This document shows positions 1-38,402 of a stretch of 38,402 bases of DNA, one piece after another (within the stretch, counting starts at the first letter, position 1; each line of letters begins with the position of its first letter). The stretch is from Acidobacterium sp. (GTDB lineage Bacteria > Acidobacteriota > Vicinamibacteria > Vicinamibacterales > UBA2999). The stretch spans positions 1-38,402 of the forward strand of contig NSIL01000024.1 in the NCBI GenBank assembly GCA_002737365.1, written 5' to 3'. The notes beneath the pieces were generated by a model, which saw only the letters and a program-made list of their open reading frames with translations, searched no databases and was not told the origin of the DNA. The position numbers and the translations under genes are program-made.

Positions 1-1
1 A

Positions 2-46
2 TGGAGCCGGCGATCCGGCTTGAACGGACGACCTGCTGATTACGAA
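2..46 (-). pseudogene. 3' half of a tRNA-Thr(CGT) gene
   Basis: Read on the minus strand, this segment has a complete anticodon loop (TTCGTAA, anticodon CGT), the 3' anticodon strand TCAGC, a 5-nt variable region, a T-arm with loop TTCAAGC, the 3' acceptor strand CGCCGGC, a discriminator T and an encoded CCA. The 5' half is missing. Upstream on the same strand (47 onward) there is no GCTGA to pair with TCAGC, and no D-arm or GCCGGCG acceptor strand. The break falls at the 31/32 junction, the same place as in the tRNA-Lys half at 191-235. Such halves are typical residues of integrase attachment sites in tRNA genes, but a simple deletion is also possible. Confidence 0.7.
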
Positions 47-190
47 GCAAGCAAGCGAATTGCTTGACACACTACCTGACACACTAACGGACGGCCGCAA
101 GCGGAAACCGGCGGACGCGATGGAAGCGAGATCAGCGCAAACACGACGCGAACATACGCGGCGGACATCGACGGACGGTCGCCTGTCGTT
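47..190. other. 144-bp spacer between two tRNA halves, with direct repeats
   Basis: The segment between the two divergent tRNA 3' halves holds two adjacent 12-bp direct repeats, TGACACACTACC at 65-76 and TGACACACTAAC at 77-88. It also has a small hairpin (CAAGC/GCTTG, about 51-65) and several GCGGAC repeats further right. I see no convincing coding region. Tandem direct repeats beside a tRNA-derived core resemble arm-type or excisionase sites of site-specific recombination modules. That reading is inference; the sequence shows only the repeats and their position. Confidence 0.4.
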
Positions 191-235
191 CTCTTAATCT
201 GTTGGTTCTCGGTTCGATTCCGAGCGGGCTCACCA
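191..235 (+). pseudogene. 3' half of a tRNA-Lys(CTT) gene
   Basis: The segment starts exactly at an anticodon loop CTCTTAA (anticodon CTT, Lys). It continues with the 3' stem TCTGT, variable region TGGTT, T-stem CTCGG, loop TTCGATT, CCGAG, the acceptor 3' strand CGGGCTC, discriminator A and an encoded CCA. The bases before 191 do not supply ACAGA for the anticodon stem, nor a D-arm or GAGCCCG acceptor strand, so this cannot fold into a whole tRNA. It is either an attachment-site duplication or the remnant of a deleted tRNA gene. From 236 to 392 I see no feature. Confidence 0.75.
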
Positions 236-397
236 ACCTTCGTAATCACCGCGCTGCGCTCTTGCTGTCGTCTTTGATTGTCCGGGATTCGGACTTCCCG
301 TGGGCGGGGTATGGATGAGGTTGGCGCGGCGCGCGCAATACCAAGCCGCCGAGACCGCCGGCTCAGCAGTGTGAGCCGTGCGGTCCCGGCCAACTGC

Positions 398-2593
398 TCA
401 TGGCAGCGCGAAGGCCTGCAAACCGTTCGACAACTGCACGACGATGTACTGCTTGCCCTGGTGCAAGTAGGTCATCATCCCGTAGCGGCTGAGGCCGGTC
501 GTGGCGATGGCGCCCAGTCGGTTGCCCGTGCGCTTGTCGATGGCAAACAGCTTGGTCGAGCCATCGGCCGTCTGGCCGGGCGCGAGCAGCATGGTCGCCG
601 TGACGACCAACCCACCCATGCCGGCTCGCCCGAGGTTGGACTCGACGTTGGCGACGCCCTTCAGCAATGGATGATTTCGAATCGCGTCCTGTTGCTGCTG
701 CGGTGCGTCGCCGTAGGGCTTTACCCAGAGATGCTCACCGGTGTTCAGGTCGATCGCGGTGATGCGGCCGACCGGTCCCTTGAAGAGCGTCGGCAGGCCG
801 GCGAGTGGGTCGGCCGCGGCACCCGTGGCGGCGGGGCCTCGACCGGCGCCGCCGCCGGCACCATCACCACCACTGGCACGGCCGTCGCCGGCCTTGGCGC
901 CGGCCTTCTTGGCCGCTTCCGGGTACATCTCCATGGCCGCGCTGACCGACTCGGGCGGGCAGCCCGCACTGGTCGCGACCCAGGCGGCGACCGTGGTTCC
1001 CGTTTGCCCGAAACAATCCAACTCGCTGCCCGGGACGACCACGCGGGCGCCGCCGCCACTATGTGACGGAATGTAGATGATGCCGGTGGTCGGGTCGGCC
1101 GCCGGCGGGTGGGTGATGTTCGTGCCGCCGGTTTCGCCGGGATAGAAACGTCCCGTCGTCGCGCCTTCCTTGTTGCCGCGATGGACAACCGGATTGAACG
1201 GCGGCGCGAGTAAGCCCTGGTCGGTCACGCGCGCGAGCGCGAGCGCCTTGATCTGCGGCGTGTAATCGATCACGTTCTCGGCGCTGCGGCCAATGAACTC
1301 GTACGGCGCCGGCTTGACCGGGAACGGTTGCGTCGGCGACAGTTTCTCGCCCGGCACCTTCGAGGCCGGAACAGGCCGCTCCACGAAGCCCCAGATCGGT
1401 TCGCCGGTGATGCGATTGAACGCATAGAGAATCGCCTGCTTCGTGGCCTGGAACACGGCGGGCATGCGGCGCCCCCCCACGGTGACGTCCATGGCAATGG
1501 GCGCGGTCGGTGTGTCGTAGTTCCAGACGTCGTGATGCACCATCTGGTAATGCCACAACCGCTTGCCGGTCTTGACGTCGAGCGCAATCACGCTGGCCGA
1601 GAACAGGTTGTTGCCCGGCCGGAAGCCGCCGTACATGTCGACCGTCGCGCTGTTGGTTGGGACATATACGATGCCGCGCTCGGCGTCGGCCGAGAGCGGC
1701 GCCCACGACGAAACGTCGCCGGTCGTGCGCCAGGCGTCGTTCTCCCACGTCTCGTGGCCGACTTCGCCCGGCCGCGGAATGACGTGAAACTTCCACAGGA
1801 ACTTGCCGTCGCGCGCGCTGTAGGCCAGGATGTCGCCGGGCACGTTCTCTGTCCGCGTCTGGTGATACCCCTGCTCGGCGGAGTTGCCGACGATGATCAC
1901 GTCGTTGACGACGAGTGGCGGCGAAGAACTGGTGATGTAGCCCAGTTCGAGCGGTACGCCCTCGTTGGCGTTGTACTTCTGCTTGCGGCGGAGCCACGGA
2001 TCCCAGTCGCGGATCATGTCTTCGGCCAGATCGACCATACCGGTGCGGGGGAAGCCGGGCAGGTCAACCTGTCGTCCCCAGTTGGGCAGCGGCTGGCCGG
2101 TGTCGGCGTCCAGCGCCACCAGGAAGAAGCCCGGCGTCGCGATGTAGACGACCCCCTTGCCGTTGATCTCTGAGTACGCCACGCCCTTGCCGTAGCCGGC
2201 GCGCATGGAGTACTTCGAGCGATAGGTCTCAGGCTCGACCCAACTCCACAGCAGCTTGCCGCTCGTGGGGTCCATCGACACGACATGACGCCGCGGCCCG
2301 GCCACACTCAGCAGCTTGCCGCCGACGTAGCTGGGTGTCGCGCGTGCAGTCAGGGGGCCGACCACTTCGAGCGGACTGAAGCGCCAGGCTTCTTTCAGCG
2401 TTTCGAAGTTCGCCGGCGTGATTTGGTCGAGCGGGGAGTAGCGGGTGTGGCCGACGTCGCCGCCGAGGGTTCGCCACTCGCCGTTCTCGGTGCCGCGTCG
2501 CGGTGGCGTCTGGGCTGATGGGACCGTCAGGGCGGCCGCCCCCAGAAGACCGAGGGCGAAAATTGCTACCAGCGCGCGTGGGTGCCTAGTCAT
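398..2593 (-). CDS. PQQ-dependent dehydrogenase-like beta-propeller protein
   Basis: This is a secreted quinoprotein of the membrane glucose/quinate dehydrogenase superfamily, expected to oxidise sugars or alcohols in the periplasm with pyrroloquinoline quinone. From ATG 2593 it is 731 aa; a GTG at 2614 would add 7 residues but splits no signal better. The start MTRHPRALV with a hydrophobic stretch and SAQT forms a signal peptide. The entry motif [19 protein letters not shown] (about residue 40) and the block HHDVWNYD (about 353-360), which carries the Asp expected at the active site, are typical of the family. The ending [18 protein letters not shown] is the usual last blade. There is no CxxCH, so no fused cytochrome domain. 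A Gly/Ala-rich linker lies near residue 570-600. It is separated from the upstream LVIVD genes by a terminator, so it is probably its own unit. The substrate cannot be told. Confidence 0.9.
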
Positions 2594-2816
2594 GACAGAG
2601 GAGCTTAAATCCACCGGCGGTCCGCGTCAATCAATGTTCCGGGCATTCGCCGCGCCGCCCGGCGGCTTGTCCGCCCCTATACTCAACGCCAATCATGCGA
2701 AAACAAATCGTGGCGGTGTGCGTTGTCGGGGTGGCCGTGTGCTCCTGGACTTCGCTCCAGGCGTGCGACTGGCCGCCGTCATCAATCGCGCACTCGCCGC
2801 GCCGCCAAAATAAAAA

Positions 2817-2840
2817 GGGCGCCCCGGTTAAGGGGCGCCC
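2817..2840 (-). terminator. Rho-independent terminator of the LVIVD operon
   Basis: GGGCGCCCC at 2817-2825 and GGGGCGCCC at 2832-2840 form a perfect 9-bp stem with a 6-nt loop. On the minus strand the hairpin is followed directly by TTTTTATTTT (2807-2816). It lies 9 bp past the stop of the gene ending at 2850. This is a textbook intrinsic terminator for minus-strand transcription and separates the LVIVD operon from the PQQ gene. Confidence 0.9.
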
Positions 2841-2849
2841 AGGTAGTGT

Positions 2850-4784
2850 CTAGCGCAGAGCCTGGGCGCGGCCTTTGAGGGTCTCGGCCAGGGCCTTCAG
2901 TCGGGCCGCGTCGCGGCTGGTGGCCGTCTTCGCGTCGCCTTCGACCTGCGCCGCCATGGCATCGAGTGCCTCGAGCGTGGCCTTGGCGCTGCTTTCCTTG
3001 CCGGTGCGCAGCTGGTCGGCCTTCGCGAGGCCGCTCAGGATGGCGCTTGAACGGGCCGCCGAGATGGCCTTGGTGCGGTTCAACTGATCCAGGTAGGCCT
3101 TGGCGACCGCCGACGAAGCGGGCCACGCCACCTTGGGCTGATTCTGCGAGTTGAACTCCTGCAGCCGGAACTGCATGGCGGCATCGATCTCGTTCTGCGA
3201 CAGGAACTCGCTGGGCTTCAGCTTGAACACGTCGATGCCACGCGCCATCTCCGATCCGTAGAGGTTGCCGTTGTACCAGTAGGTCGACCAGTAGCCGCCC
3301 GACAGCATGGCCTCGCCGTTGATCGGCCCCCGATCGAAGTAGGCGATCTCCTTCGCGTTCGCGGAATCGGTGAAGTCGAACACGGACAGGCCGCCCTGGT
3401 ACCACGCCTGCACCATGACGTCGCGGCCGGGGACCGGGATCAGCGAGCCGTTGTGGGCGACGCAGTTTTCCTGATCGGTCTGCGCCGCCGGCAGCTTGTA
3501 GTAGCCCTGGTGAATCAGTTTGCCGTCGACGATGTCGTAAATGGCGTCGGCGCCCCAGGTCAGCGGATCGACCGCGCGACAGCGCGGCTGGCCGCCGCCG
3601 CCCCACTCGTCGGTAAAGAGCACCTTGGTGCCGTCGTTGTTGAAGGTCGCCGAGTGCCAATAGGCAAAGCCCTGGTCGCTCACGAAGTCGAGGCGCTTCG
3701 GGTTGCGGGGATCCTTGATGTCCATCAGGATGCCGTTGCCCGAACAGGCGCCGGCGGCCAGGCCGATTTCCGAGTAGACCGTGATGTCATGACACTGGTT
3801 GGTGGTGCTGGTGCGTTGCGTGTTGGGGCCGTGATCGCCGCCCATCCACAGGCCGGCGATATTGGTGTCGCTGGCAAACAGGCGCGGCTGGTTGACGATC
3901 CGCGACTTCTCGGGTGTGGCGATCGGTACTTCAATCACGTCGATGCTGAAGAGAGAGGTGTTCGGATCCTCTTTCGCATTCTTGCCGGAGCAGCCCTCGA
4001 GCTCATCACCCGAGCGCACGCCGCCCGTGCCGGACGCATACAAGAAGATGTGGCTCTTGTCCTTCGGATCGGGCACCAGCGTATGGGTGTGCGAACCGCG
4101 GCAGGTCTGCACCGCGGCGACCTGCTTCGGATTCTTCAGGTCGGTGATGTCGAAGATGCGGACGCCGCGGAAGCGCTCGTTGCTGACCGGCGGCACCACG
4201 CCCTGGAGGCCGCAGTCGAGACGGCCGCGGGTCTGTTCCACCGACATGAACAGCAGGTGGCCCCAGGTCGAGACGTCGCCCTGTCCGCCCGGGCAGACGA
4301 CCGACGCGATCAGCTGCGGCTTGTTGGCGCGCTCGATGTTGTAGGTGTTGAAGCCGTGGTAGTTACCCACGATCATGTTGTTGCCGCTGAAGGCCAGGTC
4401 CGAGTTGGTGTAGGACAGTTGGTTCGGGTTCGGCGGCGTACGGGGCGCTCCGGCCGCCGCCGGCGGCGGCGCCGGCGCACGGGTACCGAGCGGCAGGGCC
4501 GAATCGAAGAAGCCCTCAGGCTTCGGCAGGTTCGACACCAGCTCCATGTTCCATGCCGCCTCTGCCGCCTTGGCGCCTGGGCCTCCCGGCTTGAGATTGG
4601 CGCGCGGATCGGTGGTCGATGGCCGCGGCAGGTCCGCGGACGGCACCGGCTCGGGCAGTTGTGGCGGCCGTCCGGGCGCCGCGGGTGCCGCGGGTTGCTG
4701 GGCTGGCGCGGCCGGCTGTTGCGCCTGGCCGACCGCGATGGCCGAGACGATCACGACGGCGAAAACGAAACTTACTCTTCTCAT
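2850..4784 (-). CDS. LVIVD-repeat beta-propeller protein (copy A)
   Basis: This 644-aa exported protein has a signal peptide (MRRVSFVFAVVIVSAIAVGQAQ), a Pro/Ala-rich linker (residues 23-55), an LVIVD-type propeller (about 120-510) and a helical, charged C-terminal tail. Propeller blocks include GNYHGFNTYNIE, FRGVRIFDITDLKNP, CRGSHTHTLVP and AYWHSATFNNDGTKVLFTDE. The LVIVD family is thought to form cell-surface or periplasmic propellers; no enzymatic role is established. Several Cys residues (for example in VVCPGGQGD, QTCRGSH and NQCHDI) are shared with copy B and may form disulfides. GAGG lies about 10 nt upstream of the ATG. A 7-bp hairpin with a TAAA loop separates it from copy B. It is the last gene before the terminator at 2817-2840. 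Confidence 0.88.
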   Translation of the reverse strand: MRRVSFVFAVVIVSAIAVGQAQQPAAPAQQPAAPAAPGRPPQLPEPVPSADLPRPSTTDPRANLKPGGPGAKAAEAAWNMELVSNLPKPEGFFDSALPLGTRAPAPPPAAAGAPRTPPNPNQLSYTNSDLAFSGNNMIVGNYHGFNTYNIERANKPQLIASVVCPGGQGDVSTWGHLLFMSVEQTRGRLDCGLQGVVPPVSNERFRGVRIFDITDLKNPKQVAAVQTCRGSHTHTLVPDPKDKSHIFLYASGTGGVRSGDELEGCSGKNAKEDPNTSLFSIDVIEVPIATPEKSRIVNQPRLFASDTNIAGLWMGGDHGPNTQRTSTTNQCHDITVYSEIGLAAGACSGNGILMDIKDPRNPKRLDFVSDQGFAYWHSATFNNDGTKVLFTDEWGGGGQPRCRAVDPLTWGADAIYDIVDGKLIHQGYYKLPAAQTDQENCVAHNGSLIPVPGRDVMVQAWYQGGLSVFDFTDSANAKEIAYFDRGPINGEAMLSGGYWSTYWYNGNLYGSEMARGIDVFKLKPSEFLSQNEIDAAMQFRLQEFNSQNQPKVAWPASSAVAKAYLDQLNRTKAISAARSSAILSGLAKADQLRTGKESSAKATLEALDAMAAQVEGDAKTATSRDAARLKALAETLKGRAQALR

Positions 4785-4801
4785 AATCCAACCTCGCTGA
4801 G

Positions 4802-4819
4802 CTCCGGCTAAAGCCGGAG
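4802..4819. repeat. REP-like hairpin with TAAA loop
   Basis: CTCCGGC and GCCGGAG form a perfect 7-bp inverted repeat around TAAA, in the 39-bp gap between the two LVIVD genes. No T-run follows on either strand, so it is not a standard terminator. It resembles the other TTTA/TAAA-loop palindromes at 14761-14786, 26368-26388 and 26924-26945. It may also stabilise the upstream message. Confidence 0.55.
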
Positions 4820-4823
4820 GCTA

Positions 4824-6734
4824 CTACCGTAGGCGCGCGGTGCGGCCCTTCAACGTGTCTGACAGTGACTGCAAACGAATGGCGTCGCGGCCCTGGGCGG
4901 CCTTGGCATCGGCGGCGACCTGGTCGGCGACCGCATCGAGCGCCGTGAGCGCGGCGGCGGCACTGCGTTCCTTGCCGGTGCGCAGCTCGTCGACTTTCGC
5001 GAGACCGTCGGTCACGGCCTTGGCGCGCTCGGCCGAGATGCCCTTGGTGCGATTCAATTGATCCAGATACGACTTGGCCACGGCCGTCGTCGGTTCGTAC
5101 TTCACCAGCGGCTGGTTCTGCGCGTTGAACTCGGCCACGCGCCACTGCGTGGCGGCGTCGATTTCGTTCTGCGACAGGTACTGCGTCGGCAGCAGCTTGA
5201 AAATGTCCATGCCGCGCGAGATCTCCGAGCCGTAGAGGTTACCGTTGTACCAGTAGGTCGACCAGTAGCCGCCGACGATCAGGTTCTTGGCATCGAGCGG
5301 ACCGCGATCGAAATAGGCAATCTCCACCGGGTTGGCGGCATCGGTGAAGTCGAACACCGAGACGCCGCCCTGGTACCAGCCCTGCACCATGATGTCGCGG
5401 CCGGGGACGGGAATCAGCGAGCCGTTGTGCGCGACGCAGTTCTCTGTCTCGGTCTGCGCCGCCGGCATCTTGAAGTAGCCGCCGAACGTCATCTTCTTGT
5501 CGACGATGTTGAAGATGGCGTTGGCGCCCCAGTTGGGGAGGTCGGTGGCGCGGCAACGGGGACGGGTGCCGCCGCCCCACTCGTCGGTGAAGATGATCTT
5601 CGTGCCGTCGTTGTTGAAGGTGGCCGAGTGCCAGTAGGCGAAGTTCTTGTCCGACACGAAGTCCAGGCGCTTCGGGTTGGCCGGATCCGAAATGTCGAGC
5701 AGGATGCCGTTGCCCGAGCAGGCGCCGGCCGCCAGTCCCACTTCGGGGAACACGGTGATGTCGTGGCACTGGTTGGTGGTGCTGCTGCGCTGCGTCCCGG
5801 GACCGCTGTCGCCGCCGGGATTCAGGCCGGCGATGGCGCCGGTCTTCTCATCGGCAAAAATGCGCGGGCGATTGACGACGCGCGACTGCTCGGGAGCGCC
5901 GAGCGGTACTTCGATCACGTCGATGCTGAAGAGCGCCGTGTTGGCGTTTGCCGACGGGTCGCCGGCGGAGCAGTCCTGCAGTTCGTCACCCGAGCGTACG
6001 CCGCCGGTGCCCGAGCCGTAGACATACAGCGTCTGCTTGTCCTTGGGGACCAGCGTGTGGGTGTGCGAGCCACGGCAGGTCTGCACGGCCGCGACCTGCT
6101 TTGGCTTGGTGATATCAGTGATGTCGAAGATGCGCACGCCGCGGAAGCGTTCCTTGCTGATCGGTGCTTCCACGCCCTGCACGCCGCAGTCGATGCGGCC
6201 GCGCGTCTGTTCGACCGACATGAACAGCAGGTTGCCGTAGATCGAGACGTCGCCCTGGCCACCGGGGCAGACCACCGAGGCCAGCAGCTTCGGGCTCTTC
6301 ACGCTCTCAATGTCGTAGGCGTTGAAGCCGTGGAAGTTGCCGATCACCATCCGCTGACCGCTGAACGCGATGTCGGAGTTGGCGAAATCGAGGGCGCCGG
6401 GACCGGCCGGCGGCCTCGCGGCCGCTGCGGTGCCGGGTGCCGGGGTGGGTGCCGGTGCCGCAGGTGCCTGGGGTGCCGGTGCCGGGGCGCCGGCGGGGCG
6501 CTCGACCGGCATCGCTTCGCCGGCGGGGTTCTTCGGATCGTAGAAGCCCTCGGCGCGCGGCCGGGTGGCGACCAACGCCATGCCGCTGGCGGCGACGCCC
6601 GCGTCACGCAGGCCCGGCTTCAAGCCGGTGCGGGGATCCTTGGGATCCATCGGCTTCTGCTGGGCGTTGCCCGCGATGACGAGTGAGAGAACGACGGCGG
6701 TGAAGGCGAAGAGTTTCGTGGCAACCGATTTCAT
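4824..6734 (-). CDS. LVIVD-repeat beta-propeller protein (copy B)
   Basis: This 636-aa paralogue of the gene at 2850-4784 has the same architecture: signal peptide (MKSVATKLFAFTAVVLSLVIAGNAQ), low-complexity Pro/Ala linker (about 75-110), LVIVD propeller and helical C-terminal tail with SYLDQLNRTKGIS. The shared block CRGSHTHTLVP and the DEWGGG motif make a tandem duplication clear; the linker and tail have diverged most. AAGGAG lies upstream of the ATG. The ATG overlaps the TGA of the DUF305 gene as ATGA, so translation is probably coupled to it. The function is unknown. Co-expression with a Met/His-rich DUF305 protein suggests a periplasmic metal or redox context, which is inference. Confidence 0.88.
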   Translation of the reverse strand: MKSVATKLFAFTAVVLSLVIAGNAQQKPMDPKDPRTGLKPGLRDAGVAASGMALVATRPRAEGFYDPKNPAGEAMPVERPAGAPAPAPQAPAAPAPTPAPGTAAAARPPAGPGALDFANSDIAFSGQRMVIGNFHGFNAYDIESVKSPKLLASVVCPGGQGDVSIYGNLLFMSVEQTRGRIDCGVQGVEAPISKERFRGVRIFDITDITKPKQVAAVQTCRGSHTHTLVPKDKQTLYVYGSGTGGVRSGDELQDCSAGDPSANANTALFSIDVIEVPLGAPEQSRVVNRPRIFADEKTGAIAGLNPGGDSGPGTQRSSTTNQCHDITVFPEVGLAAGACSGNGILLDISDPANPKRLDFVSDKNFAYWHSATFNNDGTKIIFTDEWGGGTRPRCRATDLPNWGANAIFNIVDKKMTFGGYFKMPAAQTETENCVAHNGSLIPVPGRDIMVQGWYQGGVSVFDFTDAANPVEIAYFDRGPLDAKNLIVGGYWSTYWYNGNLYGSEISRGMDIFKLLPTQYLSQNEIDAATQWRVAEFNAQNQPLVKYEPTTAVAKSYLDQLNRTKGISAERAKAVTDGLAKVDELRTGKERSAAAALTALDAVADQVAADAKAAQGRDAIRLQSLSDTLKGRTARLR

Positions 6735-7387
6735 TTCTGAAGCTCCTTGAGCATTGCGCCCATCCGGTCAATTTCCATTCGCTGATCGCTGTCCACATCC
6801 GATGCGAACGCGAAGATCTCGCCGTCCTGCCCGGCGCCCGGTGTCTTGAACAGCTCGTCCACCATCGTGATGGCGCCGATGTGATGCTTGATCATGCCCA
6901 TCAGGAAGAGGCGATCGAACTCGACGCCCGTGGCGGCGGTGAGGGCCGTCATTTCTTCGGTGGTGAGCATCCCGGGCATCATGCCACCGGGCTCGTGGTG
7001 CGCGTGCGCGCTGGGGATGGCCTGACCGCGCGTCTGCAGCCACCCGCGCATCATCTTCATTTCATCTTCTTGCGAGACGTCGATGCGCATGCCGAGCAGC
7101 TTCAGGTATGGGTTCTTGGAACGCTCGCTAATCAGCGCCACCATTTCGACGGCCTGCGCGTGGTGGCCGATCATGCCCTGCATGAACGTGGTGTCGGCGG
7201 CGGTGAACCGGACCTTCGACAGGTCAGTTGCCGCGGCGACGTCAATCGTCTTGGTGTCCTGGCCGGGCGCGCCTGGTTGCAGGATTCGGGTAGCCGGTGG
7301 GGCGCCGGTCGAAGCCGATCGGCAGGCCGCCGTGATGATCAGGATTGAGAGAACGGGTATGAGTCGGGACGTGACAAATGGTCGCAC
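6731..7387 (-). CDS. DUF305 family lipoprotein
   Basis: This 218-aa protein has a lipoprotein signal with lipobox TAAC (about residues 19-22), then a DUF305 four-helix domain. Two signature blocks are visible, TFMQGMIGHHAQAVEMV (about 68-84) and LMGMIKHHIGAITMVDE (about 160-176), plus a Met/His-rich middle (HAHHEPGGMMPGM). DUF305 proteins are often linked to copper handling; metal binding by the paired HH motifs is plausible but unproven here. The start is GTG at 7387 with no strong Shine-Dalgarno. The stop overlaps the start of LVIVD copy B by 4 bp, and the upstream lipoprotein gene ends 19 bp away, so all four are likely one operon. Confidence 0.88.
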   Translation of the reverse strand: MRPFVTSRLIPVLSILIITAACRSASTGAPPATRILQPGAPGQDTKTIDVAAATDLSKVRFTAADTTFMQGMIGHHAQAVEMVALISERSKNPYLKLLGMRIDVSQEDEMKMMRGWLQTRGQAIPSAHAHHEPGGMMPGMLTTEEMTALTAATGVEFDRLFLMGMIKHHIGAITMVDELFKTPGAGQDGEIFAFASDVDSDQRMEIDRMGAMLKELQK

Positions 7388-7406
7388 CGGTCAAGAATAC
7401 TCAGAA

Positions 7407-7829
7407 TTACGGTTTAGTGGGCGCCGCAGTCGAGGCCCCGGGCACATAGCTGCCGGTGGTCTCATCGACCCGGAACTTCCAGTCCAGATTGGCGGATTCC
7501 ACCAGAAAATCGTAGGTCCTGGGCCCTTCGTCATAGTCCGCGGTACCGCTACCCGCGCCCTTGTGGTCAACGACCACCTGCAGGGGTCGACCGCTGATAG
7601 CGCTCCGCATGGTCAGCTTGAAGGTGCCGGCGCCAGCGGGGGACTCGTTGGTGGTTTCCCAGACAATGTGGAAGCGCCCGGTTTCGCTGGGGATGTCGCC
7701 GACGGTGGCGGTGCCGTGGCCCTTCCAGGATCCCGCCTCGCGCGTGACCGCGACGATGTCTTGCGGCTTGGACGGCGCCGGGGAGCAGGAGGTCAGGCAG
7801 ATTGCCAGGGCGATGACAGCACGGCGCAC
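7407..7829 (-). CDS. Small lipoprotein, unknown function
   Basis: This 140-aa protein of no recognised family starts at GTG 7829 with MRRAVIALAICLTSC, a good lipobox (LTSC), followed by a secreted domain with GSWKGHGTATVG and a C-terminal block ending in VRRAD-free, strand-rich sequence. A longer frame reaching 8012 exists, but it would overlap the divergent hydrolase gene and bury the signal peptide, so I chose the short form; AAGG lies just upstream. It is the first gene of the probable lipoprotein-DUF305-LVIVD operon. The 154 bp to the divergent gene at 7984 should carry the promoters. Confidence 0.7.
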   Translation of the reverse strand: MRRAVIALAICLTSCSPAPSKPQDIVAVTREAGSWKGHGTATVGDIPSETGRFHIVWETTNESPAGAGTFKLTMRSAISGRPLQVVVDHKGAGSGTADYDEGPRTYDFLVESANLDWKFRVDETTGSYVPGASTAAPTKP

Positions 7830-7983
7830 GCCCTTAACTTTACTTCCGGTGGCTAGCGCCTCCTGCGGATGACTGATGTGGAGCCGCTCTTTATGGGCGG
7901 CCGGCTTCAGATGGCGGTGCCCAGGCGTCTCGCCATCCGCTTCCGCACGCGCTGAACCAGAGAATGGGATACTCGGCCTGCGC

Positions 7984-9051
7984 ATGACTCGGGTGCTGCT
8001 TTCAGTCCTCATCCTCTTGATGTCGAGTCCGGCTCTAGCCGGATGGCCGCAAGCTGTGGGTCCGCCTGACCATTTCCGCCAAGGCTCCGGCCGTCAAGCA
8101 GGCGGGCGCGACATCGGGCTGGAAGCCGCCGCCAGAGCCGGCGCGACGCTCCCGCGCCTGCGCAGCTTGTTGGTGAGCCATCGCGGCGAGCTGGTGCTTG
8201 AACGCTACTACGGCGGCGCGCGCGCCAGCCAGGCCGCCAACCTCAAGTCCGCATCGAAGAGCATCATCTCGGCGTTGACGGGCATTGCCGTGTCGCGCGG
8301 GCTCATCAAGAGCGTCGACCAGCCGATTGGCGACTACTTTCCAGAGCTGGTCAAGGACCCTGACAAGCGCAAGCGCGAGATCACGATCGAAGATCTGCTG
8401 ACCATGCGGTCCGGACTCGAGTCGACGAGTGGCCGCGACTACGGCGCGTGGGTGCAGAGTCCGAACTGGGTGCGCTACGTCCTGACCCGGCCACTGACCG
8501 ACGAACCAGGCACGCGGGTCGAGTACAGCACGGGGACCTCGCACCTGCTGTCGGCGATCCTGACCAAGGCGACCAAGAGCAGCACTTGGCAGTTCGCGCA
8601 GGAATCGCTGGCCAAGCCGCTGGGATTTGCGCTGCCGCGGTGGACCCAGGATCCGCAGGGCATCTACTTCGGTGGCAACGAGATGTCGATGACACCCCGG
8701 CAAATGGTGAGCTTCGGGGAGTTGTACTTGAACAACGGACGGGTGGGCGCGACGCAAGTGCTGCCGAAGGAGTGGATTGCGAAGACCCGAGTGCCTCGTG
8801 GGCGGTCACGGTGGGGGAGCGATCGCGAATATGGCTACGGCTTCTGGATTCGCGAGCTGGCGGGCCACGACAGTTATTACGCGTGGGGCTACGGCGGGCA
8901 GTTCGTGTTCATCGTCCCCGAGCTGCAATTAGTGGTCGTCACCACCTCGCGAACCGATGTGAGCACAGAGCGCCGCGATCACCTGGGTGCGATCTACGAC
9001 CTCGTTGAACAGCAGGTGATTCCCGCGCTCAAACCAAGCGCTCTCTGGTGA
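7984..9051 (+). CDS. Serine hydrolase, beta-lactamase/esterase family
   Basis: This 355-aa exported class C-type serine hydrolase (esterase, peptidase or amidase; substrate unknown) starts at ATG 7984, where MTRVLLSVLILLMSSPALAG is a clean signal peptide. A longer frame to 7876 would bury it. The catalytic SxxK is SASK at residues 89-92, the tyrosine motif is YST at 181-183, and the C-terminal GYGGQF replaces the KTG box, as in 6-aminohexanoate-oligomer-hydrolase relatives. An odd insert of about ten residues (FRQGSGRQAGG, about 31-41) sits just after the signal peptide and is encoded by a stretch bounded by CCGCCTG/CAGGCGG (8062-8105). No linked gene suggests a substrate. Confidence 0.88.
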   Translation: MTRVLLSVLILLMSSPALAGWPQAVGPPDHFRQGSGRQAGGRDIGLEAAARAGATLPRLRSLLVSHRGELVLERYYGGARASQAANLKSASKSIISALTGIAVSRGLIKSVDQPIGDYFPELVKDPDKRKREITIEDLLTMRSGLESTSGRDYGAWVQSPNWVRYVLTRPLTDEPGTRVEYSTGTSHLLSAILTKATKSSTWQFAQESLAKPLGFALPRWTQDPQGIYFGGNEMSMTPRQMVSFGELYLNNGRVGATQVLPKEWIAKTRVPRGRSRWGSDREYGYGFWIRELAGHDSYYAWGYGGQFVFIVPELQLVVVTTSRTDVSTERRDHLGAIYDLVEQQVIPALKPSALW

Positions 9052-9095
9052 AAGTGTTGGTGGGGCCGACGGTAGCCGAAGGCGCACGGCTGGGG

Positions 9096-9101
9096 TATCA
9101 T
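9096..9101 (+). promoter_or_regulatory. -10 box of tRNA-Arg(CCG)
   Basis: TATCAT lies 10 nt before the mature 5' end of the tRNA at 9112, the normal place for a tRNA -10 element. I see no convincing -35 box. Confidence 0.45.
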
Positions 9102-9111
9102 GCTGAGTCGC

Positions 9112-9188
9112 GCGCCCATAGCTCAATTGGATAGAGCGTCGGTCTCCGAAGCCGAAGGTTGTAAGTTCAAGTCTTACTGGGCGCACCA
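9112..9188 (+). tRNA. tRNA-Arg(CCG)
   Basis: A full cloverleaf can be drawn: acceptor GCGCCCA/TGGGCGC, D-arm AGCTC...GAGC, anticodon stem TCGGT/GCCGA around CTCCGAA (anticodon CCG), T-arm GTAAG-TTCAAGT-CTTAC, discriminator A and an encoded CCA. The last 22 bp overlap, on the opposite strand, the final codons of the kinase-isomerase fusion gene. Confidence 0.95.
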
Positions 9189-11482
9189 CTCCCTGACAGC
9201 AAGTGCCGCTTGGTGGCATTGATCAACTGGTTGGTCGAACTGTCGTGGCTGGTGGTGGCGGCCGGTGACGCCAGGTCGGCCGCGACCTGCGTGGCCAGCT
9301 GCTTGCCAAGTTCGACCCCCCACTGATCGAACGAGTTGATGTTCCAGACGGCGCCCATGGTGAACACCTTGTGCTCGTACATCGCCAGTAACAGGCCGAT
9401 GGTGCGTGGCCCGAGCTGCCGATAGAGAATTGTCGTTGACGGGCGATTGCCCGGCAACACCTTGTGCGGCAGCAACTGTTCGAGTGCCTCGCCGCGCAGG
9501 CCTTGCACGGTCAGCTCGGCGCGCACCTCGTCTTCGGTCTTGCCGCGCATCAGCGCTTCAGTCTGCGCAAAGCAGTTCGCCAGCAACAGTTGGTGGTGAT
9601 TGCCGATCTCGGTGTGCGACTCGATGCCAGCCAGAAAGTCACAGGGCACCAGTCGTGTCCCCTGGTGCAGCAACTGAAAGAACGCGTGCTGGCCGTTCGT
9701 GCCAGGCTCGCCCCACACGATCGGCGCGGTGAGCGCGTCCACCGCCTGGCCCTCGCGATCGATGCGCTTGCCGTTGCTCTCCATCTCGAGCTGCTGCAGG
9801 TAGGCCGGCAGGCGCTGCAGATACTGCTCGTACGGCAGCACCGCATGGGTCTCGGCGCCGAGCACGCTCGTGTACCACACGCCCAACAGTCCCAGCACCA
9901 TCGGCAGGTTGCGCTCGATGGGCGCCGTCCGAAAGTGCTCGTCCATCTCGTGCGCGCCGTCGAGGAGCTGCTCGAAATGTCCGTAGCCGGCGGCGAGGGC
10001 GATCGGCAGGCCGATCGACGACCACAACGAATAGCGGCCGCCCACCCAGTTCCAGAACACGAACATGTTCTCGGCAGCAATGCCGAACTTGCGGACCGCC
10101 TCTTCGTTGGTCGAGATCGCGACAAAATGCCTGGCGATGGCGGCCGGGTCCTTGGCGTGGCCCATAAACCAGTCGCGCGCCGAGTGCGCGTTGGTCATGG
10201 TCTCTTGCGTCGTGAAGGTTTTCGACGCCACCGTGAACAGCGTGGTCGCCGGATGCAGCGAGCGCAGTGTTTCGGCGAGGTGCGTGCCATCAACGTTCGA
10301 CACGAAGTGGACCCGCGGCCCCTCGCGGGCGTACGGTGCCAGGGCCTGAGTCACCATGGCCGGTCCCAGGTCCGAGCCGCCAATGCCGATGTTCACGACG
10401 TCGGTGAGGCGCAGGCCGGTGTAGCCCAGCCAGGCGCCGTCCCGCACCGAATCGGTGAAACGGCGAATGTGGTCGAGCGCCGCGCGCACCTCGGGCATGA
10501 CATCGCGGCCGCCCACCAGCATGGGACGCGCCGAGCGATTGCGCAGGGCCATGTGCATGACGGCGCGCTGCTCGGTGGTGTTGATCGCCTCGCCGGCGAA
10601 CATCTGATCACGCAGGCGCTCCACTCCGGTCTTGCGCGCCAGCTCCGCCAGCGCCCGCATCACGTCGTCGGTGATCAGGTTCTTGGAGTAGTCCACCTGC
10701 AGGTGGCCGCCGACGTTGAGCGTGTAGCGTTCGGCGCGACCGGGGTCGGCGGCGAACAGTTCGCGCAAGGTGTGCCGCGGTGCCCACGCCGCCAGGGCGC
10801 GCAGGCCAGAGGCGGGGTGAGCGCCGGCCGGTTCCGGGTGATCCCATGCGCGGAAGCCGCCCTCGAACGCCTTGTCGTTGTGGCCGCGGCGAATGCCGTC
10901 AGGTAACTGCTCGAACAGGCGGACGTTGCCGCCGCCGAGCACGATGTACTCGGCCGCTACGGCGGCGCGCAGCAGCTCCGCGCCCTCGAGCACGATCGCC
11001 CGCCACCGGTCCGCACCGAGCGCCGCCAGGCCACGCTGTCCCAACAGGTCCTCGAAGGTCTGGTCCTTGAAGGGCAAGTGGGCCAGTTCAAGGGCGACGA
11101 TGGTGCCTTCGTCCACGAGTGCGGTGCCGAGGCCCGAGCCGAGGCCGAGAAACAGCATGCGGCCGCCCTCGTCGCTGCCCAGAGCCTGCATGGCGGCGTC
11201 GTTCATCACCTTGACCGGCACACCGAAGGCGGCGGCCCAGTCGAACTCGACCCAGCCTTTGCCCAGGTTCCAGGGTTCTTCAACAATCTGGCCGCGAAGG
11301 ACGGGGCTGGGAATGCCGATGGTGATCGCGTCGTACTGCCAGTCAGCGGTCTGCGCCCTGGTGCCGGCGACGACCTGTTCCGGCGTGAATCCATCGCCCG
11401 AGTCGAACTTACGCGCCTCGGCGCTTCCGGTGTGCATCAACTTGACGTGAGTGCCACCCACGTCGATAACCAACACGCGCAT
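9167..11482 (-). CDS. pgi: Glucokinase (ROK/polyphosphate type)-glucose-6-phosphate isomerase fusion
   Basis: This 771-aa bifunctional enzyme should catalyse glucose to glucose-6-P to fructose-6-P in the cytosol. Residues 1-215 match polyphosphate-glucokinase-like ROK proteins: phosphate loop [19 protein letters not shown] with the catalytic Asp, [13 protein letters not shown], and the family ending [14 protein letters not shown]...GGFRAW. Like that family it lacks the zinc-binding Cys cluster of other ROK kinases. A short linker ([12 protein letters not shown]) leads to a full-length isomerase (about 235-760) with VDYSKN, the two family signatures ([13 protein letters not shown] and [11 protein letters not shown]), GEPGTNGQH and QLLHQGT. 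The frame is continuous, so this is a real fusion. The last codons run into the opposite-strand tRNA-Arg. It is divergent from transaldolase 44 bp away. Confidence 0.93.
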
Positions 11483-11513
11483 GAAGGCTTAAGCATAGTC
11501 CCAAGCCTCGGGG

Positions 11514-11519
11514 TATTCT
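11514..11519 (+). promoter_or_regulatory. -10 box for transaldolase, near-leaderless
   Basis: TATTCT is followed by 7 nt and then the ATG at 11527, with no Shine-Dalgarno between. This places the expected transcription start at or within a base or so of the start codon. Confidence 0.45.
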
Positions 11520-11526
11520 TATTTTC

Positions 11527-12501
11527 ATGTCTTTGCTCGACTCCCTCAAGCGCGTCACGACCGTGGTCGCTGACACCGGCGACATTGAAGCCATCCGGCA
11601 GTTTCGACCGCAGGACGCGACCACCAATCCGTCGTTGCTGCTCAAGGCGGCGCAGCAGCCGGCCTATCGGCCGCTGGTCGAGGCCGCGCTGGCCGACGCC
11701 GACCGGCTGGGACTGGCCGAGGCCCGCCGCACCGAGGCCTTCATGGATCGCCTGGCCGTGAACTTCGGCCGCGAGATTCTCAAGATTGTCCCGGGCCGAG
11801 TCTCCACCGAAGTCGACGCGCGCCTGAGCTTCGACGTCGCGGCCACGGTAGCGAAGGCCCGCGAGCTCGTCGGCTTGTACGAACAGGCCGGCATCGCGCG
11901 CGAGCGCATCCTGATCAAGGTGGGCAGCACGTGGGAAGGGATTCGTGCCGCCGCCGAATTGGAGCGCGAGGGGATCCATTGCAACCTGACGCTGCTCTTC
12001 AGCTTCGCGCAGGCCGTTGCGTGCGCCGAAGCAGGCGTGACGCTGATCTCGCCATTTGTCGGCCGCATCTTCGACTACTACCGCAAGGAGCGCGGCACCG
12101 AGATTCCGGCTGATCAGGATCCCGGGGTGCAGTCGGTGACGCGCATTTTTCACTACTACAAGAAGTTCGGCTACCAGACGCAGGTCATGGGCGCGAGCTT
12201 TCGCAGGGTCGAACAGATCACCGGCCTGGCCGGCTGCGACCTGTTGACGATTAGCCCCGACCTGCTGGACTCGTTGCAGAAGACCGAGGGCGAGGTCACA
12301 CCGCGCTTGACCGTGGACGCCGCGCGCGCCTCGGCGGAGGACAAGATCACGCTCGACGAGAAGTCGTACCGGTTCCTGCACAACCAGGACGCGATGGCGG
12401 TGGAGAAGCTGGCGGATGGCATCCGCCGGTTTTATGACGATGGCCGGAAGCTGGAGCAGTGGGCCTTGTCCAGGGTGTCTGACACCATCGCCAGGAACTA
12501 G
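11527..12501 (+). CDS. tal: Transaldolase
   Basis: This 324-aa transaldolase of the TalA/TalB size class moves a dihydroxyacetone unit between sedoheptulose-7-P and glyceraldehyde-3-P in the pentose phosphate pathway. The N-terminal [12 protein letters not shown] and the Schiff-base lysine in [13 protein letters not shown] (about residue 133) are clear, as are [11 protein letters not shown] and [10 protein letters not shown]. It is divergent from the glucokinase-isomerase fusion, so both ends of sugar-phosphate interconversion are fed from one 44-bp intergenic region. No Shine-Dalgarno is visible. The last codons (RVSDTIARN) are encoded by a palindromic repeat, 12474-12521. Confidence 0.96.
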
Positions 12502-12521
12502 TCGCGATGGTGCCAGACACC
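12474..12521. repeat. 18-bp imperfect inverted repeat over the tal stop codon
   Basis: GGTGTCTGACACCATCGC (12474-12491) is mirrored by GCGATGGTGCCAGACACC (12504-12521) with one mismatch and a 12-nt loop holding the tal stop. The arm itself contains the 13-bp palindrome GGTGTCTGACACC, found again at 25687-25699. There is no T-run, so it is better described as a REP-like repeat that may block 3' exonucleases or act as a weak terminator. Confidence 0.65.
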
Positions 12522-12553
12522 GTGGCCCCCCCGCGGATTCGCCGCTTGGGCGC

Positions 12554-12559
12554 TACAAT
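12554..12559 (+). promoter_or_regulatory. Probable -10 box for the TonB receptor gene
   Basis: TACAAT lies 40 bp before the start codon at 12600. A good Shine-Dalgarno GGAGG (12591-12595) stands 4 nt before that ATG, so this gene has a normal leader. No clear -35 box is seen. Confidence 0.4.
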
Positions 12560-12599
12560 AGAAGATGTGTACTCTCGGTTCTATTTGATTGGAGGCTCT

Positions 12600-14753
12600 A
12601 TGTCGGCTCGCCGTTTGGCAGTTTGTTTGACCCTGGCCCTGGCCAGCTCAACCGCGGTATTTGCTCAAGCACCCACACCACCCGCCCAACCACCCGCGAA
12701 ACCAGACGAGCCGCCCATCTACGAAGAGCAGGTGGTCGTCACCGCGTCGAAGTTGGAGCAGCAACTGGTCAACGCGCCGGCCACCATGACCGTGGTGACG
12801 CAGGACGTGATCGCCTCGACGCCCGCCACCAACTACGCCGAGCTGTTCCGCTCGGTGCCCGGCGTCAACCTGTCGCAGACGTCCGCGCGTGACTTCAACC
12901 TGACGATGCGCAGCGCCACCTCGACCCTCGCCACCTCGACCTTGGCGTTGCTCGATGGCCGCAGCCTCTACCTGGACTTCTTCGGTTTTGTGGCCTGGGA
13001 CCTGCTGCCGGTGAACCCGAACGAGCTGAAGCAGATCGAAGTCATTCGCGGCCCAGCGTCGGCCGTGTGGGGTGCCAACGCCATGAACGGCGTAGTCAAC
13101 TTCATTTCGAAGACGCCGCGTGAACTGGCCGGCACCAGCGCCACCGTCACCTTTGGCACCTTCGACGGCGATGCGGGCAACGGCGAGAAGCTCGGCACCG
13201 GCTCAATGTTCGGCATCAACGCCACCCACGCCGCGGCAATCAATGACCGCTGGGCATACAAAGTTTCGGGCGGTGGCTACACCTCCGATGCCTTCCCGCG
13301 TCCGGCCGGTGCGATCCCCAACGGCACCGGCACCCAGTACCCCTCGTTTGCTAACCAGGGCACGACGCAGCCCAAGTTTGACACCCGCGTCGACTATGAC
13401 GCGCCCGACGGCAAGTACAAGCTGACAATGGCCGGTGGCTACTCGGGCACCGACGGCATCATTCACACCGGTATCGGCCCCTTCGACATGACCGGTGTCG
13501 GCGTGACCTACGGCACCATGCGCTACACGCGCAACGCCTTCAAGCTCAATCTCTTCACGAATATACTGAGCGGCGACGCCAAGGGCCTGCTGTCGATTGG
13601 CCTCGACGGCAAGCCGATTCTGTTCAAGTTCGACACCAAGACCTACGACCTCGAAGTCGGCAACATCAACACCTTCGGTGGCCGTCACGTGTTGAGCTAC
13701 GGCGGCAACGTCCGCTTCAACGTGTTCGACCTGTCGATCGCGCCGCGCGGCGACAACCGCACCGAGATGGGCGCGTATGTCCAGGACGAGATCTTCCTCA
13801 ACGACCTTATTCGGGTCAGCCTGGGTGCGCGCTTCGACAAGTACGACAACATCGCAGACCCGGTGTTCTCGCCGCGCGTCGCGCTGATCCTGAAGCCGGC
13901 GCCCGACCACGCCGTGCGGCTGTCGTTCAACAAGGCTTTCCGTTCGCCCTCGTTGATCAACAACTACCTCGAGACCGCGATCGTCAACCAGTTAAACCTC
14001 GGCGCCATCAACCCGGCGCTGAACGGCGTGATCTACAACTTCCCGGTGCTCGCGAACGGCAACGAAGCGTTGACGGAAGAGTCAACCGAATCGTTCGAAG
14101 CGGCCTACACCGGGATCATCAAGAACCGGGCGACCGTCTCGGCCGCGATGTACTTCACCACCAACCGCGATGAGATCTTCTTCACGCAGGTGGCCCGGTA
14201 CCGTGCCGCGACGCCGCCTCGGGGCTGGCCGTTGCCGCCGGCCGTCCTCGAAGTGTTGCCGCCAGCCTGCGTTCCTGGGAAGCAGTGCACCACCGGCGGC
14301 CTGCCGTCGGAGTTCAGCTACCGCAACCTGGGGACCGTGAAGAATAAGGGCATCGAGCTCGGTATCGACGGCGCGGTCACTCGCGCGCTCAACCTGTTTG
14401 CGAACTACTCGTACCAGGCCGAGCCCGAACCTGACTTCGCGCTGTCGGAAGTGAACCTGCCGCCGCAGAATCGCTTCAATACCGGCATGAACTACAGCGA
14501 GGGCCGCTACCTGGGTAATCTCTCGATCAGCTATGTCGGCGAAGCGTACTGGCAGGACGTGCTGGACGCGCGCTTCGCGGGACCGACCGAGGCCTACATG
14601 CAGATCAACGGCGCCTTCGGCATGAAGTTCTCGAAGGACAAGATCGCCGCCACCATCAAGGGGATTAACCTCACCAACCGGGACATTCAGTCGCACGTGT
14701 TCGGCGACATTCTCAAGCGTCAGATCATTGGCGAATTGCGCTTCAATTTTTAG
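12600..14753 (+). CDS. TonB-dependent receptor
   Basis: This 717-aa outer-membrane receptor imports a ligand with energy from TonB. The start at ATG 12600 is supported by GGAGG at 12591-12595 and by the signal peptide MSARRLAVCLTLALASSTAVFAQA beginning there (a longer frame to 12507 has no such support). A Pro-rich stretch, the TonB-box-like EEQVVVTASK (about residues 42-51), the plug domain (APATMTVVTQDVI...VIRGPASAVWGANAMNGVVNF) and a 22-strand-type barrel ending in IIGELRFNF follow in order. The C-terminal Phe is the expected assembly signal. The ligand is unknown; there is no siderophore or vitamin gene next to it. The stop overlaps the convergent mobA end. Confidence 0.92.
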   Translation: MSARRLAVCLTLALASSTAVFAQAPTPPAQPPAKPDEPPIYEEQVVVTASKLEQQLVNAPATMTVVTQDVIASTPATNYAELFRSVPGVNLSQTSARDFNLTMRSATSTLATSTLALLDGRSLYLDFFGFVAWDLLPVNPNELKQIEVIRGPASAVWGANAMNGVVNFISKTPRELAGTSATVTFGTFDGDAGNGEKLGTGSMFGINATHAAAINDRWAYKVSGGGYTSDAFPRPAGAIPNGTGTQYPSFANQGTTQPKFDTRVDYDAPDGKYKLTMAGGYSGTDGIIHTGIGPFDMTGVGVTYGTMRYTRNAFKLNLFTNILSGDAKGLLSIGLDGKPILFKFDTKTYDLEVGNINTFGGRHVLSYGGNVRFNVFDLSIAPRGDNRTEMGAYVQDEIFLNDLIRVSLGARFDKYDNIADPVFSPRVALILKPAPDHAVRLSFNKAFRSPSLINNYLETAIVNQLNLGAINPALNGVIYNFPVLANGNEALTEESTESFEAAYTGIIKNRATVSAAMYFTTNRDEIFFTQVARYRAATPPRGWPLPPAVLEVLPPACVPGKQCTTGGLPSEFSYRNLGTVKNKGIELGIDGAVTRALNLFANYSYQAEPEPDFALSEVNLPPQNRFNTGMNYSEGRYLGNLSISYVGEAYWQDVLDARFAGPTEAYMQINGAFGMKFSKDKIAATIKGINLTNRDIQSHVFGDILKRQIIGELRFNF

Positions 14754-15355
14754 GTGCCAGGCAGGTGGCACTTTAGTGCCGCCTGCAATTCTTCCGGTGT
14801 ATTGCAGCTGACGAAGCTTTCCAGATGCGGGTCGAGGTCGCAGAACAGCGCGGCGTCGACCCGTTTTGTTGATACCTGATCGAGCAGCCGCATCGCGCGC
14901 CGTTCGCCGGTTGCCAGAAGAGCCTGCGCCGCACTGGCCACTGATGATCGGTAAACGGCGCACAGCGGGCTGGCCTGGGCTCCGACGACCGGCACGCAGA
15001 TGTCGGCATCCCCGCACAACTCGACCAGCCGCCGCAGCACCGCCGGCTTGATCAACGGCATGTCGCAGGCAACGATGAGGTTGAGGTCACTGTTCGAGGC
15101 CGCGAGTCCCGCCGCGATGCCGGCCAGCGGGCCCAGATTCTCGATGGGGTCGAAGACGACCCGCACAGGCAGCCCAAGGGAGAGGTTGCTGCCACCCTGC
15201 TCGGACTGCACGACCACGATCACCTCGTCGGCGACCGAACCGACAAGGCGAATAGCACGGGTCAGCAGGGTGTCATCGCCGAAGGGCAGCGACGCCTTGT
15301 CCTGTCTCATCCGGGTGGATCGCCCGCCGGCCAGCACAATGCCGGTGAGCGTCAT
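14750..15355 (-). CDS. mobA: Molybdenum cofactor guanylyltransferase
   Basis: This 201-aa MobA-type nucleotidyltransferase attaches GMP to molybdopterin to make the MGD cofactor. The N-terminal GIVLAGGRSTRMRQDKASLPF is the family loop, and GPLAGIAAGL and IVACDMPLIKP carry the remaining motifs. Its ATG overlaps the TGA of the decayed gene upstream (ATGA). A sulfite-oxidase-like molybdoenzyme lies just beyond, so this is a small molybdenum locus, though that enzyme class normally uses the cofactor without GMP. The last residues (LKCHLPGT) are encoded by an inserted palindrome at 14761-14786. Confidence 0.93.
   Translation of the reverse strand: MTLTGIVLAGGRSTRMRQDKASLPFGDDTLLTRAIRLVGSVADEVIVVVQSEQGGSNLSLGLPVRVVFDPIENLGPLAGIAAGLAASNSDLNLIVACDMPLIKPAVLRRLVELCGDADICVPVVGAQASPLCAVYRSSVASAAQALLATGERRAMRLLDQVSTKRVDAALFCDLDPHLESFVSCNTPEELQAALKCHLPGT
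14761..14786. repeat. Hairpin with TTTA loop at the TonB receptor/mobA junction
   Basis: GCAGGTGGCAC (14761-14771) and GTGCCGCCTGC (14776-14786) pair along 11 bp with one T-G wobble, around TTTA. It lies just past the receptor stop and inside the last codons of mobA. It could serve as a two-way transcription stop for these convergent genes; no strong T-run is present. Confidence 0.55.
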
Positions 15356-15729
15356 TGGCCGAGCTTCGCGATCGCCATTAGCAAGTTGGCGTCCTTGTGC
15401 GACAACAGTTTCTTCCCCAGATCGCCGGACTGTTCGAGACGTGCGCTAATGGTGTCGATGGTGAAGTCCTGCGGCGCGGGCCAGGGTCTTGCCCTGGCTG
15501 TTCTGCAGGTAGTCGATGTAGATCGTCTTGTCCTTGCGCTTGCGGACCATGCGCTCCACCGTGGCCACCTGGTCGGCTGAGGCCAGGTCGGCCATGGTCG
15601 AGAACCAGGGCCATGGAGACCGATGCGAGCTGCGCCATGTAGAGCAGCGTCTTCAGCGAGCCACCGGTCTAACCGCAGCTTGCCGTTCTTGCGCGCCTTC
15701 TCGAACGTATTGAGTTGGTCGATCGGCGA
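15352..15729 (-). pseudogene. Decayed LigD-type polymerase domain gene
   Basis: Fragments of a DNA ligase D polymerase/primase-like protein occur in the right order but in different frames. From the N-terminus they are SPIDQLNTFEKARKNGKLRL (15729-15670), GGSLKTLLYMAQLASVSM, then after a 2-nt shift PWFSTMADLASADQ, VATVERMVRK...TIYIDYLQNSQGKTLA, and PQDFTIDTISARLEQSGDL to the end. Family members are about 300 aa, while these pieces cover roughly 125, so three internal segments are missing as well as the frame being broken. The intact protein would act in non-homologous end joining; no ku or ligase gene is in view. The stretch 15730-15865 up to the next gene holds a GGATCCCG repeat (15841-15860) and no clear gene. 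Confidence 0.7.
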
Positions 15730-15840
15730 CTCGGCGTCGTGGCTTCGTTCTTCGCACCGAGGATCAGCGCGCCGAAGTGGGCACGCGTGCCTGGCGGCGG
15801 GCTGGTCATCGGCCGAGCGCAGGGCCTGGTTCGAGCGATA

Positions 15841-15860
15841 CCCGGATCCCGGATCCCGGC
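15841..15860. repeat. GGATCCCG octamer repeat
   Basis: CCCGGATC is repeated head to tail (CCCGGATCCCGGATCCCGGC) just past the molybdoenzyme stop. The same unit is inserted in frame within clpA at 21341-21372, which suggests a dispersed, slippage-prone repeat. Confidence 0.6.
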
Positions 15861-15865
15861 TTCCG

Positions 15866-16600
15866 TCAGGAATACCGATCATCGAACCAGGGTTCGGCCG
15901 TATCTGAATAGCCACGCGCTTCCCAGAAGCCGGGCCTGTTGCCGGCCAGGAACTCAATCTTGCGAATCCACTTGGTGCCCTTCCAGGCATACAGCTTCGG
16001 GGTAATCATCCGGCACGGGCCACCGTGCTCCTTGGGCAGCGGCTCGCCCTCCCACGTGTGCACCAGCAACACGTCGTCTTCGACGGCGCGCGCGAGCGGC
16101 AAGTTGGTGGTGTAGGGCATTCGTGTCCCCGGCATGTGGTCGTAGCCGGTGCAGAGGACGTGCGTCGCCTCCGGTGCGGGGATTGCGAGTTCGGCCAGCG
16201 CCTGGAAGCGCACGCCGGCCCAACGGTTGTCCATCCGGCTCCAGGTGGTGACGCAATGAAAGTCGCTGACGTCTTCGGCCTGGGGCAGCGCGAGAAACTC
16301 CGCCCAACTGACCGAGAACGGGTTGTCGCACAGCCCGCCCACCTCGAGGCTCCAGTCCGCGAGTGCGACGCTGGGCGAGTCGCCCAGGTCGAGCACAGGC
16401 CAATTCGGCACTTGCCGCTGGCCGGTCGGCAATTTGGGCATGCCGTGACGATTGATCTCGCCGGTGCCTTCAGGTGCGCGGCCTTCAAATGAGTCTGGTG
16501 GCGCGGGTCGCAGGGCGCGTTGTCTTTCTATGTACCGCAGCCGCTTGGCGACCAGGCTGTTGTCGGATGCTGGCAAAGATGGCTCCTGCTTCATTATCAT
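15866..16600 (-). CDS. Sulfite-oxidase-like molybdopterin oxidoreductase
   Basis: This protein of about 244 aa has the oxidoreductase molybdopterin-binding fold of the YuiH/YedY type. The molybdenum-ligating Cys lies in SDFHCVTTWSRMDNRW, followed by GVRFQALAEL, CTGYDHMPGT, and the family ending KWIRKIEFL...GFWEARGYS. No signal peptide or Tat motif is seen, so it is probably cytoplasmic, as in YuiH-like proteins. The start is uncertain: ATG 16600 or ATG 16594; longer frames to 16744 would overlap the divergent gene and look random. The start stands only 6 bp from the start of the FHA-HD-GYP gene on the other strand. mobA lies downstream beyond the decayed gene. Confidence 0.88.
   Translation of the reverse strand: MIMKQEPSLPASDNSLVAKRLRYIERQRALRPAPPDSFEGRAPEGTGEINRHGMPKLPTGQRQVPNWPVLDLGDSPSVALADWSLEVGGLCDNPFSVSWAEFLALPQAEDVSDFHCVTTWSRMDNRWAGVRFQALAELAIPAPEATHVLCTGYDHMPGTRMPYTTNLPLARAVEDDVLLVHTWEGEPLPKEHGGPCRMITPKLYAWKGTKWIRKIEFLAGNRPGFWEARGYSDTAEPWFDDRYS
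16595..16600 (+). promoter_or_regulatory. -10 box of the FHA-HD-GYP gene, leaderless arrangement
   Basis: TATCAT is followed by 6 nt and the ATG at 16607. No Shine-Dalgarno fits between them, so transcription should start at the start codon. The box overlaps the first codon of the divergent molybdoenzyme gene. Confidence 0.45.
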
Positions 16601-16606
16601 CTGTCC

Positions 16607-18181
16607 ATGCGATTCGAGTTCGTCGTCCGGTCCGGCAATGAAGCAGGGCGGACAGTGACCCTCAGTACCGGGCAGACGATAGCCCTGGGGCGCCTGAAGG
16701 GCTGCGACGTGGTCCTGGACGACGAGGCGGCATCGCGGCGGCACTGCACGATCGCGGCGCGCGAGAACCTGTGCGTGGTGGCCGACCTGCAGTCGGCAAA
16801 CGGCACGTTTGTCAACGAGCGCCGCATCGCCTCCATTGAGCTGGAGAAGGGCGACAAGCTCCGCATTGGTTCCACCGTCCTCGAACTGCTCGACCCCAAT
16901 GCGCCGGGGCCTGGCGTCCGCACCAGCACCACCTCGTTAAGCATCGTCGAAACTCGCAGCCAGACGTTGGTGCAGCGCGCCGTCGACCCGACCAAGCTCG
17001 AGTTCCTGTCGCAGATTTCCAGGCGAAAAGACGATGCCGATCTCCTGGCGTCGGCGCAGAAGTATTTGACGACGCTGCACAAGGTGTCGGACATCCTGTC
17101 GCGCGCGAGCGGGGTTGAGGCGCTGTTTGATTCGATCCTGTCGGCCATTCTCGAAGTGAGCGGTGGTGATCGGGCGGCCATCCTGATGCGGCCGGCCGAC
17201 GGCAGCGGTGAGGCGAACCAGGTCGACATGGTGGCCGTGCGGACCAAGGACGGCGGGGCGACCGGCGCGGTGACGCTGTCGCGCACGGTCGTCAACGATG
17301 TCCTCGAGAAGGGAATTTCCGCCTACACCGACGATGCCCTGGCCGACGAGCGCTACATCGGCGGCGAGAGCATTGTGAAGCAGCGCATCCGCTCGGTAAT
17401 GTGCGCACCGATGCGGACCACTGACGCAATTCTTGGCGTCTTGTATGTCGATAGCCAGGCTGCGCGCGAGTTCAGCGAAGCGGAGTTGGAACTGCTGGCG
17501 GCGGTCGGGAACCAAGCCGGCATTGCGCTGCACCGCGCCAGGCTGATGGCCGAAGTCGAGCGGCTGTTCCTCGATGTGATGAAGGCAATTGCCTCGATCA
17601 TCGACGCCAAGGATGGTTACACGCACAAGCATTCCGAACGGGTCGCCGCCTTCGGCGTGCGGCTGGCGCATCAGCTGGGCTTCGATGCCGACAGCCGCGC
17701 GGTGGTGGAGTTGTCGGGCCTGCTGCATGACGTCGGCAAGATCGGCGTGCCGGACGCAATCCTCAACAAGCCCGGTAAGCTGACCGATTCAGAGTTCAAG
17801 GAGATGCGCCTGCATCCGCTGCACGGCGCGCGCATCCTGTCGAACATCAAGAGCCAGAAAGTGGTGAGCCTGCTGCCGGGCGTGAAATATCACCACGAGC
17901 GGTGGGACGGAAAGGGCTATCCCGAGGGACTGGCCGGGGAAGAGATCCCGCTGCTCGGGCGATTGCTCGGGGTCGCCGACTTTCTCGACGCGTTGACGTC
18001 GGATCGTTCCTATCGCAAGGGCCTGGCCCTCGAAGAGGCGCTGCAGATGGTGAAGGACCTGGAAGGGAAGGCGTTCGATCCGGTGGTGGTGCGGGCAGCC
18101 GTCGAACTGCACGACAAGGGCGAACTGGCGTTGCCGAGCACGCCCAATCCCGATATCACGAAGGTCGAGACGGCTGGCTGA
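16607..18181 (+). CDS. FHA-GAF-HD-GYP regulator (probable c-di-GMP phosphodiesterase)
   Basis: This 524-aa protein has three domains. An FHA domain (about residues 1-95, with IALGRLKGCDVVLDDEAASRRHC and NGTFVN) should bind a phosphothreonine partner. A GAF domain (about 155-315, with MCAPMRTTDAILGVLYVDS) senses a small ligand or acts as a dimer module. An HD-GYP domain (about 325-500) carries HSERVAAF, LLHDVGKIGVPD, HPLHGARIL, HHERWDGKGYPEGLAG and GVADFLDALTSDRSYR, so all metal ligands and the GYP loop are present, as expected for c-di-GMP hydrolysis. The start at 16607 gives an FHA domain that begins at once; a longer frame to 16520 has no support. The FHA domain suggests control by a Ser/Thr kinase, none of which is in the window. 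Confidence 0.92.
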   Translation: MRFEFVVRSGNEAGRTVTLSTGQTIALGRLKGCDVVLDDEAASRRHCTIAARENLCVVADLQSANGTFVNERRIASIELEKGDKLRIGSTVLELLDPNAPGPGVRTSTTSLSIVETRSQTLVQRAVDPTKLEFLSQISRRKDDADLLASAQKYLTTLHKVSDILSRASGVEALFDSILSAILEVSGGDRAAILMRPADGSGEANQVDMVAVRTKDGGATGAVTLSRTVVNDVLEKGISAYTDDALADERYIGGESIVKQRIRSVMCAPMRTTDAILGVLYVDSQAAREFSEAELELLAAVGNQAGIALHRARLMAEVERLFLDVMKAIASIIDAKDGYTHKHSERVAAFGVRLAHQLGFDADSRAVVELSGLLHDVGKIGVPDAILNKPGKLTDSEFKEMRLHPLHGARILSNIKSQKVVSLLPGVKYHHERWDGKGYPEGLAGEEIPLLGRLLGVADFLDALTSDRSYRKGLALEEALQMVKDLEGKAFDPVVVRAAVELHDKGELALPSTPNPDITKVETAG

Positions 18182-18187
18182 GCAGGG

Positions 18188-18931
18188 CTACTTGCCGGCG
18201 AACAGGCTTCTGGCCGTCAGCGCATCGGGGCGCAGGCTCGACGACTTGGCGAGGCGTTTCACGATCGGCGGCAGGTCAATGCGGATCTTCCACTCGTCGG
18301 CGCGTCCGCCCATTGGCAGGAACGCGGCGCGCCATTCTTCCCACCACGGCGAGATGCGCAGCGAGATCGGCTCGACGATCAACACGGCGGTGCCACGACC
18401 GATCGTGGCGGTCAGCTCGCGCAACAGGTCCTGGCGCTCCTCGGGCTTCAGCTCGTTGACGACAAAGGCGCCCACGACGAACGTGGCGTTGTCGGGAATG
18501 CGCGTGCGTCCCGCGAAGCCGCGCCGGACGTCGGCCTGGAGTCCGAGCGCGCGATAGGTGAAACGCGCCTCTTCGAGCGTCCAGGGATGGGTATCGATGC
18601 CGATGACTCGCGAGACCGGAGAGGTGAGGGTGGCGATGGCGGCCCCCGCGACACCCGTGCCGCAGCCGAGATCGATGACCAGGCCCGGCCCCTTGGGCTG
18701 CTCCAGGCGCTCGGCGATCGCGCGGATCAATTCGAAGTGGATGGAACCGTAATACAGAGCGAAGGCGGCGCGCTTGCCGGCGCCATCGAGGGCGCGATGC
18801 TCGGCCAGCGCGCTTTCGCGGCGCTCGACATACGCCGACGACAACGCGCGCAGAGCCCGGGTCACCTCGCTGAACCTCAGGTTCGCGAAGTGGCGCGTCT
18901 CAAGGTCGGCGTAGAAGCTGTCGGTGTTCAA
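18188..18931 (-). CDS. Class I SAM-dependent methyltransferase
   Basis: This 247-aa protein has a Rossmann-type methyltransferase fold. Motif I is VIDLGCGTGVAGAAI (about residues 85-99), motif II RVIGIDTHPWTL, and the post-core block FVVGAFVVNELKPEERQDLL resembles Rsm22-like and small-molecule methyltransferases. The substrate cannot be assigned. It is convergent with the FHA-HD-GYP gene (6 bp apart) and stands 13 bp downstream of tRNA-His on the same strand, so it may be cotranscribed with that tRNA. Confidence 0.82.
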   Translation of the reverse strand: MNTDSFYADLETRHFANLRFSEVTRALRALSSAYVERRESALAEHRALDGAGKRAAFALYYGSIHFELIRAIAERLEQPKGPGLVIDLGCGTGVAGAAIATLTSPVSRVIGIDTHPWTLEEARFTYRALGLQADVRRGFAGRTRIPDNATFVVGAFVVNELKPEERQDLLRELTATIGRGTAVLIVEPISLRISPWWEEWRAAFLPMGGRADEWKIRIDLPPIVKRLAKSSSLRPDALTARSLFAGK

Positions 18932-18944
18932 GAAGTTGAAAGTT

Positions 18945-19020
18945 TGGGGTGAGTGACGGGATTCGAACCCGCGACGGCCGGATCCACAATCCGGGGCTCT
19001 ACCCCTGAGCTACACTCACC
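18945..19020 (-). tRNA. tRNA-His(GTG)
   Basis: On the minus strand an 8-bp acceptor stem GGTGAGTG/CACTCACC includes the extra G-1 specific to tRNA-His. The anticodon stem CCGGA/TCCGG closes the loop TTGTGGA (anticodon GTG), the T-arm has GTTCGAATC, and CCA is encoded. Confidence 0.96.
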
Positions 19021-19058
19021 ATGGGGTCGGAATTCATGATTGTAGCACTTGTCCAGAC

Positions 19059-19751
19059 ATGATTCCGTTTCTCGGGCCCTCGGACCCGTTTCCTCCGGTC
19101 GAGCAGGCTCTGGACGAGCCAGACGGCCTGCTGGCGGCCGGTGCCGACCTTACGCCCGGGCGCTTGATCGACGCTTATCGCCACGGCATCTTTCCGTGGT
19201 TCAACGACGGCGACCCGATTCTCTGGTGGTCGCCAGACCCGCGAATCGTGCTCGCGCCGCAGGACTTCCACATCTCGCATTCCCTGAAGAAGCGGCTGAC
19301 GCAGCGCCGGTTCACCGTCACCGCCGACACGGCGTTTGCCGCGGTGCTCGATGAGTGCAGCGCGCCGCGGCCCGATGATGGCGGGACGTGGCTGACGCCG
19401 GTCATGAAGGCCGCCTACCTCGCATTACACGAGCTGGGACACGCCCACTCCGTTGAGGTGTGGATGGACGGGGCGCTGGCTGGCGGCATCTACGGCGTCG
19501 GGCTGGGCCGGATGTTCTTCGGCGAGTCGATGTTCTCGCGCCGCACCGATGGATCGAAGATCGCGCTAGCCTGCCTGGCCGCCCAGCTCAGCCGCTGGGG
19601 ATTCCCGTGGATCGATTGCCAGCTTGAAACCGACCACCTGCTGTCGCTCGGCGCGGTCGCGGTCCCCCGGCGGCGGTTTGTCGCCGAGGTGGCGCGGCTG
19701 GTCGGCGAATCCGCACCAAGCTGGCGACTCGACACGGACCTGGGCCTCTGA
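19059..19751 (+). CDS. aat: Leucyl/phenylalanyl-tRNA-protein transferase
   Basis: This 230-aa Aat enzyme transfers Leu or Phe from charged tRNA to proteins that begin with Lys or Arg, marking them for ClpS-ClpAP. Family blocks are [69 protein letters not shown] and [16 protein letters not shown]. The length is normal. It stands directly before clpS and clpA, so the complete N-degron pathway (tagging, recognition, unfolding) is in one run of genes; the peptidase ClpP is not in the window. Confidence 0.95.
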
Positions 19752-19768
19752 CCCCTTCGCAGGAGAAG

Positions 19769-19774
19769 TATCAT
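19769..19774 (+). promoter_or_regulatory. -10 box of clpS, leaderless arrangement
   Basis: TATCAT is followed by 6 nt and the GTG start at 19781. An AGGAGAAG stretch at 19761-19768 is too far upstream (12 nt or more) to be a good Shine-Dalgarno, so either a long-spaced ribosome site or a leaderless start is possible. Confidence 0.4.
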
Positions 19775-19780
19775 CAGAGC

Positions 19781-20113
19781 GTGGCGGTGTCGAAGACGGC
19801 GGATGGCGTGCAGACCGAGTCCCGCGCCGATGAGCGGGTCGAACACCCGCGTCTGTGGCGGGTGCTGCTGCACAACGACGATTTCACGACCCAGGAGTTT
19901 GTCGTTCGGGTGTTGGAGAGCGTCTTCAACATGCCGCATGCGGAGGCGTTTGCCGTGATGATGCACGTGCACCAGGCGGGAGTCGGCATGGCCGGCATGT
20001 TTACCCGCGACGTGGCCGAGACCAAGGTCAAGGCCACCCAGCAACTAGCAGAGCAGCACGAGTTTCCATTGCTTGTGACGCTCGAACCCGACCCCGAGGG
20101 AGCTCGCGCATGA
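19781..20113 (+). CDS. clpS: ATP-dependent Clp protease adaptor ClpS
   Basis: This 110-aa N-degron adaptor binds Leu/Phe/Tyr/Trp N-termini and passes them to ClpA. The binding pocket block is VLLHNDDFTTQEFVV (about 28-42), and the second block is VHQAGVGMAGMFTRDVAETK, including the His and the AETK helix that contacts ClpA. By alignment with the E. coli protein (NDDYTPMEF), the gatekeeper methionine is replaced by glutamine (DDFTTQEF). It starts with GTG. Its TGA overlaps the clpA ATG (ATGA), so the two are translationally coupled. Confidence 0.95.
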   Translation: MAVSKTADGVQTESRADERVEHPRLWRVLLHNDDFTTQEFVVRVLESVFNMPHAEAFAVMMHVHQAGVGMAGMFTRDVAETKVKATQQLAEQHEFPLLVTLEPDPEGARA

Positions 20114-22359
20114 GCCGCACACCCGTTCCGTTTGCCCCCGACACCCTCGAGAGTATTCGCCGCGCCTTTCGCGTCGCGGCTGAGCGTCGTCATGACCTGG
20201 TCAGCCTGGAGCACATGCTGCATGCCCTGATCGAGGACCCGCAGGCGGCCAGCCTTCTCACGTCGTGCCGCGTCGACCTGGTCGCGCTGCGCAAGGACCT
20301 TGAAGAAGTGCTCGAGCGCGCCTTCACGCCCATACCCGGGCGCAAGGCGGTGAAGCCCGAATCCACGCTCGGCTTCGATCGCGTCGTCGAACGCGCGGTT
20401 GTTCACGCCGCTTCGTCGAGCGCGCAGCAAGTGGAGAGCGGGGCGCTGCTCGTGTTCCTGCTGCAGGAAGAAGACAGCCATGCGGCCTACTTCCTGCGCA
20501 AGCAGGGCCTCGACCGCCTCACGCTGTTGCGCGCCATCTCACACGGTGGAGAGAAAGAAGGTACCGTGGCGCCGGATGGCGGCGAGACCGGAGTCAAGGA
20601 TCCGCTTGAGTCCTTTGCCACGGATCTCGTCGCCAAGGCCGCCAAGGGCGCGATCGATCCGCTGATCGGCCGTCAGCTTGAACTCGAGCGGATGATCCAG
20701 GTGCTGTGCCGGCGCCGCAAGAACAACCCGCTGCTGGTTGGCGAACCGGGTGTCGGCAAAACCGCGCTGGCCGAAGGCCTGGCCTTGCGCATTCACCAGA
20801 ACGACGTGCCCGATCCGCTGAAGGGCATTCGCGTGTTCTCGCTCGACATGGGGTCGCTGGTTGCCGGCACGCGGTATCGCGGCGACTTCGAAGAACGCGT
20901 CAAGCAAGTACTGGATGCGCTCGCGAAGCACGAGCACGCCATCCTGTTCATCGACGAAATTCACACCATGGTTGGCGCGGGCTCGGCCTCGGGCGGGACC
21001 ATGGACGCCGGCAACCTGTTGAAGCCGGCGCTGGCCTCCGGCGCGCTGCGCTGCATCGGCTCGTCCACGTTTGCCGATGTCAAGCAGTCGTTCGACAAAG
21101 ACCGGGCGCTGTCGCGCCGGTTCCAGAAGATCGAGGTGCTCGAGCCGTCGGCGGCCGAGACCATCGCGATTCTCAAGGGGCTCAAGGACTCGTACGAGAA
21201 GCATCACGGCGTGACGTATTCGGATGAAGCGATTGAGGCGGCGGTCGCGTTGTCGGTGCGCCACTTGAAGGAGCTGCACCTGCCCGACAAGGCCATTGAT
21301 GTCCTCGACGAGGCGGGCGCCGCGCTGAAGCTGGCACCAGCCGGATCCCGGACCCCGGATCCCGGATCCCGGGAAGTCACGGTCGCCGACATTGAACGCA
21401 TCATCGCCAAGATGGCGCGCGTGCCGGTGCAGGCCGTGTCGAGCGACGACAAGGTCGCGCTCAAGAACATCGAGAGCGAGTTGCGCGCGGTGATCTTCGG
21501 GCAGGATGCCGCCATCGATGAAGTGGCGTCGGCAATCAAGCTGTCGCGGTCGGGTTTGCGGTCGGCCGACAAACCGATGGGCAACTTCCTGTTCGCGGGT
21601 CCGACCGGCGTCGGCAAGACCGAATTGGCCAAGCAGCTCGCGCGCGTACTCAAGGTCGAGTTCCTGCGCTTTGACATGTCCGAGTACATGGAGAAGCACG
21701 CGGTGTCGCGGTTGATCGGCGCGCCGCCCGGTTACGTCGGCTACGAAGAGGGCGGCCTGCTGATCGACGCCGTCCGCAAGGCACCGCATGCGGTGTTGCT
21801 GCTCGACGAGATCGAGAAGGCGCATCCGGATCTGTTTGCCATCCTGTTGCAGGTGATGGACCACGCGACGCTGACCGACACGCACGGTCGGCATGCCGAC
21901 TTCCGTCATGTGATCCTGATCATGACCACCAATGCCGGCGCGCGCGACCTGTCGGGCCGGCGCATGGGCTTCAAGGAAGTGGGCGAGGGATCCAAGGCCA
22001 CGGGCGTGCTCGAGAAGATGTTCGCGCCCGAGTTCCGCAACCGTCTCGATGCCACCGTGCACTTCCTGCCGCTCGGCACGCGCGAAATCGCGCTGGTGGT
22101 GGATAAGCACATCGACGAACTGCGCGCGCTGGTGGCGGGCCGCAAGATTCAGATCGAGCTCGAGCCGGCGGCGCGCGCGTGGCTGGCCGAGAAAGGCTTC
22201 GATCGCGCCTTCGGCGCGCGGCCGATGGCACGGCTGGTGGAGAAGTCGATCAAGAAACCACTGTCGGAGCTGCTGCTGTTTGGCGAGGTGACGGACGGCG
22301 GCCGAATTGTCGTGGCACGGAAGGATGACGGGCTGCTCGTTTCTGCACCGCCGGTATAA
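20110..22359 (+). CDS. clpA: ATP-dependent Clp protease ATP-binding subunit ClpA
   Basis: This 749-aa AAA+ unfoldase has an N-domain (about 1-145) followed by two ATPase modules. D1 has Walker [14 protein letters not shown] and Walker [15 protein letters not shown]2 has [13 protein letters not shown] and [13 protein letters not shown]. The loop RRMGF before the APEFRNRLD box is the tripeptide expected to dock on ClpP. ATG 20110 overlaps the clpS stop; a longer frame to 19855 runs antiparallel to no support. An extra segment of about ten residues (GSRTPDPGS) interrupts the linker between D1 and D2 and is encoded by the GGATCCCG repeat at 21341-21372; the neighbouring [18 protein letters not shown] is conserved, so function is probably kept. 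Confidence 0.95.
21341..21372. repeat. GGATCCCG repeat inserted in clpA
   Basis: About four units of CCGGATCC (one varied to CCGGACCC) lie in frame inside the clpA interdomain linker. The same octamer occurs at 15841-15860. The position, in a flexible linker where relatives have no such residues, points to insertion or slippage tolerated by the protein. Confidence 0.65.
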
Positions 22360-22360
22360 T
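22355..22360 (+). promoter_or_regulatory. -10 box, leaderless arrangement, small ORF after clpA
   Basis: A perfect TATAAT overlaps the clpA stop codon and is followed by 6 nt and the ATG at 22367. There is no Shine-Dalgarno, so a leaderless message is expected. Confidence 0.5.
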
Positions 22361-22366
22361 TCCCAG

Positions 22367-22567
22367 ATGGAAATCGCCCGCGAGCGCTTTCTCGACGACA
22401 CGCGCACCTATCACCTGTCAGTCGGGCTGCGCAGCCGGACGACGGCCGCTCACAGCCTGCTGTCCGCGTTAACGGACGACGAAAAAGCGCAAGTGAGTGC
22501 CGCGATCGTGTCCGCGCTCGACGAAGTGGAGCGCATCCTCCGCCAGCACATGGTGCCGCCGAAGTAA
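22367..22567 (+). CDS. Small hypothetical protein, 66 aa
   Basis: This protein belongs to no family I recognise. It is charged and predicted helical (MEIARERFLDDTRTYHLSV ... DEVERILRQHMVPPK), with no membrane segment or signal. Two things support a real gene: a perfect TATAAT 6 nt before the ATG, and codon use (G/C in third positions) like its neighbours. A longer frame to 22307 overlaps clpA and is less likely. It lies between clpA and the sortilin-like gene, with no obvious link to either. Confidence 0.6.
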   Translation: MEIARERFLDDTRTYHLSVGLRSRTTAAHSLLSALTDDEKAQVSAAIVSALDEVERILRQHMVPPK

Positions 22568-22615
22568 CGCTGGTGGTACGTTTTTGGGCCTGTTGTGGTC
22601 TCAGGAGGACCCCGG

Positions 22616-25600
22616 ATGTTCCGAAAGTCTTGTTTGCTTGTTCTGCTCGCCACCCTGATGACCGTCAGCGGCGCGCCCCGCGTTCGCGCCGAACAGGCCG
22701 CTGCCGGCGCTTTGGCGAGGCAAGCTGCCGTCCCAGCGGCTGATCCCTTTCCCGGCCTCGTCTTCCGCAACATCGGTCCGGCCACCATGGGCGGCCGCAT
22801 CGACGACCTGGCCGTCCTCGAGTCGAACCCCGCCGTGTTCTACGTCGGCACCGCCACCGGCGGCCTGTGGAAGACCGTGAACAACGGCACCACCTGGGAA
22901 GTGCTGTTCGACGACCTCGACGACACGGTCTCAATCGGCGACATCGCCATCAATCCGAACGACGCCAATGCCGTGTGGGTGGGTAGCGGCGAGAACAACA
23001 ACCGCCAGAGCACCTCGTGGGGCAACGGCGTCTACAAGTCCACTGACGGCGGGCGCACCTTCACGTTCATGGGGCTGGGCACCTCGAAGATGATCGCGCG
23101 CATCGTCGTGGATCCGGTCGATCCCGACGTGGTCTACGTCGCGGCCCTGGGCAGCGTCTGGGGCGCCGGCGGCGAACGCGGCGTCTACAAGACGACCGAC
23201 GGTGGTCTGACCTGGAACCGCATCCTGTTCGTCGACGCCGACACCGGCGCTACCGAGTTGGTGATGGATCCCACGAACAACAAGGTGCTCTACGCCGCGA
23301 CCTATCAGCGTCGTCGCGCCACCTGGGGCTTCAACGGCGGCGGACCCGGCAGCGCGATGTGGAAGTCGAGCGATGCCGGCCGGACGTGGGTCAAGCTGAC
23401 CAACGGCGTGCCCACGGGTCCGCTCGGCCGCATCGGCATGGACGTGTATCGCAAGAACCCGAACATCCTGTACGCGCGCATCGAGCACGCCAAGGAGAGC
23501 GGCACCTACCGCTCCGACGACGCCGGCCAGACCTGGCGCAAGATGTCGGACGTGAATCCCCGGCCGATGTATTTCAGCCAGATCCGCATTGACCCGACCA
23601 CCGATTCGCGCATCTACGTGCTCGGCGTGGACCTGCACATCTCCGACGATGGCGGCCGGACCTTCACGCTGCAGGAATCACTGCACGACGATCACCACGC
23701 GATGTGGATCAACCCCAGCAACCCGAACCACATCATCGAAGGCACCGATGGCGGCATCGGCATCAGCTACGATCGGGCCAAGACCTGGGAGGCCATCGAC
23801 AACATGGACCTCGGGCAGTTCTACCACGTCACTTACGACATGGAGACGCCCTACAACCTCTACGGCGGTCTGCAGGACAACTACACCTGGGGCGGCCCGA
23901 GCGCGGTGCGCAGCCGGCAGGGCATCGTCAACGACGACTGGTTCTCGATTCACGGTGGTGACGGCTTCGAGGCGCAGGTCGACCCGAAGGACCCGCGCAC
24001 GATCTACGCCGAGTCGCAGGATGGCAACATCTCGCGCATCGACCGCGTCAGCAACGAGCGCAAGTCGATTCGCCCGGTGCCGGCGCGCGGCGAACCGCCG
24101 CTGCGCTGGAACTGGAACACGCCGATCCTGATCTCGCCGCACGACTCGAACACCATCTACGTCGCCGCCAACAAGGTCTTCAGGTCCACCGACCGCGGCC
24201 ACTCGTGGACCGCGATCAGCGGCGAGCTGACCGAGGCCACCGACCGCGATGGCCTGTCGCTGATGGGCGTGAAAGCGGCGGAGTTCGAGATCGCCAAGAA
24301 CGACGGCGTGCAATCGTACGGCAACATCGTGTCGCTGGTCGAATCGCCGAAGCAGGCCGGTGTCCTGTACGCCGGCACGGACGACGGCAAGGTCCACATG
24401 ACGAAGGACGCCAAGACCTGGACCGACATCACCAGCAAGTTCACGGGCGTCCCGAAGAACGCGTATGTCTCGCGGCTGGTGCCGTCGGCGCACGACGTCA
24501 GCGTCGTCTACGCCAGCTTCGACAACCACCGGGCCGACGACATGGGCACGTATGTCTACGCCAGCGTGGACGGCGGCAACAACTTCCGCTCGATTGGCGA
24601 GGGGCTGCCGAAGGGTCACACCGTGGCGTCGATGACCGAGGATCCGAAGAACCCGAGCGTGCTCTATTCGGGAACGGAGTTTGGCTTGTTCGTGAGCCCC
24701 GACCGCGGTGGCAAGTGGCTGCGGGTCAAGTCGAACCTGCCGACGGTGCCGATCCACGAGATCGTCTTCCACCCACGCGACAACGACATGATTGTCGCCA
24801 CGCACGGCCGCAGCATCTGGATTCTGGACGACGCCACGCCGCTGCAGCAGCAGGCCGAGGCCATGAAGGCCGACGCCTACCTGTTCGACCTGCGTGGTGC
24901 CGCGCAGTTCAACCAGGCGAACGATCGCGGGTTCGTTGCCGACAAGCCGTTCTTCGGCAAGAACCCGACCTACGGCGCGCCCATCAGCTTCTACCTGTCG
25001 AAGCCGCAGACGAATGTCGCGCTGCGCATTCGCGATGCAGCCGGGATGCAGGTGCGCGAGATCACCGGCAACGACGTGCGCACGGCGAGCGGCACCGGCA
25101 TCAACCGCGTCTATTGGGATCTGCGGCACCAGCCGCTGGTGGTGGCTGGTGGGGTGGGTGGGACTGGTGGGGGCGGCTTCGGTGGCGGTGGCAACAACGG
25201 CCCGAACGTCCTGCCCGGCGAGTATCGCGTGACCCTGGTGGTTGACGGTAAGGACGTCGCCACCAAGGCGGTGCGCGTCAGCGGCGACAAAGACATGCCG
25301 ATGGCCGATACCGACCGCAAGATCTTGCACGACACAGCGCTCGGGCTGCACGAACTGCAGCGCGTCGCCAATGCCGCGGCCGAGGCGGTGACGACGTTGG
25401 GAACGCAGGTCACCGCGGCCGAAGCGCTCGTGAAAGTCGCGGCCAACATCCCCGCGGCCGGCAAGACGGCGCTGGCTGACGTCAACACCAGGCTCACGGA
25501 CCTGCGACGCCGGCTGGGCGTGGGTCAGGGGCAAGGGCAAGTCGGCGGCAGTGGCTTCGGTGGTCAGCAGGCGAACGTGCGCGGCCAGATCGGCCAAACC

Positions 25601-25804
25601 AAGGGCCAGATCATGGGGTCGACCTCGCTGCCGACGGTGCAGCAGGTGCGCAGTGCGGGCGAACTGCGCGAGGATATGGTCAAGTTGGTGTCTGACACCA
25701 ACGATCTGATCGCGGCCGTGCCAGCGATGTATGACGCACTCGGCGCGACCGGCGCCAAACCGGCGGTGCTCAAGCCGGTCGGGCCGCTACCGGCCGCAAG
25801 ATAA
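22616..25804 (+). CDS. Sortilin/BNR-repeat exported beta-propeller protein
   Basis: This 1062-aa exported protein of the VPS10/sortilin-like, BNR-repeat class (often labelled glycosyl hydrolase, but without proven activity) has AGGAGG at 22603-22608 supporting ATG 22616, where the signal peptide begins (MFRKSCLLVLLATLMTVSGA). At least nine Asp-box motifs are visible, such as STDGGRTF, TTDGGLTW, SSDAGRTW, SDDAGQTW, SDDGGRTF, STDRGHSW, SVDGGNNF and SPDRGGKW, which predicts two propellers (about 40-730). A beta-rich domain with a Gly-rich loop (GGVGGTGGGGFGGGG) and a helical tail follow. A GGTGTCTGACACC palindrome (25687-25699) encodes LVSDTN in the tail. Role is unknown; such proteins are abundant in acidobacteria and related soil groups. 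Confidence 0.9.
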   Translation: MFRKSCLLVLLATLMTVSGAPRVRAEQAAAGALARQAAVPAADPFPGLVFRNIGPATMGGRIDDLAVLESNPAVFYVGTATGGLWKTVNNGTTWEVLFDDLDDTVSIGDIAINPNDANAVWVGSGENNNRQSTSWGNGVYKSTDGGRTFTFMGLGTSKMIARIVVDPVDPDVVYVAALGSVWGAGGERGVYKTTDGGLTWNRILFVDADTGATELVMDPTNNKVLYAATYQRRRATWGFNGGGPGSAMWKSSDAGRTWVKLTNGVPTGPLGRIGMDVYRKNPNILYARIEHAKESGTYRSDDAGQTWRKMSDVNPRPMYFSQIRIDPTTDSRIYVLGVDLHISDDGGRTFTLQESLHDDHHAMWINPSNPNHIIEGTDGGIGISYDRAKTWEAIDNMDLGQFYHVTYDMETPYNLYGGLQDNYTWGGPSAVRSRQGIVNDDWFSIHGGDGFEAQVDPKDPRTIYAESQDGNISRIDRVSNERKSIRPVPARGEPPLRWNWNTPILISPHDSNTIYVAANKVFRSTDRGHSWTAISGELTEATDRDGLSLMGVKAAEFEIAKNDGVQSYGNIVSLVESPKQAGVLYAGTDDGKVHMTKDAKTWTDITSKFTGVPKNAYVSRLVPSAHDVSVVYASFDNHRADDMGTYVYASVDGGNNFRSIGEGLPKGHTVASMTEDPKNPSVLYSGTEFGLFVSPDRGGKWLRVKSNLPTVPIHEIVFHPRDNDMIVATHGRSIWILDDATPLQQQAEAMKADAYLFDLRGAAQFNQANDRGFVADKPFFGKNPTYGAPISFYLSKPQTNVALRIRDAAGMQVREITGNDVRTASGTGINRVYWDLRHQPLVVAGGVGGTGGGGFGGGGNNGPNVLPGEYRVTLVVDGKDVATKAVRVSGDKDMPMADTDRKILHDTALGLHELQRVANAAAEAVTTLGTQVTAAEALVKVAANIPAAGKTALADVNTRLTDLRRRLGVGQGQGQVGGSGFGGQQANVRGQIGQTKGQIMGSTSLPTVQQVRSAGELREDMVKLVSDTNDLIAAVPAMYDALGATGAKPAVLKPVGPLPAAR
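25685..25701. repeat. 17-bp perfect palindrome
   Basis: TTGGTGTCTGACACCAA reads the same on both strands apart from the centre base. Its core GGTGTCTGACACC is identical to the arm of the repeat over the tal stop (12474-12486). Confidence 0.6.
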
Positions 25805-25854
25805 GACCGGCCAGGAAATGTAGTCTCTTGGACTCCTGATCTCCTGTCCCGCTT

Positions 25855-25860
25855 TACAAT
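25855..25860 (+). promoter_or_regulatory. -10 box of the TPP enzyme gene, leaderless arrangement
   Basis: TACAAT is followed by 5 nt and ATG 25866, without a Shine-Dalgarno. The upstream 50 bp contain TTGGAC (25828-25833), but at a spacing of 21 bp, too wide for a regular -35. Confidence 0.45.
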
Positions 25861-25865
25861 GCCGC

Positions 25866-27500
25866 ATGACTACAGCGGCGGCGGTAGCGAAGGCGCTGGC
25901 AGATGCCGGCATCGCACGAGTATTCGGTCTTCCCGGTGGGGAAGTCCTGGCGCTGATCGATGAACTTCGCAAGGCCGGGATTGATTTCGTCCTGATGCGC
26001 CACGAGGCCAATGCCGGCATTGCCGCCGCAGTCTACGGCAAGTTGCACGGCCAGCCAGGCGTGGTGCTGGCGACCCTGGGGCCGGGCGCGGCCAATCTTC
26101 TGCTGCCAGTCTCGAGTGCCTATCTCGACCAGGAGCCACTGCTGGCCATCAGCGCGCAGTTGCCTGGTGATCTACCGGCGAGTCACACCCATCAGTGGTT
26201 GCCGCTGCACGACATTTATCGGCCCGTGTGCCGGATGACCGGCGAGATCACCGTCGACAACGCGACCACCGTGGTCGGCCGCGCCTTGGCGGCCTGCATG
26301 GAGCGTCCTTACGGCGCCTCGTTCCTGACGATGTCCGCGCGCGAGGCGGTGAAAGACGTCGTGTCTCGGCCCCCCATAAAGGGGGGCCCGACAACGGCCG
26401 CAACCAATCTCGTAGAGCCCTCCTTTACGAGAGGCCGGGATGCCGGCGCCGCGGCCGCCCACCTGCGCGCACGCCTCGCCACCGCTGAACGGCCACTCGT
26501 CTTGGTCGGCCTCGGTGTCGACAACGCGAACGCCACCCGCATCCGCCGCTGGCTCGACGAGTGGAACCTGCCCGTCGCCGTCACGCCGAAGGTCAAGGGC
26601 ATCGTCGACGAGACCGGACCGAACTTTGTCGGCGTGATTAGCGGCATGGCCGCGGACGGGTTGATGGTTGATGCGCTGAAGGCGTCAGATCTGCTGATTG
26701 GCTTCGGCCTCGATCCGGTGGAAGTGGACAAGACCTGGCACGCGGAATTACCGATCGAGTGGATCCTCGAAGCGCCCAACGTCGCGGGCATGGTACCCGC
26801 CGGAGTTGACCTGGTCGAGCACTCCTCGTTTCTCGATGCGATCGCCCGCGAGCCGGCGCCCAGGGCCTGGGACCGACCGTTCGACATCTTCCAGCAGAAG
26901 CGTAAAGGCCTGCTTGTACGGAGGGCCGGGTCTTTAGACTCGGCCGCACCATCGACCATGTGGCCTGGCGACCTGATTCGCACGCTGTCCGGCGCCATGC
27001 CGGCCTCGACCATCGTCACCACCGATGTTGGCTCGCACAAGTACCTGTTCGGACAGTTCTGGCCGAGCCGTCACCCCGGCACGTTCTGGATGTCGAATGG
27101 GCTGTCGGGCATGGCCTATGGCCTGAGTGCCGCGATTGGCGCGAAGCTGGCGCATCCGGATGTGCCGGTGTTGGCGGCGGTCGGTGATGGCGGGTTCTCG
27201 ATGAACGCGCAGGAACTCGAAACCGCCGAGCGCGTGGGCGCGCCGTTCATCACCGTCGTCCTCGAGGACGGCAGCTACTCGCTGATCAAATTAGCGCAGG
27301 AGAATCGCCAGCTGCCGCCGCATCGCATGGACTTTGGCCCGATCGATACGGTGAAGATGGCCGAGGCGTGTGGGGTGCAGGCGTTGCGGACGACCAATCC
27401 TGACGAACTCGGGGCAGCGGTCCGCCGCGCCGCCGAGCAGAACCGCAGCCTCGTGGTCGGTGTGCCGGTGAACTACGCCGACTACAAGCTATTGTTCTAA
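25866..27500 (+). CDS. Thiamine diphosphate-dependent enzyme, acetolactate-synthase-like
   Basis: This 544-aa ThDP enzyme has the three-domain fold of acetolactate synthase, benzoylformate decarboxylase and relatives. The catalytic Glu is in LMRHEANAGIAAAVYG (about 46), followed by LGPGAANL. The ThDP/Mg motif is VGDGGFSMNAQELETAERVG (about 438-457). The reaction cannot be named; the final steps in similar enzymes are carboligation or decarboxylation of 2-oxo acids. Two stretches look like inserted repeats: SRPPIKGGPTTAATNLVEPSFTRG (about 167-190), encoded by two palindromes, and LLVRRAGSLDSAA (about 350-362), encoded by a third. It is followed after 4 bp by the Old Yellow Enzyme gene, so they are probably cotranscribed. 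Confidence 0.88.
   Translation: MTTAAAVAKALADAGIARVFGLPGGEVLALIDELRKAGIDFVLMRHEANAGIAAAVYGKLHGQPGVVLATLGPGAANLLLPVSSAYLDQEPLLAISAQLPGDLPASHTHQWLPLHDIYRPVCRMTGEITVDNATTVVGRALAACMERPYGASFLTMSAREAVKDVVSRPPIKGGPTTAATNLVEPSFTRGRDAGAAAAHLRARLATAERPLVLVGLGVDNANATRIRRWLDEWNLPVAVTPKVKGIVDETGPNFVGVISGMAADGLMVDALKASDLLIGFGLDPVEVDKTWHAELPIEWILEAPNVAGMVPAGVDLVEHSSFLDAIAREPAPRAWDRPFDIFQQKRKGLLVRRAGSLDSAAPSTMWPGDLIRTLSGAMPASTIVTTDVGSHKYLFGQFWPSRHPGTFWMSNGLSGMAYGLSAAIGAKLAHPDVPVLAAVGDGGFSMNAQELETAERVGAPFITVVLEDGSYSLIKLAQENRQLPPHRMDFGPIDTVKMAEACGVQALRTTNPDELGAAVRRAAEQNRSLVVGVPVNYADYKLLF
26368..26388. repeat. Hairpin repeat inside the TPP gene
   Basis: GGCCCCCC and GGGGGGCC form a perfect 8-bp stem around ATAAA. 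A second inverted repeat (TCTCGTA/TACGAGA, 26408-26432) follows 20 bp later. Both lie in frame in an interdomain linker and encode low-complexity residues. Confidence 0.6.
26924..26945. repeat. Hairpin repeat with TTTA loop inside the TPP gene
   Basis: GGCCGGGTC (26924-26932) and GACTCGGCC (26937-26945) pair along 9 bp with one wobble around TTTA. It lies in frame just before the C-terminal ThDP domain and resembles the hairpins at 4802-4819 and 14761-14786. Confidence 0.6.
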
Positions 27501-27504
27501 CGAC

Positions 27505-28593
27505 ATGTCGCACCTGTTCGATTCGCTGACCATCCGAAACCAGACGTTCGCCAACCGCGTGTTCGTCTCGCCGATGTGCGAGTACTCGAGTGACGATGGC
27601 TTCGCCAACGACTGGCACCTGGTGCACCTGGGCGGTCGCGCCGTCGGTGGGGCCGGGCTCGTCCTGACCGAGGCGACCGCGGTGACGCCCGAGGGACGCA
27701 TCAGTCCGCAGGACCTCGGTATCTGGAAGGACGAGCACATCGACTTTCTGTCGCGCATCGTTCGCTTCATCCACGCGCAGGGGAGCATCGCCGGGATGCA
27801 ACTGGCGCACGCGGGACGCAAGGCGAGCACCTATCGCCCCTGGAGCGGGAACGGCGCGATTCCACTCGCCGATGGCGGGTGGTCCGAGGTGTTGGCGCCG
27901 AGCGCCGCGGCCTTCGCCGACAATTATCCGCTGCCACAGGAACTGACACTCGATGGCATTGCGCGGGTCACCGAGGCGTTTGTCGATGCCGCCCGGCGAG
28001 CGCACCAGGCTGGGTTTCGCGTGATCGAGATCCACGCCGCCCACGGCTACCTGCTGCACGAGTTCTTGTCGCCGCTGAGCAATCAACGGCAGGATCAGTA
28101 CGGCGGCTCGTTCGAGAACCGCACGCGGTTCCTGCGTGAAGTCGTCCAGGCCGTCCGTCGAGTCTGGCCGGAGGAGGCGCCGCTGTTCGTGCGGATCTCC
28201 GCGACTGATTGGGTCGAGGGTGGGTGGGACCTCGAGCAATCGGTAGAACTCGCGCGGCAGCTGAAGTCGCTCGGAGTGGATTTCATCGACTGTTCTTCCG
28301 GCGGTAATGCGGCCCAGGCGAAAATTCCGATCGGGCCCGGATACCAGGCGCCGTTTGCCGAGAGGATTCGGCGGGACGCCGGCATCCTCACCGGCGCGGT
28401 CGGTCTGATCACCGAGCCATTACAGGCCGAGCAAATCGTCGCGACGGGCCAGGCCGATGCCGTGCTGCTGGCGCGCGAACTCCTGCGCGATCCGTATTTC
28501 CCACTGCGCGCGGCCGGCGAGCTTGGGCAGGACATTGGATGGCCGGCGCAGTATCTGCGTGCGGGTCCGAAGGGCGCCACGCCGCGCGGCTAA
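27505..28593 (+). CDS. NADH:flavin oxidoreductase, Old Yellow Enzyme (NamA/YqjM-like)
   Basis: This 362-aa FMN TIM-barrel ene-reductase of the YqjM/NamA branch reduces activated C=C bonds with NAD(P)H. It carries FANRVFVSPMCEYSSDDG with the branch-specific Cys, TEATAVTPEGRISPQDLGIW, MQLAHAGRKAS, the active-site HAAHGYLLHEFLSP, NQRQDQYGGS and the arginine-rich ENRTRF. Length is normal. It stands 4 bp after the TPP enzyme and 31 bp before the ABC exporter. The true substrate is unknown. Confidence 0.93.
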   Translation: MSHLFDSLTIRNQTFANRVFVSPMCEYSSDDGFANDWHLVHLGGRAVGGAGLVLTEATAVTPEGRISPQDLGIWKDEHIDFLSRIVRFIHAQGSIAGMQLAHAGRKASTYRPWSGNGAIPLADGGWSEVLAPSAAAFADNYPLPQELTLDGIARVTEAFVDAARRAHQAGFRVIEIHAAHGYLLHEFLSPLSNQRQDQYGGSFENRTRFLREVVQAVRRVWPEEAPLFVRISATDWVEGGWDLEQSVELARQLKSLGVDFIDCSSGGNAAQAKIPIGPGYQAPFAERIRRDAGILTGAVGLITEPLQAEQIVATGQADAVLLARELLRDPYFPLRAAGELGQDIGWPAQYLRAGPKGATPRG

Positions 28594-28624
28594 CGGCCGA
28601 GTTGGCCTATGCTGATGACTTCCC

Positions 28625-29266
28625 ATGCTTAAGCTCTTCGCCCTTCTTAAACCCCTTCGTGGGTCGGTGGCGATTGTTACCGTGTTCGCCCTGGCGCAAT
28701 CGCTCGCCAACTTATACCTGCCGCGACTGATGGCCGACATCGTCGACTTCGGCATCGTCCGCGGTGACACCCGGAAGATCTACGAGATCGGCGGACTGAT
28801 GCTACTGGTCGCCATTGTCGGCACCATCTGCGCGGTGGCCGGCAGCTACTTCGCGTTGATGGTCGCCACCGGCTTCGGCCGGATCATCCGCGGCCGCGTG
28901 TTCGATCGCGTGGCGCACTTCTCGGTCCACCAGTTCGAGGAATTCAGCACCGCGTCACTGATTACGCGCACCACTAACGACACCACGCAAGTGCAGCAGG
29001 TGCTGCTGATGTTGCTGAGCATGGCGATTTCGGCGCCGATGATGGCGATTGGCGGCGTGACGCTGTCGCTGTCGCAGGACGCGCGACTGGCGCGGGTGCT
29101 GATTGCCGTGATCCCGATCTTGGCCGTCGTGTTCTTTCTGATCATGTGGAAGGCGGCGCTGCTGTATCAGCAGATGCAGATCAAGATCGACCGCCTCAAC
29201 CTGGTGCGGGACGAGGGCCTGAGCGGCGTGCGGGTGATTCGCGCCTTCGACCGTGGCGCTGATTAA
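28625..29266 (+). CDS. ABC exporter, N-terminal part (cut by in-frame TAA)
   Basis: This 213-aa fragment carries the first part of an ABC exporter (MsbA/MdlB-like) membrane domain. The start MLKLFALLKPLRGSVAIVTVFALAQS leads into about four membrane helices, ending at VRVIRAFDRGAD. The next codon, at 29264-29266, is TAA. The frame simply continues beyond it (SRRFATANEA ... at 29267), and that reading matches the normal family sequence after RAFDR. A single base change (for example GAA to TAA) would explain it. Without readthrough this piece lacks the ATPase domain. The gene is either newly broken, misread in sequencing, or expressed as two chains with the next ORF. Confidence 0.82.
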   Translation: MLKLFALLKPLRGSVAIVTVFALAQSLANLYLPRLMADIVDFGIVRGDTRKIYEIGGLMLLVAIVGTICAVAGSYFALMVATGFGRIIRGRVFDRVAHFSVHQFEEFSTASLITRTTNDTTQVQQVLLMLLSMAISAPMMAIGGVTLSLSQDARLARVLIAVIPILAVVFFLIMWKAALLYQQMQIKIDRLNLVRDEGLSGVRVIRAFDRGAD

Positions 29267-29296
29267 AGCCGGCGATTTGCCACTGCCAACGAGGCC

Positions 29297-30370
29297 GTGA
29301 CGAGCAACGCCATCCACGTCAACCGCCTGGTCGCGCTGCTGATGCCGGCCATGTTCTTCATGATGAACCTGACCAGTGTGCTGATTCTCTGGTTCGGCGC
29401 CGTGCGCATCGACGCCGGCGCGATGCACGTGGGCGCGATGATGGCGTCGCTGCAGTACGCCATCCAGATCCTGTTCGCGGTGTTCATGGTCACGGCGGTG
29501 TTCGTGATGCTGCCGCGCGCGGCGGCGTCGGCCGAGCGCATCAACGCCGTGCTCGACGTCGTCCCGGACGTGGTCGACCCCTTGAATGTGGGGTCCGGCG
29601 TCAATGTGGCATCAGCCTTCAGCCGGACCATTGGCCGCGTCGAATTCCAGAACGTGACGTTCCAGTATCCCGGCGCACAAGAGCCCGCCGTGTCTGACGT
29701 CTCGTTCACGGCCCTTCCCGGCGAAGTGACCGCGATCATCGGCGGCACGGGCTCTGGCAAGTCGACGCTGGCCGGATTGATCCCCCGCTTGTACGACGTC
29801 AACGCCGGCCGCTTGCTGGTGGATGGTGTCGATGTTCGCGAGATGCGCCAGGCAGAGCTGCGCGCCAGGATCGGCTACGTGTCGCAGAAAGCCGTGCTGT
29901 TCACCGGCACCGTGGCCAGCAACATTCGCTTTGGCCACGACGAGGCGACCGACGATGAGATGCGCCATGCCGCTTCGGTGGCGCAAGCCGACCACTTCAT
30001 CCGGACGCTGCCGGACAACTACGGCACGGTGATCAACGAAGAGGCCACCAACCTGTCGCAGGGGCAGAAGCAGTTGTTGACCATCGCCCGGGCGTTCTTG
30101 GCCGACCCGGCCATTCTGGTCCTGGACGAGGCGACCAGCAGCGTCGACACCCGTACCGAGGTGCTGATTCAGGAGGCGATGGGCCGGCTGATGAAGGGCC
30201 GGACGACGTTTGTCATCGCGCATCGGCTGTCGACCATCCGCAATGCCGACGTGATCCTGATGATGGCGCACGGCCGGATTGTCGAGAAAGGCACGCACCA
30301 GGCGTTGTTGGACGCCGGGGGGCGTTACGCGGAGTTGTACCAGAGTCAGTTTATGGGGGCCGTCAGTTAG
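29297..30370 (+). CDS. ABC exporter, C-terminal part with ATPase domain
   Basis: This 357-aa continuation, in the same frame as 28625-29266, begins at a GTG with no Shine-Dalgarno. It has the last two membrane helices (LLMPAMFFMMNLTSVLILWF, then VFMVTAVFVMLP) and a complete nucleotide-binding domain: Walker A GGTGSGKSTLAG, Q-loop YVSQKAVLF, signature LSQGQ, Walker B ILVLDEATSSVD and switch His in VIAHRLST. All motifs are intact, which argues that the break at 29264 is recent or that the protein is still made. With the N-terminal part it totals 581 codons, the usual length. Substrate is unknown. Confidence 0.85.
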   Translation: MTSNAIHVNRLVALLMPAMFFMMNLTSVLILWFGAVRIDAGAMHVGAMMASLQYAIQILFAVFMVTAVFVMLPRAAASAERINAVLDVVPDVVDPLNVGSGVNVASAFSRTIGRVEFQNVTFQYPGAQEPAVSDVSFTALPGEVTAIIGGTGSGKSTLAGLIPRLYDVNAGRLLVDGVDVREMRQAELRARIGYVSQKAVLFTGTVASNIRFGHDEATDDEMRHAASVAQADHFIRTLPDNYGTVINEEATNLSQGQKQLLTIARAFLADPAILVLDEATSSVDTRTEVLIQEAMGRLMKGRTTFVIAHRLSTIRNADVILMMAHGRIVEKGTHQALLDAGGRYAELYQSQFMGAVS

Positions 30371-30409
30371 CGCGGTTGGTGCTAACATGCGCCACGCGGA
30401 GGATAAGTT

Positions 30410-31567
30410 ATGGCATTTTCACGTCGTGAGTTCGTTCGGAGGTTAGGCGCGGGCGGCGCAGCGGTGGCGTCCGCGGCGCACATCATCGGCTACGGTCAGG
30501 AAGAGCTGCTGGCGTTTGTCGGCGAGGCCCAGGGCCAGCGGGGGCCGATGCTGGCCGGGACCATCAAGCTCAGTAGCAACGAGAACCTCAGGGGGCCCAG
30601 CCCCAAGGTCATCGCGGCATTGCGGCAGCACCCGTCCAAGGATTTGGGTCTCGGCTATCCGCCGCCCACTGTCAGCGCATTTGAGGCAGCCCTTGCCACG
30701 TTCTCTGGCGCGAAACCCGAGAACGTCATCATGGCCACCGGGTCCGGCGAGATTCTCACCGCTGCGGTCATGGCCTACTGTTCGCCCGACCGTGCCCTGG
30801 TGACGGCCGATCCGTCGTACTCGTCGCCGAATGGCACGGCGCAGAGCATCAAGGCGCCCGTGAAGTTGACGCCGGTCGACGCGCGCTTGCGTCTCGACCT
30901 CGAGGCGCTGATTCGCGGCTCGATCGGCGCCGGCCTGGTATTTCTGTGCAACCCCAACAACCCGACCTCGAGCGTGCATACGATGTCGGACATCGAGCGG
31001 GCCGTGCGGACCATCAAGGAGCGCTCGCCCCAGACCGGCATCCTGATCGACGAGGCCTACCTCGAGTACGCCACCCTGCCCGGGTCGGGCTCGATGGTGA
31101 AGCTGGCGCTGGAACTGCCGGGCGTGTTCATCTCACGGACCTTCTCGAAGGCGTACGGCTTGGCCGGGCTGCGGATGGGTTACGCCGTTGGTCAGCCCGA
31201 GACCATGCGGAAGGTCGGCCGCGCCTGGGGCCTGGGCAGCATCAACGAACTGCAGGCGGTGGCGGGCATCGCCGCGTTGAGCGACACCGCCCACATGGAA
31301 TGGGAGAAGGGCGAGAACAAGCGCGTCCGCGACTGGACGCAGGCGCAGTTCAAGGCCATGGGCTTTGACTCACCCGACTCGCAGACCAACTTCATCTTCG
31401 TCAACATCCGCAAGCCCGCGGTGCAGTTCCGTGACGCCTGCCGCGCCCAGGGCGTGGCGGTTGGCCGCGACTTCCCGCCGATGGAGAAGACCTACGCGCG
31501 CATCTCGCTCGGCCGGATGGAGGACATGGAGAAGGCGATGGTGGTGTTCAAGCAGGTGCTCAGCTGA
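30410..31567 (+). CDS. Tat-exported PLP aminotransferase, histidinol-phosphate aminotransferase-like
   Basis: This 385-aa fold-type I PLP enzyme closest to HisC-like aminotransferases has GGAGG (30398-30402) before its ATG. The N-terminus carries a twin-arginine signal (SRREFVRRLGAGGAAVASA, residues 4-22), so the folded holoenzyme should be exported. The core has SSNENLRGPSP, GSGEILTAA, CNPNNPTS, DEAYLEYA, the PLP lysine in SRTFSKAYGLAGLRMGY, and a C-terminal Arg in YARISLGR. Length and motifs are complete, so activity is expected; an extracytoplasmic aminotransferase is unusual because its amino donors are mostly cytoplasmic. It is the last gene of the TPP-OYE-ABC run. No his operon is near. 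Confidence 0.88.
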   Translation: MAFSRREFVRRLGAGGAAVASAAHIIGYGQEELLAFVGEAQGQRGPMLAGTIKLSSNENLRGPSPKVIAALRQHPSKDLGLGYPPPTVSAFEAALATFSGAKPENVIMATGSGEILTAAVMAYCSPDRALVTADPSYSSPNGTAQSIKAPVKLTPVDARLRLDLEALIRGSIGAGLVFLCNPNNPTSSVHTMSDIERAVRTIKERSPQTGILIDEAYLEYATLPGSGSMVKLALELPGVFISRTFSKAYGLAGLRMGYAVGQPETMRKVGRAWGLGSINELQAVAGIAALSDTAHMEWEKGENKRVRDWTQAQFKAMGFDSPDSQTNFIFVNIRKPAVQFRDACRAQGVAVGRDFPPMEKTYARISLGRMEDMEKAMVVFKQVLS

Positions 31568-31584
31568 TCTCCTGAATCTCCTCA

Positions 31585-32268
<684 letters not shown>

Positions 32269-32286
32269 TCTAGCGCTGGCACCTGC

Positions 32287-32292
32287 TAAAAT
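32287..32292 (+). promoter_or_regulatory. -10 box of tRNA-Arg(TCT)
   Basis: TAAAAT lies 9 nt before the mature tRNA 5' end at 32302. No clear -35 box is seen. Confidence 0.4.
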
Positions 32293-32301
32293 TGTGACCA
32301 C

Positions 32302-32378
32302 GCGCCCGTAGCTCATCCGGATAGAGCACCGACCTTCTAAGTCGGGGGTAGCTGGTTCGAGTCCAGCCGGGCGCGCCA
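32302..32378 (+). tRNA. tRNA-Arg(TCT)
   Basis: Acceptor GCGCCCG/CGGGCGC, D-arm GCTC...GAGC, anticodon stem CCGAC/GTCGG around CTTCTAA (anticodon TCT), T-arm CTGG-TTCGAGT-CCAG, discriminator G and an encoded CCA. The start codon of the next gene is only 6 nt beyond the CCA. Confidence 0.96.
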
Positions 32379-32384
32379 TTGCCG

Positions 32385-34358
32385 ATGAACGAAACGATCC
32401 AGGGATTGATCGTGGCTCTGCCCACCGTGGTCGTGGCGTTGGGCCTGCTCGCCATCTTGGTGGCGGGCCGCAGATCTGATTCGGCGATCCTGCCCCTGCT
32501 TGGTCTGCTCGATCTCATCTGGTGCGCGGTCGCCCTGTTTACCAAGCAGGTCTCACTCGTCCAGAGCATGAGCATCGAGTCAGCGCCCTCCGCGGTGTGG
32601 GGGATGCTGCTGACCGCGCTGGTCCCCGCGCTGTTGTTGAAGGCAATTCCATCGCGGCGGCGGGTGTGGGCGTCCTGGGCTGTTGTCTCGCTGGCGAGCG
32701 TGCTGCTAATCGTCGACAACGTCTATGGCCGGTGGTTCGGCGACATGTTCTCGGCCGTTGCCTTGCTCGCGGTGGGGCACATCGGCAGCGTCGCCGGCAG
32801 CGCCTGGAACCTCGTGGTCAGTCGGGACGGCTGGCTCTTGCTCGATGTGGTCCTGGCCGTGCCGCTGATGGTCGCGGTGTCGCGGCTCTCCGAGCAGCAC
32901 CGGCCGGGTCCACGGGTTCGCCATGGCACGACGCTCGTCGGCGTCCTGGTGATGCTGATCTCCGGATGGCAAACCTTCACGGCCTTGAGGGCGCAACCGA
33001 CGATCATCACCCAGCGATTCTCGAACTTCGCCATGGTGGTGCATACCGGGCCGTTGGTGTTCCACGCTGTCGACGCGTGGCTGACGATCAAACGCAACGT
33101 GGCCATGGAACTGCTGCCCGAGGCGTCGTTCGTCGAGACCAAGGCGTGGTTCGACCAGCGCCGCGCCCTGCGGGCCGGGGGGGGCAGTTTCGGTATTGCG
33201 ACGGGGATGAACCTGGTGGTCATCCAGGTCGAGTCGCTGCAGGCATCGATGGTCGATTTCCGCATCAACGGGCAGGCGGTCATGCCCAACCTGGCGCGAT
33301 TGCAAGCCGAAGGCATCTCGTTCGCGCAGGTCTTTGACCAGACCGATGAGGGGCGAACTTCGGATGCCGAGTGGCTGGGCCTGACGTCGCTGTTGCCCGA
33401 ACAGCATGGCGCCGCGGCGTTCATCGATGCGGCCGATCACCTGGTCGGCATGCCGCAGGTGCTGGCGTCGAGCGGCTACCGCACGATGTCCGCCGTCGCG
33501 TTCGCACCGTCATTCTGGAATCGCCGGGTCATGCATCCCCGCTACGGGTTCCTGTCGTCGGCGTTTGCCGCCGATTTCGCGCCTGGCGAACGAATCGGGT
33601 GGGGCCTCAACGACCGTGATTTCCTGCTGCAGATGGTGCCGAAACTCTCGGGCACTTCGTCACCGTTTGCGGCGTGGCTGATCACCCAGTCGTTACACTA
33701 TCCCTTTGAGTCGTTTCCGGACCGCCACAAGAAACTGAATGTGGGCGAATGGCGCGACACCCCCTTCGGTAACTACATTCACGGCCTGCACTATTTCGAC
33801 CAAGCCCTCGGCGATTTTCTCGCGGCGTTGAAGAGGGCCGGTGAGCTGGCGCGGACGATGATGGTGGTGACCGGCGACCACAGTGCCGGTTTCCCGTGGA
33901 CTCCCGAACTTGCGCATGCGTTCGGCTTTGGCAACAACTTGCTGAACTGGACCCTTGCCGATCGTGTCCCTCTCGTGATTAAGGTGCCCGGCAGCAGCGC
34001 ACAGCGGATCGAGGTACCGGTTGGCCAGGTCGACCTCGCGCCGACCGTGCTCAACCTGCTCGGCATCGACGCCACCGGCCTGCCGTACGTCGGCCGCAAC
34101 CTGCTCGGCAGCCCCGGCGATGAACCGGTGGTTCGTCGCGATGGCAGTTGGGTGGACGCGCGGCACCTGTTCCTGCTGCGCAGCGGCCCGACCGGCACCC
34201 ATTGCTACGATCGCGCGCGACTCATCGACGTGCCGTTGAAGGAATGCGAAGCGGGGTCGGCCACCGCCGCGCTCCAGGTAGAGATGGCCCGCCGGGTCCG
34301 CGAGTTCGACCTCCAGCAGCGACTGCTGGCCGAGTCCTTCGCCTCGGCACCGAAGTAG
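32385..34358 (+). CDS. LTA-synthase-like sulfatase-fold phosphoglycerol/phosphoethanolamine transferase
   Basis: This 657-aa membrane protein has about five N-terminal membrane helices (residues 8-190) and a C-terminal sulfatase-fold domain (about 285-600). The metal and nucleophile positions of LtaS/OpgB enzymes are present: VVIQVESLQ (Glu), DEGRTSDAEW (nucleophile Thr), SLHYPFESFP, and TGDHSAG (Asp-His). In a Gram-negative cell the likely job is decorating periplasmic glycans or lipids with phosphoglycerol or a similar group rather than making teichoic acid. ATG 32385 is preferred over a TTG 6 bp upstream. It follows tRNA-Arg(TCT) by 6 nt without a Shine-Dalgarno, so the message probably arises by tRNA processing. 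Its stop abuts the convergent yciH stop. Confidence 0.88.
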   Translation: MNETIQGLIVALPTVVVALGLLAILVAGRRSDSAILPLLGLLDLIWCAVALFTKQVSLVQSMSIESAPSAVWGMLLTALVPALLLKAIPSRRRVWASWAVVSLASVLLIVDNVYGRWFGDMFSAVALLAVGHIGSVAGSAWNLVVSRDGWLLLDVVLAVPLMVAVSRLSEQHRPGPRVRHGTTLVGVLVMLISGWQTFTALRAQPTIITQRFSNFAMVVHTGPLVFHAVDAWLTIKRNVAMELLPEASFVETKAWFDQRRALRAGGGSFGIATGMNLVVIQVESLQASMVDFRINGQAVMPNLARLQAEGISFAQVFDQTDEGRTSDAEWLGLTSLLPEQHGAAAFIDAADHLVGMPQVLASSGYRTMSAVAFAPSFWNRRVMHPRYGFLSSAFAADFAPGERIGWGLNDRDFLLQMVPKLSGTSSPFAAWLITQSLHYPFESFPDRHKKLNVGEWRDTPFGNYIHGLHYFDQALGDFLAALKRAGELARTMMVVTGDHSAGFPWTPELAHAFGFGNNLLNWTLADRVPLVIKVPGSSAQRIEVPVGQVDLAPTVLNLLGIDATGLPYVGRNLLGSPGDEPVVRRDGSWVDARHLFLLRSGPTGTHCYDRARLIDVPLKECEAGSATAALQVEMARRVREFDLQQRLLAESFASAPK

Positions 34359-34712
34359 CTAGCCGCCCTTGATGGCGTAGCCCTTCTGTCGAAATACGTC
34401 ACGGACGCGCTCGCGCAAGTCGCCCTGGATCTCCACCGTGTCGTCGCGCACGGCACCGCCGGTGCCACAGGCGCGCTTCAGATCACTGCACAGCTCTTTC
34501 AGGAACGCCTCGTTGCGCGGCAGGTCATACACGACCGTCACCGACTTGCCGCCGCGCCCAGCCTTTTCAAGCCGCATCTTGCCGACAATGCGCGGGGGCA
34601 CCGGCTGATCGGCGCCAGACTTCTTGCTGCACTGGCAGTTGCGCACCGGCCAGCCACATTTCGGGCACGTCTGACCTTTATCAGTGGAGTAGACGAGACG
34701 GGAGTTGCTCAT
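34359..34712 (-). CDS. yciH: SUI1/eIF1-like translation factor
   Basis: This 117-aa protein of the bacterial SUI1 (YciH) family, related to eIF1, has been proposed to influence start-codon selection. It starts with a zinc-ribbon-like CPKC...CQC (residues 16-28), then the SUI1 domain with RLEKAGRGGKSVTVVYDL and LKRACGTGGAVRDDTVEIQGD. It lies 15 bp downstream of the DUF4390 gene on the same strand, separated by a small CCCCGAGCGGGG hairpin. Confidence 0.9.
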   Translation of the reverse strand: MSNSRLVYSTDKGQTCPKCGWPVRNCQCSKKSGADQPVPPRIVGKMRLEKAGRGGKSVTVVYDLPRNEAFLKELCSDLKRACGTGGAVRDDTVEIQGDLRERVRDVFRQKGYAIKGG

Positions 34713-34727
34713 TACCCCGAGCGGGGG

Positions 34728-35330
34728 TTACTTGATGAAGGTGAACTTCGCCGAGCCGCTGGCCGTACCCGAGAAGGGCCACAACGAGGCGGTGCTGCGC
34801 GGGCGCGCGTCGGCTTTGACCAGGACGTAGTATTCGCGATTGGCTTCAAGCACCTTGGTGTCGAAGAGCGGCAAACGGTCGAAGCGGGTGACCATCTGCG
34901 CCACCAGGGCGGGGTCTTCCACGATGAACGATTCTTCGACGCGGCCATCGAGGGCCTGTGAGATGGTGTGGCGGCGGGTGAGGTTGTCGAAATCGACGCT
35001 GGTGGAGACCACGACCGAGGCGACGGTGCGATCGACCCACGCCGGCACCTTGAGCTTGAGCTCAACCGTGTAGGTGAAGACGGTGCGCAGACCGCTTTGT
35101 ACCACGGCCTTCATTTCGTCCGTGAGCCCGCCGTCGAGGGAGAAGGTGACCAGCACCTGGCCATCGCGAATCAGCGGGCGCACGCGCAGGGTTTCAGCGC
35201 CCTGGGCCGCCGCCGGGGCAGCCGACACGACCAGCAGACTGAGCAGGCCGGCTGCTCTCACGAGGTTTTGGACGTAGTACGCACGGGCTGGCATCATCAG
35301 CTGAGTCGAGATTTGGAGAAACATTAGCAC
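34728..35330 (-). CDS. DUF4390 family exported protein
   Basis: This DUF4390 protein of up to 200 aa has no established function in its family. The signal sequence is NLVRAAGLLSLLVVSAAPAAAQG. Several ATGs could start the protein (35330, 35324, 35297, 35294); the last two put the signal peptide at a normal distance, so 188-189 aa may be the real size. The domain contains VRPLIRDGQVLVTFSLDGGLT and VQSGLRTVFTYTVELK, typical of the family, and ends in SGSAKFTFIK. It is cotranscribed with yciH. The family often sits beside two-component or cell-envelope genes. Confidence 0.82.
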   Translation of the reverse strand: MLMFLQISTQLMMPARAYYVQNLVRAAGLLSLLVVSAAPAAAQGAETLRVRPLIRDGQVLVTFSLDGGLTDEMKAVVQSGLRTVFTYTVELKLKVPAWVDRTVASVVVSTSVDFDNLTRRHTISQALDGRVEESFIVEDPALVAQMVTRFDRLPLFDTKVLEANREYYVLVKADARPRSTASLWPFSGTASGSAKFTFIK

Positions 35331-35380
35331 AGGAATCGGTCAATTGGGACTGATATGATCAGGTTCTGGTCTACAAATTG

Positions 35381-36448
35381 ATGAAACTCCGCCTATTTTC
35401 CCTGATCGCGGCTCTCTGTGCCAGTGTTTTACTGGCTCCGGCAGGGTCTGCCCAGGAATTGCCCTACCAGATCTTCGAGCGCTATCTGGAGCCGCTGGCC
35501 CAGCAGATCGGCATGCCGGGCCTGTCAGCCGTCATTGTCCGGAACAACCGCATCGAGTGGGAAAAGGGCTACGGCTTTGCCGATGTCGAGAACAAGGTTC
35601 GGGCGACACCAACGACCCTGTATCCCATCGGCGGCGTGACTCAGGCCATGACCGCGGTGCTGCTTGGCGTGTGCACTGACCGGCTCCAACTCGAGGTCGA
35701 CACCGGCATCAGGAAATGGGTGCCGACATTTCCCGAGGATGCGAAGGTTCGTCACGTCCTGGCGCATGTCTCCGAGGGGCGCTACAACTACGACCCGGCC
35801 CGTTATACGGCGTTGACGGCGGTGGTTGAAGACTGCACCAGGAAGTCGTTTCGAGCGGCACTCGCGGACGAGATTCTGCAGCGGCTGGTCATGACCTCGT
35901 CGGTGCCCGGTCTCGACCTGGGCCTGTCAAGCGGGCAGGCCGCGCGGGAGTTGTTCGACGTCGCGCGCCAGGACCGCTATCGGAGCCTCCTGACTCAACT
36001 AGCCAAGCCCTACCGGATCGATCGCAATGGCAAACCCGTGCTGTCGGAATATCCGCCCTACGGCCTCGACGCCAGCAGCGGCATGGTGTCCACGGCGCGC
36101 GACCTGGCGACCTTCGAGAGTGAGCTCGACGACAACGAGAACGGCGACAACGTGCCGATTGGTTACAGCACGCTGAACAAGATGTGGACCCCGTTCTTGT
36201 TCGACAGCGGCGCGGTGGCGCCCACCGGCCAGGGCTGGTTCGTGCAGAACGCCTCGGGCGTGCGCCTGGTGTGGACCTTCGGCCACCTCACCGACGCCGC
36301 GTCCGCCCTGATCGTCAAGATGCCCTCGAAACGGCTCACGCTGGTGCTGCTCGCCAACAGTGGCGGCCTGGCCAACACCTACCAATTCGAGAAGGGTGAC
36401 GTCACCATCTCGCCGTTTGTGAAGATCTTCCTGCGCCTGTTCATCTAG
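35381..36448 (+). CDS. Serine hydrolase-like protein lacking the SxxK motif
   Basis: This 355-aa exported beta-lactamase-fold protein has signal peptide MKLRLFSLIAALCASVLLAPAGSAQ. The fold landmarks PYQIFERYLEPLAQQIGMPG, WEKGYGFADVE and VRHVLAHVSEG are present. Where relatives have S-x-x-K (as in GSVTKAF), it reads GGVTQAM (about residues 86-92): serine is glycine and lysine is glutamine. The hydrolytic mechanism cannot work, so it is probably a binding or scaffold protein. ATG 35381 is preferred over a TTG one codon earlier. The sequence is otherwise open and full length. A small outer-membrane protein gene follows after 17 bp. Confidence 0.85.
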   Translation: MKLRLFSLIAALCASVLLAPAGSAQELPYQIFERYLEPLAQQIGMPGLSAVIVRNNRIEWEKGYGFADVENKVRATPTTLYPIGGVTQAMTAVLLGVCTDRLQLEVDTGIRKWVPTFPEDAKVRHVLAHVSEGRYNYDPARYTALTAVVEDCTRKSFRAALADEILQRLVMTSSVPGLDLGLSSGQAARELFDVARQDRYRSLLTQLAKPYRIDRNGKPVLSEYPPYGLDASSGMVSTARDLATFESELDDNENGDNVPIGYSTLNKMWTPFLFDSGAVAPTGQGWFVQNASGVRLVWTFGHLTDAASALIVKMPSKRLTLVLLANSGGLANTYQFEKGDVTISPFVKIFLRLFI

Positions 36449-36465
36449 ACTGCGACTGCCACCAC

Positions 36466-37077
36466 ATGGTGCTGTCAGCCTTCCGCCGCGCGATCTGGTT
36501 GTCGCTGATGCTCGCCGCGTCGGCGACGCCGGCGCGCGCCCAGGACATTTTCGCCGTTCCCTACGCGGGGGTGAAGTTCGGCGGCGATACCTCGATCGTG
36601 GATTTGGAAGTGTCGACCGGCCGCCGCAAGTTCACCATGGGCGGCTCGATCGTCATGCTCGGTAGTGGCGTGCTCGGCTATGAAGCCGACTTCGGCTACG
36701 TGCCGGGCTACTTCAAGAACAAGGACAGCCTGCCGCTGATCAAGCCCGGCAGCTATGCGGTCGATCTCACCGCCGCGGTCATCGTGGCCCTGCCGGATTC
36801 GGTTATGCGTGGCGGCCTGCGGCCGTACGCCGTCTTGGGCGTCGGGCTGATCAGCGCCCAGGCGGCCGACTCCCTGGAGATCTTCCTGGTGCGGCGCACG
36901 GTGCCGGCCTTCAAGATCGGCGTCGGCGCGCAAGCGCTGCTGCTCACCAACAATGTCGGGATTCGCTTCGACCTGCGCCACGTGCGCAGCTTCACCGGGG
37001 ATGATGGCTCGCTGGCCCGGGTGGGCCGGCGGATCAGCTACTCGCGGTTCACAATCGGCTTGTTGCTCCGCCTCTAG
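36466..37077 (+). CDS. Small outer-membrane beta-barrel protein
   Basis: This 203-aa protein has a signal peptide (MVLSAFRRAIWLSLMLAASATPARAQ) and about eight amphipathic strands (VPYAGVKFGG, FTMGGSIVML, GYEADFGYVPGYF, and so on), ending in YSRFTIGLLLRL. It resembles OmpA/OmpW-sized porin-like barrels, though I cannot name a family. It is probably cotranscribed with the hydrolase-like gene upstream. Its TAG abuts the stop of the convergent EF-P-like gene. Confidence 0.78.
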   Translation: MVLSAFRRAIWLSLMLAASATPARAQDIFAVPYAGVKFGGDTSIVDLEVSTGRRKFTMGGSIVMLGSGVLGYEADFGYVPGYFKNKDSLPLIKPGSYAVDLTAAVIVALPDSVMRGGLRPYAVLGVGLISAQAADSLEIFLVRRTVPAFKIGVGAQALLLTNNVGIRFDLRHVRSFTGDDGSLARVGRRISYSRFTIGLLLRL

Positions 37078-37653
37078 CTACGCGCGCCCGGCAAATTCCC
37101 TGGTCTCCGTGTGGACCTTGATTTTCTCGCCTTCCTTGATGAACAACGGCACCTGAATTTCCATCCCGGTCTCGAGCACCGCGGGCTTGGTGACGCTGCC
37201 GCTGGCTGTGTTGCCGCGCACGCCCATCTCCGTCGACGCCACGATCAGCTCGACGTGTGGCGGAAAGACGATGCCGATCGGCTGGCCGTTGTAGCGATGA
37301 ATCTGCACTTCGACGTTATCGACCAGCAGGCCACGGTCGGCGCCGAGAATGTCGGTGCCGAGCGTCAGGGTCTCGAACGACGTCTGGTCCATGAAGTGGA
37401 AGCCGTCGCCGTCGGCGTAGGAGAAAGTCGCCGCCGACATCACCAGATCCGGTTCGGCGAACTTGTCGCCGGCCTTGAAGGTCTTGTCGAAGACGGCGCG
37501 GGTCAGGAGGTTGCGCATTTTCAGCCGCACGAGCGTCTGTCCGCCTCGCGCCGTAGGCTTGGAGACCTCCACGTCGAGACAGTGGTAGGGGGCGCTCTCG
37601 TATTCGAAATACGCCTTGCGCTTGATCTCAATCGCTTCAATCAGTGCGGCCAT
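37078..37653 (-). CDS. Elongation factor P-like protein (EF-P/EfpL)
   Basis: This 191-aa three-domain EF-P-like factor would relieve ribosome stalling at proline-rich or other hard sequences. The N-terminal KOW-like domain has LDVEVSKPTARGGQTLVRLK, with Arg at the loop tip (residue 36) in a PTARGG loop about two residues longer than EF-P's KPGKG loop, as in YeiP/EfpL proteins. The OB domains carry ADGDGFHFMDQTSFE and LETGMEIQVPLFIKEGEKIKV. With Arg at the tip it may need no lysylation or may use rhamnosylation; no modifying enzyme is in view. TATTAT (revcomp of 37660-37665) stands 6 nt before the ATG. The gene is divergent from the selenoprotein, with 17 bp between starts. Confidence 0.9.
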   Translation of the reverse strand: MAALIEAIEIKRKAYFEYESAPYHCLDVEVSKPTARGGQTLVRLKMRNLLTRAVFDKTFKAGDKFAEPDLVMSAATFSYADGDGFHFMDQTSFETLTLGTDILGADRGLLVDNVEVQIHRYNGQPIGIVFPPHVELIVASTEMGVRGNTASGSVTKPAVLETGMEIQVPLFIKEGEKIKVHTETREFAGRA

Positions 37654-37658
37654 GCTTC

Positions 37659-37665
37659 TATAATA
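37659..37665. promoter_or_regulatory. Overlapping divergent -10 boxes (EF-P-like and selenoprotein)
   Basis: On the plus strand TATAAT (37659-37664) is followed by 6 nt and the selenoprotein ATG (37671). On the minus strand TATTAT (37665-37660) is followed by 6 nt and the EF-P-like ATG (37653). The two boxes share five of seven positions, so both genes would be leaderless, and RNA polymerase could occupy only one promoter at a time. Confidence 0.55.
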
Positions 37666-37670
37666 CAGGC

Positions 37671-37901
37671 ATGAACCGCGTCCGCATCCGTTACTGCGAG
37701 ACTTGAAACTACCTGCCGCGCGCCGCCCGTGTGGCGGCGCTTGTCAAGCAGGAGGCAGGTCTCGTTGCCGTCCTTGAAGTGGGCGGGCGCGGCGAACTCA
37801 GTGTCTGGGTGAACGACCGCAAGGTCGCGCACAAGGACCACCAGGGGTTCCCGGCAGACGCCGCGCTGATGTCCGCCGTTCGCGCCGCAATGATCGAATG
37901 A
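37671..37901 (+). CDS. SelW/Rdx-type selenoprotein (in-frame TGA as selenocysteine)
   Basis: This 76-aa thioredoxin-fold protein of the SelT/SelW/SelH (Rdx) family is probably a cytosolic thiol-selenol redox protein. The frame runs MNRVRIRYCET, then TGA (37704-37706), then NYLPRAARVAALVKQEAG, continuing to the stop at 37899-37901. The family has YCxxC or YCxxU in the strand-turn-helix at this site, followed by NYLPRAA; here the TGA falls exactly on the second redox position, giving C9-E-T-U12. Later family features (GELSVWVNDRKVAHK, GFP) and normal length follow. A perfect hairpin at 37720-37740 fits a bacterial SECIS. TATAAT lies 6 nt before the ATG. The alternative is a nonsense-broken gene, but the precise position and hairpin make that unlikely. 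selA/B/C/D are not in the window. Confidence 0.85.
37720..37740 (+). promoter_or_regulatory. Candidate bacterial SECIS hairpin
   Basis: GCGCCGCC and GGCGGCGC form a perfect 8-bp stem with loop CGTGT. The loop begins 22 nt after the TGA (37704-37706) and has G as its second base. Distance, loop size and the early G match the general bacterial SECIS model, in which the hairpin lies inside the coding region just after the UGA. Confidence 0.65.
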
Positions 37902-37946
37902 GGCGTTAAGCCTATACTTGCCATGTATTTTCTGAAGGAGTCGTCC

Positions 37947-38402
37947 ATGGACTGGTCTCTGAATCCTCGGCGTCCTCTGTGGCTAGGGGTCGTGGTGTGG
38001 CTGCTGACGGCGGTCCTCTCAGCCCAGCAGAGTACTCTCACACCGGCGGAACAACAACGGCGCAAGGATCTCGAAGCTGAACTCCAGGACATCGCCGTCG
38101 TTGAACGGCGCGTGATGATTCCGATGAAAGACGGCGTGCGGCTGGCCACCGACATCTACCGGCCGAAGGCTGCGACCGGAAAATACCCGATCGTGTTCGT
38201 CAAGACGCCCTACAACTTCAACTTCTGGGATGTGCGCAACGGCGTGCCCGCGGACATGAGCACGATCCTGGCCGCGATCAAGCGCGGCTACGCCTATGTG
38301 GGGCAGAACGAACGCGGGCATTTCTACTCCGAAGGTAACTACGACATTCTCGGCGCGCCCATTACTGATGGCTACGAGACCGTGGACTACCTGACGAAGC
38401 AG
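37947..38402 (+). CDS. CocE/NonD family hydrolase, N-terminal part (runs off window)
   Basis: The first 152 residues of an exported alpha/beta hydrolase of the X-Pro dipeptidyl-peptidase S15/CocE class, open to the last base of the window. AAGGAG at 37935-37940 supports ATG 37947, where the signal sequence begins (LWLGVVVWLLTAVLSAQQ); an ATG at 37923 lies in frame upstream. The family opening is clear: VERRVMIPMKDGVRLATDIYRP, then PIVFVKTPYN, and QNERGHFYSEGNYD in place of the usual RGRGxSEG block. The catalytic Ser, Asp and His lie beyond the window, so activity cannot be judged. Confidence 0.88.
   Translation, partial: MDWSLNPRRPLWLGVVVWLLTAVLSAQQSTLTPAEQQRRKDLEAELQDIAVVERRVMIPMKDGVRLATDIYRPKAATGKYPIVFVKTPYNFNFWDVRNGVPADMSTILAAIKRGYAYVGQNERGHFYSEGNYDILGAPITDGYETVDYLTKQ

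Follow-up and report, generated by a model that had tools for sequence, protein, structure and literature searches.

The window analysed here, a stretch of 38,402 nucleotides from an Acidobacterium sp. genome, almost certainly contains a gene for a standard bacterial SelW-like selenoprotein, with selenocysteine (Sec) at position 12, a predicted Rdx fold and a probable thiol redox role. The TGA codon at this position is conserved, it is followed by a conserved hairpin, and the complete set of Sec genes is present in the same genome. The preliminary description of this DNA had judged Sec insertion to be likelier than a nonsense mutation, and this view is supported by the Sec machinery, the restriction of the homologous column to TGA or Cys codons, the kept reading frame and the conservation of the hairpin. 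The gene and its internal TGA are located as follows:

37671 to 37901, forward strand: SelW-like (Rdx family) selenoprotein gene, 76 amino acids plus stop, assigned by Pfam PF10262, AlphaFold and Foldseek.
37704 to 37706, forward strand: in-frame TGA as selenocysteine, U12 of the motif C9-E-T-U12, assigned by frame reading and by the homologous column (TGA or Cys).

The frame starts with the ATG at 37671-37673 and ends with the terminator TGA at 37899-37901, and its sole internal stop is the TGA at codon 12. Reading through this codon results in a product of 76 residues with U12 in the motif C9-E-T-U12-N-Y-L-P-R-A-A, which reaches 36.4 bits against the Pfam family PF10262 (Rdx / SelW; cut-off 22.6) over residues 3-71. 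Thus, both the proposed 76-amino-acid SelW/Rdx protein and the position of the TGA at the second redox residue of C-E-T-U were confirmed. The additional statement that standard ORF calling sees nothing here was slightly too strong: it holds for the full frame, which is absent from the mechanical ORF listing, but a truncated ORF of 56 amino acids (GTG 37731 to 37901) and an antisense ORF of 148 amino acids (37709-38155) are listed. An ordinary gene caller will therefore probably miss or truncate the SelW gene, which could be confirmed although the mechanical listing shortens its frame.

Among the NCBIfam models, the best match was obtained with NF041051 (SelTWH_Campy), a SelT/SelW/SelH family (seleno)protein, at 46.8 bits over residues 4-69, yet this likeness stays under the equivalog cut-off of 88; the score against TIGR02174 (SelT/SelW/SelH), for which U was entered as C, was also below its threshold (32.6 vs 34.2 bits), so that the protein was assigned to neither of these two models. 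The AlphaFold model, based on a 12-sequence alignment (mean pLDDT 93.1, pTM 0.81), predicts the order strand-helix-strand-strand-strand-helix, with the first strand at residues 4-8, C9 to U12 in the loop behind it and the first helix at residues 15-29. The product would hence be a small thioredoxin-like Rdx domain with the CxxU motif directly after the first strand. When this model was used in a Foldseek search, bacterial SelW-related structures came first (3dex, 2ojl, 2oka, 2fa8, 2p0g, 2obk), followed by MIEN1 (2ljk) and, lower in the list, by thioredoxins and mouse SelW (2npb); the top 21 rows have TM-scores (by query) of 0.78-0.87 at identities of 23-36%. SAV_2001 of Streptomyces avermitilis (3dex) shares the fold of the model with 2fa8, 2p0g, 2ojl, 2oka and 2obk, and differs from the protein described here in the aligned motif, which is C-T-Q-C in SAV_2001 and C-E-T-U in our SelW. 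The listed ORF starting at GTG 37731 also permits the reading that only the 56-amino-acid product is made, with the CxxU part upstream of it untranslated. In such a protein, the predicted fold would be missing its first strand and a part of its first helix, and the residues before the TGA are conserved, with I6, Y8 and C9 invariant in 18 rows; on these grounds the truncated product was rejected as extremely improbable.

The Sec reading of the full frame was tested at the homologous column. A first scan of genome contigs returned 11 relatives, all of them with TGA at the column (11/11). Matches were found in 10 of the 43 genomes of the window's own family, and each of these 10 has one with an internal TGA. 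In the phylum sample, 122 of 396 genomes have a SelW match, 114 with a TGA-type gene and 8 with the Cys type only, as found with a search profile that was built from Sec-type sequences and leans toward Sec-type matches. The profile alignment comprises 105 matches, of which two (L041 and L070) do not reach the disputed column; the remaining 103 carry TGA in 95 cases, TGC in seven and TGT in one, with TGA rows slightly favoured because the profile treats TGA as Cys. All 103 have a Cys three residues before the column. The distinct sequences among them amount to 93 TGA rows (over the full 60 nt) and 8 Cys rows, since some genes are present twice, for example L038 and L081, which are one gene entered twice. 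The eight Cys rows represent a distinct type with the motif CTQCRW.

For this alignment, 60 further stretches, mostly SelW matches, were fetched, and matches left unfetched were judged by the stop column of the phylum search, in which the second match of genome G131 shows a TAG besides the TGA. Loci from the machinery searches were excluded, as were repeat copies of a gene already included (L031-L034, L042, L044). Two loci, L079 and L080, count as TGA via the profile alignment only, as the genome search matched them downstream of the column. A protein search of plasmid records gave no match.

The gene thus has the in-frame TGA at a column that is Sec or Cys in homologues, as is expected of a selenoprotein, and the proposed check whether homologues have C or U there was answered by all 103 matches, with TGA in 95 and Cys in 8. 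Frame-disrupting changes downstream of the TGA in relatives, which had been named as evidence against the Sec reading, were looked for as well; the frame is kept, and in G003 the gene is split between two contig ends. These observations bear on the view that the gene is a pseudogene, i.e. a Cys-type Rdx gene that has acquired a nonsense mutation, which could appeal to the interrupted frame and to the existence of Cys relatives (8/103). The same TGA is, however, present in 95 of the 103 matches, distributed over many families of the phylum and also over records whose titles name other groups, the matches from the window's own family are TGA-type wherever the column is reached, and the hairpin behind the TGA shows paired synonymous changes (see below). 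A pseudogene is accordingly very improbable, and this explanation was rejected in view of the conservation of the TGA across families. The predominance of Sec-type genes among the SelW-like matches of the phylum sample also agrees with the scarcity of Cys homologues stated in the accessible parts of PMC1794560.

Several single loci deserve mention. L124 and L125 are TGA-type, and their codons after the UGA are similar to the stretch AAWMAQELL in the CTQCRW group of the Cys type; this likeness in sequence is a hint that Sec and Cys have been exchanged inside the group. The SelW of L013, from a record titled Klebsiella pneumoniae MAG, resembles those from records titled proteobacterium and Deltaproteobacteria, and the label is perhaps wrong. 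In the genome of the window itself, the gene analysed here is the only match of the Rdx Pfam model at E <= 0.01, and a more sensitive alignment search added one SelW-like fragment on contig C19 (L070:838-1278). This fragment starts with NYLPEASR and follows, in the same frame, a DegT/DnrJ aminotransferase that is truncated (PF01041, E 4.3e-17). The codon right before NYLP is AGA, neither TGA nor Cys, which counts against the Sec reading, though the locus looks broken; it does not reach the column and hence stands outside the 103, and it may have been left behind by recombination or result from a join in the assembly.

The window corresponds to contig C17 of a 3.05-Mb assembly with 54 contigs and an estimated completeness of 97.08%. 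The preliminary description had proposed to look for selA, selB, selC and selD in this genome, and all four were found. SelA scores 522 bits (cut-off 268), SelB 315 bits, or 343 with its other piece in frame (cut-off 242), SelD 344 bits (L029:1480-2526; cut-off 125), and tRNA-Sec 63.6 bits, with the anticodon UCA according to ARAGORN. The SelD gene has one in-frame TGA as well, which by sequence reading sits in a CAG-TGA motif near the start, presumably the usual Sec/Cys site of SelD. The SelD of this genome is likely a selenoprotein itself. The presence of tRNA-Sec with anticodon UCA is also relevant for the reading that UGA is decoded as a different amino acid (Trp or Cys), either through an altered code or through near-cognate read-through. 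Such a reading, in favour of which nothing specific was found, is countered further by the SelW gene itself, which ends with TGA (37899-37901), and by the homologous residue, which is Cys wherever it is not TGA; on all three grounds it was rejected and retains a negligible probability.

Decoding of the TGA as Sec is also in line with the distribution of the machinery in the phylum. In the sample of 396 genomes, tRNA-Sec (threshold E <= 1e-9) was detected in 102 of the 114 genomes with a TGA-type SelW, compared with 135 of the 282 others, which include the 8 genomes with Cys-type SelW only (Fisher p 9e-16, uncorrected for kinship). The exceptions are 12 of the 114 genomes without a tRNA-Sec match. 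In the family sample, tRNA-Sec occurs in 9 of the 10 SelW genomes and in 28 of 43 overall; the exception is G041, with neither a tRNA-Sec nor a SelA match and with SelB over the cut-off. The missing tRNA-Sec matches are likely owed to fragmented assemblies and stricter filters. Conversely, the sample of the window's genus comprises nine genomes, six with SelW, and the other three (G002, G006, G007) have tRNA-Sec and no SelW match. Hence, SelW may have been lost in these genomes while the Sec machinery stayed, with G002 being only 85% complete.

The second element expected of a bacterial selenoprotein gene, a SECIS hairpin that closely follows the UGA and has a G in its small apical loop, was found at the following position:

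37720 to 37740, forward strand: bacterial SECIS-like hairpin with an 8-bp stem and a 5-nt loop, assigned by its fold and by conservation and covariation in 90 and 17 sequences.

The arms span 37720-37727 and 37733-37740 and enclose the loop CGTGT (37728-37732) with the conserved G at 37729; the hairpin starts 13 nt downstream of the UGA, so that the perfect 8-bp hairpin at this distance with a CGTGT loop is exact as described before. The 45-nt stretch folds at -19.2 kcal/mol, which is only mildly unusual when compared with shuffled sequences (z -1.95, 11/200 as good). It is the comparative evidence, not the folding energy, that marks the hairpin as more than chance. In 90 distinct TGA sequences aligned in register, the five core pairs are formed in 95.3% of the cells and all five together in 77% of the sequences, against 21-62% of the cells when the partner is slid by -6, -3, -2, -1, +1, +2, +3 or +6 columns, and loop position 26 is G in 90/90. 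Three loci (L079, L080, L088) were left out of this count because their hairpin is out of register; by eye, the hairpin of L079 and L080 is apparently kept, at a larger distance from the UGA than elsewhere. Outer pairs are formed less consistently: among 93 rows, 18/36 is present in 62% and 17/37 in 35%.

Pairs 18/36, 21/33 and 24/30 join third codon positions. At pair 24/30, the 90 sequences have C-G in 79 cases, G-C in 11 and no mismatch, and five changes on each side were placed on the protein tree. Pair 21/33 is C-G in 70, T-A in 10, T-G in 6, G-C in 2, G-T in 1 and C-A in 1. A kinship-aware sign test gave a median p of 0.03 (range 0.016-0.22) for pair 21/33, and for pair 24/30 four of four supported pairs agree (p 0.125), which are too few to reach 0.05. 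In 17 distinct sequences, the covariation score was above that of shuffled alignments (0/500 as high), and the number of pairs that had changed on both sides was not (201/500 as high). RNAalifold on an 18-sequence alignment returned a different, weak helix of three pairs that is unlike the single-sequence fold, and pair counts on the named structure were therefore used instead.

A null model of synonymous codons, which is crude because the third-base weights come from only 60 nt per gene, gave mean MFE z values of -1.26 for the 93 Sec rows and -1.35 for the 8 Cys rows, so that folding energy does not separate the two types. Under the same null, 2.60 of the 3 third-third pairs are formed in Sec rows (1.20 expected) and 2.25 in Cys rows (1.06 expected). 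The inner four pairs also form in most of the 8 Cys rows; the inner helix alone thus cannot tell Sec from Cys, and the Cys rows do not provide a clean control. None of the 8 Cys rows forms the outer pairs 17/37, 19/35 or 20/34, but amino-acid differences at these positions make them a poor control there, too. The paired synonymous changes indicate that selection acts on the SECIS hairpin throughout the phylum.

Together, the machinery and the conservation of the hairpin suggest that SelB-GTP carrying Sec-tRNA(UCA) would bind this element 13 nt downstream of the UGA, and that selenocysteine would be inserted at position 12 in place of termination. By analogy to the family, the most likely role of the protein would be thiol-disulfide/selenenylsulfide exchange via a C9-U12 selenenylsulfide, and its redox partner might be a small thiol such as glutathione, or thioredoxin.

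The genomic neighbourhood of the SelW gene contains two further features:

37078 to 37653, reverse strand: paralogue of elongation factor P (EF-P), encoded divergently next to SelW, assigned by the Pfam domains EFP_N, EFP and Elong-fact-P_C.
37654 to 37670, no strand: 17-bp spacer between the start codons of SelW and EF-P, by direct reading.

The EF-P paralogue scores 186.2 bits against NF001810 (cut-off 161) and 184.0 bits against TIGR00038, just under the cut-off of 185.8, and a second EF-P is encoded on contig C1 of the same genome. The spacer has TATAAT 6 nt before the ATG of SelW and TATTAT on the other strand 6 nt before the ATG of EF-P, and might possibly represent a symmetric shared promoter for two leaderless mRNAs. 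The TATAAT spacer is common to L009, occurs as a variant in L037 and is absent from L010. A consensus scan of 37560-37760 for promoters and terminators found nothing and thus no full sigma-70 site.

When the EF-P was searched by tblastn in 36 SelW-bearing records, it was found in six. These six records represent the SelW loci of every SelW-bearing genome searched in the genus (G000, G001, G003, G004, G005, G008). EF-P is divergent from SelW in the window, L009, L010 and L037, lies just upstream in the same direction in L036 and just downstream in L011, and the gap is below 80 bp in each of the six loci. The remaining 30 records gave no EF-P match; a large part of them hold only about 1.5 kb of flank, and they include the single gene entered as L038 and L081, and L041, the second piece of the split G003 gene. 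The adjacency kept despite rearrangement hints at a link between SelW and EF-P in one genus only. Because it is retained in six genomes with varying order and orientation, the selenoprotein may act on the translation factor or be regulated with it; that SelW and the extra EF-P form a co-regulated pair in this genus is nevertheless a rather unlikely reading of the gene order. If true, such a pair could point, for example, to a redox control of translation under selenium supply.

A literature search, which covered sources in part, found no paper on this locus, and SelW was not found in the available main text of the deep-Sep paper (PMC12013277) or of a 2026 review (PMC13188914). The family as such is well documented in the accessible parts of two earlier studies. 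SelW-like proteins formed the largest of the selenoprotein families in the Sargasso Sea set, with 48 genes, and were described there as having an unclear function, with the CxxU motif suggesting a redox function and with an interaction of the protein with glutathione (PMC1088965). Ten bacterial SelW-like selenoproteins were listed in PMC1794560, where the family is among those for which very few, if any, Cys homologues occur in organisms that contain Sec, and where the Acidobacteria appear with 4 selenoproteins in 3 families. The gene described here shares the CxxU motif and the bacterial SECIS with a G in its small apical loop with the bacterial SelW-like family, as far as described in these sources; no feature distinguishing it from the family was found, so that only the locus is new, and no system of a new kind is revealed by it. 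Since bacterial SelW-like selenoproteins with a CxxU motif were published no later than 2005 (PMC1088965, PMC1794560, as available), the gene is a sound but ordinary addition to these long-known selenoproteins.
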